Source: Bifidobacterium scaligerum
Lineage (GTDB): Bacteria > Actinomycetota > Actinomycetes > Actinomycetales > Bifidobacteriaceae
DNA: 64,000 nucleotides
Assembly: GCF_002802865.1 (NCBI RefSeq)
Contig: NZ_PGLQ01000001.1
Span: 372,001 to 436,000, forward strand
Direction: 5' to 3'
In this document: piece after piece, positions 1-64,000 of the stretch
Layout: each line of letters starts with the position of its first letter
Numbering within the stretch: the stretch's first letter is position 1
Position numbers and translations under genes: made by a program
The notes under the pieces: generated by a model
Seen by the model: only the letters and a program-made list of their open reading frames with translations
Database searches by the model: none
What the model was told of the DNA's origin: nothing

Positions 1-1
1 C

Positions 2-979
2 TACACGCCGAAGTGCGTGGTGAAGACACTGGTCAATGTGATTGAACCGTTCAAAGGGCGCGTCTATGACCCGGCGTGCGGCTCGGGCGGCATGTTTGTA
101 CAGTCGGCCGAGTTCGTGCGCAACCATCAGGGTAACATTAACAACATCTCCGTCTATGGTCAGGAGTCGAACCCGACAACGTGGAAGATGGCCACGATGA
201 ACCTCGCCATTCGTGGTATCGATGCCGATCTTGGCCCGAAAAACGATGACACGTTCTTCAACGATCTGCATCGCACTGAACGGTTTGACTACATTCTCGC
301 CAATCCACCGTTTAACCTGTCCGATTGGGGCGGCGACAAGCTCAAGGACGATCCACGATGGGAATACGGTGTGCCGCCTGAAGGCAATGCAAACTTCGCA
401 TGGATGCAGCACATGATTCACCACCTGTCTCAGTCCGGCAGAATCGGTCTGGTGCTTGCCAACGGCTCGCTATCATCCCAGACGAACAATGAAGGGGAGA
501 TTCGCAAGAACATCGTGAATGCCGGACTGGTCGAAGGTATCGTTGCCATGCCGACGCAGTTGTTCTTTTCCACGCAGATTCCGGTATGCCTATGGTTCCT
601 TCGCAAAGGTCGTCCTGCTGATTCGAAGACACTATTCGTGGATGCTCGCAATATGGGTACGATGATCAGCCGCTCGCAGCGGACTCTGACCGATGAGGAC
701 ATTCAGAGGATCGCGTTCACGTTTGATGCGTTCCGTGACGGAACGTTGGAAGAAGAAAAGGGCTTCTCCGCCGCAGTGTCTATCGAAGACATTGCCAAGC
801 AGGATTACATTCTTACTCCCGGCCGCTATGTCGGCATCGCCGAACAGGAAGAGGACGATGAGCCCTTCGATGAAAAGATGAAGCGTCTGACCGGTGAACT
901 TGCCAAATGTTTCGAGGAGTCCAACCGACTGCAAGCCGAAATCAAGAAAAACCTGGAGGCGATTGGGTATGGGGTGTAA
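2..979 (+). CDS. hsdM: Type I restriction-modification DNA methyltransferase subunit HsdM (5' truncated)
   Basis: N6-adenine methyltransferase subunit of a type I R-M complex; it transfers methyl groups from S-adenosylmethionine to the site chosen by HsdS. The reading frame is open from the window edge and the first visible codons ([11 protein letters not shown]) are internal family sequence, so the true start lies upstream. The SAM-binding motif [10 protein letters not shown] is at about nt 68-97 and the catalytic NPPF motif is at about nt 302-313. The C-terminal tail is helical and charged, as expected for HsdS contact. The gene ends overlapping hsdS by 11 bp, so the two are probably translationally coupled. 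hsdR is not in the window and is presumably upstream. Confidence 0.95.
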
Positions 980-2171
980 ATGGAATCAAGAACCGTTACG
1001 TGAGTTCGTTTCGGATCTTTTTAAAGGAGTTGTACCAATATACATCGATGAAGGTCACGAATATGCAGTTCCGGTTATTGGACAGCGATGTGTTAGAAAT
1101 TATGAGATAGATTTGTCTCCTATTCGATTCCATAATGGATTTTCCAAGCCGATTCCGATTCGGAAAATGCTGCGTAAGCATGATATTTTGATTAATGCGA
1201 CAGGTGTCGGTAGCGCTGGAAGAGTTGCTCAAATACGGGATGACATACGAGCAACGATTGATGGCCATGTCATTGTGGTAAGAGCGCAAAAAATTGATCC
1301 TATGTATTTGGGATATGCACTCAAGTGTCAACAGTCGAAAATCGAGCAGTTGGCGGAGGGATCTACTGGTCAAACCGAGATGAATAAGCAACGTTTGCAA
1401 GATGAGATCATCATTTCGTATCCCAATTCAATTGTTGACCAGTTGAAAATAGTTCATATCCTTAATTCCATTGACAGGCAGATAGTATTTCTTAATCAGG
1501 CAAACGGCCATTTGTTGGAGTTGCTATCAGCTAAACACGACGACAATTTCAGTTCTCGGCTTGATGCTGAACTGCGTGATGTGTGTGTTCTTGTAAAGGA
1601 AAAGACTACGGTCGAAAATGCAAATCTCAACACCTATGTCTCAACGGAAAGTCTTATCCCCGATAAAGGCGGTAGACAGCGTGCTTCTGGTCTGCCGCAA
1701 TCCGGGAAAGTGACAGTGTATAAATCAGGCGATATCTTGATTTCTAACATTCGCCCTTACTTTAAGAAAATTTGGTTTGCAGATTGTAACGGCACTTGCT
1801 CGAATGACGTACTGGTCTTCCGCGCAAAGGATGAAAACCTGGCACCTTATATCTTTTTCACCCTTTACTCGGATGTGTTTTTCAGATATATGGTTGCTGG
1901 TTCTAAAGGAACAAAAATGCCACGTGGAGATAGGAACCAGATAATGTCTTATAACATTCCCATCATCAGTAATGAAGCACGAGCATTTTCTAACGACGCC
2001 AAAACAGTTTTGAACCTTATTTCTAATAACACTAAAGAAATCGTTACACTTGAACAACTTCGTGACGCGCTGCTGCCCAAACTGATGTCTGGTGAGATTG
2101 ATGTGTCGAAGGTTGAACTGCCTACGCCGCCAGAACAAACCGTTCCAACAAATGGCCGTTTGTCTGATTAA
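969..2171 (+). CDS. hsdS: Type I restriction-modification specificity subunit HsdS (expressed copy)
   Basis: DNA-recognition subunit of the type I complex, 400 aa. ATG at 969 is chosen because GGAGG at 954-958 lies just upstream; this makes an 11-bp overlap with hsdM. It has two target-recognition domains (about residues 5-150 and 205-330), each followed by a helical conserved region. The central one contains [16 protein letters not shown], whose codons include a 19-bp inversion site (1501-1519). The C-terminal one is [27 protein letters not shown], and its last codons run through an inverted copy of the site (2144-2162). The second recognition domain is therefore bracketed by inverted repeats. 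The gene is visibly more AT-rich than hsdM, as is common for exchangeable specificity segments. Confidence 0.95.
1501..1519 (+). repeat. hsdS inversion site A
   Basis: First of four identical 19-bp copies of caaacggccatttgttgga in the locus. It lies in the central conserved region of the expressed hsdS, encoding part of NGHLLE. Together with the preceding cttaatcag it matches site B over about 29 bp with one mismatch. It is the predicted crossover site for the adjacent tyrosine recombinase. Confidence 0.85.
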
Positions 2172-2607
2172 GACAATCAATCTGACGATCGTATGTGCCA
2201 AGGACATAGGCGATTTTGTGCTGAGTGGTTATATCTGGAATGTTGATTACGCAATAGTGAACGTGATTTCGGTTGATACCCGGAACCGCGCTCGCTGTTG
2301 TGTAATTGCTCCAGTTGATGGTTTTCAGCAGGTAGTAGATAAAATGAGGATAATTCCCTTTGAAATCAGAGACGTATAGGGTTGTATTTAGAGGCCAATA
2401 GTCATTTTCTGTATAGAAAACCTCGCCGATAGTTCCATACCGTCCAGTGATCACTCCTGGGCCATGCACTGCGACCTCATTGTGATATCCAGAGCGTCCC
2501 GAAGATGAATAAACCGGAATTTCTCCATTGAGTCGGTTCTTTGAGGGCAGATCATATCCACGTTTGAGCGTAATTGCTTCACCTAGTTTCATGCTCTGCC
2601 ATGTCAT
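2122..2607 (-). CDS. Silent 5' half of an HsdS specificity subunit (one target-recognition domain)
   Basis: 161 aa on the strand opposite hsdS. It carries one target-recognition domain (residues about 5-130) ending in [16 protein letters not shown], which matches the central conserved region of the expressed HsdS, then stops nine codons later. It starts with ATG behind agagga, so it could be translated if transcribed. Half length and orientation indicate a donor cassette. Inversion between sites B and C would place it in front of the 3' cassette at 3870. Inversion between A and B would fuse it on the minus strand to the second domain of the present hsdS. Whether the short protein is made in this orientation is unknown. 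Confidence 0.85.
   Translation of the reverse strand: MTWQSMKLGEAITLKRGYDLPSKNRLNGEIPVYSSSGRSGYHNEVAVHGPGVITGRYGTIGEVFYTENDYWPLNTTLYVSDFKGNYPHFIYYLLKTINWSNYTTASAVPGINRNHVHYCVINIPDITTQHKIAYVLGTYDRQIDCLNQTNGHLLERFVLAA
2144..2162 (-). repeat. hsdS inversion site B (inverted)
   Basis: Reverse complement of site A. It is shared by the 3' end of the plus-strand hsdS (encoding the terminal PTNGRL) and by the minus-strand half-hsdS (encoding NGHLLE). Overlapping use of both strands explains the 50-bp convergent overlap of the two reading frames. Confidence 0.85.
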
Positions 2608-2632
2608 ATTGTCCTCTTCTTCTAATTGATAG

Positions 2633-2671
2633 CGTTGAGGCCATCCGGTGCGATGCGGGATGGCCTCAACG
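2633..2671 (-). terminator. Strong stem-loop between recombinase and half-hsdS
   Basis: Perfect 14-bp inverted repeat (2633-2646 with 2658-2671, 11-nt loop). It lies just downstream of the recombinase gene and just upstream of the silent half-hsdS on the same strand. There is no clear T-run, so it is either a weak terminator or another structured element that shields the half-gene from read-through. Confidence 0.5.
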
Positions 2672-2795
2672 AACTGGACATAGTCCAGCTTATTTCATCC
2701 ATAGGCTACAGTCCCGGCTGTGAAAATGCAATACTTACGCATGCCTTATAAACGAGTTCTTTCCCTGTTAGTAGGCTCCAGTACATACTCTCCAG

Positions 2796-3770
2796 TTACC
2801 CCAGATACTTTCGGTGCGACGCTTTCACGTTGCTTTGGCTGACCAATGCGTATTGCATGGTGGTGTCTATCTTGACGTGTCCAAGTAGTTTCTGAACCTG
2901 TTCCACTGGCATGCCGCGGTTTATGGCGTTGGTGGCCATAGTACGTCGGAACTTATGTGGGTGTATGCGAGGGAGTCGCAGCTTTCTGCCAAGAGAACGA
3001 AGTCGACTTTCCACAGAACAGATGGCAATGCGTTTGTGGTTGCCGCTGAGACTGACGAATAGGGCAGGATTATCGTCGTTACGACTTCGCAGATATTCTT
3101 CAAGATGAAGTTTGGCTCTGGCGTCGAAGTAAGCTTTTCGTTCCTTATTGCCTTTGCCTTGCACGATGCATTCACGCTCATTGAGGTTGATGCTGCTGCG
3201 GTCGAGCTTCACTAATTCGCCGACTCGCATGCCGGTGGAGGAGAGCAGGTCAATCATCGCAAGATCGCGTGGTGTCTCGCATCCGTCACGCAGGCGTTCC
3301 ATATCCTCATCTGAGATGGTTTCTTTAACTCTGATTGGGGTTTTCACGCGGCGTATCTTACGTGCGGGGCTTTTGACGATATAGTCCTCATCTTCTAACC
3401 ATGAGAAAAATGTGGCGAGAATACGACGGATATTGTCCACTGTGACCTTCCCTACGTCATGCGTCGTCTGGTATTCGGTGAGATAGGCTCGAAGCTGTTC
3501 GGTATCCACTTGAGGCAGCGGAACAGAGGTTTCTTTTAAGTAATGCGTGAGTGTCGAATCATAGTATTTCAACGTACGCTCACTGCACCCTTCAAGTTCC
3601 TTGGCAGTAAGGAAGGAGTTCAGCAGTTCTATAGCTTCGTTGTCATTGCCAGGAAGATTATCTGTGCTGAGATTGGCTGACAGCACGGTTTTGAGCTGTT
3701 TGAGCTGACGCGCATCCAATGTGTTCTGCATGGCCTTCAGAATCGATTCTATGGTGCTGCTTCCTATCAT
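2796..3770 (-). CDS. Tyrosine recombinase of the XerC/XerD type, predicted hsdS invertase
   Basis: 324-aa site-specific recombinase with an N-terminal SAM-like core-binding domain (about residues 42-128) and a C-terminal catalytic domain (about 150-322). The catalytic set is visible: R182 (TGMRVGEL), a Lys at about 206-209 (GKGNKERK), H272-x-x-R275 (HPHKFRRT), H298 (LLGH) and nucleophile Y307 (TTMQYA). Length and motifs fit Xer/phage-type integrases. The chromosomal dif resolvases are not expected inside an R-M locus. Its position between hsdS pieces that share identical inverted 19-bp sites makes inversion of hsdS its likely role. An aaagg ribosome site precedes the ATG. Confidence 0.93.
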   Translation of the reverse strand: MIGSSTIESILKAMQNTLDARQLKQLKTVLSANLSTDNLPGNDNEAIELLNSFLTAKELEGCSERTLKYYDSTLTHYLKETSVPLPQVDTEQLRAYLTEYQTTHDVGKVTVDNIRRILATFFSWLEDEDYIVKSPARKIRRVKTPIRVKETISDEDMERLRDGCETPRDLAMIDLLSSTGMRVGELVKLDRSSINLNERECIVQGKGNKERKAYFDARAKLHLEEYLRSRNDDNPALFVSLSGNHKRIAICSVESRLRSLGRKLRLPRIHPHKFRRTMATNAINRGMPVEQVQKLLGHVKIDTTMQYALVSQSNVKASHRKYLG

Positions 3771-3850
3771 GTGGAACCTTTAGCTTTAATGCGTGTATGG
3801 GATACATGCATGCATAATGCGAGCCGCAGAAAAACGAGGCAATAGGCAGA

Positions 3851-3869
3851 CAAACGGCCATTTGTTGGA
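3851..3869 (+). repeat. hsdS inversion site C
   Basis: Third identical copy of the 19-bp site, same orientation as A, at the 5' boundary of the silent 3' half-hsdS cassette. The five bases before it (cagac with the first core base) match site B; similarity stops further upstream. Confidence 0.85.
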
Positions 3870-4529
3870 GATTGGGCAAAGCCTATTTGATGTAAAGCTT
3901 GGACTTTGTGAATCCATGGATGGCAAGATTGGCGTTCTTGGTGATATCGCTGAAGGAAATCCTCGTCGAAAACTCAGCAAAAACGCATTTGCAAAATATG
4001 TTGATATGGGAAGCTTATCGACTACTGGATCATATCCTAGTGGATGGAATAAACGGTCATATAACGGAGGAATGCGTTTTACGAATGGAGATACGCTCAT
4101 AGCTCGTATTACACCATGTCTCGAAAACGGCAAAGCCGCATATGTTAATTTCCTCGATGAGAATGAAGTCGCTTTTGGATCGACCGAATACATTGTTTTA
4201 ACCGGCAAGCCAGGAATCCCCAATGAGATAATGTATTTTCTTGCGAAGAATGAGGCCTTTGTTGATTACCTAATTCAGCACATGACCGGCAGCAGTGGCA
4301 GACAAAGAGTATCAGTAATAGATGCTCTGAATTGTCCGATTCGCATTCCCTCTGATGCGCTCATACAAGAAATAGGGCAAGAACTGTCTAGGATACTGAA
4401 TGTTGTGCGAGCAAATTCCGAACAGATCATGGAGCTCTCACAACTTCGCGATACATTGCTGCCCAAGCTCATATCAGGTGAGATTGATGTGTCGAAGGTT
4501 GAGCTGCCTACGCCGCCAGAACAAACCGC

Positions 4530-4548
4530 TCCAACAAATGGCCGTTTG
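4530..4548 (-). repeat. hsdS inversion site D (inverted)
   Basis: Fourth identical copy of the 19-bp site, reverse orientation, closing the silent cassette. It lies about 110 bp before the start codon of the ABC exporter ATPase, so inversions that use it change the DNA upstream of that operon. Confidence 0.85.
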
Positions 4549-4657
4549 CTATATCGAATGACAAATGTCATTGAACTTGGCAGTACTCGTGACGAATGTG
4601 GCTGGTTCTATGTGCTCGCGCTTGGGATGATGGAATCATCCAAGGAAGGGAGCGAAC

Positions 4658-5605
4658 ATGACAACCGACACTACGGCAGTCCACGTCAGCCAGCTCGTCA
4701 AGCGGTACGGCGACATGGTGGCGCTCGACTACTTCGACCTCGACGTGAAGCAGGGCGAGATCTTCGGCCTACTGGGGCCCAACGGTTCCGGCAAGACCAC
4801 GGCCATCAACTGCATCCTTGCGCTGCTCACCTACGATTCGGGCACCATTCGCGTCTTCGGACAACCGATGACGCCCACTTCATACGACCTTAAGCGGCGC
4901 ATCGGTATCGTGCCGCAGAACGTAGCCGTGTTCAACGAACTGACCGTCACCGAGAACATCGACTACTTCTGCTCGCTGTACGTGCCGAAGAAGGCCGAGC
5001 GCGAGCCTCTGGTCGAGGAGGCCATCGAATTCGCGGGATTGCAGGATTTCCGCAAATTCCGTCCCGGCAAACTCTCCGGCGGTCTTCTGCGACGCCTCAA
5101 CATCGCCTGCGGCATCGCCCACAAGCCTGATCTCATCTTCTTCGATGAACCGACCGTGGCAGTCGATCCGCAAAGCCGCAACGCGATCCTTGAAGGCATA
5201 CAGAAGCTCAATAAAGCCGGTGCCACTGTGATCTACACCAGCCACTACATGGAGGAGGTCGAGCAGATCTGCGACCGTATCCTCATCATGGATCACGGCC
5301 GTCATCTTGCGCTCGGCACCGCCGACGAGCTCAAAGCCATGATCGACACAGGAGAGCGCATCGCTATCGAAACGCTCGACCTGACTGACGAGACGCTTGC
5401 CGCCGTGCGTGCGCTCGCGTTCGTCATCGAAGCCTCCTATGACGGGCGCGAGCTGGAAGTGCGTTGCCGTCGCGGCGAGCACAACCTTGTCGACTTGATC
5501 GGTGTGCTGCGTACTTCAGGTGCGAACATCGGACACCTGACCAGCCGGCCGCCGAGCCTCAACGACGTGTTCCTGGAACTCACCGGCAAGGCGCTACGCG
5601 ACTAG
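4658..5605 (+). CDS. ABC-2 type exporter, ATP-binding protein
   Basis: 315-aa ATPase of a DrrA/CcmA-like drug or lipid exporter. The Walker A motif GPNGSGKTT is at residues 40-48, the signature LSGGL at 139-143 and Walker B LIFFDEPT at 159-166. A C-terminal extension of about 90 aa after the ATPase core is typical of the drug-resistance subfamily. A good ribosome site (aaggaaggga) precedes the ATG. It is the first gene of a three-gene operon with two dissimilar permeases, suggesting a heterodimeric membrane channel. The substrate cannot be told from sequence. The only DNA between it and the invertible hsdS locus is about 110 bp. Confidence 0.93.
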   Translation: MTTDTTAVHVSQLVKRYGDMVALDYFDLDVKQGEIFGLLGPNGSGKTTAINCILALLTYDSGTIRVFGQPMTPTSYDLKRRIGIVPQNVAVFNELTVTENIDYFCSLYVPKKAEREPLVEEAIEFAGLQDFRKFRPGKLSGGLLRRLNIACGIAHKPDLIFFDEPTVAVDPQSRNAILEGIQKLNKAGATVIYTSHYMEEVEQICDRILIMDHGRHLALGTADELKAMIDTGERIAIETLDLTDETLAAVRALAFVIEASYDGRELEVRCRRGEHNLVDLIGVLRTSGANIGHLTSRPPSLNDVFLELTGKALRD

Positions 5606-5637
5606 GGGCCCTCCAGCCCCAAGGAAAGGAGAACGCC

Positions 5638-6894
5638 ATGTGGAGCACATTCATCGTCACGATGAAGGCGAACCTCAGGGACAAGAGCTCGCTGTTCTGG
5701 CTCATCGTGTTCCCGATCGCTCTAGCGACCATGTTCAACGGCGTATTCGGCAACCTGGATCAGGCCATGAGCATCACCCCGGTATCCGTGGCCGTAGTGG
5801 AAGACACGAATTGGACGAACGCGGTCGGCGTGGACACGCTCATCACAGCGATGTCCGGCAAAAACGGCGATTCAGGCAAGGCTCAAGATGACAGCAGGGA
5901 TGTAATGGACATCGATCCCGGTGTGACCCTACTGGACGTCACCAAGGTCGACTCTGTTTCGCAGGCCCGCGAACTCTTGTCCCAAGACAAGACAGACGGC
6001 TATCTCAAGGCTGACGACGACGGACGAATCGCCCTCACGTTGAGCGACAACACTGTGACCGTGGCCAATAACGGCACGCAGGAGGCGGGACTCGACGTTT
6101 CTCTCTCGGCGCTTGACAATGTACTCGATCAGTACAACCGCACCAGCGTCACCGTGAAGTCCGTGCTCAAGGACAATCCGACCGCCCCGGCCACGCGCAC
6201 GTTCTGGAACGGCATCAACGCGTCCATGAACGCCACCAAGGAGGTCACGCTCACCAACTTCAAGCCCAGCGTGATGGCGAGATATTATTATGCACTCATG
6301 GGCATGGCCTGCTTAGTCGCCATGTCGTACATGATTCATACGGTCACCACCGCGCAGGCGAACCTCTCCGCGCTCGGCATCCGTCGCACCGTAGCGCCGC
6401 TCGGAAGGGCCAAGCAACTCATCGCCGGATTCCTCGCCGGATGGCTGTGTTCCTGCGTCTGCCTGCTCGTTGCGCTCGCCTACATCCGCTACGGTTGCGG
6501 TATCGAAGTCGGTGGGCGTGAACCGGCGGCCGTGCTCGCCGTGGTCGTCGCCTCGTTCATGACCTGTGCGTTCGGCACGATGATCGGCGCTATCCCCAAA
6601 CTCACAACCGGTGTCAAGCAGGGCATGTCCACCGCGATCGCCTGCTCGCTGTCCCTGTTCAGCGGCCTGTATGGCGGATTCGCCATGGAACTCAGCGACC
6701 TGATCTCACGCAAGGCGCCGCTGCTCGCCGCCATCAACCCCGCCCAACAGGTGACTGACCTGTTTTACTCACTCATGTACTACGACACCTACCAGCCGTT
6801 TATCCGCACCTGTGCCATCCTGCTCGCGATGAGCGCGGTGTTCCTCGCGGCCGGCGTGATCATGCTCAGGAGGCAACGCTATGAACACCTGTAA
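5638..6894 (+). CDS. ABC-2 type exporter, permease 1
   Basis: 418-aa membrane protein. ATG at 5638 is chosen for the aaggaaaggag site just upstream. Topology is typical of ABC-2 permeases: one N-terminal membrane helix (about residues 18-38), a long extracytoplasmic segment rich in Asp/Thr/Val (about 40-215), then five or so helices ending near the C-terminus (MSAVFLAAGVIML). It is 32 bp behind the ATPase gene and overlaps the next permease by 14 bp, so the three are very likely cotranscribed and translationally coupled. Confidence 0.9.
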   Translation: MWSTFIVTMKANLRDKSSLFWLIVFPIALATMFNGVFGNLDQAMSITPVSVAVVEDTNWTNAVGVDTLITAMSGKNGDSGKAQDDSRDVMDIDPGVTLLDVTKVDSVSQARELLSQDKTDGYLKADDDGRIALTLSDNTVTVANNGTQEAGLDVSLSALDNVLDQYNRTSVTVKSVLKDNPTAPATRTFWNGINASMNATKEVTLTNFKPSVMARYYYALMGMACLVAMSYMIHTVTTAQANLSALGIRRTVAPLGRAKQLIAGFLAGWLCSCVCLLVALAYIRYGCGIEVGGREPAAVLAVVVASFMTCAFGTMIGAIPKLTTGVKQGMSTAIACSLSLFSGLYGGFAMELSDLISRKAPLLAAINPAQQVTDLFYSLMYYDTYQPFIRTCAILLAMSAVFLAAGVIMLRRQRYEHL

Positions 6895-8356
6895 AGCCAC
6901 GGTGCGCGTACTGCTCGCACACCGCACGTACATCATCATCTACTTGGTGCTCATGGGCATCATGATGTTCACGCTCAGCTGGTCGCAGATCACCGCAGCC
7001 ACCCGCACGGTGGCCGACACCTACGAGCCGGAGAAGGTCAACGTCGCAGTCGTCGATCGGGATTCAAACCGAGGTGGCATCGCGGAAGGACTACGCGACT
7101 ACCTGTCCGATTCCGCCACGTTGGTCAAGCTGGATGACGATCCCGAATCATTGCAACAGGCCGTCGCCTCGAACTGGACCGACCTCATCGTCATCATCCC
7201 GAACGGTTACGCCGCCGACTTCCTCAAGGCCGCGCAATCCGGCAGCGACATGCCGAAAGTCGAGACGGTCACAAGCTACACGTCCGGTGCCGGCACCATC
7301 GCCGGCATGAACGTGAACGGGTTTCTTTCGCTGACCCGTATCGCATTGATCGGCGGAAACGTGCAGATCGATAACAGCGAACTCGCCGCATGGTACGCCA
7401 AGAATGCCAAGATGATCGGCAGCACGAACCCCGGTGAAACTGCTGGTTCCGCTACTGCCGGACAGAATGGCGACTGGTCGCAGGTCATGGACGACTCATC
7501 CACGTTCGACCTCAACTCACTACCAGAGGGAACGTTGTCTGGACTGACGATAACCGATATGCAGTCCGCCGCCAAGCGTGCTGCACGCACGGCACACGAT
7601 GCGAAGGCAAACCGGCCGGTCGCGGTGGAGGACATCACATCGCAGGACGACCAGAAGGCAGACACGGCGAATCCGGTTGCGTCCGGGTTCGGCGACACGA
7701 TGAAGACGGCGATCTACCCGTTGTTCCTCACCTTGAGCGTATGTGTGAGCCTTGTAGCCCGCGTGTTCGGTGCGGGGGAGCTGCGTCGCAGACTTATGGC
7801 TTCTCCGTCCACGGCCTCGATCGGGATCAAGCGTATGGGAGTCCTGTGCGGCTTCGCGTTGCTGATCTGCGTGGGCTATCTGGTTGCCGCGATGGGTCTC
7901 ACAGCTGCGGCAGGTGTGAATATCGCTTCGATACCGGTAGACGGCGTGATGATGACCTTTACCTCGATCTGCATGTTCGCTCTTATGTGCACGGCCTGTG
8001 GATTCATGCTCGGTGAATTCGGCGCTTCGGACATGGTGGCCAACGGCTTCGCCAACGTGTTCGGGCTGCTCATCCTATTCGCCTCTGGCATCGCATTCCC
8101 GATGAGCATGATGCCGGACATGATGGTCACCATCGCCCGACTCACGCCCGGCTGGTGGTACTGCACGGCGATCGACAACGCACTCGGCTTCGGTTCCGCC
8201 ACATTCGGCGTAGACGCAGGAGGCTGGGCCGTGGCCACCGGCATCGTGGCATTGTTCGCCGTCGCATTCGTCTGTGTGGGACTCGCTGCCGGACGGTTCC
8301 GTCGCTCCCGGCCGAATGCGGTGGCTTCGACCGTCACTCAGCTCGCCGAAGCATAA
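6881..8356 (+). CDS. ABC-2 type exporter, permease 2
   Basis: 491-aa partner permease with the same layout as permease 1: an N-terminal helix (about residues 15-37), a large extracytoplasmic domain to about residue 265, then a helix bundle to about 480. The extracytoplasmic part starts with the ABC-2 style sequence KVNVAVVDRDSN. Its ATG lies inside the last codons of permease 1 and follows caggaggcaacgct. It converges with the AlbA_2 gene 14 bp downstream. Confidence 0.9.
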   Translation: MNTCKATVRVLLAHRTYIIIYLVLMGIMMFTLSWSQITAATRTVADTYEPEKVNVAVVDRDSNRGGIAEGLRDYLSDSATLVKLDDDPESLQQAVASNWTDLIVIIPNGYAADFLKAAQSGSDMPKVETVTSYTSGAGTIAGMNVNGFLSLTRIALIGGNVQIDNSELAAWYAKNAKMIGSTNPGETAGSATAGQNGDWSQVMDDSSTFDLNSLPEGTLSGLTITDMQSAAKRAARTAHDAKANRPVAVEDITSQDDQKADTANPVASGFGDTMKTAIYPLFLTLSVCVSLVARVFGAGELRRRLMASPSTASIGIKRMGVLCGFALLICVGYLVAAMGLTAAAGVNIASIPVDGVMMTFTSICMFALMCTACGFMLGEFGASDMVANGFANVFGLLILFASGIAFPMSMMPDMMVTIARLTPGWWYCTAIDNALGFGSATFGVDAGGWAVATGIVALFAVAFVCVGLAAGRFRRSRPNAVASTVTQLAEA

Positions 8357-8370
8357 ACTGGGTGCCGCCC

Positions 8371-9852
8371 TTACATCCCCTTCAACCGATACCGCTGGGT
8401 CGGGTCGTCTTGGAATTTCACCTTGGCGACTCGACCCTCGCGTATGAGTTCGCGCATGCCAGAAGTGGCGGCCAGGGGAGTGAGCTGCAGCTCGCGGATG
8501 ATTTCCTTGATGCTCATTGCGGAATGTCGTTCCAGTACGGTCAGAATCGCCTTCGATATATCACTCGGCGTACTGTTCGCGGCTGAACGTTGCTTGGTGA
8601 TGGTCATTGTGAACGTGTTGATGTCATTGACCGTGGTGGCCGGTTCGATACCCGCCTCCCTGAGACTTGCCGCGATACGTTGATAGCCGTCGCCGCCCTC
8701 CGGGTTCACGAACCCGCCATCCGGGTACGGAGTGGACTCCAATAACGTGAACAGGAACTGGTTGCGAGTGGAAACAAATGGTGCGCCTGTCACAGGATTC
8801 GGATTCGCTAGCACATCGTGCGTCACGGTGCCGTACAAGCCGCCCGGATTGGTGATTTCGATACGATTCGTGAACACGCTGATTCGTACCTGCGTGCCAC
8901 GTGCATCAGGGGAGTAGTCCCGGTGGGTAAGTGCATTCGCTATGGCCTCACGCAACACCACGGGTGGATAGTCCGGTTTCTTCGCGCCGATCCAGCGCAT
9001 CAGTGATTCGACCGCGTCGCTGATCATCACAGGAATAGGTCCTACGATGGTCTTGGCTGCCACCAGCCGGTCATCGCCTCGGAATACCTCGTCTCGATCG
9101 ATGCCGGGAAACACTGCGATGGCAATGGACAGTCGTGGATAATACTTCTGCGGATAGCGGCCAAGCGCCAGAAGCCCGGCTAACGTGGGACGTAAGATGC
9201 CTCCGATTTCGTTGCCGTCAGAATCATCGTGACGCAGCACCTGCAAATCGAGTAGTGTGCGGATGTCGTCTTGCCCGGCAAATGCATGTGGATGCTGCTC
9301 ACGAACACGGGCCAACAGTCCTGAAACCAACGTGGGATCTAGGTCATCGACGGCAGCATCCGGAACGATATCCAAATCATAGGTGGGTTGCAGATGCTCC
9401 TCGATAAGGCGGTCCACCTCGTACGAGGTCATGCGTCGGTCGCCGTCGCCGGTGCGGATGAACGAGCCCCCATGCGGGCCTAGCGCAGTAGTGAAACAGG
9501 GTTTGTCTCGTGGCAGCATTTCATCGATGCGAGCGAACACCAGATTCGCGCCTTCGAACGGACAGGTCACGATCACCGGACGAACCACCGGCGTCATCTT
9601 TTCGCACGCTTGGCTCAGCGCCTCCTGCATGGCGCGCGCGTCGAATCCTTCCACTGGTGTGAAGCCAGCTTTTTCGGAGAGCCCTAGGATGATCCACCCG
9701 CCGGAACCGTTTGAAAACGCGGAAAGCGTATCCGTGATGGTGGAGGAGATACGACGTTTGCATTCTTTGACCTCGCACTGCTGCGTATCGTTGCCGATCA
9801 TGCGCATAAGTTCAATGAGCTCGGTCATCTTTGCGGTGTAGTCATCAACCAT
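8371..9852 (-). CDS. AlbA_2 (Schlafen-like) domain transcriptional regulator or helicase-related protein
   Basis: 493 aa. The ATG at 9852 is chosen over an upstream in-frame start because aaggaggcgctccc directly precedes it. The N-terminal AlbA_2/Schlafen domain spans about residues 20-150 (VKECKRRISS..., SGGWIILGLSE, SFIRTGDGDRRM). A middle region carries the HATPase_c_4-like motifs REAIANALTHRDYS (302-314) and NPGGLY (335-340), and a winged helix lies near the end (about 440-490, MSIKEIIRELQLTPLAATSGMRELIREGRV). Proteins of this layout are usually annotated as ATP-binding or putative transcriptional regulators; their biochemical role is poorly defined. Some occur in defence islands, which fits the neighbouring R-M locus. 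Confidence 0.85.
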   Translation of the reverse strand: MVDDYTAKMTELIELMRMIGNDTQQCEVKECKRRISSTITDTLSAFSNGSGGWIILGLSEKAGFTPVEGFDARAMQEALSQACEKMTPVVRPVIVTCPFEGANLVFARIDEMLPRDKPCFTTALGPHGGSFIRTGDGDRRMTSYEVDRLIEEHLQPTYDLDIVPDAAVDDLDPTLVSGLLARVREQHPHAFAGQDDIRTLLDLQVLRHDDSDGNEIGGILRPTLAGLLALGRYPQKYYPRLSIAIAVFPGIDRDEVFRGDDRLVAAKTIVGPIPVMISDAVESLMRWIGAKKPDYPPVVLREAIANALTHRDYSPDARGTQVRISVFTNRIEITNPGGLYGTVTHDVLANPNPVTGAPFVSTRNQFLFTLLESTPYPDGGFVNPEGGDGYQRIAASLREAGIEPATTVNDINTFTMTITKQRSAANSTPSDISKAILTVLERHSAMSIKEIIRELQLTPLAATSGMRELIREGRVAKVKFQDDPTQRYRLKGM

Positions 9853-10057
9853 GGGAGCGCCTCCTTGACACCATTGTGCCGTATACGGCGCATCTTGATG
9901 AACTATATACTGTGCATCATGACGCAATTCATCGAGAATTCACGGTGGTGAATATGCCGTTTATTCCGGTGCCTGAACAGTACAATGGTGAGTGTGTCGG
10001 CACTGATGCCGCCTCGCGCGCGGAAAGCATTTCCGTCAGATCGATAGGGGAAATATC

Positions 10058-10369
10058 ATGACCGAAATCAACGAAATCAAAGATCCCGGTGCGTCGCTAG
10101 ACGAGCCCGACATCGTAGCATCGGCCAGTGAGACCGAGGATTCGGCCGCAGCTTGTCCCAAGTCTGCGCACTGCCCGCTTAAGCATCACCCGGGTATGTG
10201 TGGCAAAAATGGTAAGTGCCCGGTAAAGAATCTTTCTCAGAGAGATGTGGTCGCTGGCGCCGTCACCTTGGTATCTGTGATCGCACTCACCGCTGTGGCA
10301 TATTATGCTCAGTTTGCGCTCACCAAGGCTGCCGTCAAATCCGCGCTGAAGGAGACGCGTCTGCGTTAG
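10058..10369 (+). CDS. Small cysteine-rich single-pass membrane protein
   Basis: 103 aa, not recognised as a named family. It has an acidic N-terminus (1-35), then a symmetric four-cysteine segment (C-x5-C-x8-C-x5-C, residues about 38-58, with several His, Lys and Pro), then one membrane helix (about 66-88, AGAVTLVSVIALTAVAYYAQFAL) and a basic tail. The cysteine spacing suggests a small metal-binding or redox knuckle on one face of the membrane. A tagggg stretch lies 9-10 nt before the ATG. It stands alone between oppositely oriented genes. Confidence 0.7.
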   Translation: MTEINEIKDPGASLDEPDIVASASETEDSAAACPKSAHCPLKHHPGMCGKNGKCPVKNLSQRDVVAGAVTLVSVIALTAVAYYAQFALTKAAVKSALKETRLR

Positions 10370-10459
10370 CGCGGCATAATACAAATCCAGCGTGATAACG
10401 CTCTGTTGCGTTGACGGTCCTATGATTCCTGGGGCGATCTGCTTGTGGGGAGTGTGGTT

Positions 10460-11389
10460 TCAGCCCAGTGTCACGATGATGGTGTCTTGTATGCTCTCTT
10501 TGCCGGTCCAGATGCCGTCTGTGCGGTTCCAGCTCATACCGTTGGCTGTTACGGAGTCGATGCCGTACTCCCGGGCGTGGACGACAAGCCAGCCGGCTGT
10601 TTGCCAGCATACATGCTGCTGGTCGGCATCGGATAATCCGGCCGGCAACGCGACAGTCAGTGTGGAGTCAGTTGTTGCGTTCGAATGTTTATCGTCATTG
10701 ATGGTGTCTCTGGTAATGCTGACATTGGGCAGCGCTGCCGTGGCCGCAGTGATGAGTCCGTTTGCGTCGGAGCCGTTTATAGGCTCAAGTGCGCATGTGA
10801 TGCCCGCGTTCACCTCGCCGGTCAAGGCCGACGCCCAAGCGTGTGCCATCGAATCCCAATTGGCATACAGATCCGGGTATCCCGAACGCTGCACTTCCTG
10901 TGCCGCGTCCTCTACCGGAATAGTTTGCCAATCGGGTACCTGCATCAGGTGGTCGTAGAAGATATTCGTGGCGTATGCCGGATCGGACACCTGTTCAGCC
11001 GTGCCCCATCCTTGACTGGGACGTTGCTGAAAGAGCCCCAGTGAATCCAAATCGCCGTGGTCGAGATTCGTGAGTCGCGACTCTTGCATAGCCGTGGCGA
11101 TAGCTACTGTGACCGCATGATCCGGCAGCTCACGATTGACGGCGATGTTCGCAATCAGCGCGGCGTTGCCGGCCTGTTCGGGGCTGAGCGTGTGCCGTGT
11201 GCCATCAGAGGATATGGCGGCGCAATAGGCGTCATCGGCCGAACGCACATATTGCTTTGGTGCGAGCAACCGCGGAAGTAGCATGACGCCCAATAGGACA
11301 ATGACGGCGAATATGGCTACCGGTAGCATGATCCACGCTGTGAGCGCGACGGGACGATGTACGCCATATCGGTTGTGCTGTCGTCCCAT
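10460..11389 (-). CDS. Membrane-anchored lysozyme/transglycosylase-like protein
   Basis: 309 aa. ATG at 11389 follows cggaggga; the longer frame upstream lacks such a site. The N-terminus has one membrane helix (about residues 16-40, LTAWIMLPVAIFAVIVLLGVMLLP), so most of the protein is outside the cell. The segment IANIAVNRELPDHAVTVAIATAMQESRL...GDLDSLGLFQQRPSQGWGTAEQ...NIFYDHL resembles the catalytic-Glu region of lytic-transglycosylase folds and is a recurring module in actinobacteria, where it is sometimes mislabelled as a metal transporter. The C-terminal third is of unknown fold. A peptidoglycan role is inferred, not shown. Confidence 0.7.
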   Translation of the reverse strand: MGRQHNRYGVHRPVALTAWIMLPVAIFAVIVLLGVMLLPRLLAPKQYVRSADDAYCAAISSDGTRHTLSPEQAGNAALIANIAVNRELPDHAVTVAIATAMQESRLTNLDHGDLDSLGLFQQRPSQGWGTAEQVSDPAYATNIFYDHLMQVPDWQTIPVEDAAQEVQRSGYPDLYANWDSMAHAWASALTGEVNAGITCALEPINGSDANGLITAATAALPNVSITRDTINDDKHSNATTDSTLTVALPAGLSDADQQHVCWQTAGWLVVHAREYGIDSVTANGMSWNRTDGIWTGKESIQDTIIVTLG

Positions 11390-11499
11390 AAATCCCTCCG
11401 TTCGTTGCGCCGTCCTGTCGGTATTTCCATACTCCATGTTTGAGCACGTGAGGACAATGCGACTGAAGTATGATTTCGCGTACGGTCATGACGCGGCGA

Positions 11500-11709
11500 T
11501 CACTCATCCGGGGCGTATTCGAGGATATCGCCTGGCTGACAGTCGAGGGCTTGACAGATGGCGTCGAGGGTGGTGAAACGTACTGCTTTGGCTCGCCCGT
11601 TTTTGAGAATCGACACGTTGGCGGGTGTGATGCCGATTCGTTCGGCTAATTCACCCACGCCGATTTTACGTTTGGCCATCATCACATCCAAGTTGATGCG
11701 GATAGTCAT
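11500..11709 (-). CDS. Small XRE/YozG-type HTH regulator
   Basis: 69-aa stand-alone Cro/C1-type DNA-binding protein. The helix-turn-helix is VGELAERIGITPANVSILKNGRAKAVRFTTLDAICQALDCQPGDIL (about residues 18-63). It starts one base after the stop of the DUF2975 gene, so the pair is translationally linked. DUF2975 membrane proteins and such small regulators are often paired in Gram-positive bacteria; the regulator probably controls its own operon. The signal sensed is unknown. Confidence 0.88.
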   Translation of the reverse strand: MTIRINLDVMMAKRKIGVGELAERIGITPANVSILKNGRAKAVRFTTLDAICQALDCQPGDILEYAPDE

Positions 11710-11710
11710 A

Positions 11711-12223
11711 TCAGATCACCTGCTCCAGTTCGCTGGACTGATCGGTGGCCGCGCGCAGTAGCCCTTTCATGACTATCATCAGCAGAATGAAGCCGATCTC
11801 GGCTACAAAGGTGGCGCCAAGCGCGGCGAGAATGCCGAAATAGTCCATGGCTCGCATGGTGGCGTCATTCCATGAGGAGAACGCGAATAATCCTAATACG
11901 GTGGCGGTGAACACCGTGCCGGCGGACGCGCAACCAATGATCAGATTCACACAGGGGAGCGCTTTGGCGGTGAACACCGTGCCTGAGCCGGAGAGCGAGA
12001 ACAAGCGCCACACACCGATGAATGCAATTTCAACGCAGACCAGAAACAGTTCGCCAAGTATAAGGTACAGCCAACGCAGGGGAGGTTGCGAGGAATAGAG
12101 GCTGGCTATCGCCTCACTGAATACGGGCGCGGCAATAATCTGTCCCCATATGCACCCCAGCCAGATGGTCACAACGATGATCTTCAACCCAAGCAAAACC
12201 CATCGGTTCATGTACTGTTTCAT
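11711..12223 (-). CDS. DUF2975 family membrane protein
   Basis: 170 aa with four predicted membrane helices (about residues 8-32, 48-72, 90-118 and 135-160). Size and helix pattern fit DUF2975. A gaggaggccgct site precedes the ATG. It is first in a two-gene operon with the YozG-type regulator. No enzymatic motif is visible; a role as the membrane sensor or target of the paired regulator is conjecture. Confidence 0.8.
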   Translation of the reverse strand: MKQYMNRWVLLGLKIIVVTIWLGCIWGQIIAAPVFSEAIASLYSSQPPLRWLYLILGELFLVCVEIAFIGVWRLFSLSGSGTVFTAKALPCVNLIIGCASAGTVFTATVLGLFAFSSWNDATMRAMDYFGILAALGATFVAEIGFILLMIVMKGLLRAATDQSSELEQVI

Positions 12224-12572
12224 AGCGGCCTCCTCGTATTACGCCACATCATACCGGAATATATCGAAAAACGATATGTTGACTTGGTTCTGCGATGCGT
12301 CATAATGTGGAACTCGTAATCGTCTGGCGCACAACCGTGCGAAAAGTCGGTTTTCGTGCAGTTGTGCACGAGCCTGCGCGTCAAATGTTGATTGCGGAAA
12401 TTGGAGAATGGCGAGATTCCGCCATTCTTGTGCCGCGATGTTACAGGTGTATCTGTCGGACCTGTACACAACTGCGCAGAACATACGAAAAATCCCTGTT
12501 GTGCGCAAGCAACAACAGGGAAAATGAGGAAAGCGGAGACTCGCTCATGCTTTCTGTACGCGGCTCAAGCCA
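12224..12572. other. 349-bp intergenic region with three stem-loops
   Basis: No credible gene. Three hairpins lie in tandem: 12329-12367 (17-bp imperfect stem, 5-nt loop), 12405-12428 (9-bp stem, 6-nt loop) and the pbuX terminator at 12493-12521. Short reading frames on both strands here lack ribosome sites and look random. Confidence 0.6.
12493..12521 (-). terminator. Rho-independent terminator of xpt-pbuX
   Basis: Perfect 10-bp stem (12493-12502 with 12512-12521, 9-nt loop). On the minus strand it is followed by TTTTT. It lies about 50 bp beyond the pbuX stop codon. Confidence 0.85.
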
Positions 12573-13934
12573 TTACTCTTCTTTCGCTGCTGGCGCGCTC
12601 AAGAAGTGCTCCTCACTGGGCAGCACGGCGTTGAGGATCACCGCTACCACGAACGCCACGGCGATGCAGTTGGAGGCGAAGATCTGCTGGAACAGGGCCG
12701 GGAAGTGCACGAAGATGTCACTCACCTGCGTGAAGCCGATGCCAATAGTCAGCGAAAGTGCCGCGATGGTGATGTTGCGCTGCGAGAATCCGGCCTCGGC
12801 GATCATCTGGAAGCCGGAGAGGATGATGTTGCCGAACATCATGATGGTGCAACCACCGAGAACCGCCTGCGGCAACGAGTTGAACACCTCGGCGATGGCC
12901 GGCACGAAGCTCGCCAGAATGAGGATCAAGCCGCCGGAGAGAATGACCTTGCGGTTGACGACCTTGGTCATGGCCACCAATCCGATGTTCTGAGCGAAGG
13001 AGGTCAGTGGCAGACAGCCGAACAGACCGGAAACCGAGGAGATCAGACCGTCGCCGGCGATGGCGCCTGCAGTCTCACGCTCGGTGGGTGTGCGGTTGAG
13101 ACCCACCTTGGTCAGAGCTGCGGTGTCGCCCAGCACCTCGACCGAGGAAACCACATACAGCAGTCCGATGGAGATAATCGAACCCCAGTCGAATTCAGGC
13201 TTGAATGGCATGAACTGCGGCACGGAAACAATAGCGAGGTTTTGGAAACCGGAGAAATCGACCTTGCCCATGCAGATAGCCACCACATAGCCCACCACGA
13301 GACCGAACAGTACGGAGAGCTGTTTGGCCGTGCCCTTCATCAGCAGCTGGAAAGCGAGGCAAGCCACCAGTGAGATGAGCCCAAGCGTCAGGTTCTGCCA
13401 CGAGCCGAAGTCCTTGGCGCCGGAACCGCCGCCGAAGCTTGTGGCACCCACATTGAGCAGCGAGAAGCCGATGGAGGTCACCACGATGGCCGAAACAATA
13501 GGCGGCACGAATCGACGCCAATACTTGGCCGTCAGACCTAGTACCAGCTCCAGAATGCCGCCAACCAGTACGGCACCCACAACGGCACCGTAACCCTTAT
13601 CCGCGCAGATGGCCACAGCTGCGGCCACATAGGTGAAGGAGATGCCGGTGACCATCGGCAGCCTGGAGCCGATTCGCCATGCGCCGTAGAGCTGCAGACA
13701 GGTGCCCAGGCCCGCCACGAGCAGACCGGCCTGAATCACCGCGGCGGACTGTGCTGGTGTCATTTTTGCAGCGGACGCCACGATGAAGATCGGGGCCAAA
13801 TTCGCCACGAACATAGCCATCACGTGCTGAAGGCCGAACGGGATGCCCTTCCAGAAGGAGACAGGCGCATCCAGTGAGCTCAACGCTTCAAAGGAGACAG
13901 CGGATGATTTGCTGGATTGCTTTGCTTCGCTCAT
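12573..13934 (-). CDS. pbuX: Xanthine/uracil permease (NCS2 family)
   Basis: 453-aa nucleobase:cation symporter with 12-14 hydrophobic segments. Family hallmarks include GIPFGLQHVMAMFVANLAPIF near the N-terminus and GDTAALTKVGLNRTPTERETAGAIAGDGL around residues 270-300, the NCS2 signature region. It lies 24 bp downstream of xpt on the same strand, the usual arrangement for xanthine uptake and salvage, which supports xanthine rather than uracil as substrate. A terminator follows. Confidence 0.92.
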   Translation of the reverse strand: MSEAKQSSKSSAVSFEALSSLDAPVSFWKGIPFGLQHVMAMFVANLAPIFIVASAAKMTPAQSAAVIQAGLLVAGLGTCLQLYGAWRIGSRLPMVTGISFTYVAAAVAICADKGYGAVVGAVLVGGILELVLGLTAKYWRRFVPPIVSAIVVTSIGFSLLNVGATSFGGGSGAKDFGSWQNLTLGLISLVACLAFQLLMKGTAKQLSVLFGLVVGYVVAICMGKVDFSGFQNLAIVSVPQFMPFKPEFDWGSIISIGLLYVVSSVEVLGDTAALTKVGLNRTPTERETAGAIAGDGLISSVSGLFGCLPLTSFAQNIGLVAMTKVVNRKVILSGGLILILASFVPAIAEVFNSLPQAVLGGCTIMMFGNIILSGFQMIAEAGFSQRNITIAALSLTIGIGFTQVSDIFVHFPALFQQIFASNCIAVAFVVAVILNAVLPSEEHFLSAPAAKEE

Positions 13935-13958
13935 GCTTCTTCTCTCTTCTTTGATCGC

Positions 13959-14540
13959 TCAGTGGCGAAACTCGATCGTGCCGGTCTCGGGGTCCATGGA
14001 TTCCACAATTGCCAGTGAATCCACGTCGTAGCCCTCCTCGCGCAGCTTGTCGCCGCCACCTTGGAATCCCTTTTCCACCGCGATACCGATGCCCTCGACC
14101 GTGGCTCCGGCTTTTTCGCACAGTTCGATAAGTCCCCGCAATGCCTTGCCGTTAGCCAGAAAATCGTCGATGAGCAGTACATGGTCTCCCGGGTTCAGGT
14201 ACTTCTTGGAGACAATCACCGGGAATTCCTTCTGCTTGGTGAAGGAGTAGACGGTAGTGGTGTACTGGTCACCGTCCAGATTGATGGACTGGGCCTTCTT
14301 GGCGAATACCACCGGTACGTCGCCGAAATGATGAGCTGCGCAGCAAGCGATGCCGATGCCGGAAGCCTCGATGGTCAGGATCTTGGTGATGGTCTTACCG
14401 GCGAAATGCTCAGCCCACGCCGCACCCATATGATCGAACAGACGTACGTCGCACTGATGGTTCAGAAATGCGTCGACTTTGAGCACATCGCCGACCTTGA
14501 CAGTGCCTTCGGCTTGGATTCGCTCCTCAAGTTCCTGCAA
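13959..14540 (-). CDS. xpt: Xanthine phosphoribosyltransferase
   Basis: 193 aa; converts xanthine and PRPP to XMP in purine salvage. The PRPP-binding motif [18 protein letters not shown] is at about residues 122-139. The TTG start at 14540 is supported by aaggagg eight bases upstream; no ATG gives full family length. Length matches the usual 190-195 aa. It is first gene of the xpt-pbuX operon. The upstream region shows no purine-riboswitch core, so control is probably by a protein at the palindrome 14569-14590. Confidence 0.93.
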
Positions 14541-14568
14541 TGGATTACCTCCTTGACATCAAGCTGAC

Positions 14569-14590
14569 ATAGTTACGGTTCAGTAACTAT
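14569..14590. promoter_or_regulatory. Palindrome upstream of xpt-pbuX, candidate operator
   Basis: Perfect 8-bp inverted arms atagttac (14569-14576) and gtaactat (14583-14590) with a 6-bp spacer, about 30-50 bp upstream of the xpt start codon. Position fits a repressor or activator site, or a small 5' hairpin in the mRNA. The cognate regulator is not identifiable here. Confidence 0.45.
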
Positions 14591-14756
14591 TGGATATGGC
14601 AAACCAGCTTACGCTGACCGCCGCATATGGGCGGCGCGTATGGTAGATATGAATGTCGCGTTATATATGGGAGCAGAGTGGACGGTTGCCCTGTGAGGCT
14701 GTGGTCCACATGGCCAGCTTTCCTATCGGGTATTTACAACGTCGGAGGAGTAGATA

Positions 14757-17426
14757 GTGTTCGAGGAGCCAGAAGTCATCGCACGCAGCGCTCAGGAACT
14801 TGTAGGCGACCTCAATCCGCAGCAGTCCGAGGCCGTGCAGTACCGAGGTCAAGCGCTATTGATCGGTGCAGGTGCAGGCTCCGGCAAGACCCGAGTGCTC
14901 ACTCGTCGCATCGCATGGATCCTGAGCCAGTTCGGCGCATGGCCCAGTCAGGTGCTCGCCATCACCTTCACCAACAAAGCCGCTGCTGAGATGCGCGAAC
15001 GACTCGGCTCGCTTATCGGACCGGTGGCCCAACGCATGTGGGTGTCTACCTTTCACTCCGCGTGCGTGAGGATTTTGAGACGTGATGGCAAAGCCATCGG
15101 GCTGAAGTCCGGTTTCTCCATTTATGACTCTGCCGACTCCGAACGACTGGTCAAAATCATCGCCACAGAATTCAATCTGGATATCAAGCGCTACACTCCA
15201 CGCTCGATTCTGGGCCACATCTCCGATCTCAAGAACAACCTGACCGGTTGGAAGGAATACTTGTCCGTGCATGCCCCGGACTTCACGCCCGGCCAACGCG
15301 GCTACCAGTTCGGCACGGTAGGGGATCTTGAAGCTATCTACGCAGTGATCTACGCCGAATACGAGCATCGTCTGGCGCTTGCCAACGCCGTGGATTTTGA
15401 TGATCTCATCGGCCGTACCGTTGAACTGCTGCGAACGGATCCGGCCGTGGCCGAGTACTACCACCATCGTTTCCGCTACATTCTGGTGGACGAGTATCAG
15501 GACACCAATCATGCCCAATACGTACTTGTACGTGAATTGGCGGGAGTCGATGCCGGCCTGCAGGCTGTTCCGGGCGCGCCGAACGCTGGCAAGACCGGTC
15601 CTGCATGGATCACCGTGGTGGGTGATTCAGACCAGTCCATTTACGCGTTCCGAGGCGCTGACATTCGTAACATTCAGGATTTCGAGCAGGATTTTCCGGC
15701 GGCGAAAACCATCATGCTGGAACAGAATTATCGCTCCACGCAGACCATCCTCGATGCGGCCAATGCCGTGATCAGCCATAATGAAGGGCGCAAGCCGAAG
15801 AAACTATGGACAGCCCTCGGCAAAGGCGAACCGATCGTCGGCTATGCTGCGGATAACGCCCAGCAGGAGGCGCAATGGGTTGCTGGCGAGATCGCGCGGC
15901 TGCACGCCGAAGAGGGCATCGCCTATTCGGACATGTCCATCATGTACCGAGCCAACGCACAGTCCCGTTCGCTGGAAGAGGCGCTGATCAACGCGAATTT
16001 GCCCTACCAGCTGGTCGGCGGCACCAAATTCTACGAACGTCGTGAAATCAAGGATGCGTTGGCATACCTGCAGGCGCTCGTCAATCCGGACGACGATGTG
16101 AATCTGCGTCGCATTCTCAACGTGCCTAAGCGTGGCTTGGGAGAACGGGCCGAAGGCGTGTTGCTGGCGTATGCGCGCGAACGGGGAACGAGTTTCTTCT
16201 ATGCGCTTATGCATGTGGACGAGATACCGGACGTTCCTACTCGCACGGCCACGCAGCTCAAGGCGTTCCGCGAACTTATGGGATCGCTTTCCCAGTTCAC
16301 CCGCGCCCACGACTCCAAACCCAGCGAAGTCGTGGCCGAAGTGCTGGAAAAGTCAGGGCTGAGGGGCGAACTGGAGAAATCCGTGGATCCTCAGGATGCT
16401 TCCCGTCTGGAGAATCTCTCCCAGCTGCAGTCCACTGCTGCTGAATTCGAGCAGAACACTCCCGATGCAACATTGTCTGCATTTTTGGAAACTACAGCGT
16501 TGGTGGCCGATTCTGATCAGCTTCCCGGCGAGAGCGAAGATTCAGGCAAAGTGACGTTGATGACTTTGCATACCGCCAAGGGACTTGAATATCCGGTGGT
16601 GTTCCTAACAGGCATGGAACAGGGTACGTTCCCGCACTCCCGCTCCATGGAAGACACCACTGAGCTACAGGAGGAGCGTCGTCTTGCGTACGTGGGCATC
16701 ACACGTGCCAAACGTCGTCTGTATGTAACGCGCGCGGCCGTACGCTCCCAGTGGGGACAGGCGGCAGACATGATGCCTAGCCAGTTCTTGGATGAGATTC
16801 CGGCCGAACTCATCGATTGGAAACGTCGTGAAGCCGGTGTGGAGCGCATGCGTGGCGAATGGACCGACGGATTCGCCGATGATCTGGGTGGATGGGATGA
16901 CGATGATTTCAGCGGTGCCACGTTCGGCGGGTCATCTACGTTCGGTGGAAGGGGTTCTGGCTCCTCGTATGGTTCCAGATCTCGATACGGTTCTTCGTCT
17001 TATGGCTCGGGCTCATCTTATGGATCGTACGGATCCTACGGTTCGCGCTCCGGCTCCTCGTCCTATGGTGGATCCGGCTCGACATACGGCTCCCGGTCCC
17101 GATCAGGTAGCTCCGCCTACGGTTCGCGCACGGGCTCGTCCGATTCGTATGGCCGTACTCGCGGTGGCAAGGTCACGACTCGACGCACCGCTCCCAAATC
17201 GTCTGCGACCGGTGGAAAAAGCGTTCCTAGCTCCCAACTGGCCAAAGACAATGGCCTGAACATTGCGGATTTCGCCATTGGCGATATGATCAGTCATGAC
17301 CAGTATGGCCTTGGCAAGATTACCGATGCGCAGGATAAGGGACGCAACTCTGTGATTACGGTCGATTTTGGTTCTGCGGGAGTCAAGCGCTTGATGCTGC
17401 GTGTGGCTCCTATTGAAAAGCTCTAG
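14757..17426 (+). CDS. pcrA: ATP-dependent DNA helicase PcrA/UvrD
   Basis: 889-aa superfamily 1A 3'-5' helicase for repair and displacement of proteins from DNA. The GTG start at 14757 follows ggaggag at 14744-14750. Visible motifs are Walker A GAGAGSGKTR (38-47), the Walker B region LVDEYQDTNH (about 242-251), VVGDSDQSIYAFRGA, QNYRST and VTLMTLHTAKGLEYPVVFLTGMEQG. Residues about 721-801 are a Gly/Ser/Tyr/Arg low-complexity tract not usual in PcrA. After it comes the normal C-terminal Tudor-like segment (VSHDQYGLGKITDAQ in form), which in other bacteria contacts RNA polymerase. It overlaps its own terminator hairpin. Confidence 0.95.
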   Translation: MFEEPEVIARSAQELVGDLNPQQSEAVQYRGQALLIGAGAGSGKTRVLTRRIAWILSQFGAWPSQVLAITFTNKAAAEMRERLGSLIGPVAQRMWVSTFHSACVRILRRDGKAIGLKSGFSIYDSADSERLVKIIATEFNLDIKRYTPRSILGHISDLKNNLTGWKEYLSVHAPDFTPGQRGYQFGTVGDLEAIYAVIYAEYEHRLALANAVDFDDLIGRTVELLRTDPAVAEYYHHRFRYILVDEYQDTNHAQYVLVRELAGVDAGLQAVPGAPNAGKTGPAWITVVGDSDQSIYAFRGADIRNIQDFEQDFPAAKTIMLEQNYRSTQTILDAANAVISHNEGRKPKKLWTALGKGEPIVGYAADNAQQEAQWVAGEIARLHAEEGIAYSDMSIMYRANAQSRSLEEALINANLPYQLVGGTKFYERREIKDALAYLQALVNPDDDVNLRRILNVPKRGLGERAEGVLLAYARERGTSFFYALMHVDEIPDVPTRTATQLKAFRELMGSLSQFTRAHDSKPSEVVAEVLEKSGLRGELEKSVDPQDASRLENLSQLQSTAAEFEQNTPDATLSAFLETTALVADSDQLPGESEDSGKVTLMTLHTAKGLEYPVVFLTGMEQGTFPHSRSMEDTTELQEERRLAYVGITRAKRRLYVTRAAVRSQWGQAADMMPSQFLDEIPAELIDWKRREAGVERMRGEWTDGFADDLGGWDDDDFSGATFGGSSTFGGRGSGSSYGSRSRYGSSSYGSGSSYGSYGSYGSRSGSSSYGGSGSTYGSRSRSGSSAYGSRTGSSDSYGRTRGGKVTTRRTAPKSSATGGKSVPSSQLAKDNGLNIADFAIGDMISHDQYGLGKITDAQDKGRNSVITVDFGSAGVKRLMLRVAPIEKL

Positions 17427-17443
17427 TGAGCTTTCAATAGGAG
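17407..17443 (+). terminator. pcrA terminator hairpin, copy 1
   Basis: Stem-loop ctcctattgaaaagctc / gagctttcaataggag with one bulge and a 4-nt loop. It overlaps the last codons and the stop of pcrA. A second copy lies 101 bp downstream. There is no T-run after it. Confidence 0.6.
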
Positions 17444-17552
17444 CCTGTCGCAGCGAAGCCGCTCCCTTCGCCTACGGACAGTCCGCTGGACTGTCCGCTT
17501 AACGGCTCAGCCATTGAAAAGCTCTAGCGAGCTTTCAATAGGAGCCTGTCGC
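17412..17552 (+). repeat. 40-bp direct repeat pair with an intervening hairpin
   Basis: 17412-17451 and 17513-17552 are identical except for one base and contain the pcrA terminator stem. Similarity continues to gccgctccc after each copy. Between them is a perfect 10-bp hairpin (17475-17484 with 17488-17497). The second copy carries a duplicate of the final pcrA codons, so it looks like a duplicated 3' end. Confidence 0.8.
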
Positions 17553-17680
17553 GGCAAGCCGCTCCCTCTGATCGAGCACATAACATAGGTGTGCGGTAAA
17601 TTCAAGACTTGTTTTTCTGATTTCTCCGTGGACATAATACATAGGTTGCCTTGTATCTCATGCAGAGGAGAGAAGAATCC

Positions 17681-18082
17681 ATGAAGAACAGACTGTTCGC
17701 CGCGCTGCCCAATATCGTGTTCGGCGCGCTGATTGCCATTGCGCCTCAGACATTCGCTCACGCCTGCGGTGCTCATGACGGCATGATGCCCGCCTGCCAT
17801 TATTCGCAGCAGGCCGCCACAGGCATAGGCGTAGTGATTCTCGCTCTCGGCATCGTCGCATTGTTTGTAAATCCTCAGGTGCGTATTGGGCTGAACATCG
17901 CTGCCGTTGCCAATACGCTGCTGCTGTTCGCCATCCCCACTGTGCTGATCGGTATCTGCAAGGGTGCCATGATGCACTGCCGTATGGTAATGCTTCCCAC
18001 GCTTATCGTGCTCGGCGTGTTGGTTATCGTCTTTGCCGCCGCGGCTATCTGGATGGACGCTCGTTGCGCAAGGCGTGCCTGA
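17681..18082 (+). CDS. DUF4418 family membrane protein
   Basis: 133 aa; ATG at 17681 follows gaggag. Four predicted membrane helices are at about residues 5-25, 43-63, 70-92 and 105-128. The loops are rich in Cys, His and Met: HACGAHDGMMPACH after helix 1 and CKGAMMHCRM after helix 3, typical of DUF4418. The gene ends one base before the FtsX-type permease and is followed by an ATPase, so it is probably an accessory subunit of that ABC system. The Cys/His/Met pattern suggests metal or haem handling, which is inference. Confidence 0.8.
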   Translation: MKNRLFAALPNIVFGALIAIAPQTFAHACGAHDGMMPACHYSQQAATGIGVVILALGIVALFVNPQVRIGLNIAAVANTLLLFAIPTVLIGICKGAMMHCRMVMLPTLIVLGVLVIVFAAAAIWMDARCARRA

Positions 18083-18083
18083 G

Positions 18084-19337
18084 ATGACTGATCACGCCAC
18101 CGTGTACGACAGTGTCCAGCATTCACAACGGCGCATCTTGCGTACGCTGGCCGCTCGCAACCTCGTCGGCAGGCCCATGCGCACCGGTGCGCTGCTGGCT
18201 GTGGTGACCATTCTTGCTCTTGCCTTCTTCGGCGGCACCATGCTCACCATGAACCTCAACACCGGCATGGCCAGCATGGAGCGCCGTCTTGGTGCGGATC
18301 TTATGGTGGTGCCGCAAAATACGGCGCAAAAGGCCGAAGCGCTCCTGACGGACGGTAACCCCAGCACGTTCTATTTCACTAAAGACATCGCCGACGAAGT
18401 CAAGAAGGCCGATGGTATCGATCAGGCCAGTGAACAGACGTATATCGCTTCATTGGCGGCAGAATGCTGCGCCGAGAAACTGCAGATTATAGGCTATGAT
18501 CCATCCACTGACTTCGTGATCGAGCCATGGGTGGCCTCCCAATTCGATGGCACGCTGGAAGACGGTCAGATGATCGCCGGAGCGAACGTCAATGTTTCCG
18601 CGGACGGCACTGTGGAGCTCTACGGCCATAAGTGGCCGGTCGTGGCACAGCTGGCCTCCACGGGCACCAGTTTGGATAACTCCGTGTTCATCAATCTTGA
18701 CACTGTGCCTCAGATGGTGGAAGCCTCTGCCAAGGTTGCCAAGCGTGTCATGCCAGCGGAATATGCGGACAAGGCAGTATCTACTGTACTGATCAAAGTG
18801 AGTGAAGGATACGGTGCCGAAACCGTGGCGGAGAACATCAAACGTTTGGACTCGCGTTTCTCTGATCTCGGTTACGTCTATCCAGGCGGCGTTACTGCCA
18901 CTACTAAAACCGCGCTGAACGCGTTGGTGGCTTATCTGACTGTATTCGTGGCGGCCATCTGGGTGATGGGTGTCATCGTGCTTCTGGCCGTGTTCGCGGC
19001 TTCGGTCAACGAACGCAAGCGTGAATTCGCTTCACTGCGCATTCTCGGTGCCACACGAGGAATGCTGGCCGGAATACTCCTGCGTGAATCCGCGTTAATC
19101 GGCTTGATCGGAGGTGCTTTTGGCGTGGGGCTGGCGTCATTGGCCATTTTCCCGTTCAGCGCTCTGATCGGCAAACAACTGCAGTTGCCGTATCTACAAG
19201 CATCGGTACCAACAGTGCTTGCCATAATGGCGGTGACCTTGGTGTGCTCGGTGGCGATTGGCGTGGCAGGCTCTCTCGCCGTACTTGTTCGCATCGGTCG
19301 TCCGGAAGCCTACCTGACATTGCGGGAAGGGGAATGA
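18084..19337 (+). CDS. FtsX/MacB-type ABC transporter permease
   Basis: 417 aa. The start at 18084 is one base after the DUF4418 stop. Layout is one helix near residues 30-55 (ALLAVVTILALAFFGGTMLTMN), a periplasmic-type domain (about 60-290), and three C-terminal helices forming the FtsX domain (about 290-410, with NERKREFASLRILGATRGMLAGILLRE, the family hallmark). The extracytoplasmic domain has a CC pair (AAECCAEKL). It is the middle gene of a three-gene operon. Confidence 0.9.
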   Translation: MTDHATVYDSVQHSQRRILRTLAARNLVGRPMRTGALLAVVTILALAFFGGTMLTMNLNTGMASMERRLGADLMVVPQNTAQKAEALLTDGNPSTFYFTKDIADEVKKADGIDQASEQTYIASLAAECCAEKLQIIGYDPSTDFVIEPWVASQFDGTLEDGQMIAGANVNVSADGTVELYGHKWPVVAQLASTGTSLDNSVFINLDTVPQMVEASAKVAKRVMPAEYADKAVSTVLIKVSEGYGAETVAENIKRLDSRFSDLGYVYPGGVTATTKTALNALVAYLTVFVAAIWVMGVIVLLAVFAASVNERKREFASLRILGATRGMLAGILLRESALIGLIGGAFGVGLASLAIFPFSALIGKQLQLPYLQASVPTVLAIMAVTLVCSVAIGVAGSLAVLVRIGRPEAYLTLREGE

Positions 19338-19338
19338 T

Positions 19339-20364
19339 ATGAGCGAATTCCAAGCTGATGTTGCCCCATTGCGCGGCGCGCAGAGTACCAAGAATACGCA
19401 GAGCACGAGGAATACGCAGAGCGCTGGGCGAGATGCTGCGCGGAGTACTGCTCAGATGGATTCGTCGAATTTCGCTGCCGAAGATGATCGCGGTACTGCA
19501 CTAGTCGAGATTATCGATCTCACACGCAGCTTCAGCCGTCGCGGGGTGCCATTCGATGCGGTCAGCCATGTGAACCTCACCATCAAGCCGGGGGAATTCG
19601 TGGCCATAGTGGGCCGATCCGGCAACGGCAAGAGCACGCTCATCAATATGATCGCCGGTCTTGTACGCCCTTCATCGGGCAGCGTACGTATTGACGGACG
19701 TGACATATCCGCATTGCGGGATCGTGAACTTTCGTTGCTGCGCAACAGCACCATCGGTTTCGTTACACAAAGTCAAACCTTGCTCGCCAACCTTACTGTG
19801 ATGGACAACGTCACGCTTCCGGCCATGCTTTTCGGCGTATCGACGGAGGAACAAGGTCGGAGTCATAAGATAGGGCAACAGCCTTCCGCTGTCGCCCCGT
19901 ATGATTCGTCGACTAGGCAGGTAGCTGCCGGCGGCACGACAGCATCCGGGACCATCGATGACCCATACATGCCTGATGTCATTGCGCCAATTCGTGTCGA
20001 GAAGCAAACGGCGGATACCGTGCAGAAAAAGCAGAACAATCCAATAGAAGACCGCGCGCGCACGCTGTTGGAACGTCTCGGAGTGGGAGAGCTGGCAGAA
20101 AGCCACCCGCGAGAGCTGTCCGGCGGCGAAATGAAGCGCGTATCCATCGCTAGGTCGCTGATGAATAACCCCAAGCTGGTGATTGCAGACGAGCCGACCG
20201 GTGATCTGGATCAGGCCAGCACGGATATCGTTATGCGATTGCTGCGAGAACAAGCGAATAATGGTACGGCAGTGCTGGTGGTTACGCATGATCCGGACGT
20301 CCTGACGTGGGCGGATAAGGTGTATCGCATGGACGCTGGAGCGCTGTCCATGGCCTCGGTGTAG
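19339..20364 (+). CDS. ABC transporter ATP-binding protein with extra insertion (MacB/LolD type)
   Basis: 341 aa, longer than the usual 220-250. Walker A GRSGNGKST is at about residues 92-100, the signature LSGGEMKR at about 257-264 and Walker B LVIADEPTGDLD at about 277-288. It has two additions: a polar N-terminal extension of about 50 aa and an insertion of roughly 60 aa between the Q-loop and signature (about residues 170-235, rich in Gln, Thr, Ala). Both are low in hydrophobic residues and probably disordered. It follows the permease by one base and completes the operon. Confidence 0.9.
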   Translation: MSEFQADVAPLRGAQSTKNTQSTRNTQSAGRDAARSTAQMDSSNFAAEDDRGTALVEIIDLTRSFSRRGVPFDAVSHVNLTIKPGEFVAIVGRSGNGKSTLINMIAGLVRPSSGSVRIDGRDISALRDRELSLLRNSTIGFVTQSQTLLANLTVMDNVTLPAMLFGVSTEEQGRSHKIGQQPSAVAPYDSSTRQVAAGGTTASGTIDDPYMPDVIAPIRVEKQTADTVQKKQNNPIEDRARTLLERLGVGELAESHPRELSGGEMKRVSIARSLMNNPKLVIADEPTGDLDQASTDIVMRLLREQANNGTAVLVVTHDPDVLTWADKVYRMDAGALSMASV

Positions 20365-20557
20365 TATTGGACGCTGGTGTTTGCCGACCGGCAAATGCCG
20401 TCTGGAGTCATAGCCCATCAACGGGTCGGCGGTAGGTGATCGCAAGAGAGCCAACCCGTTCGTGAACATCACGACGAAGCGTTGGGGAGGCCCGACTCAG
20501 CGTCTGCTCGTAACGGTGCAGACGTTCCGTTCAGATAACGACAGAAGGAATAATCCA

Positions 20558-21184
20558 ATGACGAACGTTCAGCGTTCTCGCCGTCAGGTGCGTCTTTCCC
20601 GCGCCCTCGGCATCGCACTGACCCCCAAGGCTCAGCGCATTTTTGAAAAGCGTCCGTATGCTCCGGGCGAGCATGGTCGTGACCGTCGTCGCGCCGAATC
20701 CGATTACGCAGTGCGTCTGCGCGAGAAGCAGCGTCTGCGCGCTCAGTACGGCGTCTCCGAGAAGCAGCTGCGTGCTGCCTACGAGAAGGCCACCCGTACC
20801 GCCGGCCAGACCGGTAACGCCATGCTGATCGATCTGGAGTCCCGTCTTGACAACCTGGTGCTGCGCGCCGGCTTCGCCCGCACCACCGCTCAGGCTCGTC
20901 AGTTCGTGGTGCACCGTCACATCCTCGTTGACGGCAACATCGTGGACCGTCCGTCCTACCGTGTCAAGCCCGGCCAGACCATTCAGGTCAAGGCTAAGAG
21001 CCAGACCATGGTTCCGTTCCAGATCGCCGCTGAAGGCGTGCACCGCGATGTGCTGCCTCAGGTCCCCGGCTACCTCGATGTGAACCTGCCGTCCCTGAAG
21101 GCCACTGTGACCCGCAAGCCGGAGGTCGAAGAGATCCCGGTGCAGGTCAACATTCAGTACGTGGTCGAATTCTACGCCCGCTGA
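20558..21184 (+). CDS. rpsD: 30S ribosomal protein S4
   Basis: 208 aa; primary 16S rRNA binding protein of the small subunit. Start MTNVQRSRRQVRLSRALGI follows agaaggaa. The S4 RNA-binding domain is at about residues 95-160 (SRLDNLVLRAGFARTTAQARQFVVHRHILVDG), complete with the family motif. Length matches bacterial S4. A monocistronic gene outside the rpoA operon is usual in bifidobacteria and some other bacteria. Terminator at 21226-21253. Confidence 0.97.
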   Translation: MTNVQRSRRQVRLSRALGIALTPKAQRIFEKRPYAPGEHGRDRRRAESDYAVRLREKQRLRAQYGVSEKQLRAAYEKATRTAGQTGNAMLIDLESRLDNLVLRAGFARTTAQARQFVVHRHILVDGNIVDRPSYRVKPGQTIQVKAKSQTMVPFQIAAEGVHRDVLPQVPGYLDVNLPSLKATVTRKPEVEEIPVQVNIQYVVEFYAR

Positions 21185-21225
21185 GTCGGGCCCCTCTGGT
21201 CAAAACAATCCAGGACATACCGTTC

Positions 21226-21258
21226 GAACCCCGCGCCTTATCGCGCGGGGTTCGCGCG
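21226..21258 (+). terminator. rpsD terminator
   Basis: Perfect 11-bp GC-rich stem (21226-21236 with 21243-21253, 6-nt loop) followed shortly by a TTTT run at 21259-21262. Confidence 0.75.
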
Positions 21259-21394
21259 TTTTGCGGGTAAGACAAGGGATTCTTCTCAGTTTGTCTGGGA
21301 GAAGAGAGGTAGGGCAGCGTCTCTGTTACTCTCGATACGGCTCCACGGGGCTGGCGGAATGCAACATGAGGGCAATAAGAGGGGAGCGCAACCA

Positions 21395-22150
21395 ATGGAA
21401 ATGGCGTTGGAAAGCAATGCGTTTTTCATCGGCATTGAATATCTCGCCATCCTATGTTGGGGACTTTCTGGTGGCTTGGCCGCAATCCAAAAAGGGTATG
21501 ACATTTTCTCGATTATGCTGTGCGGCTGGCTGACCGCGCTTGGTGGCGGTCTGTTTCGCGATGTGATGTTGGGGGATTTGCCGCCTGTGGGAATCACCGA
21601 TAAAGGCTATGTGCTCACCACCTTGTTTTCCGGCATAATCGTGGTCATTGCTCATCCGGAAATCAAAAAACTTAAATGGACGATGACAGTCGTCGACGCG
21701 CTGGGTCTTGGCCTGTTCGCGGTTAACGGTACCGCGAAAGCTTTGGCATTTGGATCATCTGGCATGACCGCGGTTTTCCTCGGCATGTTCACTGCATTGG
21801 CCGGTGGCCTGATTCGAGATATTTTCATCGGTGACGTGCCGATGATCATCCGGGACAAGCATCTTTACGCTATTCCATCGTTCGTCGGTTGTATCTTAAC
21901 CGTACTGGTCTGGCGAGGCGTGCACTATGGCTGGTTCGATATGCGCTCCGAAATGGTGCTTGACGCATTGATCGTTATTATCGTAGTGGCGATTCGAATA
22001 TTGTCGGTGGCCTTTAACGTAACGATGCCTGGTGCCATGCCGCGCACTCACGTATATCTGCCAGGGGAGAAGCATTATCTTGAGCGTCCGGATATTACGC
22101 CGCATTCAGTTGCAAACTCTGAAGATCGACCTGATGGTGATGATAAATAA
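21395..22150 (+). CDS. TRIC/UPF0126 family cation channel-like membrane protein
   Basis: 251 aa; ATG at 21395 is preferred over an upstream in-frame ATG because gaggggagc lies before it. It has two tandem UPF0126 (glycine-transporter/TRIC) repeats, each with the family motif: GGGLFRDV (about residue 56) and GGLIRDI (about 142). About seven membrane helices end near residue 215, followed by a polar tail of about 35 aa. Prokaryotic TRIC proteins are trimeric monovalent-cation channels; physiological role here is not evident. Confidence 0.85.
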   Translation: MEMALESNAFFIGIEYLAILCWGLSGGLAAIQKGYDIFSIMLCGWLTALGGGLFRDVMLGDLPPVGITDKGYVLTTLFSGIIVVIAHPEIKKLKWTMTVVDALGLGLFAVNGTAKALAFGSSGMTAVFLGMFTALAGGLIRDIFIGDVPMIIRDKHLYAIPSFVGCILTVLVWRGVHYGWFDMRSEMVLDALIVIIVVAIRILSVAFNVTMPGAMPRTHVYLPGEKHYLERPDITPHSVANSEDRPDGDDK

Positions 22151-22276
22151 GTCGCATATTCGGTGTCTTGCCGCAGTGAATGTCGCGGCCGTGGCTACGT
22201 GAAAGTGGTAGCGAGCATCGAACGAATCGTTGTTCTGATGTTTCCTCTCGCTGCTCTTTGATGTTTTTCGGGTAAA

Positions 22277-22312
22277 CAAAACCCTGCAGCCCAAATGGAT
22301 TGCAGGGTTTTG
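22277..22312. terminator. Bidirectional terminator between the TRIC gene and rpsT
   Basis: Perfect 12-bp stem (22277-22288 with 22301-22312, 12-nt loop) carrying A-runs on the 5' arm and T-runs on the 3' arm, so it can act on both convergent transcripts. Confidence 0.8.
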
Positions 22313-22341
22313 TTAAACGAACCTTTAGTAAAGGCTTATGC

Positions 22342-22602
22342 TCACAGAGCGTTGATCGCGGTGGCCAGACCGGACTTGCGGTTGGCAGCCTGGTTCTTGT
22401 GGATCACGCCAGCGCCAGCAGCCTTGTCGAGCTTCTGGGCAGCGACCTTGTAGGCGGCCTCGGCGGCAGCCTTGTCACCGGCGGCGATGGCTTCGCGGGT
22501 GGCGCGGATGGCGGTCTTCAGGCCGGACTTCACAGCCACGTTGCGAAGGTGCGCCTTCTCATTGGTGAGCACGCGCTTCTTCTGCGACTTAATGTTTGCC
22601 AC
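22342..22602 (-). CDS. rpsT: 30S ribosomal protein S20
   Basis: 86 aa, very basic, [26 protein letters not shown] typical S20 start. It binds 16S rRNA in the small-subunit body. Length is as expected. It is divergent from lepA and convergent with the TRIC gene. Codon use is that of a highly expressed gene. Confidence 0.97.
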
Positions 22603-22773
22603 GTTTACTCCAAACGATGTGTTTTACAAGGACATACAAAAGTAAGAGGATAGCATGCACCCCGGAAAAACCCGCGCGATGCCACGCCGAATACAGTCCC
22701 TCGGCTACACTGAGGTAAGTTTGAGCTTTTGTCCGGAGCCGCCGGAGCGTTTTTGCCTAGAGGAGGAATGTCG

Positions 22774-24654
22774 TTGGTCGTCCAGCACAATCAGCCCGGT
22801 TCTACCGATCAGTCGGTGATTCGCAACTTCTGCATCATAGCGCATATCGATCACGGCAAGTCCACCGTGGCTGATCGTATCCTGCAGTTGAGCGGTATCG
22901 TGCCTGAGCGCGAAATGCGCGATCGCTTCCTTGACCGTATGGATATCGAGCAGGAGCGCGGCATCACCATCAAGTCCCAGGCTGTACGTGTGCCATGGAC
23001 GTTCGACGGCACCGAATATACGCTGGGTATGATCGATACCCCCGGCCATGTGGACTTCACTTATGAGGTCTCTCGCGCGTTGGCGGCTTGTGAGGGCGCA
23101 GTGCTGTTGGTGGATGCCACGCAGGGCATCGAGGCGCAGACTCTCTCTAACCTGTACATGGCCATCGACCATGACCTGACCATCATCCCGGTGCTCAACA
23201 AAATCGATCTGCCTTCCGCCGAGCCGGACAAGCATGCTGAGGAGATCGCCGGTCTGATCGGTTGCGAGCCGAGCGACGTGCTGCGTGTGTCCGGCAAAAC
23301 CGGCGAAGGCGTGTCCGAACTGCTCGACCGCATCGTGCTTGAGGTTCCCGCTCCTCACGGTGATCCTGAAGCTCCGGCCCGCGCCCTGATCTTCGATTCC
23401 GTGTATGACTCCTACCGTGGCATCGTCACGTACATCCGTATGGAAGACGGTGAACTGCATGACCGCGAAAAGGTGCACATGATGGGGATCGGCATGACAC
23501 ACGATCCCATCGAGATTGGCGTGATCAGCCCGGATATGACCCGCACCAAGGCACTCGGTGCCGGCGAGGTCGGTTACATCATCACTGGCGCGAAGGATGT
23601 GAGCCAGTCCAAGGTGGGTGACACCTTGACCTCTGCCGCTCGTCCGGCAGCCGAACCATTGCCCGGCTACCGTGATCCCAAGCCGATGGTGTATGCCGGT
23701 CTGTTCCCGATCGATAACGCTCAGTTCCCGGAGCTGCGTGACGCGCTCGACAAGCTCAAGCTCAACGATGCCGCCCTGATCTACACGCCGGAAACCTCCG
23801 TGGCGTTGGGCTTCGGCTTCCGCTGTGGCTTCCTCGGTCTGCTGCATATGGAGATCGTTAATGAGCGACTGTCGCGTGAGTTCGGTCTGGATCTTATCCA
23901 GACCGCTCCCAACGTTACCTACGACGTGACCTCCGAAGACGGGTCGGAGCATCATGTGACCAACCCGAGCGAGTTCCCGGATGGCAAGATCAAGAAGATC
24001 GTGGAACCGATGGTGGCCGCCGACATCATCACCCCCAAGGAATTCATCGGCGCGGTCATGGATCTGTGTCAGGACCACCGTGGTCAGATGGGCACGATGG
24101 AATACATCTCCACCGACCGCGTGGAGATGCACTACCGCATTCCGCTCGCGGAAATCGTGTTCGACTTCTTCGACCAGCTGAAGTCCCGCACCAAGGGCTA
24201 CGCCTCTCTCGACTACCATGAGGATGGCGAGCAGTCCGCCGATCTCGTCAAGGTGGACATCCTCATCCAAGGCGAGAAGGTCGATGCGTTCAGCGCCATC
24301 GTGCACCGTGATAAGGCATACAGCTACGGTGTGATGATGACCAAGAAATTGCGTGAGCTCATTCCCCGCCAGCAGTTCGAGATTCCGATTCAGGCTGCCA
24401 TCGGTTCGCGCATCATCGCCCGTGAGAACATCCGTGCATTGCGCAAGGACGTGTTGGCCAAGTGCTATGGCGGTGACATTACCCGTAAGCGCAAGCTGCT
24501 CGAAAAGCAGAAGGCCGGTAAGAAGCGTATGAAGATGCTGGGTCATGTGGAGGTTCCGCAAGAGGCCTTTATCGCAGCGCTCTCGACCGGTGAGGAATCC
24601 AACGATCGCGACACCAAGGACAAGATTCGCGCCGCCCAGAAGACGGAAGGCTGA
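22774..24654 (+). CDS. lepA: Elongation factor 4 (LepA)
   Basis: 626-aa translational GTPase that back-translocates stalled ribosomes. TTG at 22774 is chosen because aggagg at 22761-22766 sits seven bases before it; an in-frame ATG at 22768 is too close to that site. G motifs: [30 protein letters not shown]. The C-terminal LepA-specific domain ([49 protein letters not shown]) is complete. It is followed by hemW, a common gene order. Confidence 0.96.
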
Positions 24655-24806
24655 GCCGTTAAGCAGACAGCCCAGTGGGGTGTCTGTAGGCTCAGCCTGA
24701 GCGAGACGATAGTCGAGTGAAGGCAGCATTGAGTCCGAGCATAGCGAGGTCCGTAATTGCAGGGCCGGAGTTGTCGAGGATAGTGTTTGAGGAGAATTCC
24801 CGCAGG

Positions 24807-26045
24807 ATGACCTACGAAATCTACATCCATGTCCCATTCTGTCTTCGGCGTTGCGGCTATTGTGATTTCAACACGTATACGGCCACGGATCTCGGTGCCG
24901 GTGCCTCGCGGGGCAACTACGCCGATATGGTCATTCGCGAGATGGAACTGACCAGACAATGGCAGCTTGACCACGGCATCGAAGAGCCGCCGGCCTCCAC
25001 GGTGTTCTTTGGCGGTGGCACGCCCACGATTCTGTCCGCCGATGATCTCGTGGCTATGCTGGATGCGATTCGCCGCATTTGGGGTATCGTACCGGGCGCG
25101 GAGATTACCACCGAAGCCAATCCGGACACGGTCAACGAGTACTACATCAACCGTCTTGCTGAAGGTGGCTTCACCCGCATTTCTTTCGGCATGCAGTCCG
25201 CGGTGCCACATGTGCTGAAGACGCTTGATCGCACGCACACACCGGCCAATGTGAAGGCTGGCGTTGAGGCCGCGAACAAGGTGGGGCTTCGTTCCAGCGT
25301 GGATCTGATTTACGGGGCGCCGGGGGAGAGTCTTGACGATTGGCGTACCTCGGCCAAGACGGCCATCGACCTCGGCGTCAATCACATTTCAGCATATGCA
25401 CTGACCGTGGAACCGACCACCAAAATGGGCCGTCAGATCGCGGCCGGCACCCTGCCTAAACCGAACGACGACGATGAAGCTGCCAAATACGAAATTGCTG
25501 ACGACTTGTTCGCGGCTGCCGGCCTCGAATGGTACGAAGTATCTAACTGGGCCCGTCCAGGGTACGAAAGTCAGCACAACCTCGGCTACTGGCGCAATGT
25601 CGACTGGGTAGGTCTCGGCCCAGGCGCACACAGCCATTATAATGCCCGACCGTCAATCGAGGCCCTGCGTGCATGGGATATCGCACACCCGCGCCTGTGG
25701 GGGACCGCAATCAATGAATCCCGTATGCCATGGGCGGGTAGTGAGGAAATCACCCCAACCGAGAACCTTGAAGAACTTATGATGCTCGGTCTACGTATTC
25801 GCGAAGGCCTCGACTTGGACCGCATCAACCATGCCATCGCCGCAATGGGCGGGCTGACCGCCGCAGCTGATGCTGAAACAAGTTTGAATCCTATTGACAT
25901 CGACCAACTGCAGCCAATGGTTGAGGAAGGTCTTATCACTATCACGGCTGATGTTGAAGGGCATAGCCGCGTCATTCCGACCCGCAGGGGCCGTCTCCTC
26001 AACGACGCAGTCATCGAGACATTCTTCGACCTAGCTGGCGTGTGA
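24807..26045 (+). CDS. hemW: Radical SAM protein HemW (HemN-like)
   Basis: 412 aa; ATG at 24807 (MTYEIYIHVPFC). The radical-SAM cluster motif is CLRRCGYC (CX3CX2C, residues about 12-19). FFGGGTPT and the HemN C-terminal domain (about 310-395, EELMMLGLRIREGLDL) follow. The family is often labelled coproporphyrinogen III oxidase, but the motif set fits the HemW haem-chaperone class as well. Bifidobacteria lack a full haem pathway, which favours HemW. Located after lepA with about 150 bp between. Confidence 0.9.
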   Translation: MTYEIYIHVPFCLRRCGYCDFNTYTATDLGAGASRGNYADMVIREMELTRQWQLDHGIEEPPASTVFFGGGTPTILSADDLVAMLDAIRRIWGIVPGAEITTEANPDTVNEYYINRLAEGGFTRISFGMQSAVPHVLKTLDRTHTPANVKAGVEAANKVGLRSSVDLIYGAPGESLDDWRTSAKTAIDLGVNHISAYALTVEPTTKMGRQIAAGTLPKPNDDDEAAKYEIADDLFAAAGLEWYEVSNWARPGYESQHNLGYWRNVDWVGLGPGAHSHYNARPSIEALRAWDIAHPRLWGTAINESRMPWAGSEEITPTENLEELMMLGLRIREGLDLDRINHAIAAMGGLTAAADAETSLNPIDIDQLQPMVEEGLITITADVEGHSRVIPTRRGRLLNDAVIETFFDLAGV

Positions 26046-26065
26046 AATCGCGAACCATACCATGT

Positions 26066-26106
26066 GCTGACTGCTGACTGCTGACTGCTGACTGCTGACT
26101 GCTGAT
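26066..26106 (+). repeat. Heptanucleotide tandem repeat
   Basis: Five perfect copies of gctgact (26066-26100) plus six bases of a sixth, immediately upstream of the marR palindrome. A 7-bp unit in a promoter region is a classic slippage-prone tract. Confidence 0.9.
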
Positions 26107-26114
26107 TTGCATTT

Positions 26115-26151
26115 TGCTAGGTACCTTGTATTATTTGCAAGGTACCTAGCA
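26115..26151. promoter_or_regulatory. Perfect palindrome, probable MarR operator
   Basis: Arms tgctaggtaccttg (26115-26128) and caaggtacctagca (26138-26151) are perfect inverted repeats with a 9-bp spacer. Each arm contains aggtacct, itself a palindrome, so this can be read as two adjacent dimer sites. It lies just before marR, fitting autoregulation of the marR-MFS operon. Confidence 0.75.
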
Positions 26152-26183
26152 GTTTGTTGACTTATTGGGAGATGTTGCGAACC

Positions 26184-26624
26184 ATGCCTTTGAGCGACCG
26201 GGAACTGGTGGAGCTGTTTCATGATGTGGCGCGCGTCAGTCATCAGCGGGAAGTGCGCAACAACGACGCACTCGCGCGAGGCAGTGGGCAGTCGCGTTGC
26301 CTGCTCACGTTGAGCGGTCTCGGTCCGGTCAGCCAACGCAGGCTTGCGGCTATCCTAGATATTCGCTCGGCTTCATTGAGTGAACTACTTGGCAAGATGG
26401 AGGCGCGCGGCTGGATTGCGAGGACACCACATCCCGAGGATGGCCGCACCTATATGGTTGCGCTCACCGAGGGGGGCAAGGCCGAAGCACTGCGCCGGCG
26501 TTCGTCCGGCAATGATGCATCCGTCGAGCTGCTTGCCGCCCTTGACGAAAACCAGCGCATGCAATTCGAGGAAATCCTGTCGGCAATCAAACGTCATTAC
26601 CAAGAGCTTGATCAGAATCGTTAA
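26184..26624 (+). CDS. MarR family transcriptional regulator
   Basis: 146 aa from ATG 26184; an in-frame ATG at 26172 and a TTG at 26154 are alternatives, and ribosome-site spacing does not settle the choice. The winged helix is at about residues 55-100 (VSQRRLAAILDIRSASLSELLGKMEARGWIARTPHPEDGRTYMVALTEGG), the MarR hallmark. It is followed 18 bp later by an MFS drug-type exporter, so it probably represses an efflux operon and is relieved by a ligand, with the palindrome at 26115 as operator. Confidence 0.9.
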   Translation: MPLSDRELVELFHDVARVSHQREVRNNDALARGSGQSRCLLTLSGLGPVSQRRLAAILDIRSASLSELLGKMEARGWIARTPHPEDGRTYMVALTEGGKAEALRRRSSGNDASVELLAALDENQRMQFEEILSAIKRHYQELDQNR

Positions 26625-26642
26625 TAACAACAAAGCAATACC

Positions 26643-28046
26643 ATGTCTTACCTTGAACAATCTTCATTAAGCAACCGTCGCCGTGCGCTCATTTTCGTCA
26701 ACATTCTGCTTTCGTGCATCGCCGCCACCATCATGGCGACAGCACTCACCACGGCTCTGCCGCCCATCGTGGCCGATCTGGGTATCACTATGCAAGTCGG
26801 CCAGTGGCTCACCAGTGGATATTCGCTCGCCATGGGCATAGTCATGCCGCTGACCGCGTTCCTCATCACTCGATTCCCTACCAAGCCGTTGTATCTCGCC
26901 GGCGCGGTGTTGTTCATCGTGGGCTCATTGATTTGCGTAGTCCCGGTGCCGTTCGCAGTCATCATGATTGGTCGTGTGGTGCAGGCGTGTGGTAATGGAC
27001 TGCTGATGTCGATGGCGCAGGTCGTGCTTCTGACCCTCTATCCAGACAATCGTGGCACGGTTATGGGTTGGTATGGACTCGCAGTCGGCGTCACGCCGGT
27101 GATTGCGCCCACATTGTCCGGCCTGATGGTTGACGCGTTCGGCTGGCGTTCGATTTTCTATCTGGTGATCGCGGTGATGGTGGTGTCGTTGATCGTCGCA
27201 TGCTTCGTATTCGGCAATGTGCTCAAGATCTCCAAGCGTTCCTTTGACGTATTGTCGTTTGCGGTGAGCATTGTCGCGTTCGGTGGCGTGACGCTCGGCG
27301 TCGGCAATATTGGCTCCATGCCGTTCGTCAGTACGACGGTGCTGCTGCCACTGGTCTTGGGGCTAGCCGCATCTATCTGGTTCGTGGTGCTGCAGCTGCA
27401 CCGTGAGCGCCCGTTCCTTGATGTGCGCATTCTGCGCAACCGCGGCTTCGCGTTGAGTGTGATCGGTAGCATGATGCTGTACTTCGCGATGATGGGTTCG
27501 TCTGTGATGCTGCCACTGTATGTGCAGACCATCAAAGGCGGCTCGGCGTCGATGGCCGGCTTGGTGAGTTTGCCCGGCTCGCTTGCGATGGCGATCATCA
27601 GTCCGATGGCCGGCAGGCTCTACGACCGGTTCGGTGTGAAACGGCTGTTTTTGATTGGTGGCATCTGCCTGACCGCCAGCAACCTGTGCATGAGGCTGTT
27701 GTCTCTCTCGGCATCAATCTGGGTGGCGGCCACGATTAACGTGGCGCGTTCGTTGGCGATCGGTTGCCTGATGATGCCGCTCGTAACCTGGGGCACCAGT
27801 TCGGCGGGCGAGGGTCGTCTCGCCGACGCGAACGCGCTGCTCACCGCATTGCGTACGATCGCCGGAGCGATCGGCCAGGCTGTGTTCGTTGGGATGATGA
27901 CCGCGCTGGCGGCTTCTGCGCACGCTGGTGGCCTAGATTTGGCCGCGGCGAACATGCGCGGCCTGAACCTGACGTTCCTGGCCATGGGTGCCTGTGCGGT
28001 TCCACTGATTGTCATCCCGCTTGTATTCCTGCGCAGTGAACAGTAG
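26643..28046 (+). CDS. MFS multidrug efflux transporter (DHA2/EmrB type)
   Basis: 467 aa with about 13-14 membrane helices. Motifs include ALTTALPPIVADLGI (motif D1), TSGYSLAMGIVMPLTAFLITRFPTKPLY (motif A region) and GNGLLMSMAQVVLLTLYP. Sequence and size fit the drug:H+ antiporter-2 family. It is second gene of the marR operon and converges with the tetR gene two bases downstream. Substrates such as bile salts or antibiotics are plausible in a gut bacterium but not shown. Confidence 0.9.
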   Translation: MSYLEQSSLSNRRRALIFVNILLSCIAATIMATALTTALPPIVADLGITMQVGQWLTSGYSLAMGIVMPLTAFLITRFPTKPLYLAGAVLFIVGSLICVVPVPFAVIMIGRVVQACGNGLLMSMAQVVLLTLYPDNRGTVMGWYGLAVGVTPVIAPTLSGLMVDAFGWRSIFYLVIAVMVVSLIVACFVFGNVLKISKRSFDVLSFAVSIVAFGGVTLGVGNIGSMPFVSTTVLLPLVLGLAASIWFVVLQLHRERPFLDVRILRNRGFALSVIGSMMLYFAMMGSSVMLPLYVQTIKGGSASMAGLVSLPGSLAMAIISPMAGRLYDRFGVKRLFLIGGICLTASNLCMRLLSLSASIWVAATINVARSLAIGCLMMPLVTWGTSSAGEGRLADANALLTALRTIAGAIGQAVFVGMMTALAASAHAGGLDLAAANMRGLNLTFLAMGACAVPLIVIPLVFLRSEQ

Positions 28047-28048
28047 AG

Positions 28049-28633
28049 CTACTCCACACCGCGCAGCAGGGCATGCGTGTAGTCGTGCAGCTGCGCGCGG
28101 GTGAGTGTCTGGCCGCGCAGGTAGGCCCAGTCAAGCACGAGCAGCACCGTGTTCGCGTAATGGTCGGCAATGAGGTCGGCCGGCAAATCGAATCGATTGC
28201 GATCGACGCAGGTGAGCATGAGTCGCCTGGCGTTGTGTTCGATGAATCGGTGCAGACTGGCGAACAAAGGGCCTTCGGGAGGATTGTGCGCCAGCACCGC
28301 GTGCAGTAGAGCGTTATTCGATTCCAGCAGGTCGGCCATTGAATCCAACGCCACGTCCACGCGACGAGAGGAATCGACGGCAGTGAGGTCGGCGGAGTTC
28401 GTCTGCCTGGACAAGGCGATCCAGCAATAGGTGAGCAGGTCGTCTCGATCCTCGAAGTAGTTGTAGAACGTAGCGCGCGGATAGCCGGCTCGTTCGCATA
28501 GTTCGTTGACGCTGATATCGGCGAACGACTTTTCGGCAAGTAGTGTCGTCATCGCATCAAAGAACGCATCAAGCGTACGCTGTGTGCCGCGCGTGAGTTT
28601 GGCGTTGAGGTCTTTCTTCATGTCTGTCAGCAT
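28049..28633 (-). CDS. TetR family transcriptional regulator
   Basis: 194 aa. The N-terminal helix-turn-helix is ISVNELCERAGYPRATFYNYFEDRDDLL (about residues 40-67), characteristic of TetR. The C-terminal ligand domain is not assignable. It is transcribed divergently from the old-yellow-enzyme gene with 86 bp between start codons, so it probably controls that gene and its own. Confidence 0.92.
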   Translation of the reverse strand: MLTDMKKDLNAKLTRGTQRTLDAFFDAMTTLLAEKSFADISVNELCERAGYPRATFYNYFEDRDDLLTYCWIALSRQTNSADLTAVDSSRRVDVALDSMADLLESNNALLHAVLAHNPPEGPLFASLHRFIEHNARRLMLTCVDRNRFDLPADLIADHYANTVLLVLDWAYLRGQTLTRAQLHDYTHALLRGVE

Positions 28634-28638
28634 AGTCT

Positions 28639-28703
28639 AACGTCCACAATTTTGCATCTGTCTAAATTTATGCTATTTTGACAACTGTAAAAATATGGAC
28701 GTT
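28639..28703. promoter_or_regulatory. Inverted half-sites in the tetR/oxidoreductase divergent promoter
   Basis: aacgtcca (28639-28646) and tggacgtt (28696-28703) are exact inverted copies flanking a 49-bp AT-rich core with promoter-like sequence (ttgaca at 28678-28683). Spacing would suit looping or two half-occupied operators. Confidence 0.4.
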
Positions 28704-28719
28704 TGGAAAGAGGAATAAC

Positions 28720-30024
28720 ATGATGAGCGAGATGACGACGACAATGCCTCCGCTGGTCGCCGAGCCGTTGACTCTGCCCTGCGGAGTGACAATCAAGAAC
28801 CGGTTCTACAAGTCCGCGATGAATGAGGCGCTCGCCGGCCGCGACTGTGCGCCGACCGAAGCTCATATACGCCTGTATCGCACGTGGGCGGAAGGTGGTG
28901 CTGGTGTGCTCGTCACCGGCAATGTGATGGTCGACCATACTCAGCTGGGAGAGCCCGGCAATGTCGCGGTGGAGGACGAACGCGACCTAGCCATGCTGCG
29001 CCGTTGGGCCGCGGCCGGCACTGAAAACGGCGCGCACTGCTGGATGCAAATCAACCATCCCGGCCGCCAGTCGCCGATTACCATCAATCAACATCCATTC
29101 GCGCCCAGCGGCGGCAAAGTCGACGGTGCATACGGTCGTTTCTTTGCTGAGCCGACTGAGTTGACGCGCGAACAGATTCATAACATCATCCATCGGTTCG
29201 CCAATACTGCCCGTATCGCCAAGAAGGCTGGATTCACCGGCGTGGAAATCCATGCGGCACACGGCTACCTCATCAACCAGTTCCTCTCGCCGCTTGACAA
29301 TCGCCGTACCGACGAATATGGCGGCAGCCTCGAAAATCGTGCGCGCTTCCTGTTCGACGTGTTTGATGCGGTGCGTAAGGCGGTCGGCCCGAAATTCCCG
29401 ATTGCAGTAAAGCTCAACTCATCCGATGTGCCGATTGCCATCAAGATCAATGAACAGAACGGCGCGCCGGGAGGGTTCAGCGAAGAGGAATCCATCTGGG
29501 TGATGAAGCAACTCGAAACCCGCGGCGTCGACCTCATCGATATTTCCGGTGGCACGTACTCCAAGCCGGTTATCCAGACCAATGACGGTGCGGCCGAGGA
29601 TCGCAGACGTGGTGTCTACTTCACCGACTTCGCACGCCGCATCAAAGGCGAACTGACTGTACCGGTCGCGCTGACTGGTGGATTCCGCAATGCCGACGAT
29701 ATGGAACATGCACTCAACGAGGGCATTACGCAGATGATCGGCATCGCCCGTCCGATCGCGCTCGTGCCCGACCTGCCGAACCGCATCATTCGCGACGGTT
29801 GGCGCGGAAACGTGGACCTGCCACGGGTCTCGACCGGCATCAAGTCGCTCGACAAGGCGTTCGGCGGCATCCTCGTCATCAGCTGGTTCGAACTGCAGAT
29901 GAACCGCATTGCGCGCGGCAAACGCCCGAATCCACGTAGCGGCGGCATGCGTGCGCTACTGTTCGCCATCAAACAGCATGGTCCCGCAGCACTCACCCCG
30001 CGCCGCCGCAAAGGGCATCAGTGA
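28720..30024 (+). CDS. NADH:flavin oxidoreductase, old yellow enzyme family
   Basis: 434-aa FMN-dependent ene-reductase-like enzyme. ATG at 28720 follows aaagagga; ATG at 28723 is an alternative. TIM-barrel signatures are FYKSAMNEALA, WMQINHPGRQS, the active-site region FTGVEIHAAHGYLINQFLSPLDNRRTDEYGGSLENRARF, and ALTGGFRNADDMEHAL. The end is extended by about 50 basic residues compared with short OYEs; there is no Fe-S cluster cysteine set, so it is not the 2,4-dienoyl-CoA reductase type. It is probably regulated by the divergent TetR. Confidence 0.92.
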   Translation: MMSEMTTTMPPLVAEPLTLPCGVTIKNRFYKSAMNEALAGRDCAPTEAHIRLYRTWAEGGAGVLVTGNVMVDHTQLGEPGNVAVEDERDLAMLRRWAAAGTENGAHCWMQINHPGRQSPITINQHPFAPSGGKVDGAYGRFFAEPTELTREQIHNIIHRFANTARIAKKAGFTGVEIHAAHGYLINQFLSPLDNRRTDEYGGSLENRARFLFDVFDAVRKAVGPKFPIAVKLNSSDVPIAIKINEQNGAPGGFSEEESIWVMKQLETRGVDLIDISGGTYSKPVIQTNDGAAEDRRRGVYFTDFARRIKGELTVPVALTGGFRNADDMEHALNEGITQMIGIARPIALVPDLPNRIIRDGWRGNVDLPRVSTGIKSLDKAFGGILVISWFELQMNRIARGKRPNPRSGGMRALLFAIKQHGPAALTPRRRKGHQ

Positions 30025-30081
30025 TGTCTGCCATGAGCATTTTGGTAAATCGGTAGTCACGAACCTACAAGGAGATTTCAG

Positions 30082-30906
30082 ATGAATATCGCCATTGTAA
30101 CCGGTGCGTCGTCCGGTCTTGGAGCTGCATTCTTTAAAGCGATTGCGGCGCGTTACCGGAATCTGGATGAGATTTGGATCATTGCGCGACGCGAACAACG
30201 ATTGCGCGCGCTTGCCGACCGGTATGGCAATCCGCGTATGCGCATACGAGTCATTCCACTGGACCTAACTGAGATGGCGGCCCATAAGGAATTGGCTGAG
30301 CTACTGGAGAATGGACGGCCAAATATCCGCATACTCATCAATAACGCCGGTTATGAGCGTGAGGGATTGTTCCGCAATATGACGTCTGCGGATATTCGCT
30401 CAATGATCGACCTCAACGTAACCGCCATGACAATGATTAACCGCCTCTGCCTGCCGTACATGCAACGTGGAAGCTTCGGGATCATCACTGGATCAGTGTC
30501 GGCATTCGCTCCGATCCCATGGCAGGCCGTGTATGCCGCGAGTAAGGCGTATGTGCGATTTTTCTCTCGGGCGGTACGGGAGGAGGAGCGTGCACGCGGT
30601 GTGAACGTGATGTTGTTCAGTCCCGGCAACATGAACACCGAAATGAACGTGCGGGGTTCTTCCACAGGCAAACTGGCCCGGCTACCGTATTTAAGTTTGC
30701 GACGAGAAACCGCAAAGGCGCTGGCCAAAGCTGAACGTGGTGCCGCAACCTACACGCCTATGCTGTTCTACAGACTATACCGTGTATTTGCCAAACTCAT
30801 GCCCTCCGCGCTCGCCGTGCATGTCACCAGTCTTGAATCAGGTGGGACCATCAGACGATCATATCTGTCGGACCGGTATGTGCCGGGTGACCAGTATGCG
30901 GATTGA
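30082..30906 (+). CDS. Short-chain dehydrogenase/reductase
   Basis: 274 aa, Rossmann oxidoreductase. Cofactor motif TGASSGLG is at residues 7-14, NNAG at about 89-92, active-site Ser near 137 and Y151xxxK155 (YAASK). An Arg-Arg pair after the second strand (IARREQR) suggests NADP preference. It follows the OYE gene by 57 bp on the same strand with its own ribosome site (aaggag), so the two may form one redox operon. Substrate unknown. Confidence 0.9.
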   Translation: MNIAIVTGASSGLGAAFFKAIAARYRNLDEIWIIARREQRLRALADRYGNPRMRIRVIPLDLTEMAAHKELAELLENGRPNIRILINNAGYEREGLFRNMTSADIRSMIDLNVTAMTMINRLCLPYMQRGSFGIITGSVSAFAPIPWQAVYAASKAYVRFFSRAVREEERARGVNVMLFSPGNMNTEMNVRGSSTGKLARLPYLSLRRETAKALAKAERGAATYTPMLFYRLYRVFAKLMPSALAVHVTSLESGGTIRRSYLSDRYVPGDQYAD

Positions 30907-30996
30907 GAATGTGGCGATAGATGGTGTCGTTGGCAATGAAACGTCGTTCATGGACGCCGCTAACGACTACGGAAATGCCGTTTTCGATTGAAATTG

Positions 30997-31074
30997 TTTG
31001 TATGTTCGCGTGATGAATAAGTACCCCGCGAACATACAAAGGATTTCAATGGACAATTCGTTTGTATGTTCGCG
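30997..31074. repeat. Palindromic intergenic repeat (tttgtatgttcgcg family), locus 1
   Basis: tttgtatgttcgcg at 30997-31010, its exact inverse at 31027-31040, and a third direct copy at 31061-31074. No gene overlaps. Related palindromes with one base changed occur at 39658-39765. Confidence 0.85.
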
Positions 31075-31171
31075 CAGGGTTCGTCAGTTGCTTCACATCG
31101 TGAAACGGTTTCGTGTTGAATTTCAGCACGTTTGCTATCGCACCAAACGGAAAGTAAATGATCGGCTTGTC

Positions 31172-31687
31172 TCAGCCCAGTTTCTTCAGCAACGACTCCA
31201 CATGTCCCTTGGCGCGCACATTGTAGCGGGCAAGTTCAATGGTTCCATTGGTGTCAATCGTGAATGTGGAACGCAATACTCCTACGTGCGTCTTGCCGTA
31301 GAGTTTTTTCTCGCCATAGGCGGCATAGAGCTTATGAACGGTCAGATCTGGGTCGGAAAGCAGCGGGAACGAGAGATGATCGCGCTCGCGGAACTTCTGC
31401 AACTTCGCAATCGGATCCTTGGAAACGCCGAGCACCGTATATCCCAGTGCGCCAAGCCGCGCCATATTGTCGCGGAAATCGCAGGCTTCCGTGGTGCAAC
31501 CGGGTGTCATAGCCGCTGGATAGAAGTAGAGAATTACGCTCTTACCTTGTGTGGTAAGCGAGGAAAGTGTGATTGTTGCTTCGCTGCCATCGGGATTGAC
31601 TGCGGGCAGCGTGAAGTCCGGTGCCTGTGTTCCCTCGTTCAGTCGTGCTGGCAGTTCGGTATCTGTTTGAACTTCAGTAGTGGTCAT
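31172..31687 (-). CDS. bcp: Thioredoxin-dependent thiol peroxidase (BCP-type peroxiredoxin)
   Basis: 171 aa from the ATG at 31687; earlier in-frame starts up to 31705 cannot be excluded. Reduces hydroperoxides in the cytosol. Peroxidatic Cys64 in TPGCTTEACDFRD with a second Cys69 five residues on, as in the E. coli BCP class. The C-terminal half carries the usual FPLLSDPDLTVHKLYAAYGEKKLYGK. Monocistronic or cotranscribed with the decayed gene upstream. Confidence 0.92.
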   Translation of the reverse strand: MTTTEVQTDTELPARLNEGTQAPDFTLPAVNPDGSEATITLSSLTTQGKSVILYFYPAAMTPGCTTEACDFRDNMARLGALGYTVLGVSKDPIAKLQKFRERDHLSFPLLSDPDLTVHKLYAAYGEKKLYGKTHVGVLRSTFTIDTNGTIELARYNVRAKGHVESLLKKLG

Positions 31688-31717
31688 GTTTCCCATCGTA
31701 ATCACGATTGCCCCCGT

Positions 31718-32420
31718 TTAATCAGCGGTGTTCGCAGCTGCTGAAGTCTGTACGCCCTTCTGGTTGTTTGGTTCGACGGGGGAGACGAAACGAACATGGC
31801 GGTTGAAGAAGTTCACAATCAGCCCGGTGATGGCCGCGGCGATAATCGTGCCGATGCCGAGCTCGTTAAGCCGACCGAAGAAGATGAACGAGAGTACGCT
31901 GGCGATGACGATCAGCGAGATGTCGAAGCAGACTTTGACCGTGCCGAAACGCACTTTGGTCACCATCGAAAACGCGCGCACAATGCCTTCACCGGGCACC
32001 ATGATGAGTTTTGGGGCCACTTCCATGCAGATGCCGAATGCCAGCAGTGTGGTGCCCAACAACAATCCGATGCCACGAAGCCACCAAGAATCGGGGGAGA
32101 ACCAGTTCAGCAGCAGCATGCTTACGTCGAGCGTTGCGGCGAACCAGAACGTAACCGCTAATTGCAGGTATTGTACGGCGTGGAAGTCACGGCGCAGCAA
32201 GATGACCTCGATAAGCACAAATATCGCATTCATCACAAACGTGGTGATGCCGAAGCTGCCCCGTTTGGTCCCTGCCAACAGCCGTTGGCAGTCCCGCGCG
32301 GTGACGAGTGAATTGCTGCGTAATGCAATGCGACGTATGGGTCGATGTTGACCCGAATTGAGCGTTGACTGGGATGAGGTTTGCAAGCATTCGGAGGAGT
32401 GGCGGATATGGAAGAGGCAT
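31718..32420 (-). pseudogene. Decayed YczE/YitT-like membrane protein gene (frameshift, N-terminal loss)
   Basis: The frame ending at 31718 encodes the last four helices of a COG2364-type protein (GTKRGSFGITTFVMNAIFVLIEV ... VPGEGIVRAFSMVTKVRFGTVKVCFDISL ... GIGTIIAAAITGL). Upstream of about nt 32285 its translation becomes polar and unlike a membrane protein. Family-like sequence (VNIDPYVALHYAAIHSS) continues in another frame of the same strand. The expected first hydrophobic helix is missing in every frame. A frameshift plus 5' deletion is the simplest reading; a sequencing error could explain the shift but not the missing start. Confidence 0.6.
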
Positions 32421-32448
32421 GTCTCATTCGCAAGAGACGCCTCTTCCC
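32411..32448 (-). terminator. Stem-loop downstream of the second tetR gene
   Basis: Stem ggaagaggc (32411-32419) with gcctcttcc (32440-32448) and inner gtctc/gagac, 8-nt loop. It lies 40 bp beyond the tetR stop. There is no long T-run. Confidence 0.5.
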
Positions 32449-32487
32449 CCCATATGACTTGCAATGGATAATAGATAGGTTACCGCT

Positions 32488-33099
32488 TCACCACAACACG
32501 TCAATCGGCGCGGTGGTTTTGTTGGTTTCAATGATGTGGCAGATCTGCTCAGGGGTTTCATTGCAGCCGCGGCGAATCCACAGCCAGATGATCGAGGAGA
32601 CGGCGGAGACGAGGATTTCCATCGCATAATCGGCGGGAATACCGTTGTAATCATGCTTTGGCTCCTCGCCGAAACGCTTGGCCTGCGCCACAATCAGCTG
32701 CTTCAACACGTTCTTCAGGCGATCATACAGTTGCATGTCGGTGCCTGAACGGGAGATGGCGTTGAAGAAGGCGTAGTCATTCTTAACGTAATGCAGCGCT
32801 TTGGCTATGGCTTCTTCCTTGAACGCATCGCAAATCGCCTTGCCGTCGGTGGTGATGGTCTGCCCGTTATCATCCGAATTCTCCACAAGAATCTCAGTCA
32901 GATCGTCAATGGTGTCGTCGATGAGCTGCTGGCGAAGGTCGAACTTATCGATGTAATGCATATAGAATGTGCCGCGATTGATACCGGCAGCGCGGGCGAT
33001 GTCGCTCACGGTCATGGCATCGAATCCTTTGGATTGCATCAGCGAAGTAAACGCCGCCTTGATTTTCGCCTCGGTTTTGGTATTGCGCTTACCTGCCAT
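32488..33099 (-). CDS. TetR family transcriptional regulator of the adjacent ABC exporter
   Basis: 203 aa. The helix-turn-helix is MTVSDIARAAGINRGTFYMHYIDKFDLRQQL (about residues 24-54). The C-terminal part resembles the TetR_C-type ligand/dimerisation domain and ends in a Trp/Ile-rich stretch (SSIIWLWIRRGC). It is divergent from an ABC exporter with 213 bp between start codons that contain a duplicated 13-bp motif, the probable operator. Confidence 0.92.
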   Translation of the reverse strand: MAGKRNTKTEAKIKAAFTSLMQSKGFDAMTVSDIARAAGINRGTFYMHYIDKFDLRQQLIDDTIDDLTEILVENSDDNGQTITTDGKAICDAFKEEAIAKALHYVKNDYAFFNAISRSGTDMQLYDRLKNVLKQLIVAQAKRFGEEPKHDYNGIPADYAMEILVSAVSSIIWLWIRRGCNETPEQICHIIETNKTTAPIDVLW

Positions 33100-33157
33100 A
33101 TCTGCCTCCGTTCTTGATTCGTATTCTGTCTAACTGTGTTGTGCAATCATTGATTCT

Positions 33158-33294
33158 ATCAACACGTTGTCCGATTAGCGTGCGGAATCGGCAATATTGC
33201 CTGAAGTGTTCAATTTAGACAGTTCGTCCAATTGTGGTTATTGACCGACTGTTCTTCGCGAAATTACGATGCAGGAAATAAATCAACACGTTGT
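33158..33294. promoter_or_regulatory. Duplicated 13-bp operator-like motif in the tetR/ABC divergent region
   Basis: atcaacacgttgt occurs at 33158-33170 and again at 33282-33294. Its core caac-ac-gttg is an imperfect palindrome. An inverted actgtctaa pair lies near each TSS side (about 33127 and 33213). The copies sit close to the tetR start and just before the ATPase start, as expected for control of both promoters. Confidence 0.6.
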
Positions 33295-33312
33295 TTAATC
33301 AAGGATATTTTC

Positions 33313-34014
33313 ATGGCATACATCGAAATGGTTCATAGCTTCAAGCGGTATCAAACCGGCAGCACCACCATCACCGCCAATAACGATGTCAGTTTCGGCA
33401 TTGAACAAGGCGAGTTGGCTATCATCCTCGGTGCATCCGGTGCCGGCAAATCCACCGTGCTCAACATTCTGGGCGGCATGGACACCAACTCCGAAGGTCA
33501 GGTGATCATTGACGGCAATGACATCTCCAACTACAACGCCCATCAACTCACCGACTATCGCCGGTACGACATCGGCTTCGTCTTCCAGTTCTACAATCTC
33601 GTGGCCAACCTGACCGCCAAAGAGAATGTGGAACTCGCCTCCGAAATCGTCAAAGATGCACAGGACCCAGTGCAGACACTGATTGACGTCGGGCTCAAAG
33701 ACCGCATCGATAATTTCCCCGCTCAGCTTTCCGGTGGCGAACAGCAGCGCGTGGCCATCGCCCGAGCTGTGGCCAAGAATCCCAAAATCCTTCTGTGTGA
33801 CGAGCCGACCGGCGCACTCGACTACAACACCGGCAAACAAGTGCTGCAGATCCTGCAAGACCAAAGCCGTAAGAAAGGCGCCACCGTGGTCATCGTGACC
33901 CACAACTCAGCCATCGCACCGATAGCGGACCGCGTCATTCATATGCACGATGCGCGCGTCAAATCCATCGAAATCAATGAACATCCGATGGATATCAAGG
34001 ATCTGGAGTGGTAA
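33313..34014 (+). CDS. ABC transporter ATP-binding protein (LolD/MacB type)
   Basis: 233 aa; ATG at 33313 follows aagga. Walker A is GASGAGKST (about residues 39-47), signature LSGGEQQR (about 138-145) and Walker [13 protein letters not shown] (about 158-169), the MacB/LolD subfamily pattern. It overlaps or abuts the large permease gene by a few bases, so the pair is cotranscribed. Such TetR-controlled pairs usually export peptides, antimicrobials or lipids; substrate unknown. Confidence 0.94.
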
Positions 34015-34016
34015 AT

Positions 34017-37000
34017 ATGACTGATTTCAACGATTTCCTGGTGGCCGACGAAACCGATGCTCGACAGTCATCGGCTCGTCGCAGCCATAAACGAAGCATG
34101 ACATCACGCACTGGAATGCTACGCAAACACATGCTGTGGAAGGACATCTTCGCGACCCTCAACAAATCCAAGGGCCGGTTCCTGTCTATCGTGAGCCTGA
34201 TGTTGCTCGGCTCGTTCGCACTCGTAGGACTGTTCGTCACCGGACCGAACATGCGCATCACCGGCACCGATTACTACCGCGACAATCATCTGGCGGATAT
34301 CACTGTTGTCAGCGACTACGGTCTGACCGATGAGGATACGCGCATCATTCGAAATACCTCGGGCGTCAAATCCGCGGAATTCGGCTACTTCAAAGATGTG
34401 ACCATCAAGAACAGCAACCATAGCCTGCGCGTCTACTCCAATCCGAAAACCATCTCCACGTTTGACGTGGAGGAAGGTCGATTGCCAAGCAAAGCGAACG
34501 AAATCGCCTTGGACCGCACCGAGCGGAACAAGTACGCCATCGGCAGCACCATCACCTTGAGCGAGCAGCCGGATATCGCGGGGGACAAGGTCCTGAAGCG
34601 CAGCCGATACACGGTGGTGGGATTCGTGAATTCCACCGAGGGGCTATCGAATGTAAACCTCGGCCAATCCACGGCAGGCACCGGCGAACTCGACGGTTAC
34701 GCAGTGGTGACGGATGCCGCTTTCGATTCCAAGGTGAAGATGATCGGCCGCGTGACCTTCAAGGACACGCAGAACGTCGATTACTGGACCGGCGAATACC
34801 GCGATCTCGTACAGGCGCATAAGGACACCTTGACCAATCGCCTTGCCGATCAGCCCAAGGCCCGTGAGGAATCCATCAAAAACGAACGCCGTGAGCAGAT
34901 TGACAAGGCGCAATCCCAAGTCGATGCAGCCAAGCAGCAGTTGAGCGATGCGCAGACACAGCTGGACGATGCCAAAGCCCAGATTGAATCAGGCAAAGAT
35001 CAACTCGCCGATGGTAGCGTACAAGCAGTTGATCAAGCGTCATCTGCACTGGCAGAACTTTCCGGTGCAAGCGCGCAAATCGCTTCCGCAGGCTCGCAGC
35101 TGACTGCGGCGCAAACCAAGTTGGCGTCAGGCGGCCAGCAGCTGAGCCAGGGACAAGGCCAACTTGACGTGGCTTGGCAGCAGCTGTCAGACGCCAAAGC
35201 GCAATTGGATATGGCCCGCACGGCGTTGGATGCTTCCAAAACAGTACTGGACAAAACCGGTGCGACGCTGCAATCCTGGGCTGATACGGGGCTTACCGGC
35301 AACGCATACGACAGCGTGAAGGCACAGTACGACAAGGCATTGCAGGCATACAACGATGCGGCAAAGCAATACAACAGCAAGCTCGGTGAATACAACACCG
35401 CATTACAGCAGTGGAACTCCAGTGCCTCGGCTCTCAAACAGGGCAGTGAGGAATATCAGCAGAATGCGGCCGCCATTGCGGATGCCGGCAATCAACTGGC
35501 CAACAAACAGGCCGAATTAGGCGCAGCAGTATCCAGTGCTCCGGCCAGCGTATCAGCAGGAGCCAGCCAGCTGATCGAAGGCAGTCGGAGTATCGAACAA
35601 GCAGAGGAGGAATACAACCAGAAACTGCAGGAATTCAACGATGCCAAGCCGGCCGCCGAAAAGAAAATCAAGCAGGCCGAGCACGATATCGCACTGGCCC
35701 GCGAAAAGGTGGATACACTCGAAGTTCCCGTATATTCAATAGACGGGCGCCGAGAGGGATTGACTTCGGAAGGTTACCGAGTCTACGAGATCATAGCGAA
35801 TATCGTGGAAAAACTGGCGATGATTTTCCCGGTGTTCCTGTACTTTGTGGCTGCTCTCGTGACTTTCACCACGATGGGCCGCATGGTGGATGAGGAGCGC
35901 ACCAACTCCGGTACATTGAAGGCCTTGGGCTACGGCAATCAGGACATTCTGAAGAAGTTCGTATTCTACGGGTTCACCGCCTCCACCATCGGCACGATTC
36001 TGGGCGTGCTGCTCGGCCACACCTTGCTGCCGATGATCGTCTACCATGCGTACAGTGACGGGTTCACCGTGCCGCGCATCGCGCTGGTATTCCATCCGGT
36101 TGTGACCGCGATGGCGTTCCTGCTCGCTTGGGTGAGTGCCGTGGTACCGGCCGTACTCGCCGCATATCGTGAACTTCGGGAGAAGCCAGCGGCACTGCTG
36201 CTGCCGAAGCCGCCGGCCAAAGGTTCGAAGATCTTCCTGGAGCGCATCAAGCCGCTATGGAATCGGCTGAACTTCACGCGCAAAGTCACCGCACGCAATC
36301 TGTTCCGCTACAAGACCCGAGGACTCATGACCATTGTCGGCGTGGCCGGAGCCGTAGCACTGCTCACGGCAGGACTTGGTGTGCAAGCCTCCATCGGGCA
36401 GATCGGCGAGCGGCAGTTCGACGAAATCATCCACTACGACCTCATCGTGGCCGAACGCAGCGATAACAACGAGGAACAGAACAAGACGGTGGCCGATTCC
36501 ATGAAACGGTCGGCTGTCGATTCCTCCACGCCAATTCGTTACGAGGAACTCACCAAAACCGCCGGCAAGGAGCATGACAAGCAGAGCATCACCTTGTTGG
36601 TCACTGATGATACCTACAACTTCGGCGATTACCTGACGCTGCGTTCGCGCGTCGGCCGCAATCCACAGGTGCTCACCGACCGCGGAGCAATCATCTCTGA
36701 ACGCATGGCGGACATGCTGAACGCCAAGGTGGGGGATACCATCACCGTAACTGACAGCAATGGTGTTGATCGTCGTGTGCGCGTCGACGGCATCTCCGAA
36801 ATGTATATCGGCCATTTCATGGTGATGAGCTCGGGCGAATACGAGCATGTGTTCCATAAGGATTACCAGTCGAATGCATATATGGTGAAGCTCACAGACA
36901 ACAGCATAGAGAACGCTGAGCGTCAAGGCGCGAAGTTCATGAAAGTGGACGGTGTTAGGTCAGTGGTGCAGAACACCACGATGAAGAACCAGGTGGCCAC

Positions 37001-37415
37001 CATCGTGAACTCGCTCAATCAGATCATGGAGGTGCTGATTCTGGTGGCGGCATTGCTTGCCATCGTGATCCTCTACAACCTCACCAACCTGAACGTCTCC
37101 GAACGAATCCGCGAGCTCTCAACCATTAAGGTGCTCGGCTTCCACTCGAACGAGACCACGATGTACATCTACCGCGAAACCATCGTGTTGTCTGTGATAG
37201 GCGTGCTTGCCGGCTATGGGTTTGGTGCCGGGCTTCATCGGTACATTATCAACGAAGTGCCGCCGGACGAAGTCATGTTCGACCCGGCGCTTGGCTGGTC
37301 TGCATGTGTGGCACCCGCTGTGCTTGTTGCTGCAGTGCTAGGTGCGCTTGGCGTGGTTGTCTATCGGCAGCTGCGTGACGTGGACATGCTTGCCGCCCTC
37401 AAATCGGTGGAATAA
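34017..37415 (+). CDS. Large FtsX-type ABC permease with coiled-coil extracytoplasmic domain
   Basis: 1132 aa; ATG at 34017 follows ctggag, two bases after the ATPase stop. A first helix at about residues 50-72 is followed by an extracytoplasmic domain. That domain holds a long Gln/Ala/Lys-rich coiled coil (about 285-575; repeats such as AKQQLSDAQTQLDDAKAQIESGKDQL). Then come an FtsX helix bundle (about 605-735), a second helix and folded domain, and a final FtsX bundle (about 1005-1125). This double-FtsX architecture is common in Gram-positive bacteria. The coiled coil is long enough to span much of the cell wall. Confidence 0.93.
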   Translation: MTDFNDFLVADETDARQSSARRSHKRSMTSRTGMLRKHMLWKDIFATLNKSKGRFLSIVSLMLLGSFALVGLFVTGPNMRITGTDYYRDNHLADITVVSDYGLTDEDTRIIRNTSGVKSAEFGYFKDVTIKNSNHSLRVYSNPKTISTFDVEEGRLPSKANEIALDRTERNKYAIGSTITLSEQPDIAGDKVLKRSRYTVVGFVNSTEGLSNVNLGQSTAGTGELDGYAVVTDAAFDSKVKMIGRVTFKDTQNVDYWTGEYRDLVQAHKDTLTNRLADQPKAREESIKNERREQIDKAQSQVDAAKQQLSDAQTQLDDAKAQIESGKDQLADGSVQAVDQASSALAELSGASAQIASAGSQLTAAQTKLASGGQQLSQGQGQLDVAWQQLSDAKAQLDMARTALDASKTVLDKTGATLQSWADTGLTGNAYDSVKAQYDKALQAYNDAAKQYNSKLGEYNTALQQWNSSASALKQGSEEYQQNAAAIADAGNQLANKQAELGAAVSSAPASVSAGASQLIEGSRSIEQAEEEYNQKLQEFNDAKPAAEKKIKQAEHDIALAREKVDTLEVPVYSIDGRREGLTSEGYRVYEIIANIVEKLAMIFPVFLYFVAALVTFTTMGRMVDEERTNSGTLKALGYGNQDILKKFVFYGFTASTIGTILGVLLGHTLLPMIVYHAYSDGFTVPRIALVFHPVVTAMAFLLAWVSAVVPAVLAAYRELREKPAALLLPKPPAKGSKIFLERIKPLWNRLNFTRKVTARNLFRYKTRGLMTIVGVAGAVALLTAGLGVQASIGQIGERQFDEIIHYDLIVAERSDNNEEQNKTVADSMKRSAVDSSTPIRYEELTKTAGKEHDKQSITLLVTDDTYNFGDYLTLRSRVGRNPQVLTDRGAIISERMADMLNAKVGDTITVTDSNGVDRRVRVDGISEMYIGHFMVMSSGEYEHVFHKDYQSNAYMVKLTDNSIENAERQGAKFMKVDGVRSVVQNTTMKNQVATIVNSLNQIMEVLILVAALLAIVILYNLTNLNVSERIRELSTIKVLGFHSNETTMYIYRETIVLSVIGVLAGYGFGAGLHRYIINEVPPDEVMFDPALGWSACVAPAVLVAAVLGALGVVVYRQLRDVDMLAALKSVE

Positions 37416-37781
37416 TCGCGACGAATTATTACTGGTAGATGTGGCGTAACAACGAACTATTCCGATCTTTGGGACCACTCCAGTTGTTGCGCCACATATA
37501 TTGAATGTCGTGACTGTTGCCATGATGACGATACATAACTAATACCTAGGTTGGCGCGCACGATGACAGGCACGATGACGAACATGACGGTGTGGATAGA
37601 GATGGTATGTAGGAAAGAAGAATGAAGCGGACGCCGTTGTCCGATTATTCATTGCATCGGCTACGAGCCGATTGTTGAATTATCGAATCTTCAGTTGTGT
37701 GACCTCTGTGCATTGATTACAAGGCCAAAAGAAACGTTACAATCATACGTTTCTGCTGTTAGACAGCGGTGGGCTGAATAC
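37416..37781. other. 366-bp intergenic region
   Basis: Contains a long stem at 37440-37453 with 37483-37496 (14 bp, one G-T pair), a likely end structure for the ABC transcript, and the peptide-gene terminator near 37730. No reading frame with a ribosome site was seen. Confidence 0.6.
37730..37754 (-). terminator. Terminator of the micropeptide transcript
   Basis: Perfect 8-bp inverted repeat agaaacgt/acgtttct (37730-37737 with 37747-37754), followed on the minus strand by a short T-run. It lies 28 bp past the stop of the first micropeptide. Confidence 0.5.
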
Positions 37782-37907
37782 TCAGCGAGCGGACTCGTTG
37801 TCCTTGAGAATGTCGTTCAGCATCTTGCCGTTGGACATACCGTGCTGAATCATCGTGTTGGCGCCGAGGGTAGCGAGACCGCGAATCATGGAATCCTTGA
37901 AAGACAT
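37782..37907 (-). CDS. Micropeptide 1 (41 aa), paralogue of the 42-aa neighbour
   Basis: Not a recognised family. 41 aa starting MSFKDSMIRGLATLGANTM, preceded by aaggaagcaccc, so it has a real ribosome site. About 25 of 41 residues are identical to micropeptide 2 (38020-38148), including MSFKDSM, RGLA, the SN pair, DIL and the C-terminal AR. Conservation in protein with different flanking DNA argues for selection on the peptide. No membrane helix, signal or cysteine is seen; it is likely a short amphipathic helix. Probably cotranscribed after micropeptide 2. Confidence 0.75.
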   Translation of the reverse strand: MSFKDSMIRGLATLGANTMIQHGMSNGKMLNDILKDNESAR

Positions 37908-38019
37908 GGGTGCTTCCTTACTCTAATGGTGTTTATATGTGGGGCTTTCGCCCTTTTGGTTAGTGGTGGCGCAAGCCATCCAGTCAGGCTTTGATGTCAA
38001 TCAGCCTTGGTGAAATAGT

Positions 38020-38148
38020 TCAGCGAGCGGTCTTAGTGACGTCGTTGAGAATGTCGGCGATCATCTGGTTGTTGGACGGGCCAGACTGAGCCATGGAGTT
38101 AACGCCGTACATTGCCAGACCGCGCAGCATGGAATCCTTGAAAGACAT
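38020..38148 (-). CDS. Micropeptide 2 (42 aa)
   Basis: 42 aa starting MSFKDSMLRGLAMYGVNSM, preceded by gaaaggaaaaatc. A longer in-frame start exists at 38211 but lacks a ribosome site, and paralogy with micropeptide 1 starts exactly at this ATG. The Met-rich N-terminal half could form an amphipathic helix; the C-terminal half is polar (MIADILNDVTKTAR). A LacI-type palindrome lies about 64 bp upstream, suggesting carbohydrate-linked control by the divergent LacI regulator. Function unknown. Confidence 0.75.
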   Translation of the reverse strand: MSFKDSMLRGLAMYGVNSMAQSGPSNNQMIADILNDVTKTAR

Positions 38149-38211
38149 GATTTTTCCTTTCGTATGTCCGAAGTAAGGCTTCGGTTTATTTGTTGTTTTC
38201 GTTGGCCTCAT

Positions 38212-38231
38212 TTCTGAAACCGGTTTCAGAA
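38212..38231. promoter_or_regulatory. LacI-family operator 1
   Basis: Perfect 20-bp palindrome ttctgaaaccggtttcagaa with the central CG typical of LacI/GalR operators, 64 bp before micropeptide 2. Confidence 0.8.
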
Positions 38232-38315
38232 TAGCGTGGCCTGCGGTCTAGGTCAAGTGGGGGACGAGTTTCGGCGTTTCTTAGTTATATTGCGGGAAAT
38301 GAGGAGTTATCTATA

Positions 38316-38329
38316 TCGAACCGGTTTGA
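38316..38329. promoter_or_regulatory. LacI-family operator 2
   Basis: Near-palindrome tcgaaccggtttga with the same aaccggtt core, on the lacI side of the divergent region; likely autoregulatory site. Confidence 0.6.
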
Positions 38330-38547
38330 GAAAAAATACTATCTAATGAATATTAGATTCATTGACGAAGCGATGTGAGCCGGGGCATGCCGGATACTTC
38401 GTGTCCTGTTCCCGTCCTGTTCCTATTCTGAGAACGGCATATGGATGTCGCGGGAGCAAAGCTTTATATAGTGTCCGACCCGGGATCGTTAGCCATGGAA
38501 ATAATTAGTGCAGTAAAAATGGCTGCTGGCCAGGGAATGGGGAAACA

Positions 38548-39582
38548 ATGACACGGGGTGCGAAGCGGGATCGTCCGGTGATTAAAGATGTCGCACGCCT
38601 TGCTGGGGTTTCCGCTCCTACGGTTTCCCGATATCTTAACGGTACGGTCAACGTTACCGAAGAGAAACGGCGTCGTATCGCGGAAGCTATCAAGGAACTC
38701 GGTTACGAGCCGAGCGTAGTGGCGAGGGCTTTGTCGAATCGTGAGATGGATGCTGTAATCGTGTTTGCCTCGAAGCCGGACATGTTTTCCACATCCGCTA
38801 CCAACCATGGCGTGGAGGCGGCTGCACGCAAGCGTCGTTTCTTGACCAACATCGTCTCGTTGGATGAATCGGATATGAGTTCCGTCGAGGCTCGTGTACG
38901 TATGGGTTTGTCGGTTCGTCCTGCTGGCGTGATCGTCTACGAATATGGCTGGGCTGGCGTGGAGGCGCTCAAATGCCTGCCCCATGACATACCCACCGTG
39001 GTTGTCGGTGGAGGCTTCGGCGATGGTGACTATCAGATTATCAATGCCGAGCGTGATGGCGGTCGTTGGATGACCATGCATCTGCTGGACCTAGGACACG
39101 AAACTGTGTTCCATGTGGCTTGGGATCGGCAAGAGGGAGACAATTCCCGGACAAATGGTTGGCGTGATGCACTTGAAGAGCGCGGTATCGAAGTACCTGA
39201 ACCGATTGTGGTACCGTCCGGTGATCTGAGAAAGGCAGTGTCAGCCGGTAAGGTTCTGGGAAGGCGTAAGGATGTGACTGCCGTGTTCGCCGCCAGCGAC
39301 GAAATCGCCATCGCGGTGATGAAGGGGCTGCGGGAAGCCGGACGCCGTGTGCCGCAGGAAGTAAGCGTGGTGGGCTTCGATGGTATGAACTTCGACGTAT
39401 TGTGGGAGCCGCCGCTGACGAGCTACACCCAGAACTTTCATGAGATGGGGGAGCGGGCGTTCCGTATGCTCTACGAGCAGGTACGCGCCAAACGTGCCGG
39501 GCATGAGCCGCCACAGCCTCAAGTCGAAGTCGTTCAAGGCAAGCCGTTGCTCCGTGCCTCTGATGCCGCGCCGTTCGTGTGA
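38548..39582 (+). CDS. LacI/GalR family transcriptional regulator
   Basis: 344 aa. N-terminal helix-turn-helix and hinge VIKDVARLAGVSAPTVSRYLNGTVNVTEEKRRRIAEAIKELGYEPS (residues 11-56), then a periplasmic-binding-protein-like effector domain (about 62-335). The effector domain ends in the standard GFDGMNFDVLWEPPLTSYTQNFHEMGERAFRML. It is divergent from the micropeptides, with two aaccggtt operators between, and no sugar transporter is adjacent. Effector unknown. Confidence 0.93.
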   Translation: MTRGAKRDRPVIKDVARLAGVSAPTVSRYLNGTVNVTEEKRRRIAEAIKELGYEPSVVARALSNREMDAVIVFASKPDMFSTSATNHGVEAAARKRRFLTNIVSLDESDMSSVEARVRMGLSVRPAGVIVYEYGWAGVEALKCLPHDIPTVVVGGGFGDGDYQIINAERDGGRWMTMHLLDLGHETVFHVAWDRQEGDNSRTNGWRDALEERGIEVPEPIVVPSGDLRKAVSAGKVLGRRKDVTAVFAASDEIAIAVMKGLREAGRRVPQEVSVVGFDGMNFDVLWEPPLTSYTQNFHEMGERAFRMLYEQVRAKRAGHEPPQPQVEVVQGKPLLRASDAAPFV

Positions 39583-40020
39583 CCGCAGCGTGCTGCGGCC
39601 CCGGTGCGGGCAGTATCCAGGCCGTATCTATTGTGTATTGATATCTGGTCGTGTTCCTTTGTATGTGCGCGCGGTTGACGGGTAGTGCGCGAACATACGA
39701 TTATTGTTGCCACCTGATTCGTTTGTATGTGCGCGTAGGCCTCGTTATTTGCGCGAACATACAAACTCCGGTCTTTCCGCATGTGTAAATCCTGAGACAT
39801 TGCGATCGAACTATGGGCGAATATGGATGGGGAAACGGCTACGACATGGCCGGTGCCTTGTTGATCGAAAAAAATGCGTAAAATTGACTCTTGACTTTTT
39901 CCGCAACTCGGTATATGGACAGCGAAACGTAAATGACATACCGCGACGCTACGCTGTCAACAGCAACTTAGAGGAAGAGGCACGTTGTGAGCGCGCCCAT
40001 AACCAATTGAGGTGATTTCG
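39583..40020. other. 438-bp intergenic region with two palindromic repeats and the gltB leader
   Basis: Starts with a small GC hairpin right after lacI, then two palindromic repeat units (39658-39765), then about 250 bp that include the gltB promoter and leader. No gene or known riboswitch was recognised. Confidence 0.6.
39658..39765. repeat. Palindromic intergenic repeat (tttgtatgtgcgcg family), locus 2
   Basis: Two tandem hairpins. The first is tttgtatgtgcgcg (39658-39671) with gcgcgaacatacga ending at 39700; the second is tttgtatgtgcgcg (39722-39735) with gcgcgaacatacaaa (39751-39765). They are close relatives of the unit at 30997-31074. Confidence 0.85.
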
Positions 40021-43000
40021 GTGACATTCAAAGCCCCGCTTGATCTCACGGTCCATGCTCCGGACGGCATGTACGACCCCTCCAACGAGCATGACGCCTG
40101 TGGTGTGGGTATGGTCACCACTCTGAACAAGCGCCCTGAGCACAAGATCGTTAAAGACGCCATCGAGGTGTTGGTCAACCTCGATCATCGTGGTGCCGTG
40201 GGTGCCGAGGAGAACACTGGTGATGGTGCCGGCATTCTGATGAGCATGCCGGACGAGTTCATGCGTGCCACTGTGCCCGCGGAACTGCCGGAAGCTGGCC
40301 ACTACGCCGCCGGCATCGCATTCCTCGACCGCGATATCGAAACTTCTGGTCAGCAGGAGCAGGCCATCGCCAAGATCGTGCGCGAGGAAGGTCTCGAAGT
40401 CCTCGCGTGGCGTGTGGTTCCCACCAACCCGGATGGCCTCGGTCTGCAGGCACTTGCCGCCATGCCGGGCTTCAAGACGCTGGTCATCGCCTCCGAAGAC
40501 GGTTCCTTGGGCGGTGTGGAGCTTGACCGCAAGACCTTCCGCATCCGTAAGCGTGTAGAGCATGAGGTCGGCGTCTACTTCGCTTCCCTCTCCGCCCGTA
40601 CCATCACGTACAAGGGCATGCTCACCACCATGCAGCTCACTCATTTCTTCCCGGATCTGGTTGATGAGCGCATGAAGGCCACGGTAGCTATCGTCCACTC
40701 CCGTTTCTCCACCAACACATTCCCGAGCTGGCCGCTGGCTCAGCCATTCCGTCTGTTGGCTCATAACGGCGAGATCAACACTATTCAGGGCAACCGCAAC
40801 TGGCTGTCCGCCCGTGAAGGCCGCCTGAGCTCTGAACTGCTCGGCGAATTCAAGCCGTTGCTGCCGATCACCACCCCTGGCTACTCAGATTCCGGCACTT
40901 TCGACGAGTGCCTCGAACTGCTGCACCTCGCCGGACGCTCCCTGCCGCATGCCATCTGCATGATGCTGCCGCCGGCTTGGGAGAAGAACAACGATCTCGA
41001 CCCGGACGTGCGCGCCTTCTACGAGTACAACAACACGTTGATCGAGCCGTGGGATGGTCCGGCGGACATCGTGTTCACCGACGGCACTCAGGTCGGTGCA
41101 CTGCTTGACCGCAACGGTTTCCGTCCCGGTCGCTGGCAGCTCACCGATGACGGCTACATCGTGCTCGCCTCCGAAGCTGGTGTACTTCCCGAGACCGAGC
41201 AGGACCACATCGTGTCTAAGGGCCGTCTGGAGCCTGGCAAGATGTTCCTCGTGGACACTGCCGAAGGCCGCATCATCCCGGACGAGGAGATCAAGAAGAA
41301 CCTCGCCGCCCAGCACCCCTACCGTAAGTGGGTCGAGGGTAATTCCGTGGAGCTCTCCGACCTGCCCAAGCGTGAACACGTGAGTCACTCCGGCCAGTCC
41401 GTGCAACGCCGCCAGCGCGCATTTGGTTATACTGAAGAGGATTTGAAGATACTTCTGGCTCCGATGGCCAATACCGGCAAAGAGCCGCTCGGATCCATGG
41501 GTAACGACACTCCGCTGCCGGCTCTTTCCAGTCGAAGCCGCATGCTGTTCGATTACTTCACTCAGAAGTTCGCACAGGTCACCAACCCTCCGCTGGATTG
41601 GGAGCGTGAGGAAATCGTTACCTCACTCGAATCCGCTATCGGCCCTGAGCCGAACCTGTTGGCTGATTCCGAGCTGCATGCCAAGAAGATTCTGATTCCG
41701 CTGCCTGTGGTCAATTCCGACGAGATGGCTCAGCTCAAGCGTCTCGACCGTGCCCGCATTCTGGGCGATTATTACCGTCCGTACGTGGTCAAGGGCCTCT
41801 ATCAGGTAGCTGGTGGTGGCAAGGCGTTGAAGGAGCGCCTTGACGAGATCTTCGCTGAAATCGACGAAGCCATCGAAAACGGCAAGAACTTCATTGTGCT
41901 TTCCGATCGTGACTCCAACCACACGTGGGGTCCGATTCCGTCCCTGCTGCTGACCGCAGCCGTGCAGCATCACCTGCTGCGCCGTCACACCCGTACCCAG
42001 ATTTCCATGGCCGTCGAGGCCGGCGATGTGCGCGAGATTCATCATGTGGCACTGCTCATCGCTTATGGCGCCGCCTGCGTGAACCCGTACTTGGCCTTCG
42101 AATCCGTGGAGAACCTGGCCCGCACCGGCTACCTCAAGGTGGACGAGCGCACCGCTGTGAAGAACCTCACCAAGGCTCTCTCCACCGGCGTACTCAAGAT
42201 CATGTCCAAGATGGGCGTTTCCACCATCATGAGCTATCGTGGCGCACAGCTGTTCGAAGCCGTGGGCCTGAACCAAGAGGTTGTGGACGAGTACTTCACC
42301 GGCACCACCTCCCGTGTGGGAGGCGTCGGTCTGGATGAGATCGCCGAAGAAGTGGCTATCCGCCACCGTGTGGCCTATCCGAACCAGTGGACCGCAGCTC
42401 CTCACCGCAACCTCAGGACCGGCGGCGACTACAAGTGGCGTCGTACTGGTGAAGACCACTTGAACGATCCGGAAGCCATCTTCCTGCTTCAGCAATCCAC
42501 CCAGCGTGGCGATTACCAGATGTTCAAGAAGTACTCGCATCACATCAACGACACTTCGAACCGACTCATGACCTTGCGCGGTCTGATGAAGTTCAAGAAC
42601 ACCCGCAAGCCCATCGACATCTCCGAAGTTGAGCCGGCCAGCGAAATCGTCAAGCGCTTCTCCACCGGTGCCATGAGCTATGGCTCCATCTCCCAGGAAG
42701 CTCACGAGACGCTCGCCCTTGCAATGAACTCCATTGGCGCACGCTCCAACTCCGGTGAAGGTGGCGAATCCGAGGATCGCATCAACGATCCGCAGCGTTA
42801 CAGCCGCATCAAGCAGATCGCATCCGCTCGCTTCGGCGTCACTTCCGATTATCTGGTGCACGCCACCGATCTGCAGATCAAGCTCGCACAGGGCGCCAAG
42901 CCTGGCGAAGGTGGACACCTGCCGGGCGCCAAGGTCCCGCCGTGGATCGCTCACGTGCGTCACGCCACCCCGGGCGTGGAGCTCATCTCCCCGCCTCCGC

Positions 43001-44592
43001 ACCACGACATCTACTCCATCGAGGATTTGAAGCAGCTGATCAACGATGCGAAGATGGCCAATCCGAAGGCCCGCATCCACGTCAAGCTCGTCTCCGAGTT
43101 CGGTGTGGGCACGATTGCCGCCGGTGTGGCCAAGTGCCATGCCGACGTGGTGCTGATCTCCGGCTACGACGGCGGTACGGGCGCAGCCCCGCTCAACGCC
43201 ATCAAGCACGCCGGCACCCCGTGGGAGATCGGCCTGTCCGAAACCCAGCAGACGCTGATTCTGAACGGCCTGCGCTCCCGAATCGTCGTCCAGTGCGACG
43301 GCGAGCTCAAGACCGGCCGTGACGTGGTCATCGCAGCACTGCTCGGTGCCGAGGAATTCGGCTTCGCCACTGCTGCTCTGATCGTCGAAGGCTGCGTTAT
43401 GATGCGCGCCTGCCAGAAGAACACCTGCCCTCAGGGCATCGCCACCCAGGATCCTGAGCTGCGCGCCCGCTTCCGCGGCAAGCCCGAGCACGTGGTCAAC
43501 TTCTTCATGTTCATCGCAGAGGAAGTGCGCGAGATTCTGGCCGAGCTCGGCTTCAAGACCCTCGAAGAGGCCATCGGCCACGTCGAGTGCCTCGACCAGA
43601 ACGAAGCCATCAAGCGTTGGAAGTCCGACGGCATCGATTTGAGCAACGTGTTGAAGCAGGCCGGCCCGGTCCCGGGCACCATCCTGCACCAGACCATCGA
43701 GCAGAACCATGAGCTCGAAAAGGCTCTGGACAACGAGCTCATCAAGCTCGCCGAGCCGGCGCTTGAACGCAAGGAGCCTGTGCGCATCGAAATGCCGATC
43801 CGCAACGTCAACCGTACGGTCGGCACGATGGTCGGCTACGAGATCACCCGCCGTTACGGCGAGGAAGGTCTGCCGGACGACACCATCGACATGACCCTGC
43901 ACGGCTCCGGCGGCCAGTCCATCGGTGCCTTCATCCCGCGCGGCGAAACCCTGCGCATCTACGGCGAAGTCAACGATTACGCCGGCAAGGGTCTGTCCGG
44001 CGGTCGCATGATCGTCCGTGCCGAGGAAGGCGTCACCTTCGACAAGCACGAGAACGTCATCGCCGGCAACGTCACCGGTTTCGGTGCCACCTCCGGCCAG
44101 ATGTTCGTGGCTGGTCGCGCAGGCGAACGCTTCGCCGTACGTAACTCCGGTGCCACGTTCGTGGTGGAAGGCGTGGGCGACCACGGTTGCGAATACATGA
44201 CCGGCGGCACCGTTGTGGTGCTTGGCCCGACTGGACGCAACTTCGGTGCAGGCTTCTCCGGCGGCAACACCTACGTACTTGACCTCGACATGAAGAAGGT
44301 CAACCCGGGTGCCATCAAGTCCGGCAGCCTGCTGTTCAAGTCGCTGAACGCCGAAACCTCCAAGCTGGTGTACGACCTGATCAAGCAGCATGCCGAGGAG
44401 ACTGGTTCCCAGTTCGCAGCGGCACTGCTTGAAGACTGGAACGAAACCGTCAAGCGTTTCACCCACGTTGTTCCGAAGCAGTACCTTGCTATGACCCGCG
44501 CCATGGAAGAAGCCAAGGCCAACAACATCGATTTCAACTCGCCCGGAGCCTGGGAGAAGGTTTACGAGCACGTCACGGAAGGAGTGCGCTGA
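40021..44592 (+). CDS. gltB: Glutamate synthase, large subunit
   Basis: 1523 aa; converts glutamine and 2-oxoglutarate to two glutamates. GTG at 40021 is chosen for the gaggtga site before it; GTG 40012 is an alternative. The class II amidotransferase nucleophile is Cys27 (HDACGVGM) after a 26-residue propeptide. A central domain is followed by the FMN-binding barrel (about 850-1200: GAMSYGSISQEAHETLA, GGTGAAPL) and a 3Fe-4S motif (CVMMRACQKNTCPQG). The C-terminal GXGXG helix (about 1260-1470) channels ammonia. Adjacent gltD supplies electrons. Confidence 0.97.
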   Translation: MTFKAPLDLTVHAPDGMYDPSNEHDACGVGMVTTLNKRPEHKIVKDAIEVLVNLDHRGAVGAEENTGDGAGILMSMPDEFMRATVPAELPEAGHYAAGIAFLDRDIETSGQQEQAIAKIVREEGLEVLAWRVVPTNPDGLGLQALAAMPGFKTLVIASEDGSLGGVELDRKTFRIRKRVEHEVGVYFASLSARTITYKGMLTTMQLTHFFPDLVDERMKATVAIVHSRFSTNTFPSWPLAQPFRLLAHNGEINTIQGNRNWLSAREGRLSSELLGEFKPLLPITTPGYSDSGTFDECLELLHLAGRSLPHAICMMLPPAWEKNNDLDPDVRAFYEYNNTLIEPWDGPADIVFTDGTQVGALLDRNGFRPGRWQLTDDGYIVLASEAGVLPETEQDHIVSKGRLEPGKMFLVDTAEGRIIPDEEIKKNLAAQHPYRKWVEGNSVELSDLPKREHVSHSGQSVQRRQRAFGYTEEDLKILLAPMANTGKEPLGSMGNDTPLPALSSRSRMLFDYFTQKFAQVTNPPLDWEREEIVTSLESAIGPEPNLLADSELHAKKILIPLPVVNSDEMAQLKRLDRARILGDYYRPYVVKGLYQVAGGGKALKERLDEIFAEIDEAIENGKNFIVLSDRDSNHTWGPIPSLLLTAAVQHHLLRRHTRTQISMAVEAGDVREIHHVALLIAYGAACVNPYLAFESVENLARTGYLKVDERTAVKNLTKALSTGVLKIMSKMGVSTIMSYRGAQLFEAVGLNQEVVDEYFTGTTSRVGGVGLDEIAEEVAIRHRVAYPNQWTAAPHRNLRTGGDYKWRRTGEDHLNDPEAIFLLQQSTQRGDYQMFKKYSHHINDTSNRLMTLRGLMKFKNTRKPIDISEVEPASEIVKRFSTGAMSYGSISQEAHETLALAMNSIGARSNSGEGGESEDRINDPQRYSRIKQIASARFGVTSDYLVHATDLQIKLAQGAKPGEGGHLPGAKVPPWIAHVRHATPGVELISPPPHHDIYSIEDLKQLINDAKMANPKARIHVKLVSEFGVGTIAAGVAKCHADVVLISGYDGGTGAAPLNAIKHAGTPWEIGLSETQQTLILNGLRSRIVVQCDGELKTGRDVVIAALLGAEEFGFATAALIVEGCVMMRACQKNTCPQGIATQDPELRARFRGKPEHVVNFFMFIAEEVREILAELGFKTLEEAIGHVECLDQNEAIKRWKSDGIDLSNVLKQAGPVPGTILHQTIEQNHELEKALDNELIKLAEPALERKEPVRIEMPIRNVNRTVGTMVGYEITRRYGEEGLPDDTIDMTLHGSGGQSIGAFIPRGETLRIYGEVNDYAGKGLSGGRMIVRAEEGVTFDKHENVIAGNVTGFGATSGQMFVAGRAGERFAVRNSGATFVVEGVGDHGCEYMTGGTVVVLGPTGRNFGAGFSGGNTYVLDLDMKKVNPGAIKSGSLLFKSLNAETSKLVYDLIKQHAEETGSQFAAALLEDWNETVKRFTHVVPKQYLAMTRAMEEAKANNIDFNSPGAWEKVYEHVTEGVR

Positions 44593-44593
44593 C

Positions 44594-46132
44594 ATGGGCG
44601 ACCCAAGAGGATTCCTGAAAGTCCGTACCCGCCGCGAGCTGGCCGAACGCCCCATTGAGGAACGTATCAAGGACTGGTTCGACGTGCACGCCGAATCTGG
44701 CCTCCAGCCGTGGACTCGCGAACAGGCGGCACGCTGCATGGACTGCGGCACCCCGTTCTGTATGACCGGTTGCCCGCTTGGCAACGTGATCCCTGAGTTC
44801 AATGATCTGGTCCGCCAGGGCAAGTGGGAGGACGCCTACAATCGTCTGTCCCAGACCAACAACTTCCCTGAAGTGACCGGTCGCATCTGCCCGGCACTGT
44901 GCGAGCAGGCCTGTGTGCTCGGCATCCACCAGCCGCCGACCATGATCAAGAACGATGAATGCACGATCATCGATCAGGCATGGGATTTGGATTACGTCAA
45001 GCCGCTGCCGCCGCAACGCCTGACCGACCAGACCGTAGCCGTGGTCGGCTCCGGCCCTGCAGGTCTGGCTGCCGCACAGCAGCTGACCCGCGCCGGCCAC
45101 ACTGTAGTCGTGTATGAGAAGGACGATGCCATCGGCGGTCTGATGCGCTACGGCATCCCGAACTTCAAGCTCGAAAAGGGCTTGATTGATCGTCGTGTGG
45201 AGCAGATGGAGGCTGAAGGCACCCGCTTCCGCACCAACGTGGAAATCGGCAAGGACATCTCCTGGGATGAACTGCGCGACCGTTACGATGCCGTGGTTGT
45301 GGCCATTGGCTCCCGCGTGCCACGTGACATGAAGATCCCGGGCCGCGAGCTGGACGGCATCCACTTCGCCCTCGACTTCCTGCCGGATGCCACCCGCCGC
45401 GTTTTCGGCGTCAAGCCCGTTAACGACATCACCGCCAAGGGCAAGCATGTGGTGGTCATCGGCGGTGGCGACACCGGTTCTGACTGCCTCGGCACATCTA
45501 TTCGTCAAGGTGCGAAGGATGTTACCGTGTTGCAGATCATGCCGAAGGAGCCGGAGACACGTCCGGCCAACCAGCCGTGGCCGACCTTCGCGCGCACCTA
45601 TCAGAAGACCACGTCGATGGCCGAAGGCGGTACGTACCTGTACAGCACCGATTCCGTGAACTTTGTCGGTTCCGAAGAGGAACAGTCCAAGGTCACCATC
45701 GAGAACTCCGCCACAGCGGAAGGCTTCGTGGCTGATGAGCATGGCCACGTAACCGGCTTGAAGATCGTGAATGTTGCTCCCGGGGAGAATGGTCCATTCA
45801 CTCGCCAGCCCGGCACTGAGCGTGTCATTCCGGCCGATCTGGTGCTCATCTCCGTGGGCTTCCTGCACCCGGATACCACCACGCTGCTTGACCAGCTGCC
45901 GGTCGAGCTTGACAAGCGTGGCAACATCGCCCGTAACGACAACTTCGCCACTTCTCAGGATGGCGTGTTCGTCTGCGGCGATGCCGGCCGTGGCCAGAGC
46001 CTCGTGGTCTGGGCCATTGCGGAAGGCCGCTCCTGCGCCGCCGCCGTGGACGAGTACCTCTCCAGTGAGCAGACCAGCGAGCTGCCGGCACCGATCAAGG
46101 CGTCCGATCGCCCGATGATGTTGCCTCGTTGA
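44594..46132 (+). CDS. gltD: Glutamate synthase, small subunit
   Basis: 512 aa NADPH-dependent flavoprotein. The N-terminal Fe-S region has CMDCGTPFCMTGCPLGN and ICPALCEQAC (about residues 47-105). The FAD-binding GSGPAGLAAAQ (about 151) and the NADPH-binding GGGDTGSDC (about 292) follow. It starts one base after gltB stop, so translation is coupled. Length is near the usual 480-510. A terminator follows. Confidence 0.97.
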   Translation: MGDPRGFLKVRTRRELAERPIEERIKDWFDVHAESGLQPWTREQAARCMDCGTPFCMTGCPLGNVIPEFNDLVRQGKWEDAYNRLSQTNNFPEVTGRICPALCEQACVLGIHQPPTMIKNDECTIIDQAWDLDYVKPLPPQRLTDQTVAVVGSGPAGLAAAQQLTRAGHTVVVYEKDDAIGGLMRYGIPNFKLEKGLIDRRVEQMEAEGTRFRTNVEIGKDISWDELRDRYDAVVVAIGSRVPRDMKIPGRELDGIHFALDFLPDATRRVFGVKPVNDITAKGKHVVVIGGGDTGSDCLGTSIRQGAKDVTVLQIMPKEPETRPANQPWPTFARTYQKTTSMAEGGTYLYSTDSVNFVGSEEEQSKVTIENSATAEGFVADEHGHVTGLKIVNVAPGENGPFTRQPGTERVIPADLVLISVGFLHPDTTTLLDQLPVELDKRGNIARNDNFATSQDGVFVCGDAGRGQSLVVWAIAEGRSCAAAVDEYLSSEQTSELPAPIKASDRPMMLPR

Positions 46133-46165
46133 TTCGGTCCTCCGTTTCGGTTTTCGCATCCTGTC

Positions 46166-46200
46166 AGCTCCTCTTCCATCCGGGAGGGGAGCTTTTTGTT
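46166..46200 (+). terminator. gltBD terminator
   Basis: 8-bp stem agctcctc/ggggagct (one G-T pair), 12-nt loop, followed by TTTTTGTT. Confidence 0.8.
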
Positions 46201-46337
46201 CTTTGGGCCATCCTCGGCACCCTGCCAGGGAGCTATCCGCCGGAAGCGGTTTGGGGGAAGTGAACGGGCGGGCCTCGGCCTCAGGAAAACAGTATCGCTC
46301 GAAACCGGTATTCAGTATACGGCTGCACGAAGGCCTC

Positions 46338-46414
46338 GCATACTCAGTGTCGGTTAGGACCGCAAAAGTGACATTAAGTATGCGGGAACATGGTCCGAGC
46401 GTATACTTAATGTC
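46338..46414. repeat. Cluster of inverted repeats (gcatacttaatgtc-like)
   Basis: gacattaagtatgcg at 46370-46384 and cgtatacttaatgtc at 46400-46414 form a hairpin; gcatactcagtgtc at 46338-46351 is a diverged third arm. They lie 50-130 bp upstream of the exported C39-like gene and could be operators or a palindromic repeat. Confidence 0.6.
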
Positions 46415-46465
46415 GTTTTGCGTGCCCGCACGGTACCATGGATTCATAGGGAAAGGCGGCACGCA

Positions 46466-47371
46466 ATGAAGCGCACGCGAACAACCTTACTGGTTTTCAT
46501 CATCGTTCCTGCTGTACTGTTCGGAGCTGTCGCACTGATGTGGAATACGGCCTGGCTTCCGGCGTCCTCCATGGCCAAACCCAACGCAGACCAGTCCGGT
46601 CAATCGCAGGAAATCACGCCTAGCGAAGACCGATCGGCAACGAAACAGGCTGTGCCGGAACCTACGACACTGCACAACCCCAAGGAGCTCGCCGGACTCA
46701 ACGCAGATGTGGACGAATCCTATCCCGGCGATGAATGGCTCTGCAACGCTGCTGGCGAGAAAGCAGAATCCCTGCCGGAATGCGCGGACAGGGAAGTCCA
46801 AGCCGAATCGAACACCGGTCGCGTGATGCTCGACGTGCCACAGCGTGTGCAGGAGACCGGCTACTGGTGCGTGCCTGGCTCCCTGCAGATGGTTCTGGCA
46901 TATAAAGGAGTAGACGTAGACCAAGCCACACTGGCCGAACGCATGGACACCAAGCCGGTGACCGGTACGGAATACGTGGATCTGGCCCGCGTTGCCAACG
47001 CCTATCTGTTCGGTGAGGAAACGCCGACGCCTTCTGGCGCAGGATACCGTGTGCAGACCATTGCCATAGGGGATAAAGATCCGTCCGTCGCGCAGATGTT
47101 CGCCCAACGGGTGAAGACGGATCTAGCCGACGACTATCCGGTGTTCGCCGCCGTGGACGTCCACGTGCTCTACCCATTGTTCGGCCATGGCAACCATGTG
47201 GTGGTTGTCATGGGCTACGACATGGACAAGAACGGGACAATCACGCAATACCACATCCTCGACCCGTCCTATAACGTGCAGGATCCTGTCCATGCAGGCC
47301 ACAAGGTCGTGGATGCGGACACGATGATGAGCGCCATCGTGGATAACGAAGAGCCCGCTTACGTGTGGTGA
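46466..47371 (+). CDS. Exported C39-like cysteine peptidase domain protein
   Basis: 301 aa; ATG at 46466 follows agggaaagg. An N-terminal membrane anchor or signal spans about residues 7-28. A polar linker (35-115) is followed by a papain-fold C39-like peptidase domain (about 118-300). Candidate catalytic residues are C135 (GYWCVPGSLQMVL), H244 (GHGNHVVVVMGY) and D266 (ILDPSY), in the order of the family. It lacks any ABC-transporter fusion, so it is a stand-alone extracellular or wall-associated protease. Substrate unknown. Confidence 0.82.
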   Translation: MKRTRTTLLVFIIVPAVLFGAVALMWNTAWLPASSMAKPNADQSGQSQEITPSEDRSATKQAVPEPTTLHNPKELAGLNADVDESYPGDEWLCNAAGEKAESLPECADREVQAESNTGRVMLDVPQRVQETGYWCVPGSLQMVLAYKGVDVDQATLAERMDTKPVTGTEYVDLARVANAYLFGEETPTPSGAGYRVQTIAIGDKDPSVAQMFAQRVKTDLADDYPVFAAVDVHVLYPLFGHGNHVVVVMGYDMDKNGTITQYHILDPSYNVQDPVHAGHKVVDADTMMSAIVDNEEPAYVW

Positions 47372-47596
47372 TCCATATGGATGACTGCGCTATCGACGTG
47401 AAGTGAGCAAGCCTTACTCCGTATTTCAGGTCACGGACGGCAGCCACCTTCATGTCGTTGCAGGAATCTGCGGTCAAAAAGCTCAGTACAACGAGGTGCT
47501 CCAGTGCAACCGTACGTTTCGTGGATTCCGTGCGCCCGGCCGTCGGCAAGCGAGTAATATAGCCAACAGTGTCATCGTTGAAACAGGAGTATTGAA

Positions 47597-48058
47597 ATGC
47601 CAAATCGTGCAGAACGTCGTGCCCAGGCCAAAGCCAATCGCAAGGGCATTCCGTCGCAGTATGATGCCACCCGCGGTCGTGGCCGGGCCGGCATGATTGA
47701 TGAATATCAGCTGCAACAGAAGTCGATCCGTCTACAGGATGGCACGGATGGCGAGTGGAAGCCAAGCGGCGGGCGCATCGCCGAAGTGGAAACTGTTCTG
47801 AACACCAATCCGGATTATACGGATCCGAAGATGTTCAAGGCACCTCACTCCGTGCGCCAGTGGTTCCGAGTGGGAAGTTGGACGCTTATCGCATTAGCCA
47901 TCATCGCGTTCTTCGTGGTGATGTGGCTGCCGAGTCATCCGATGTGGCTGATTGCCACCGTTTCCGGTGTGTTCATCGTGGGTGTTGTGAGCCTGTTCTT
48001 CACTGCCGGCGATTCCAAGCACAATCCGAATCTCGACCAGAACGGCACTGCAGTCTGA
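47597..48058 (+). CDS. Small membrane protein with basic N-terminus
   Basis: 153 aa, no family recognised. A strongly basic, nucleic-acid-binding-like N-terminus (residues 1-30, RAERRAQAKANRKGIP) is followed by a polar linker and two membrane helices (about 93-112 and 116-138), then a short polar tail. caggag precedes the ATG. Similar actinobacterial proteins are annotated only as hypothetical membrane proteins. A stem-loop terminator follows. Confidence 0.75.
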   Translation: MPNRAERRAQAKANRKGIPSQYDATRGRGRAGMIDEYQLQQKSIRLQDGTDGEWKPSGGRIAEVETVLNTNPDYTDPKMFKAPHSVRQWFRVGSWTLIALAIIAFFVVMWLPSHPMWLIATVSGVFIVGVVSLFFTAGDSKHNPNLDQNGTAV

Positions 48059-48369
48059 CTCGGTGGTTGTAACGGGCAGTAACTGTGCGCATGTACGAAT
48101 AGGACGCGCGGATACTGCCCGTTTTGTAATGAAAAAGAGGCAACAACTGCGCGGTACTCAGGTGGGCCAGCACAGTTGCCGCCTCTTTCTGCCGAGAGAA
48201 TGGCAGCGTCTGTGCGGCACCTTGGTCACTACGCGCACATGAAACACTTATACACGGCAATACGGGAGCAATAACAAAACGCACGCTGGAAATTGTGCGT
48301 TTTTGCGGGTCTCGTGCTTTAAAGTGGGTATTGCTTGATTTTCTCGATGCACGAAGGAGAGCTAATCCG
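48059..48369. other. 311-bp intergenic region with two terminator-like hairpins
   Basis: A plus-strand terminator lies at 48071-48125. A second long stem (aaagaggc.../...gcctcttt, 48134-48188) with a T-run on the minus strand follows. The glgA promoter must lie in the last 150 bp. Confidence 0.6.
48071..48125 (+). terminator. Terminator after the small membrane protein
   Basis: 11-bp stem aacgggcagta/tactgcccgtt with a 31-nt loop, followed by TTT. Confidence 0.7.
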
Positions 48370-49620
48370 ATGAAAGTTGACATTCTCACCCGTGAATATC
48401 CACCGCACGTTTATGGTGGTGCCGGTGTACACGCCGAAGAGCTGTCCAAGGTATTGGCCGAACGCATTGATGTGACCGTACGCGCTTTTGATGGCAAGCG
48501 CACCGAAGCCGATGTACCGGCTATTCCGAATGCTGCCGAAGCCAAGGGCAGTCTGAAGGTTGTGGGCTATGACACTCCATCCGAGCTCGCTGATGCAAAC
48601 CCTGCTTTGAAAACCTTTGGCGTGGACCTGCAGATCGCCAACGATGTCGATGCTGACATTATTCATGCGCATACTTGGTACGCCTGCCTCGCTGGCTATC
48701 TGGCGAAAATGCTGCACGGTACTCCGCTGATCATCACTGCGCACTCCTTGGAACCGTTCCGCCCGTGGAAGCGTGAACAGCTCGGCGGCGGCTACAACCT
48801 GAGCTCCTGGGCCGAAAAGGACGCCTACGAGCACGCCGACCGTGTGATTGCTGTTTCCGGCGGCATGCGTAAGGATATTCTGACTGCCTATCCGAATCTC
48901 GACCCGGACAAAGTGGTCGTGGTCTACAACGGCATCACCATGTCTGAATTCGCCACCCCGGCCGATGACGATCCGGGTTGGAAGGTCTTTGAGCGTTACA
49001 ATATCGATCGTTCCAAGCCGACCCTGCTGTTCGTGGGCCGTATCACCCGTCAGAAGGGTCTGCCGTACCTGCTGAAGGCCCTGCACTTCGTGAACCCGGA
49101 TGTTCAGGTGGTGCTGTGTGCCGGCGCTCCGGACACCCCGGAGATCATGGAAGAGGTCAAGACCTCGTTCGCCGAGCTCGACAAGGAGCGCGGCAACATC
49201 GTCTGGATTGAGGAGATGCTGCCGAAGAACGAGCTGTCCGCGCTGGAACATGGGTGCGACGCCTTCATCTGCCCGTCGATCTACGAGCCGCTGGGTATCG
49301 TGAACCTTGAGGCCATGGCTTGCGGTCTGCCTGTGGTCGCTTCCGCTACCGGCGGCATTCCTGAGGTCGTGGTCGATGGTGAGACCGGTTTCCTGGTGCC
49401 GATCGATCAGCTGCACGACGGTACCGGTACTCCGACTGATCCGGATAAGTTCGTGCATGACATGGCCGATGCGATCAACAAGATCATGGCCGATCCGCAG
49501 CTTCGCAAGAAGATGGGTCAGGCCGGCTATGAACGCGCCCGTGACGTGTTCAGCTGGGAATCCATCGCCGACGAAACCGTGAAGGTCTACCAGTCCGTCC
49601 TCGACGAACAGAAGAAGTAA
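48370..49620 (+). CDS. glgA: Glycogen synthase / alpha-maltose-1-phosphate synthase (actinobacterial GlgA)
   Basis: 416-aa GT4 glycosyltransferase. ATG at 48370 follows aaggagagc. N-terminal [27 protein letters not shown] is the actinobacterial glycogen-synthase type, about 60 aa shorter than E. coli GlgA. Catalytic-domain motifs are [18 protein letters not shown] and [24 protein letters not shown] (the E-x7-E motif). Actinobacterial members can make maltose-1-phosphate from ADP-glucose (GlgM activity), so either product is possible. Confidence 0.92.
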
Positions 49621-49648
49621 TCGCAGTAATCAATAAGGACAACCGAGC

Positions 49649-50497
49649 ATGCCTACCACCGTTCTTCAGCTCGACAACGTTGAGTTCCGTCGCAATCGTC
49701 GTGTGATCATCACCGATGTGAACCTGACTATCAAGGCAGGGGAGCGATGGGTGCTCTTCGGCCCCAACGGCATTGGCAAATCAACGGCGGTGGGCATGCT
49801 TGCCACGCGTACCTTCCCCTCTGAAGGGCGTGTGTTTATTCTGGGACATCAGCTCGGCAAGTACGACGTATTCAAGCTTCGCACACGAATCGGTCTTGCC
49901 TCCGCTGATTTGGGCCGCCAGTTTCCTGATTTCGAAGATCCGCTGGACGCTGTGGTCACCGGACTTTCCGCTGTGACCGGACGCTGGCAGGATACCTATT
50001 CCGAAGCTGAGTATGCGCGAGCCCGTCAGCTTCTTCATGATTTCCGGGTGAGCTACTTGGAAGGCAAGCAGATGTGGCGTTTGTCCGAAGGCGAGCGCAC
50101 GCGTGTACTCATTGCCCGCGCACTGATGGGCGATCCGGAACTGCTGATTATGGATGAGCCGACTACGGGCCTTGATTTGGGTGGCCGCGAACAGGTAATG
50201 CGCACGTTGAGCCGTATCGGCGAGGAAAGTTCCGATCGTGCGGTGGTGCTCGTAACCCACCGTCTGGAGGAAATTCCAGCTGGCTTCGACCATATCGCCA
50301 TCATGGGACGCGAGCCAATTCCGGCCGAGGATGCCACGAGCGATGGCATCGATGCAATGGGCAACCCCGGTGCCGGCACTATTATCTACTCCGGTCCGCT
50401 TAAGGAAGGCCTGACCGACGAGCGTCTTTCCGACCTGTTCGGCATGCCCATCGAAGTCGAGCACAGTCACGGCCGCTGGTCCGCCTACGCGGTGTGA
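49649..50497 (+). CDS. ABC transporter ATP-binding protein, stand-alone
   Basis: 282 aa. Walker A is GPNGIGKST (about residues 38-46), the signature is the variant LSEGERTR (about 145-152, Gly to Glu) and Walker B is LLIMDEPTTGLD (about 166-177). The variant signature and absence of a permease recall the ModF/YlmA group of orphan ATPases. It follows glgA by 28 bp and may share its transcript. No transport substrate can be named. Confidence 0.88.
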   Translation: MPTTVLQLDNVEFRRNRRVIITDVNLTIKAGERWVLFGPNGIGKSTAVGMLATRTFPSEGRVFILGHQLGKYDVFKLRTRIGLASADLGRQFPDFEDPLDAVVTGLSAVTGRWQDTYSEAEYARARQLLHDFRVSYLEGKQMWRLSEGERTRVLIARALMGDPELLIMDEPTTGLDLGGREQVMRTLSRIGEESSDRAVVLVTHRLEEIPAGFDHIAIMGREPIPAEDATSDGIDAMGNPGAGTIIYSGPLKEGLTDERLSDLFGMPIEVEHSHGRWSAYAV

Positions 50498-50977
50498 CTT
50501 ATGCGGTGTGAACGGTGGCGGAAGCTGGATGCCCATAGAATCAAAGTTTGTCGTTTAATTGAGCAATCAACACCTAGCTTTGGGATCCGTCATTGACATG
50601 CCAAAGAATCAGCGAAGAATGCCCTGAAACTCCCACCTATGTGGTGGGCGATCATCTCATGGTTTACGAATATCCCGATAGGTGCAACGCAAGACTTGAT
50701 GAGTTCCTCGATCCTATGAAGTAATCGGTGTATTCGGTAGTCGGCAGATTCCAGTGAAAACGGTAACGGGAAATCATCGATATGACTTGATTGTCGTTTC
50801 GTGCTTTCCTCAATGAGAGACGATACGAAACGGCAATCAAACCACATCGGTCTTGTTGTGTCTTTCCGCAATATCTCGCTTTTCAAGAACCATCGAATCC
50901 GTTTGTTCACCCAGTATTCGCGTTCCGGTATTGGCCCTGCATCGTGTTGAACATGTTGCATGGATAGTACTTAAAGC
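50498..50977. other. 480-bp intergenic region
   Basis: Holds one minus-strand frame of 123 aa (50590-50961) of uncertain reality; it lacks a ribosome site and recognised motifs. The rest shows nothing but probable promoter DNA for the GDPD operon. Confidence 0.5.
50590..50961 (-). CDS. Doubtful 123-aa reading frame
   Basis: Open frame MQHVQHDAGPIPEREYW... with a plausible amino-acid mix and no recognised domain. There is no purine-rich ribosome site before the ATG, and it stands alone against two plus-strand operons. It could be a gene remnant or chance frame. Confidence 0.25.
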   Translation of the reverse strand: MQHVQHDAGPIPEREYWVNKRIRWFLKSEILRKDTTRPMWFDCRFVSSLIEESTKRQSSHIDDFPLPFSLESADYRIHRLLHRIEELIKSCVAPIGIFVNHEMIAHHIGGSFRAFFADSLACQ

Positions 50978-51718
50978 GTGAGCACTACAATTCTTGGGCA
51001 TGCAGGCGCTGCCCATGCCGCACCGTCCAATACAATGGAAGCCTTCCGCCTTGCGATCGCAGAAGGCGCCGATGGTACCGAACTCGATGTCCAGATGACC
51101 GGTGACGGTCAACTGGTTTGCATCCATGATGCACAATTGGATGCCATGACCGACGGTCATGGATTCCTCAGAGACAAGACATACGACTATGTAAGTCGCC
51201 TGAACTTCTCGATCCAAATGCCCGGTTACATGAAGCCGACACGAGTCCCACTGCTCAGCGAAGTGCTTGAACTCTTCCGGAACCAGCCTGGATTCGTCGT
51301 GAATATCGAGATCAAAAGCGCTGAGGTGATCTATCCCGATATCGAGCGCAGGATTGTTGATCTTGTGCATAAGTATGATATGGCAGACCGTGTCTGGTAT
51401 TCGAATTTCAACCATTTCAGTCTTCTTACATTGCGCGAATATGATCCCGATGCCGTAATCGCCCCTCTATACAACGAAGGATTGGTGGAGCCCTGGAAAT
51501 ATGCGGAAACGATGCATACCGACGTGATTCATCCGTTCTATAGGAATCTGACCGAAGGCCCTGGGATTCTTGAAGGACTGAAGAAGCATTCGATCAGGCC
51601 CGTCGCCTGGACTGTCGACGATGAAGATGACATTCGTTGGATGATTGAACATGATGTTCCCGCCATCATCACCGACAGACCGGCGGTCGCTCGCAGCATT
51701 CGCGATGGAAGCCGCTGA
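50978..51718 (+). CDS. Glycerophosphodiester phosphodiesterase family protein
   Basis: 246 aa, GTG start. A GDPD-type TIM barrel that normally hydrolyses glycerophosphodiesters to glycerol-3-phosphate and an alcohol. Metal-ligand and catalytic positions present: H8, GTELDV (Glu and Asp), CIHD (second His) and VVNIEIKS (Glu). However, the usual H-R-G and P-E-N-T signatures read H-A-G and P-S-N-T here, so the substrate pocket differs. No ribosome site is obvious. The transporter gene starts two bases after the stop, so both act together. Confidence 0.85.
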   Translation: MSTTILGHAGAAHAAPSNTMEAFRLAIAEGADGTELDVQMTGDGQLVCIHDAQLDAMTDGHGFLRDKTYDYVSRLNFSIQMPGYMKPTRVPLLSEVLELFRNQPGFVVNIEIKSAEVIYPDIERRIVDLVHKYDMADRVWYSNFNHFSLLTLREYDPDAVIAPLYNEGLVEPWKYAETMHTDVIHPFYRNLTEGPGILEGLKKHSIRPVAWTVDDEDDIRWMIEHDVPAIITDRPAVARSIRDGSR

Positions 51719-51720
51719 CC

Positions 51721-52977
51721 ATGTCTGCAAACGGTAAGACTCGTCTCAACTACGCGCAAACCTTCTCCATTGGATTCGGCATGTTTGCCATCAGCGCCGC
51801 ATGGGCGCTGTATAACGCTTACGTGCCGATCAAGCTCAAAGACATGATGCTTCCCACGGCTCTTGTCGGAGTCATCATGGGCATCGACAATTTCTGTGGT
51901 TTTACCATTCAGCCGTTCTTCGGCCTGATTTCCGATAAGGTGAGAACCAGATGGGGACGGCGGATGCCGTTCGCATTGTTCGCGATACCCATCGCCTCCG
52001 TATGCCTGATGCTGATCGCTATCGCGCCAACCGCGCCGCTCACCGTCATCGCAATTATTCTGTACGCGGTCCTTATGTCCGCTTGCCGTGCGCCAATCGT
52101 GGCCCTTATGCCTGATGTAACCGATTCACATGTACGAAGTCAGGCGAACGGCATCATCAACTTCATGGGTGCCGTCGGAAACGTAATCGCATTGTTGGCG
52201 GGCAGCTACTTATACAAACACTACGGAATGGGGCCGGCGTTCATCAGCGGAAGCATCATCATGGTCGTCGCGTTGCTTGCCTTGAATCTTCTTGTCAAGG
52301 AGCCGGATGATTTCCGGACCAAGCCAGGTGAATCTGCTCGAATACCGTTTGTCAGCTGGAAAGAGTTGAAACAAGCCGTAATCCCGAAACTTGATTTGGA
52401 CGTGGAGTCGCGCAGAAGTTTCGTATTGATTCTCTTGGTGCTGTTTCTATACACGTTTGGAGGTAACGCGGTTGAAACGTACTTCAGCTTGTTCGCGGTT
52501 CATGATCTTGGCATGGAAGCTGCAGTAGCTGGCGGTAGCTTGGTTTGGTATGCGATAGGCGCGATGGCCTCCGATATACCTGCAGGTTGGATCGGTACGA
52601 AATACGGCCGCAGGAACACGATGAGCGTCGGCCTGATTCTTGCGATACTCATGTTCGTTCCTATGCCTTGGGTTGCGTCAGCTCCCTTGGTACCGATGCT
52701 TGCATTCGGCTACGGGCTCCTGTGGACGCTCGTCTATGTGAATGCGTTTCCATGGATTGCCGAACTGGGAGGCCGAGAAAACACTGGAGCCATGACGGCT
52801 TATTACTATCTGGCAACAGCATTCGCGGCGTCAGTCAGTCCTGCGGTATTCGGGTTGATTCAGCAGGTGACGGGAACATACAAGTGGATGTTCATTTATG
52901 CTGCTGTATTCTTCGCGCTCGCGTTGTGTTGCATGCCGTTCATTACGCGAGGTGAAGCGGAAGAGCACTCGGTGTAA
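51721..52977 (+). CDS. MFS transporter of the SLC45/GPH sugar-cation type
   Basis: 418 aa, 12 predicted helices. Motif region GLISDKVRTRWGRRMPFALFAIPI (about 70-93) matches the R-W-GRR signature of the GPH/SLC45 sugar transporters rather than the drug-type MFS. It directly follows the GDPD gene (2-bp gap). Probable job: uptake of the compound cleaved by that enzyme, perhaps a glycerophosphodiester or sugar derivative. Confidence 0.87.
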   Translation: MSANGKTRLNYAQTFSIGFGMFAISAAWALYNAYVPIKLKDMMLPTALVGVIMGIDNFCGFTIQPFFGLISDKVRTRWGRRMPFALFAIPIASVCLMLIAIAPTAPLTVIAIILYAVLMSACRAPIVALMPDVTDSHVRSQANGIINFMGAVGNVIALLAGSYLYKHYGMGPAFISGSIIMVVALLALNLLVKEPDDFRTKPGESARIPFVSWKELKQAVIPKLDLDVESRRSFVLILLVLFLYTFGGNAVETYFSLFAVHDLGMEAAVAGGSLVWYAIGAMASDIPAGWIGTKYGRRNTMSVGLILAILMFVPMPWVASAPLVPMLAFGYGLLWTLVYVNAFPWIAELGGRENTGAMTAYYYLATAFAASVSPAVFGLIQQVTGTYKWMFIYAAVFFALALCCMPFITRGEAEEHSV

Positions 52978-53120
52978 GTGACTTGGACAGATTGATCGTG
53001 ATATCGCGTGTCCGGCATTGATCGATATCGATGGCTCACGCGGATGGGTGAAAACGGTCTGATGTATTCTTGTCGTTGACGTAGACGTGGTTGAATCGTA
53101 TGTGCAACGAGGAGAAGTGT

Positions 53121-53963
53121 ATGGTTGCAAGCAAACTGGTGTTCATTGACATTGACGGCACATTGGCGGATGAAAAGCATATCGTGCCGGAATCAGCGAA
53201 AAACGCATGTCGCAAAGCGCAGTCCAATGGGCACAAGCTATTCATTTGCACCGGACGTTCCATGCCGAAAATCGAGCGCAGTATTCTTGATCTCGGCTTC
53301 GATGGCGTGGTCTCCGTGGCTGGCGCACAGGCGAACGTGGGGGATAAGCTGCTGTTCCAGCACCTCGTATCGGCCGATGCCGTGGACGCGGCGATGGAGT
53401 ATTTCCGTGAACACCACATCGAGAGCTATCAGTGGCAGGGTGCGGATGGCATGTATATTTCGGAAGGGTATCGTCGTCATTTGGAATCTAAAGGCAAGGT
53501 GTTCAACCGCGGTGAGTTCGCGCGATTCTGGCATCTGATCGATGAGGTAGAGATTCCCTCCGGGGCCACATTGGGACAGGTGATTCATGTAAGCAAGGGT
53601 TCGTATTTCACTGGGCCGGATCCTGATGTGACGTTTGAACAGACCAAGCGTGATCTGTCGCCCTGGTTCGAGACCGTGCACGGTTCATACGACAAGATCT
53701 CTCCGAACAATGGCGAACTGTTGATCAACGGTATCGATAAAGGTACTGCCGTGCGCAATGTGGCCGATGCGCTTGGCTACACCATTGCCGACACGATTGC
53801 CATCGGCGACTCCGACAACGATACCGCCATGCTCAAGGCCGCCGGTACATCCGTGGCCATGGGCAATGCCGTTCATGGCATCGAGAAGTTCTGCGACTTG
53901 CAAACCACCGATATCCATGACAACGGCCTCGCCAACGCCTTCCGCGCCCTCGGACTGGTGTGA
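53121..53963 (+). CDS. HAD superfamily (Cof-type) phosphatase
   Basis: 280 aa; ATG 53121 follows gaggagaag. HAD motif I is FIDIDGTLAD (nucleophile D10, acid D12), motif II ICTGR, a Lys near 200 and motif IV GDSDNDTAML (about 226-235). The cap domain lies between motifs II and III (about 85-190), type IIB. Such enzymes dephosphorylate sugar phosphates or flavin-type cofactors; substrate not deducible. Confidence 0.9.
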   Translation: MVASKLVFIDIDGTLADEKHIVPESAKNACRKAQSNGHKLFICTGRSMPKIERSILDLGFDGVVSVAGAQANVGDKLLFQHLVSADAVDAAMEYFREHHIESYQWQGADGMYISEGYRRHLESKGKVFNRGEFARFWHLIDEVEIPSGATLGQVIHVSKGSYFTGPDPDVTFEQTKRDLSPWFETVHGSYDKISPNNGELLINGIDKGTAVRNVADALGYTIADTIAIGDSDNDTAMLKAAGTSVAMGNAVHGIEKFCDLQTTDIHDNGLANAFRALGLV

Positions 53964-53966
53964 ACG

Positions 53967-54827
53967 ATGAAGACTCTTGACTGCCTGCCGGTAGCGGTCG
54001 CGCAGTTTACGGTGACACGGGAACCGGAACGCAATCTGGAGAGGATTGATGCGTTCGCCCGCGAAGCGGCGGCCGGTGGCGCGAGGTTGCTGGTACTGCC
54101 GGAGGGTCTGATCGCGCGTGACAGGGATGATGATTCGTTCGCGGCTGCCCATGCCCAACCGCTTGATGGGCCATTTGTGACAGGGCTGCAACGAATCAGC
54201 GCAGTACATCACATCGTATTGATGGGCACAGTCCATGTTGTTCCGGCGGCTCGGGAAGCAAGACGTGGCGAAGCCGGGGCGGGGCGCGAGTCCGTTGTGA
54301 ATCCTCGTGTGATCAATGTGTTCCTCGTCATTTGCGAGGGAGAGATCGCGACGTCCTATCGCAAGCTGCATCTATACGATGCGTTTGCCGCGAGGGAATC
54401 GGATGTGGTTCTTTCTGGGAATGAACTGCCGCCGATAGTAACCATCGATGGCTGGCGCATCGGCGTGATGACCTGCTACGACGTGCGATTCCCGGAAACC
54501 GCGCGTTCCTTGGCCGCACGCGGAGCCGATGCAATCGTGGTCAGCGCTGCATGGGTGCGCGGACCGCAAAAGAAGTACCACTGGAACCTGCTGACGGCCG
54601 TCCGCGCGGTGGAGAACACCTGTTACGTATTGGCCTGCAGTGAGGTGAGCAAGCGCAACATCGGCTGCAGCCGCATCATCGATCCCATGGGAGGGGTCAT
54701 CGTCGAAACTGGAGATGACGGTTTCGCGATGATTACCGCCAAGCTCAGCCGTGAATCTCTCGATTCAGCCCGTCGAATTCTGCCGGTGCTGAACAACCGA
54801 CGCTTTGCCGACCCGCAGTTGAAGTGA
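53967..54827 (+). CDS. Carbon-nitrogen hydrolase (nitrilase/deaminated glutathione amidase family)
   Basis: 286 aa. The catalytic triad is visible: E46 (LPEG), K133 (YRKLHLYD) and C170 (VMTCYDVRFPE). The overall pattern matches Nit1/Nit2-like amidases that repair or recycle small amides. The ATG follows three bases after the HAD stop, so the two are coupled. Substrate unknown. Confidence 0.9.
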   Translation: MKTLDCLPVAVAQFTVTREPERNLERIDAFAREAAAGGARLLVLPEGLIARDRDDDSFAAAHAQPLDGPFVTGLQRISAVHHIVLMGTVHVVPAAREARRGEAGAGRESVVNPRVINVFLVICEGEIATSYRKLHLYDAFAARESDVVLSGNELPPIVTIDGWRIGVMTCYDVRFPETARSLAARGADAIVVSAAWVRGPQKKYHWNLLTAVRAVENTCYVLACSEVSKRNIGCSRIIDPMGGVIVETGDDGFAMITAKLSRESLDSARRILPVLNNRRFADPQLK

Positions 54828-54843
54828 ATGACAGGTGCCGACC

Positions 54844-55071
54844 ATGAGTGAGGGGCAGAACAACGGTATGGATGAGCGATGGTGGAAGGCGCTGAAAGCA
54901 AAGAACATCGCCGTTCGAGGTCAGACGGCGAATGACGATGAACACCGTGGCGGAGACAAACGGAAGAGCGCACGCAAAACGGCTGTGCATGCTGCGCGCA
55001 GAACATCGGCGCATGCACAGCCGTTCAAGGCGACCGGTCATAAAGGCGGTATCAGCAGGCAGGGAAACTGA
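54844..55071 (+). CDS. Small basic hypothetical protein
   Basis: 75 aa from ATG 54844 (a GTG at 54835 is possible). Rich in Lys, Arg, His and Ala (DKRKSARKTAVHAARRTSAHAQ) with no membrane helix. It follows the amidase by 16 bp, so it could be the end of that operon. Family unknown; coding status supported mainly by position. Confidence 0.45.
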   Translation: MSEGQNNGMDERWWKALKAKNIAVRGQTANDDEHRGGDKRKSARKTAVHAARRTSAHAQPFKATGHKGGISRQGN

Positions 55072-55132
55072 TTAGAAACGACCGCGTTTCGTTGCGCTGG
55101 CTCTATCTCATCTGCTGCATTCACTGTGGTAT

Positions 55133-55984
55133 TTAGTACACGGAGTAACCGCCGTCAACCTGCAGGTTGGTTCCGGTGACATACGAGGAGGCGTCGCTGG
55201 CAAGGAACAACACTGCGGTGGCGATTTCCTCATTCGTGCCGAAGCGGCGCATCGGCACGGGAGCGGTCATCATATCGTGTGCCTCGGGAACGATGCGGCC
55301 TTCGAAAATACCGGACCACACGTAGCCGGGGGAGACGGCGTTCGAGCGAATGCCATACGGTGCCAGTGCGGCCGCCAAGTAGCGCGCGTATTCGTAGATA
55401 CCGGCTTTGGACGCGCCGTACGCGGCCACCGGGGAAGGTCCACCGGCGATGAAGTTCGCATTGTGCGCGGATAGCGACGAGGTGAACACCAGAGAGCCGC
55501 CATGGTTGTGCTCGCGCATGATGTGCTGGGCAATCTGCGCGGTCAGGTAGGCGCCGGTCAGGTTGATATCGATGGTCTTCTGCCAGACCTCGTACGGTTC
55601 ATCGGCGTCGTCTCCGGGCACATTCACACCGGCATTGATGAACGCGACATCCACGGTGCCGAGCTCATCAACAAGTGAGGTCTTCAACGCGTCGACCTGA
55701 GTTTTGTCGGAGACATCGCAGTAGAGTGGCACGACTTTCACGCCGTAACGTTCGGACAGTTCCTGAGCAAGCGGCTCAAGCGTCTCTTTGGTGCGCGGCA
55801 AATCAACGATGGCCACATCAGCCCCTGCCTCGGCCCACGCGGCGGCCACATTACGGCCAAGGCCACCGGCGCCGCCGGTCACGAAGCCCTTCTTGCCGGC
55901 CAGTGAGAAGCGATCCATAATACGGTGAGATGGTTCTTTCCACTGGTCGAGTGGGTACTGATCGAATACTGAAGCGTCGGTCAT
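55133..55984 (-). CDS. SDR oxidoreductase, polyol/sugar dehydrogenase-like
   Basis: 283 aa; ATG 55984 follows cggagaat. Cofactor motif TGGAGGLG is at residues 36-43, INAG at about 119, catalytic Ser near 154 and YGASK near 168-172. The C-terminal VTGTNLQVDGGYSVY is the classical SDR end. The acidic Asp after the second strand (VDLP) suggests NAD. Sequence resembles sorbose/arabinitol/mannitol dehydrogenases. Transcribed after the AKR gene but separated by a terminator. Confidence 0.9.
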   Translation of the reverse strand: MTDASVFDQYPLDQWKEPSHRIMDRFSLAGKKGFVTGGAGGLGRNVAAAWAEAGADVAIVDLPRTKETLEPLAQELSERYGVKVVPLYCDVSDKTQVDALKTSLVDELGTVDVAFINAGVNVPGDDADEPYEVWQKTIDINLTGAYLTAQIAQHIMREHNHGGSLVFTSSLSAHNANFIAGGPSPVAAYGASKAGIYEYARYLAAALAPYGIRSNAVSPGYVWSGIFEGRIVPEAHDMMTAPVPMRRFGTNEEIATAVLFLASDASSYVTGTNLQVDGGYSVY

Positions 55985-56032
55985 ATTATTCTCCGTTCTG
56001 TTCGGTGGCGGCGTCATTGTTGCCATCAACAA

Positions 56033-56077
56033 GGCGAGCCTATCACGGACAATCAGGTTGTCTGCGATAGGCTCGCC
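56033..56077 (-). terminator. Terminator between the AKR and SDR genes
   Basis: Perfect 12-bp stem (56033-56044 with 56066-56077) plus an inner gacaa/ttgtc pair. On the minus strand it is followed by ttgttg. It falls after the aldo/keto reductase and before the SDR gene. Confidence 0.7.
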
Positions 56078-56147
56078 TAAAAAGTTCAGGAAGTTAACAT
56101 TCGCGTGATTGCGGATTCATGAAACTGCTCGCAATCACCGCAAGAGA

Positions 56148-57002
56148 TCAGTCTTCCTCGTGCCAATGCGGATTCTGGCCGAACGTGTAGCCTTCCGGAT
56201 TATCCATGACGGCGATATCCTGCATATCCTGCTCGTCTAATTCGAAGCCGGTCAGATCGAGGTTCGCGCGCTGACGATCGGCATGCATCGACTTCGGAAT
56301 CGCCACATCACCCAACTGCAGATGCCAGCGCAGGATTGCGGCCACAGGGGAGACGCCATGCTTTTCGGCGATACGCACGATGGTCGGATCCTTCAACATC
56401 TGGTTGGCCCGGCCGAGCGGACTCCATGCCTCGGTGATGATGCCATGCGCGTCATCGTAGGCACGCTGCTCGTTCTGCTGGAAGAACGGATGCAATTCCA
56501 CCTGGTTCACGGCCGGGGTCACACCGGTGGCGCGAATCAGCAGATCGATATGACCGGGCAGGAAATTACTCACACCGATATGCTTCACAATGCCTTGCTT
56601 CTGAGCATCGACCAATGCCTGCCACGCTTCCACGAACTGGCCCTGGGATGGGTTCGGCCAGTGAATCAGATACAGATCGATGTAATCCAAACCCATGCGA
56701 GCCACGGATTCCTCAATGGTCACGCGAGCCTGATCGTACTGATGATGGCGGCCCGGCAGCTTGGACGCCACGATGATATCCTTGCGCGGCACCTCGGATT
56801 CGCGGATCGCCTTGCCTACGATGCCCTCGTTCTCGTAGTTGAATGCGGAATCAATCAAACGATAGCCGACCTGAAGTGCGGACTTGATGGCTTCCGCACC
56901 TGCGAAACCGTTGACCTTATATGTGCCGAATCCGATGGCTGGAAGTTCCAACCCATCGTGCGCCTTACGCACCGGAATCGCCGGCGGTTCCATCAATGCC
57001 AT
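56148..57002 (-). CDS. Aldo/keto reductase
   Basis: 284 aa; ATG 57002 follows aaaggagc, and the longer upstream frame lacks a site. AKR5-like motifs are LPAIGFGTYKV, LIDSAFNYENE (catalytic Asp and Tyr), a Lys in IVASKLPGRHH and DLYLIHWPNP (catalytic His). The C-terminal IPKSMHADRQRANLDLTGFELDEQDM binds NADPH. Reduces aldehydes or ketones in the cytosol. It may work with the SDR downstream. Confidence 0.92.
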   Translation of the reverse strand: MALMEPPAIPVRKAHDGLELPAIGFGTYKVNGFAGAEAIKSALQVGYRLIDSAFNYENEGIVGKAIRESEVPRKDIIVASKLPGRHHQYDQARVTIEESVARMGLDYIDLYLIHWPNPSQGQFVEAWQALVDAQKQGIVKHIGVSNFLPGHIDLLIRATGVTPAVNQVELHPFFQQNEQRAYDDAHGIITEAWSPLGRANQMLKDPTIVRIAEKHGVSPVAAILRWHLQLGDVAIPKSMHADRQRANLDLTGFELDEQDMQDIAVMDNPEGYTFGQNPHWHEED

Positions 57003-57215
57003 AGTTGCTCCTTTGCCGTTTTGCTTGTCCCGCGTGAATGCGTGGGAACAGGAATTATCGGACGAATACCCTGTCACGCAATACTGTACTCGTCGCGCGC
57101 ACATTGAACCGGAATTCAATTCCGTGCCTTTTGCAGGCGAGAGACTATTTGCCAAGTCTTGTCTATCCTTGTGATAATCCGGCATATTCCAATCGACGAA
57201 CACTCAGGAGTGAGC

Positions 57216-57947
57216 ATGACGATGCTACTGATCTGCGCGCAATGGTTTCTGTATTGGACGGCGTATTCGTTTGTGGGCTGGGCGTGGGAGACGATGCTGA
57301 GCGTGGTGCTACGCAAACGGTTTGAAGACCGGGGCATGCTCAACGGTCCTATCTGTCCGATTTACGGGTTTGGCGCGCTGTTGGTGCTGGCGCTTCTGCA
57401 TGACGTGCGTAACCCGGTTGCATTGTTTCTCGCCAGTGGCGTGGTCGCCTGCACGCTGGAGTATGTTTCGTCATGGGCGATCGAAAAGCTGTATCACGTA
57501 CGGTTTTGGGACTATACAGGTAAACCGTTCAACATCAATGGACGGGTATATCTCAATGGATTTCTGGCATTCGGTTTGGGAGCTGCGACCATAGTGCTTG
57601 TGGTTCAGCCGCGGATGGCGGACATTGTGGAATCATGGCCAGATATTATGGTCGGCATTGCGGCAGCCGTGTTGTTTGTGGCTACAGCGGTGGATTGGGC
57701 TATTACCCAAGCCGGTCTGCATAGCTTCGATTCGCGTCTTGCCCGTGTCTCTGAGCAGATCAAGATGCGCAAGCTCGAACAGATCGAAGCCATCGATACG
57801 CGTATTGACATAGCCAATGAGGTGCTTGCGCGATCGCTCAGCTGGCAGCAGCGTCGTCTGGTGAGGATTTTCCCAAGACTGACTTCGCCAAGGGATCCGG
57901 ATGTCGTTTCACGCATTCGCCGGATCTTGGAACGGCGCGGATGGTGA
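57216..57947 (+). CDS. CmpB-type putative ABC transporter membrane protein
   Basis: 243 aa; ATG 57216 follows caggag. Matches the ABC_trans_CmpB-type family: YSFVGWAWETMLSVVLRKRFEDRGMLNGPICPIYGFGALLV near the N-terminus. Five or six membrane helices reach to about residue 175, followed by a charged coiled-coil-like tail. Family members are annotated as putative ABC permeases, but no ATPase is adjacent. Function unknown. Confidence 0.85.
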   Translation: MTMLLICAQWFLYWTAYSFVGWAWETMLSVVLRKRFEDRGMLNGPICPIYGFGALLVLALLHDVRNPVALFLASGVVACTLEYVSSWAIEKLYHVRFWDYTGKPFNINGRVYLNGFLAFGLGAATIVLVVQPRMADIVESWPDIMVGIAAAVLFVATAVDWAITQAGLHSFDSRLARVSEQIKMRKLEQIEAIDTRIDIANEVLARSLSWQQRRLVRIFPRLTSPRDPDVVSRIRRILERRGW

Positions 57948-58090
57948 TGGAGATATTCCGACTTTCTCGGTGATCATGATGCTCTGACGAATATGACAGA
58001 CCGGACGATGCTTGCGGGCGTCTTGTGGGAGCATATGGAGCGGCAGCATTGTTCTTTTATCGCCTCTCGACCAGACCGGCCCATACCACG

Positions 58091-58096
58091 TATAAT
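58091..58096 (+). promoter_or_regulatory. tenA -10 box
   Basis: Perfect TATAAT with a plausible -35 element (tcgacc) about 18 bp upstream, placed to start the riboswitch transcript near 58103. Confidence 0.6.
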
Positions 58097-58107
58097 GATC
58101 GACGTTG

Positions 58108-58232
58108 CAGGGGAACTGTAGCCGGAAAATAACGGTTTTCGCTTTTGTTGACCAGTTCTTAGTTTTTCGGCAGGTTGAGAAAGGCTTGACCTGACCCTTG
58201 GAACCTGTTGGCCAACACCATCGAAGGGAGCA
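58108..58232 (+). promoter_or_regulatory. TPP riboswitch (THI element) upstream of tenA
   Basis: Core signatures in order: gggg...gcc at 58110-58123, ggttgaga at 58173-58180 (the GGCTGAGA thi box), gaccctt at 58193-58199, gaacctg at 58201-58207 and the 3' gccaacaccatcgaagggag at 58211-58230. The tenA ribosome site (aagggag) is the last part of the aptamer, so thiamine pyrophosphate binding probably hides it and blocks translation. The optional stem between gcc and the thi box is long (about 50 nt). Confidence 0.85.
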
Positions 58233-58235
58233 ATT

Positions 58236-58973
58236 ATGGCATTCGATGCCGCCCAATTCGGCCCAATCACGCTCGATCATCTGCCGCCATTCGCCCAGCG
58301 TCTGCGCAAAGCCGCCGACCTGGTGTGGGAGGAAGGCTACAAGCAGCCGTTCCTGCGCGAACTCGGCAACGGTACGCTGGTACGTGAGAAATTCGCGTTC
58401 TACCTGCTGCAGGACTACCGCTACCTGAAGGATTACGCCAAGGTGCACGCGCTCGCCCTCACCAAGACGCAGGATCCGGAGATCATGCAGTTCATGGCCA
58501 ACGTGCAGAACGCGATTTTCAACGTGGAATCCTCCATGCATCGCGAATACATGGCCAGTTTCGGCGTTAGTGCGGAAGAGATGAACAATGTGCGTCAGTC
58601 CGCGTTCGCCCGCGCCTACACGTCGAACATTCTCTCCATCGCCTACGGCGGTTCACTCGTGGACGTGCTTGTGGCCGTACTGCCATGCGCATGGGTGTAC
58701 GCCGATTACGGTCAGCGTCTGGCCGCCGAGTTTGCGGATTCGCTTGAGGGTAACCCGTACAAGAGCTGGGTCGACATGTACAAGACCGAGGAGTTCTGGA
58801 GCTCCTCCGCATGGCTGCTCGCGCATATCGAAGAGTTGGTCGAAGGCTTGAACGAGGAACGCAAGCAGGAGCTTGTGGACATCTTTGTGGTCGGCGTGGA
58901 ACACGAATACATGTTCTGGGCCTCCGCGTATGACATGCAGTACACGTGGAAGCCTGAATGGGACGTGCGCTAG
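58236..58973 (+). CDS. tenA: TenA/thiaminase II family aminopyrimidine aminohydrolase
   Basis: 245 aa; hydrolyses aminomethyl-pyrimidines to HMP for thiamine salvage. All-helical TenA fold with the expected Cys in LPCAWVYADYG (about residue 150), the N-terminal FAFYLLQDYRYLKDYAK segment (about 53-69) and the C-terminal active-site Glu region VGVEHEYMFWASAY (about 212-225). A TPP riboswitch upstream confirms the thiamine link. Length is slightly above the family's 220-236. Confidence 0.95.
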   Translation: MAFDAAQFGPITLDHLPPFAQRLRKAADLVWEEGYKQPFLRELGNGTLVREKFAFYLLQDYRYLKDYAKVHALALTKTQDPEIMQFMANVQNAIFNVESSMHREYMASFGVSAEEMNNVRQSAFARAYTSNILSIAYGGSLVDVLVAVLPCAWVYADYGQRLAAEFADSLEGNPYKSWVDMYKTEEFWSSSAWLLAHIEELVEGLNEERKQELVDIFVVGVEHEYMFWASAYDMQYTWKPEWDVR

Positions 58974-59020
58974 AGTCTTGAAGGCTTTCGCTACTTCTGT
59001 ATTGCAGAGCTATGAGCACG

Positions 59021-59215
59021 TATCTGCCTTACAGGGGGTACATTGGCTGAACTCCGGATGTCTATCTGCTTTGCGAGGGGTACTTCAACAGTAAAACCTG
59101 AAGTATAAACGTTGGAATAACACCGTTCATACTTCAGGTTCTCATAATTGAGTACCCCTCGCAAAACAGATAGACATCCGTAAGCATTCGGATGTACCTC
59201 TTACAAGGGAGATAG
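59021..59215. repeat. 195-nt nested palindrome built from four related 21-bp modules
   Basis: The central arms 59055-59084 and 59151-59180 (30 bp, one mismatch) and 59095-59111 with 59124-59140 (17 bp, one mismatch) form a long stem. Outer arms 59021-59043 and 59192-59214 pair imperfectly (about 18 of 23). Each side carries two copies of a tatctgcttt-gcgaggggtac-like module 42 bp apart. It lies between convergent genes tenA and the esterase. Confidence 0.9.
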
Positions 59216-59228
59216 CCATACAACTGGG

Positions 59229-59840
59229 CTACAGTTGGTTCACGAAGTCGTGCAAATCGATAATCTCTGCATCGCAGATGGCATGGCCCATGCCTGGGTA
59301 TTCGCGATATGTCAGATGGCCGGTGTCTTCCAACACTAAGCGAGCATTGTGCTGATCAGGCAGCGGGATGGTACGGTCTGAAGAACCGTATGCGAGGAAG
59401 AGCCGAGCAGACGAATCCAGCCGCGCGCCTTCCTCACCCTTGAACGATGGGCTCAACAGTATCGCCGCATCGAACAGATTCGGGTATGCCTTCACGAGTC
59501 GATAGGAAAGATAGCCGCCCTGTGAGAAGCCGACCAGAACCTTCTTGCGATTGGTAAACGCCGCCGAATCCAGCAATGAAGCAACCGCTTCGCCAACCGC
59601 CGCGCACTTGCGTTGTCGCTCATCAACGCCGCATCCATCCGGATACCAGTATGCTCCGCCCATGTAGGGACGAGCATAGGTGCCGCGGAACGACAGATAG
59701 TCAGGCGCTTCTCCTGTGCCTACATACACCGCGTCGATGATGCGCACCATCTCGCTCTCGTCGTTGCCATACCCATGGAACATCAGGAACAGCGGGCCCT
59801 TGCCGCCCGTATCGAAATCACTGACCATTTGTAGCCGCAT
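59229..59840 (-). CDS. Alpha/beta-hydrolase, carboxylesterase/phospholipase type
   Basis: 203 aa; ATG 59840 follows agaggtga. Nucleophile S106 (GFSQGGY), acid D155 (YGSSDRTIP) and H186 (GMGHA) form the triad. Oxyanion-hole region FHGYGNDESE (21-30). No signal peptide. Compact YpfH/carboxylesterase-2 type; acts on small esters or lysophospholipids. Substrate unknown. Confidence 0.9.
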   Translation of the reverse strand: MRLQMVSDFDTGGKGPLFLMFHGYGNDESEMVRIIDAVYVGTGEAPDYLSFRGTYARPYMGGAYWYPDGCGVDERQRKCAAVGEAVASLLDSAAFTNRKKVLVGFSQGGYLSYRLVKAYPNLFDAAILLSPSFKGEEGARLDSSARLFLAYGSSDRTIPLPDQHNARLVLEDTGHLTYREYPGMGHAICDAEIIDLHDFVNQL

Positions 59841-59959
59841 ATCTATCACCTCTTGTTAGCGAGTGTAGTCGACAGGGCTTCGTCCTGAATCGTGCTCCTA
59901 TGACATCTCGGATATCCTTGTGCATATCGTCGTAAGCCGTTTCGTAGCGAGGAAATACT

Positions 59960-61003
59960 ATGGATGACACTGATTTCGATTATGCAACAGCAGATGTCGC
60001 GTGCGGCGGAGCCATCTCGCTACAATTGGGCGCACGGGCATATGACGCTGCAATGCGTGAATCTCAATCAGAGGAACGCGAGCGATTATTTCATTTGGCG
60101 GCCCACTGGTATGAGCGAAGTGCCGAAATTGGCAATGCACAGGCCGCGACGAATCTTGGCTATGTGTACCTGTATGGCCGTAGTGGTCACATAAACGAGA
60201 CGCTCGCATTCACTTGGTTTTCGCGAGGTTCAGAACTCAGGAACGCGGAAGCTTGCTACAAACTCGGAGATCTATATAAAACCGGCAGAGGTTGCACTCA
60301 AGATATGAACAAGGCTGTCGAGCTATATGGTGAAGCAGCGCGGATTGCGAGAGCGACATGCAACCCTGACGATCCACAGGATGCCGCAGTACTGGCCAGC
60401 ATTGATCTGCGTCTGGCCGAGTGGTATGAACATTCCGCTGCAACGGGAATGAATTCTGAAAGCGCTTGCAATTTGTATATGGAGGCGGCCGCTTTATTCG
60501 AAGTTGCCGTGGATGGAGGTCTTGACTGGTACGCCAAGGCTCTGGAAAATGCTCGTAATGGTTGGAGTCGTACGAGTTCCAAAGAAGAGGATTTGATCGA
60601 GGGACGTCGATACGGCAAGAGGAGCCAAGGTGAGCATGTCCCGAATATTCGCCCATTGTTGGCCCTGACCGATGCGATTGGTGTACTTCAGGGTATATCG
60701 CAGGATTCCAAGGCCGAAATGTACTCCTACATGGTGGGTGCCGTATTGGACGCTTTCTACAACGATTGGGAAGGCGGCGACCATGAGTACTCGGAAACTT
60801 TAGATCAAGCGGGAATCAGGAATCCATATCAGTATCTCTACCATGGTGATCTCGATGCGTTGGACACGAAGACAGTCATGGCGCTTCTCACATTCATAAT
60901 CCGTGCCGACCATTGGAATGAAGGCGCTCTCGCTACGTCGATTGAAGATGGAGGGTTGTTCAAGCTTTTGCGCCACATGCGGCATATCCCGCATGAAGTG
61001 TAG
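59960..61003 (+). CDS. Sel1-repeat protein with C-terminal DUF6508-like domain
   Basis: 347 aa. N-terminal Sel1/TPR-like helices include AAHWYERSAEIGNAQAATNLGYVYLYG, TWFSRGSELRNAEACYKLGDLYKTGRG and AVELYGEAARIA (about residues 48-135). The C-terminal 120 aa (about 226-345: LLALTDAIGVLQGISQDSKAEM...ADHWNEGALATSIEDGGLFKLLRHM) resembles DUF6508. It lies 38 bp before brxA on the same strand and might be cotranscribed with the BREX genes. Sel1 proteins often act as adaptors; a defence role is only suggested by position. Confidence 0.8.
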   Translation: MDDTDFDYATADVACGGAISLQLGARAYDAAMRESQSEERERLFHLAAHWYERSAEIGNAQAATNLGYVYLYGRSGHINETLAFTWFSRGSELRNAEACYKLGDLYKTGRGCTQDMNKAVELYGEAARIARATCNPDDPQDAAVLASIDLRLAEWYEHSAATGMNSESACNLYMEAAALFEVAVDGGLDWYAKALENARNGWSRTSSKEEDLIEGRRYGKRSQGEHVPNIRPLLALTDAIGVLQGISQDSKAEMYSYMVGAVLDAFYNDWEGGDHEYSETLDQAGIRNPYQYLYHGDLDALDTKTVMALLTFIIRADHWNEGALATSIEDGGLFKLLRHMRHIPHEV

Positions 61004-61041
61004 TCTGAAATATTCTTGTTCAACAAGGTGAAGGAGCGGTA

Positions 61042-61722
61042 ATGCCAGGTTCGTACGGTACGGAGACCCTGCAAGGCGGCGAACGCTATCGTCTGTCGTT
61101 CACGGTCGGTGGCCTGCTCGCCTCACAAAGCCGAATCATCGCTTCACTGTTTATCGATAACGGTTACTGTGACCAGTTTTGCCGGGAACAACCAGATTCG
61201 ATTGAGCTGGGAGAGTACGTTACGTTGGTGCGCAAGCGGGCTATTGACGAGAATGTGTTGGGTATTCGCACGCAATCGGCGAATGCTCGTGTGGTCAATG
61301 AGGTGCTCAAACGACTGAGCACGCTGTCCGATGTGGAAATAAGGTTCTTGGCTGATCAAGACGTGGCATTATCGGATTGCCGTGCGCTGATGTGGGTGTC
61401 GATGTGCCGCTATTATGCCATCGTGGGGGAGTTCGCTAATGAAGTCGTTCGGGATCATTACCTGTTAGGCGACCTTAGCGTGACCTACGAGGATTACGAT
61501 CGGTTCATGATCGGCAAAGCGATGTGGCATCCGGAACTGGAGGAGCTCAGTAAAGCCACTCAGGCCAAGCTTCGAGGCAATGTGTTCAAAGCGATGGATG
61601 AAGCCGAACTGGTGAAAAGAAAAGACAACACATTGCTCCCCTCCATACTGTCAGGTTCGGTTGCCAGTATTCTGGGCAAGAGACCGGAATCGTTCGGCTT
61701 TTTCCCCATGCGGGAACGTTGA
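61042..61722 (+). CDS. brxA: BREX system protein BrxA (DUF1819)
   Basis: 226 aa; matches the BrxA/DUF1819 family in length and in its helical pattern (RYRLSFTVGGLLASQSRIIASLFID near the N-terminus, then HPELEELSKATQAKLRGNVFKAMDEAELV). BrxA is a DNA-binding accessory protein in phage-defence BREX systems. ATG follows gaaggagcgg. It is first of the brxA-brxB-brxC order seen here, which itself supports the call. Confidence 0.88.
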   Translation: MPGSYGTETLQGGERYRLSFTVGGLLASQSRIIASLFIDNGYCDQFCREQPDSIELGEYVTLVRKRAIDENVLGIRTQSANARVVNEVLKRLSTLSDVEIRFLADQDVALSDCRALMWVSMCRYYAIVGEFANEVVRDHYLLGDLSVTYEDYDRFMIGKAMWHPELEELSKATQAKLRGNVFKAMDEAELVKRKDNTLLPSILSGSVASILGKRPESFGFFPMRER

Positions 61723-61809
61723 GGGATACTAATTCGGGAACACGCCTCGGCATTGAAACCACAATGATGTTCACGAAGACGTATGCAGATATACGGGAGG
61801 AGAACCGAC

Positions 61810-62559
61810 ATGGTGCAGACAAGGACTGATGCACGTCTGCAGTCCGGCATTATTGAGCAGGATTTCGATAGATTGTTCCGCTACATGCGATCCAAGCGTT
61901 TTCGCAACGGCGAGGATACCGGCGGTGAGCCTGCGAACTACATTTACGCATACCACCCCGAGCAGGAGCTGGATGTGGAGCGTCGCATCCCACTGCTCGT
62001 CAACCGTTTGCAAAGCATGGATCCCGTGGACTCTGCCGATACGGCTCCAGCAGTGCTCGTCATCAACATCTATGAATTCGCCATCGACTTCATGAAGAAG
62101 AATGACGTATTCGATGCCGCCATCGAACAGGAACCCGACATGCACGGCGAAGAAGACACCGAAAATGACAATGACGGAATCGCAGCGGCAAGCAGTTGGC
62201 CGAGGCTTCAGGATGATGATTTCTATCAGGCGCTCGCCGGTATGCTTGGCCCGGATAATGATGATTTCAAAGCCGCTCTCAAGGAACGCTACGAGCAGGC
62301 GGCGGCCAATAATGAAGCGGATCTGGTGTTCTTCACCGGTGTCGGCCAGGTGTACCCGTATATTCGCACCCACGCGTTGCTCAATAGCATTCAGGACATA
62401 GTACGTTCTTCCACGCCGGTGGTGGTGTTCTTCCCCGGAACCTATAAGAAAACCGCTTCCACGGTGTCGGTGATGCGCCTGTTCAATACGCTTGACGCGG
62501 ACAACTATTACCGCGCGTTCAGCCTCAATACTGCGATCATGGAAGGAGCCCGCGCATGA
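61810..62559 (+). CDS. brxB: BREX system protein BrxB (DUF1788)
   Basis: 249 aa; ATG 61810 follows gggaggagaacc. The BrxB signature GVGQVYPYIRTHALLNSIQDIVRSSTPVVVFFPGTYKK is at about residues 178-216. Residues about 113-135 form an acidic insertion (EEDTENDNDG). The stop overlaps the brxC start (ATGA), so translation is coupled. Role in BREX is not well defined. Confidence 0.9.
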   Translation: MVQTRTDARLQSGIIEQDFDRLFRYMRSKRFRNGEDTGGEPANYIYAYHPEQELDVERRIPLLVNRLQSMDPVDSADTAPAVLVINIYEFAIDFMKKNDVFDAAIEQEPDMHGEEDTENDNDGIAAASSWPRLQDDDFYQALAGMLGPDNDDFKAALKERYEQAAANNEADLVFFTGVGQVYPYIRTHALLNSIQDIVRSSTPVVVFFPGTYKKTASTVSVMRLFNTLDADNYYRAFSLNTAIMEGARA

Positions 62560-64000
62560 GCGCCGGAGTAACGTTGAAAGACATTTTCGCCAAAAACATT
62601 GAGGATAAGATTGATGGCGTCATCAAGGCTGGAGACAACAGCCATCTCGCTGATGAGGTCAACGAGTACGTGCTCACCAACGAGATTCAGGCCAACCTTG
62701 AACAATTCCTCGACGTGTATAACGCTCCATCCGCCGATTACACGAACGGCGTGTGGATTTCCGGCTTCTTCGGCTCCGGTAAATCCCACTTGCTGAAGAT
62801 GCTCTCCCATATTTTGGGTGATTATCCCCGCAACGATGCTGGTGGATCAGGATCGCAGAACGCCGACGAACAGGCTGCATCATCGATGACCCGCGCCCAG
62901 GTCATCGAAATCATGAAAGCCAAGGCTCGCGAGGCCGAGAACCATGAGCTTGAAGCTCTGTTGGATGTGAACGCGCATATTCCCGCCACCTCGCTGCTGT
63001 TCAATATCGATAGCAAATCGCAAAAGGGCAGTAATACCGCGTTGATGGACGCGTTCATCCGCGTGTTCGATGAAGCCCGTGGCTATTACGGCGCGAATAA
63101 ATACGTGGCGAAAATGGAGCATGATCTCGACAGCAACGGGTATCTGGACGAGTTCAAACGCCAGTTCGAACAGGTAGCCGGTAAACCATGGTCGAAGGGC
63201 CGTGCCCAAGCGGCGTTCTCCGGTGCCAAGATCGACAAAGCTTTCGCGGCGACGACCGGCGACGAGGTCAAGGATATTCTCAAGGATTATCAAAAACAGT
63301 ACAATCCCACCATTGCCGATTTCGCCGATGACGTGAACGATTGGCTGCAGCAGAAGCCGACTAACTATCGCCTGATTTTCCTGGTGGATGAGGTCGGCCA
63401 GTTCGTGGGCAAGAACACTGACCGTATGCTGAACCTGCAAACGATTACGGAGGAACTGTTTTCCCGTACCAACGGCAGGGCATGGGTGATTGTGACCTCA
63501 CAGGAGGATATCGACGCCGTAATTGGTGACCGCAACGTGAGCCAGGGACTTGACTTTACGAAGATCAAAGGCCGGTTCGCTGTCAACCTGAAGCTTTCCA
63601 GCACTGATGCCATTGAGGTCATCCAAAAGCGACTGCTGGTCAAGAACGAGACTGGTGACCGTGAGGTCGATGCATTATGGAACAGGCATCGCGATGAGCT
63701 GGATGCTCTGTTTACCTTCCAAGGTGAGGGTGGAGTCAACAGTTACAGCGACCGTAAGTTCGGCACTTGGGATGATTTCGAGGCTACTTATCCGTTCGTG
63801 AACTACGAGTTCACGCTGTTCAGGGATGCTATGCGTGGCATGAGCGCCGCCGGTTTCTTTGAAGGTCAGCATCGTTCCGTGGGCGAACGGTCGCTGCTGT
63901 CCACTATCAGCAGTGCGCTGGCCGATCATAAGGACGACCCGGTTGGCAATCTGATTCCGTTCAGCGCCCTCTACGATGGCATTGCGGGAACGATTCAAAG
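62556..64000 (+). CDS. brxC: BREX system P-loop ATPase BrxC (3' truncated by window end)
   Basis: The frame is open from ATG 62556 to the window edge (481 codons). Walker A is WISGFFGSGKSHLLK (about residues 67-81) and Walker B RLIFLVDEVGQF (about 272-283), the hallmark of BrxC/PglY. Full proteins are about 1,200 aa, so two thirds lie outside. A short Gly/Ser/Asn loop (about 91-105) sits soon after the P-loop. It overlaps brxB by 4 bp. BrxL, PglX and PglZ would be expected downstream. Confidence 0.92.
   Translation, partial: MSAGVTLKDIFAKNIEDKIDGVIKAGDNSHLADEVNEYVLTNEIQANLEQFLDVYNAPSADYTNGVWISGFFGSGKSHLLKMLSHILGDYPRNDAGGSGSQNADEQAASSMTRAQVIEIMKAKAREAENHELEALLDVNAHIPATSLLFNIDSKSQKGSNTALMDAFIRVFDEARGYYGANKYVAKMEHDLDSNGYLDEFKRQFEQVAGKPWSKGRAQAAFSGAKIDKAFAATTGDEVKDILKDYQKQYNPTIADFADDVNDWLQQKPTNYRLIFLVDEVGQFVGKNTDRMLNLQTITEELFSRTNGRAWVIVTSQEDIDAVIGDRNVSQGLDFTKIKGRFAVNLKLSSTDAIEVIQKRLLVKNETGDREVDALWNRHRDELDALFTFQGEGGVNSYSDRKFGTWDDFEATYPFVNYEFTLFRDAMRGMSAAGFFEGQHRSVGERSLLSTISSALADHKDDPVGNLIPFSALYDGIAGTIQ

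Follow-up and report, generated by a model that had tools for sequence, protein, structure and literature searches.

Type I restriction-modification (R-M) loci that invert parts of their hsdS genes are a known and widespread kind of epigenetic switch, and the Bifidobacterium scaligerum locus described here adds to this kind, which is itself not new. The closest characterised system is SsuCC20p of Streptococcus suis. It shares with the present locus hsdM, hsdR, four target recognition domains (TRDs), one central XerD-type recombinase and four HsdS proteins. As here, each of its two 3' cassettes lies between copies of one short inverted repeat, which in S. suis is ∼14 bp long (TAAATGATGATTTA); switching requires xerD (PMC10790761). 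The SsuCC20p recombinase is normally codirectional with hsdM, whereas that of B. scaligerum is opposed to it, so that its two possible HsdS proteins are mutually exclusive and antiparallel. The order of hsdR also differs between the two systems. The type I locus of B. longum NCIMB 8809, from the same genus, is likewise among the closest known, and is likened to the present one by its gene order, R-M-S1-S2-recombinase-S3 (S1.blmNCI, S2.blmNCI, recombinase, S3.blmNCI); the published description gives names to partial HsdS genes and reports a single motif, sites and inversions being outside its analysis (PMC4618763).

In SpnIII/cod of S. pneumoniae, a tyrosine recombinase (PsrA) also inverts hsdS parts. 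PsrA acts at the 15-bp repeat IR1, IR1-like sequences occur within longer repeats, and the system has three kinds of repeat (15, 85 and 298 bp) and one active hsdS (PMC4948785, PMC7096588). In contrast, the B. scaligerum stretch has only one repeat family in place of the IR1-IR3 of the pneumococcal PsrA/cod type, with a single site present in four copies and with starts on both 5' halves. The phase-variable type I locus of Listeria monocytogenes shows, as here, a four-way shuffle of TRDs around a recombinase, but a proper start and a promoter are missing from its second hsdS (PMC7662400), whereas the corresponding half in B. scaligerum (5'b) has an ATG and a preceding GAGGA.

Anatomy of the locus

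The window, i.e. the whole stretch of 64,000 nucleotides that was analysed, starts inside hsdM of the 2.65-Mb B. scaligerum genome. Both hsdR (REase_I 2e-291) and hsdM are complete directly upstream, outside the window, with hsdR preceding hsdM. As is typical of inverting, phase-variable type I R-M systems, hsdR, hsdM and hsdS share one locus, the hsdS halves come in more than one set, inverted repeats mark the junctions of the TRDs, and the locus encodes its own intact site-specific recombinase. The features are listed below.

2..979, + strand: 3' part of hsdM, N6-adenine methylase (Pfam N6_Mtase 1e-97); the gene start lies 5' of the window
969..2171, + strand: complete hsdS in its present arrangement, 5'a + 3'a, 400 aa (PADLOC Specificity_I 1.4e-43, two stretches)
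969..1500, + strand: 5'a half, N-terminal target recognition domain, fixed beside hsdM (Methylase_S 5e-11; Specificity_I 1e-28)
1501..1519, + strand: site A, 12-bp core 1502-1513
1501..2162, no strand: cassette X with the 3'a half, bounded by sites A and B (B. aerophilum has an 89% identical cassette on the recombinase side)
2144..2162, - strand: site B, core 2150-2161
2144..2607, - strand: 5'b half, ATG at 2607 (Methylase_S 5.8e-17; Specificity_I 1.2e-54)
2144..3869, no strand: segment Y, invertible block with 5'b and the recombinase (both antisense), between sites B and C
2634..2670, no strand: perfect hairpin between recombinase and 5'b (RNA fold z -2.3)
3770->2796, - strand: tyrosine recombinase, XerC/D-like, 324 aa (Phage_integrase 1.6e-32)
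3851..3869, + strand: site C, core 3852-3863
3851..4548, no strand: cassette Z, the 3'b half (Specificity_I 2.5e-45)
4530..4548, - strand: site D, core 4536-4547

A preliminary description of this DNA had placed the sites where two 5' and two 3' hsdS halves meet, and the intervals do hold these halves: Pfam identifies an integrase domain in the recombinase and the recognition domain in both 5' halves, and the PADLOC specificity models detect all four. The present hsdS, whose start (969) overlaps the hsdM stop, gives an AlphaFold model (pLDDT 81) that contains a pair of recognition domains along with two long helices (155-194, 335-374) and matches the HsdS structures 1yf2, 7vru and 1ydx. The frame of 5'b currently stops at 2122, seven codons beyond site B. 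This half represents a complete gene start, because it has its own ATG behind the ribosome-binding-site-like (Shine-Dalgarno-like) GAGGA. Cassette Z is silent at present, having neither a start nor a preceding 5' half. The 3'b reading frame continues for 116 codons past site D (4549-4893), overlapping the start of an ABC transporter gene in another frame, and the C-terminal tail of HsdS therefore depends on the slot.

The recombinase between the sites is full length, as had been claimed. It scores 226 bits against NF040815 (NCBIfam XerA; cut-off 220), matches XerA/XerD in the PDB and is 87-94% identical in related species. The R-K-HxxR-H-Y catalytic residues of Xer-type tyrosine recombinases are legible in its sequence.

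Recombination sites and possible arrangements

All four 19-bp sites are exact copies of CAAACGGCCATTTGTTGGA, with zero mismatches (1501-1519, 2144-2162, 3851-3869 and 4530-4548) and in the order +,-,+,-, just as first reported. No further copy with up to three mismatches was found in the window (0.06 expected; none of 100 shuffles reach four), nor one with up to two mismatches elsewhere in the 2.65-Mb genome. Matches between pairs of sites extend slightly, to 21 bp for A/D, 20 bp for C/D, 23 bp for B/C and 41 bp at 88% for A/B.

Cores of 12 bp with the form AAA-N6-TTT (AAAYNNNNATTT), four per locus and ordered +,-,+,-, were found in 57 of the 75 related loci, the window included, and these 57 span several phyla. 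The same strict search gave no matches in 150 shuffled loci; a loose site detector had been dropped because it accepted chance sites. Within every one of the 57 loci the four cores are identical, and they differ between loci. Identity beyond the core usually ends within two bases; in the window it extends furthest, over six more. In the reading frame of hsdS, the core gives N-x-x-L in all 57 loci, and N179 and L182 are invariant among 25 full HsdS proteins, which means that the conserved core arms double as protein code. The variable middle of the core would suit a tyrosine recombinase, as such enzymes need crossover sequences that match. As in SsuCC20p, two identical sets of one short inverted repeat, with core AAAYNNNNATTT, surround the two 3' cassettes.

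All arrangements that can arise by the inversions A-B, B-C, C-D and A-D were enumerated. There are 16 reachable states, every joint is in frame, and four full HsdS proteins occur across the states (5'a-3'a, 5'a-3'b, 5'b-3'a and 5'b-3'b), the number originally predicted from these inversions. From the present state, a single A-B flip produces 5'b-3'a, antiparallel to hsdM, a B-C flip produces two full HsdS, and a C-D flip leaves the proteins unchanged. A single A-D flip leaves truncated forms and no full HsdS, so a second inversion is required, which also agrees with the preliminary description. With Y oriented as in the window there is always exactly one full HsdS, whatever the orientation of X and Z, while a reversed Y permits zero, one or two.

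The earlier reading of the locus as an invertible hsdS switch is thus supported by the site anatomy, the in-frame joints and the inversions seen in relatives (see below), and the locus is very probably a self-contained phase-variable type I R-M system. In the proposed mechanism, the recombinase would pair inverted sites and flip X (A-B), Y (B-C), Z (C-D) or the whole segment (A-D). Each 5' half has its own start, that of 5'a behind hsdM and that of 5'b behind the recombinase gene, and the two would compete for the pair of start-less 3' cassettes; the four HsdS proteins would provide one HsdM/HsdR with four target sequences. In the present Y orientation the A-B flip would act as an exclusive toggle between 5'a-X (parallel to hsdM) and 5'b-X (antiparallel); the other 5' half would then encode only a half-HsdS, and Z would be kept silent in reserve. 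Recombination is presumably active in the B. scaligerum strain, and its methylation would be expected to change as well.

Bifidobacteria are hard to transform, and R-M systems are part of the reason. With this locus they would join those bacteria in which members of one clone can come to differ in their restriction target, so that plasmids with matched methylation may cease to work after a flip.

Inversions and HsdS number in related loci

Two single-contig Bifidobacterium genomes (L117 and L118) differ by one 639-bp cassette that is inverted at 100.000% identity between the cores, and the right flank that follows it is collinear over 7,008 bp at 99.9%. Bases inside the 12-bp core are exchanged and those outside are unmoved, so the crossover occurs within the core. 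The same cassette inversion separates L116 from L117, at 99.7% identity. In B. aerophilum, the counterpart of window X (89% DNA identity) adjoins the recombinase and that of window Z (91% identical) is fused to 5'a, so that each occupies the opposite slot, and the boundaries of these matches coincide with the sites. In the L. cremoris plasmids pJM2A and pUCCL627F, X and Z have traded places reciprocally at 100% identity, and Y is the same in both. A plasmid search for a close copy of the window locus found none. The opposite orientation of Y is observed in B. callitrichidarum (L019). Altogether, all eight orientation patterns were called among the relatives, seven of them at four-site loci; the pattern with two full HsdS is confined to loci without the site set.

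Plasmid pJM1A (L155, 4766-7670) carries two oppositely oriented copies of one 3' hsdS cassette and has lost the other cassette, which implies exchange between molecules, beyond inversion alone. Contig ends of relatives lie within 150 bp of a site in 10 of 36 cases (8.8% expected), a weak sign of mixed populations because the null ignores the clustering of ends near the recombinase. The only clear case is a B. aerophilum contig of 3,372 bp (L022), which starts inside one recombination site and ends beside another, as would be seen with a culture in which more than one arrangement was present.

Among the 37 four-site loci with a recombinase codirectional with hsdM, 36 have one full HsdS, one has none and none has two. 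This slot association (P = 1e-9) is absent from the 20 opposed four-site loci (P = 0.2), which hold exactly one full HsdS because of their topology; both P values are only indicative, as the loci are not fully independent and the HsdS gene calls in relatives come from custom-built profiles. In S. suis, long reads likewise gave no molecule with two complete alleles (PMC10790761). The exactly-one pattern could result from selection for one specificity, or from coupled cassette exchange. The relatives give testable rules, namely that a 12-bp site doubles as code for a motif conserved in HsdS, that an hsdS running antiparallel to hsdM is expressed, and that each locus has a single complete HsdS. 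The comparison also narrows an open question in S. suis, that of how cassettes change places.

Nine loci (L036, L051, L088, L120, L130, L133, L138, L142 and L144) have two complete tandem hsdS genes around a related recombinase. All nine are without the four-site set; the interpretation of every 'M S2 REC S2' locus as a two-full state was rejected on these grounds, and they represent a different or locked design.

Probable expression of 5'b and possible activity of half-HsdS

The preliminary description limited expression to genes that run the same way as hsdM. A related view, which we consider unlikely, is that only the hsdS adjoining hsdM is expressed, with 5'b and Z as silent templates, an arrangement described for S. 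pneumoniae and L. monocytogenes. The sequence in front of 5'b makes its expression uncertain, since the gap of 188 bp to the recombinase contains a strong hairpin, and a search for a strong sigma-70-like promoter before 5'b found none. The hairpin lies 25 nt before the ribosome-binding-site-like sequence. It was not called a terminator, as a T-run is absent, and an Rfam search of the locus, hairpin included, gave no match; a similar 70-bp stretch occurs in B. callitrichidarum (L019), and parts of the hairpin recur in a few other Bifidobacterium genomes. Against a silent 5'b, however, stand its own ATG and Shine-Dalgarno-like sequence, and the state of the relatives, about half of which have merely a half-HsdS adjoining hsdM. 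In 11 of the 20 four-site relatives with an opposed recombinase, a half-HsdS follows hsdM and the only full HsdS is antiparallel to it. SsuCC20p provides a precedent, as its hsdS behind the recombinase gene (xerD) is transcribed and methylates DNA (PMC10790761). Restriction of expression to the hsdM direction is therefore probably wrong, and 5'b is likely to be expressed in the B. scaligerum strain. That the locus has decayed or become locked, its sites persisting after recombination ceased, is very unlikely. Only one arrangement was assembled in the window genome, and some relatives (the nine tandem-hsdS loci) have lost the site set, but the window retains four identical sites, an intact and conserved recombinase and open frames in all halves, and its cassettes occupy the opposite slots to those of B. 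aerophilum.

A flip leaves behind a half-HsdS (191 aa for 5'a, 161 aa for 5'b), which might itself form a homodimer with a palindromic target, which would bring the repertoire to six. We regard this as improbable, though there are parallels. In the AlphaFold model, a half-HsdS would keep its recognition domain and, with the cut near 182, the greater part of the central helix (155-194). The truncated HsdS of NgoAV (208 aa) reads GCAN8TGC (PMC9577141), and those of EcoR124I and EcoDXXI behave likewise (PMC3874165). The only type I system of B. longum CCUG 30698 includes a recombinase, and the strain has the motif ACCN5RTTG and also the palindromic GCAN8TGC (PMC4618763), though a link of this palindrome to a half-HsdS would be conjectural. 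Only 1 of the 37 loci that could be without any full HsdS is in this state, and such rarity suggests that halves are no substitute for a full HsdS, and for wild-type SsuCC20p only the two bipartite motifs of full HsdS were reported (PMC10790761). If true, orphan half-HsdS activity would yield six specificities from one locus. A combined reading, also doubtful if slightly less so, is that selection or a mechanistic coupling holds the four-site layout to exactly one full HsdS per cell, and that the orphan 5' half moreover forms a dimer with a palindromic target, again with six specificities. The one-HsdS rule would then follow from topology where the recombinase opposes hsdM, as in the window, and elsewhere from correlated cassette states.

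The invertible block of the window is without cargo genes between the recombinase and 5'b. In B. callitrichidarum (L019:7554-8489) an AbiD/Abi_2 gene lies between these two, inside the invertible block, and in L025 (7043-7842) the same interval holds DUF7724, DUF7723 and DUF4160 genes, with matching DNA in L020, L021 and L030.

Follow-up and report, generated by a model that had tools for sequence, protein, structure and literature searches.

In the textbook picture, LacI regulators control enzymes and transporters. In the window analyzed here, i.e., the whole 64,000-nucleotide stretch of DNA from Bifidobacterium scaligerum, a LacI-family regulator of 344 amino acids (38548..39582, plus strand) lies divergent from two adjacent genes for very small peptides. 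This raises the question of what these micropeptides are and what a LacI protein would achieve by controlling them. An earlier note, made from the sequence alone, proposed stress- or carbohydrate-induced regulators, toxins or membrane-active peptides. The arrangement is unusual in that the exactly co-inherited partner of this LacI is only a 42-residue protein, present in arrays of one to three. It is also genetically simple, with one regulator, one operator pair and one small product.

Two adjacent micropeptide genes and their family

The operon is read on the minus strand, with the 42-amino-acid gene first and the 41-amino-acid gene second. The first gene (38020..38148, minus strand) encodes MSFKDSMLRGLAMYGVNSMAQSGPSNNQMIADILNDVTKTAR, which is present as an identical protein in a sister species, and is preceded by the Shine-Dalgarno sequence GAAAGGA (38155..38161, minus strand). 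The second gene (37782..37907, minus strand) encodes its paralogue MSFKDSMIRGLATLGANTMIQHGMSNGKMLNDILKDNESAR. Both open reading frames are present where the earlier note had placed them, each with an AAGGA-type ribosome site, and the paralogy it had estimated at about 25 of 41 residues was reproduced on counting (25 identical positions, 61%). On the 3' side of the second gene, a hairpin with a UUUU tract behind it (37730..37754, minus strand) is a weak terminator candidate; its z of -1.2 is not significant alone, and it is missing from the consensus scan.

Adjoining the cassette, positions 34008-37415 of the window encode a 1135-amino-acid ABC-permease-like protein, in which a long central coiled-coil-like stretch was seen by eye. 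Its likely ATPase (33232-34014) is located upstream of the permease-like gene, which is also preceded by a TetR-like regulator (32488-33099, minus strand).

A search for homologues across bifidobacteria had been suggested as a check on the coding potential of the two frames. In this genus-wide search, relatives with a core conserved at the protein level were found in 23 of 112 Bifidobacterium genomes, giving a family of 35 members arranged in arrays of one to three paralogous peptide ORFs per locus. Over the loci scanned, the 35 genes correspond to 34 unique DNA sequences and 31 unique peptides. Invariant in the family are M1, S2, K4, D5, S6, G10, A12, G15, D32 and the C-terminal R. The third base varies in the codons of S2, S6, L11, A12 and G15, silently at several invariant residues, and mean pN (0.23) is lower than mean pS (0.33) despite a strong codon bias, which suppresses silent change. 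The codon for Asp5 (38134-38136 and 37893-37895 in the window) is GAT in all 34 unique coding sequences; other Asp codons of the family are mostly GAC. This fixed GAT, close to the start codon, is a constraint at the nucleotide level that the protein reading alone leaves unexplained.

Among 395 genomes of the class searched for distant relatives, none was found beyond the window's own genome. A collection of 84,980 species genomes yielded 20 loci on scanning, all of them in Bifidobacterium. The named carriers in the collection include B. olomucense, B. callitrichidarum, B. callitrichos, B. saguini, B. myosotis, B. hapali, B. aesculapii, B. stellenboschense, B. felsineum and B. rousetti, and B. 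pluvialisilvae likely carries a further member. Most of the named carrier species are isolates from primates such as tamarins and marmosets. Pattern matches to the family in IMG/VR were not confirmed, and those in a plasmid search stayed at chance level. As anticipated by the remark in the earlier note that no known family comes to mind, Pfam, NCBIfam and Rfam, as well as PHROGs, gave no significant match to the peptides or the locus. Run against PDB sequences, the family profile likewise scored no better than chance, and the peptide sequence strings had no match in the literature searched. Judged from their conservation, the two small genes are real members of a previously undescribed protein family of ~42 residues.

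Co-inheritance with a dedicated LacI regulator

The divergent LacI regulator had been recognized before and is confirmed here by its Pfam LacI and Peripla_BP_3 domains (PF00356, 5.7e-18; PF13377, 3.2e-29; both above curated cut-offs). It thus combines the N-terminal LacI helix-turn-helix with the periplasmic-binding-protein-like effector domain of the family, and a palindromic operator with a central CG overlaps the target promoter. Orthologues of this regulator (>510 bits, at least 72% identity) occur in exactly the 23 peptide carriers and in none of the 89 other genomes. The 23 genomes cannot be counted as independent, since carrier status clusters on a tree of GltB from 30 genomes (three changes). 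Outside this orthologue group, the best match to the window LacI in any genome has 50% identity. A genome near that of the window (G055) has a LacI of 97% and a GltB of 99% identity. G072 is nested inside the carrier clade on the GltB tree and has neither lacI nor the peptides, which, going by the tree, is a joint loss.

In 19 genomes, lacI is divergent from the peptides and within ~0.6 kb of them, and in G044 it is located ~1.8 kb away. The genes flanking the lacI-peptide pair vary among species. In G017, G059 and G097, lacI lies away from the peptides, and both operators described below, O1 and O2, remain beside the peptides. Both operators would thus serve the peptide promoter, and O2 would not merely be a site for autoregulation of lacI.

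Operators and promoter

The perfect 20-bp palindrome reported earlier upstream of the peptide genes was found at 38212..38231. This operator, O1 (TTCTGAAACCGGTTTCAGAA), covers the -10 box and the predicted start point of the promoter TTGACC-17-TATTCT (38228..38256, minus strand). O1 is present in 24/24 leaders examined, in one of them with a single mismatch, and 100 shuffles of the window contained no match to it with up to three mismatches. The pattern TTGNNN-17-TATTCT/TATTAT recurs in nearly all of them, with the -10 overlapping O1. As an additional observation, G048 encodes an identical peptide twice, 8 kb apart, each copy with its own O1 (L033:6214-6342 and 14444-14572).

The second operator, O2 (TCGAACCGGTTTGA; 38316..38329), has its centre 101 bp from that of O1. 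In other species, counterparts of the form TCGAACCGGTTCGA are centred 101-103 bp upstream of O1, a spacing determined from the 12 leaders having both palindromes in strict form. The conserved spacing is suggestive of DNA looping, even though the 9.6-9.8 helical turns that it spans do not prove phase. The earlier note had noticed neither O2 nor the overlap of -10 box and operator, and it had likewise missed the structure of the leader and, in other genomes, the second family of operator-linked peptides.

No second copy of the 14-bp O1 core with 0 or 1 mismatch was found in the window's genome, and the regulon therefore looks strictly local. With up to two mismatches, the genome contains 15 sites versus 9 for the reversed control, so we claim no further regulon target. 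Taken by itself, the transcriptional part of the model, i.e., a LacI-controlled operon, is very probable from this sequence evidence.

Leader RNA and codon usage

The transcript start predicted from the promoter coincides with the centre of O1. The hairpin H1 (GGUUUCA/UGAGGCC; 38204..38221, minus strand) is located at this predicted 5' end, and its 5' arm is one half of the operator. In 24/24 leaders, the first bases GGUUUC pair with a downstream arm of the GAAACC, GAAGCC or GAGGCC type, in which all variation keeps the pairing. A second hairpin, H2 (CCGAAG/CUUCGG; 38168..38184, minus strand), ends a few bases before the Shine-Dalgarno sequence and was located 5-7 nt before the ribosome-site GAAAG in 19 of the 20 leaders scored. 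Its stem is kept though the sequences differ among leaders, i.e., it covaries. The conservation of H1 and H2 in the leader corresponds to a mean z of about -3.5. As 5'-terminal stems stabilise bacterial mRNA, e.g., that of ompA, H1 may by analogy act as an mRNA-stabilising 5' stem.

Both the conserved leader structure and the fixed GAT codon of D5 would also suit a dual-function or mainly RNA regulator, in which the LacI-controlled transcript would exert part of its effect by base pairing, with the ORFs of secondary importance. We consider this unlikely, however, since protein-level conservation extends along the sequence, third bases vary and codons are optimised, and since it is the protein that is repeated in the arrays of one to three paralogous ORFs. 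H2, whose sequence varies while its pairing is kept, fits a structural role better than base pairing, and Rfam gave no match.

With ribosomal proteins as the reference, the codon adaptation index of the peptide genes is 0.70 and 0.72. Ribosomal proteins themselves range from 0.52 to 0.81 with a median near 0.77, and synonymous shuffles of the same peptides have a mean of 0.33 (p <= 2e-4). The peptide genes appear to bear the hallmarks of very high expression and to be switched on at a high level by the repressor. The high abundance expected from this codon usage, together with a simple helical composition, would be compatible with a peptide that lacks a single target and acts in a chaperone-like, storage or stress-buffering role. 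Such a role has a low probability, as the invariant S2, K4, D5, S6, G10, A12, G15, D32 and C-terminal R suggest a specific contact surface.

Properties of the peptides

The peptides have a net charge of 0 to +3, and their helical hydrophobic moment is no higher than that of shuffled sequences. No transmembrane stretch was found in them, the best 19-residue Kyte-Doolittle mean being 0.1-0.8. By composition, they are soluble, weakly charged and non-amphipathic, which argues against membrane-active, signal-bearing and classical toxin peptides. The AlphaFold model consists of one low-confidence helix (pLDDT 72, pTM 0.29) and is not informative. An amphipathic or membrane helix was rejected on the values given for moment and hydrophobicity, and a membrane small protein or type I toxin was rejected because the single transmembrane helix of these classes is missing.

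The membrane-active reading put forward in the earlier note is not supported, given the low charge and the missing amphipathic moment and transmembrane stretch. Its toxin-like reading fares no better, as neither a partner nor an immunity gene is conserved and the peptides are non-amphipathic. A variant of the latter is an intracellular toxin or growth brake freed by a sugar signal, e.g., an inhibitor of translation or division. This would agree with the likely double-operator repression of very small proteins and with a dispensable cassette, absent from G072 and most of the genus, and is nonetheless quite improbable: no antitoxin-like partner is conserved beside the genes, one to three codon-optimised copies would burden the cell heavily, and the toxin families of Pfam and NCBIfam gave no match.

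Aureocin A53-type bacteriocins resemble the micropeptides in their similar length, their helical nature and a short LAxYG motif. Homology to aureocin A53, lacticin Q and epidermicin was rejected in a profile test (hhalign probability 0.8% over 13 columns). The strongly cationic, amphipathic and Trp-rich character of these bacteriocins is absent from the micropeptides, whose charge is 0 to +3 and whose moment is not above that of shuffles. The lack of profile similarity to aureocin-type leaderless bacteriocins likewise speaks against a membrane-active or toxin-like nature. We give little credence to a secreted or membrane-active peptide under sugar control (leaderless bacteriocin, signal peptide or modulin), for which tandem diversifying paralogues with constant N-termini, the codon usage of highly expressed genes and the superficially aureocin-like LAxYG...KVL would speak, but which the low charge, the lack of amphipathic moment and hydrophobic stretch, the negligible hhalign score and the recurrence of lacI as the only gene beside most loci contradict. 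Membrane, toxin and bacteriocin readings of the micropeptides are disfavoured.

Ligand of the regulator and related systems

PtxS of Pseudomonas, like the window regulator, belongs to the LacI family, and its footprinted operator is the same palindrome; PtxS blocks the -10 region or start point until it is released by 2-ketogluconate (PMC3402500, PMC11678583). The 14-bp operator of the PtxS/kgu operon, TGAAACCGGTTTCA, is identical to the site at the locus and likewise lies over the -10 box or start point (PMC3402500, PMC11678583). PtxS controls the enzymes of 2-ketogluconate catabolic operons and its own gene, whereas in the window's genome an exact site occurs only once, upstream of the micropeptide genes.

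A sister group of LacI proteins is 48-50% identical to the window LacI and has a nearly identical recognition helix. In three of the four sister-LacI genomes, TGAAACCGGTTTCA occurs in two or three exact copies, some of which lie before a GH43 gene and a gluconate 5-dehydrogenase, the latter scoring above the NCBIfam cut-off; this has the appearance of a sugar-acid regulon. Extra copies of TGAAACCGGTTTCA in other genomes mostly lie in unrelated settings or in sister-LacI genomes, with the exception of G059 and G097, where they are located upstream of the second peptide described below. Together, the PtxS operator match and the sister-LacI targets make a sugar acid a reasonable guess at the ligand of the window LacI, and a guess only; the analogy is weak, as other LacI proteins may also use PtxS-type operators. 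The proposal of a carbohydrate-induced regulator is upheld as far as induction is concerned, since the genes appear to be controlled by the adjacent LacI and are hence probably carbohydrate-responsive. In some genomes, sister lacI genes (L152, L153, L154, L155) lie beside GH88/heparinase-type and other carbohydrate genes.

Bifidobacterial LacI regulons of 10 genomes share with the present case a local LacI regulator, a palindromic site and few targets; in the sections of that study drawn on here, the targets are sugar-catabolic and include no such peptides, and none of the named carriers is among the species of those 10 genomes (Khoroshkin et al. 2016, PMC4746261).

Proposed mechanism

We propose that the cassette works as a two-part sensor-output device. 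By binding O1 over the -10 box and start point, and probably also O2 ~101 bp upstream, LacI would hold the promoter closed, and it would let go once its ligand, most plausibly a sugar or sugar acid, accumulates. The operon mRNA, with its 5'-terminal hairpin, second hairpin, strong ribosome site and optimal codons, would then give rise to abundant peptides. These three steps we infer from strongly conserved sequence. In a fourth step, suggested by properties and context only, the soluble, mostly helical and cytoplasmic peptides would most likely bind and adjust a protein of carbon uptake or metabolism; no third gene is conserved with the cassette that would point to the target. The model as a whole is plausible and held tentatively, as something just short of probable.

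In function, the fourth step would be comparable to the action of SgrT of E. coli on the glucose transporter, or to that of the 29-amino-acid VcdP on citrate synthase. VcdP of Vibrio cholerae binds and stimulates this enzyme (PMC8672173). SgrT and VcdP, too, are very small proteins made in response to carbon state. They are controlled by SgrR or CRP, whereas here the control would lie with a dedicated LacI, and the likeness drawn is one of function. LacI control and small regulatory proteins are each of a known kind; their combination is, to our knowledge, new. The cassette lets one ask what role abundant bacterial micropeptides play and which gut sugar triggers them in primate bifidobacteria.

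A second operator-linked peptide

An unrelated peptide of 38 amino acids (MTNKNIFGDILNYCADNMFPESIAREKMAESARRHGNR or similar) is encoded behind the extra operator copy in G059 (L063:2224-2340) and G097 (L065:2198-2314), and a third copy of it, with a less complete operator, was found in G004 (L156:881-994). In a more specific form of the proposed mechanism, LacI would be a dedicated sugar-acid sensor with no visible regulon beyond highly expressed soluble micropeptides of one or two unrelated families, converting the metabolic signal directly into a protein-level effector, and an operator half would be re-used as the 5' arm of a hairpin that stabilises the mRNA; this is possible, if rather doubtful. 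The 38-amino-acid peptides are placed under a GAAACCGGTTTC operator, end in R and have their own leader hairpin. Their operator lies upstream of the likely -35 and not over the -10, so that its effect could be either repression or activation.
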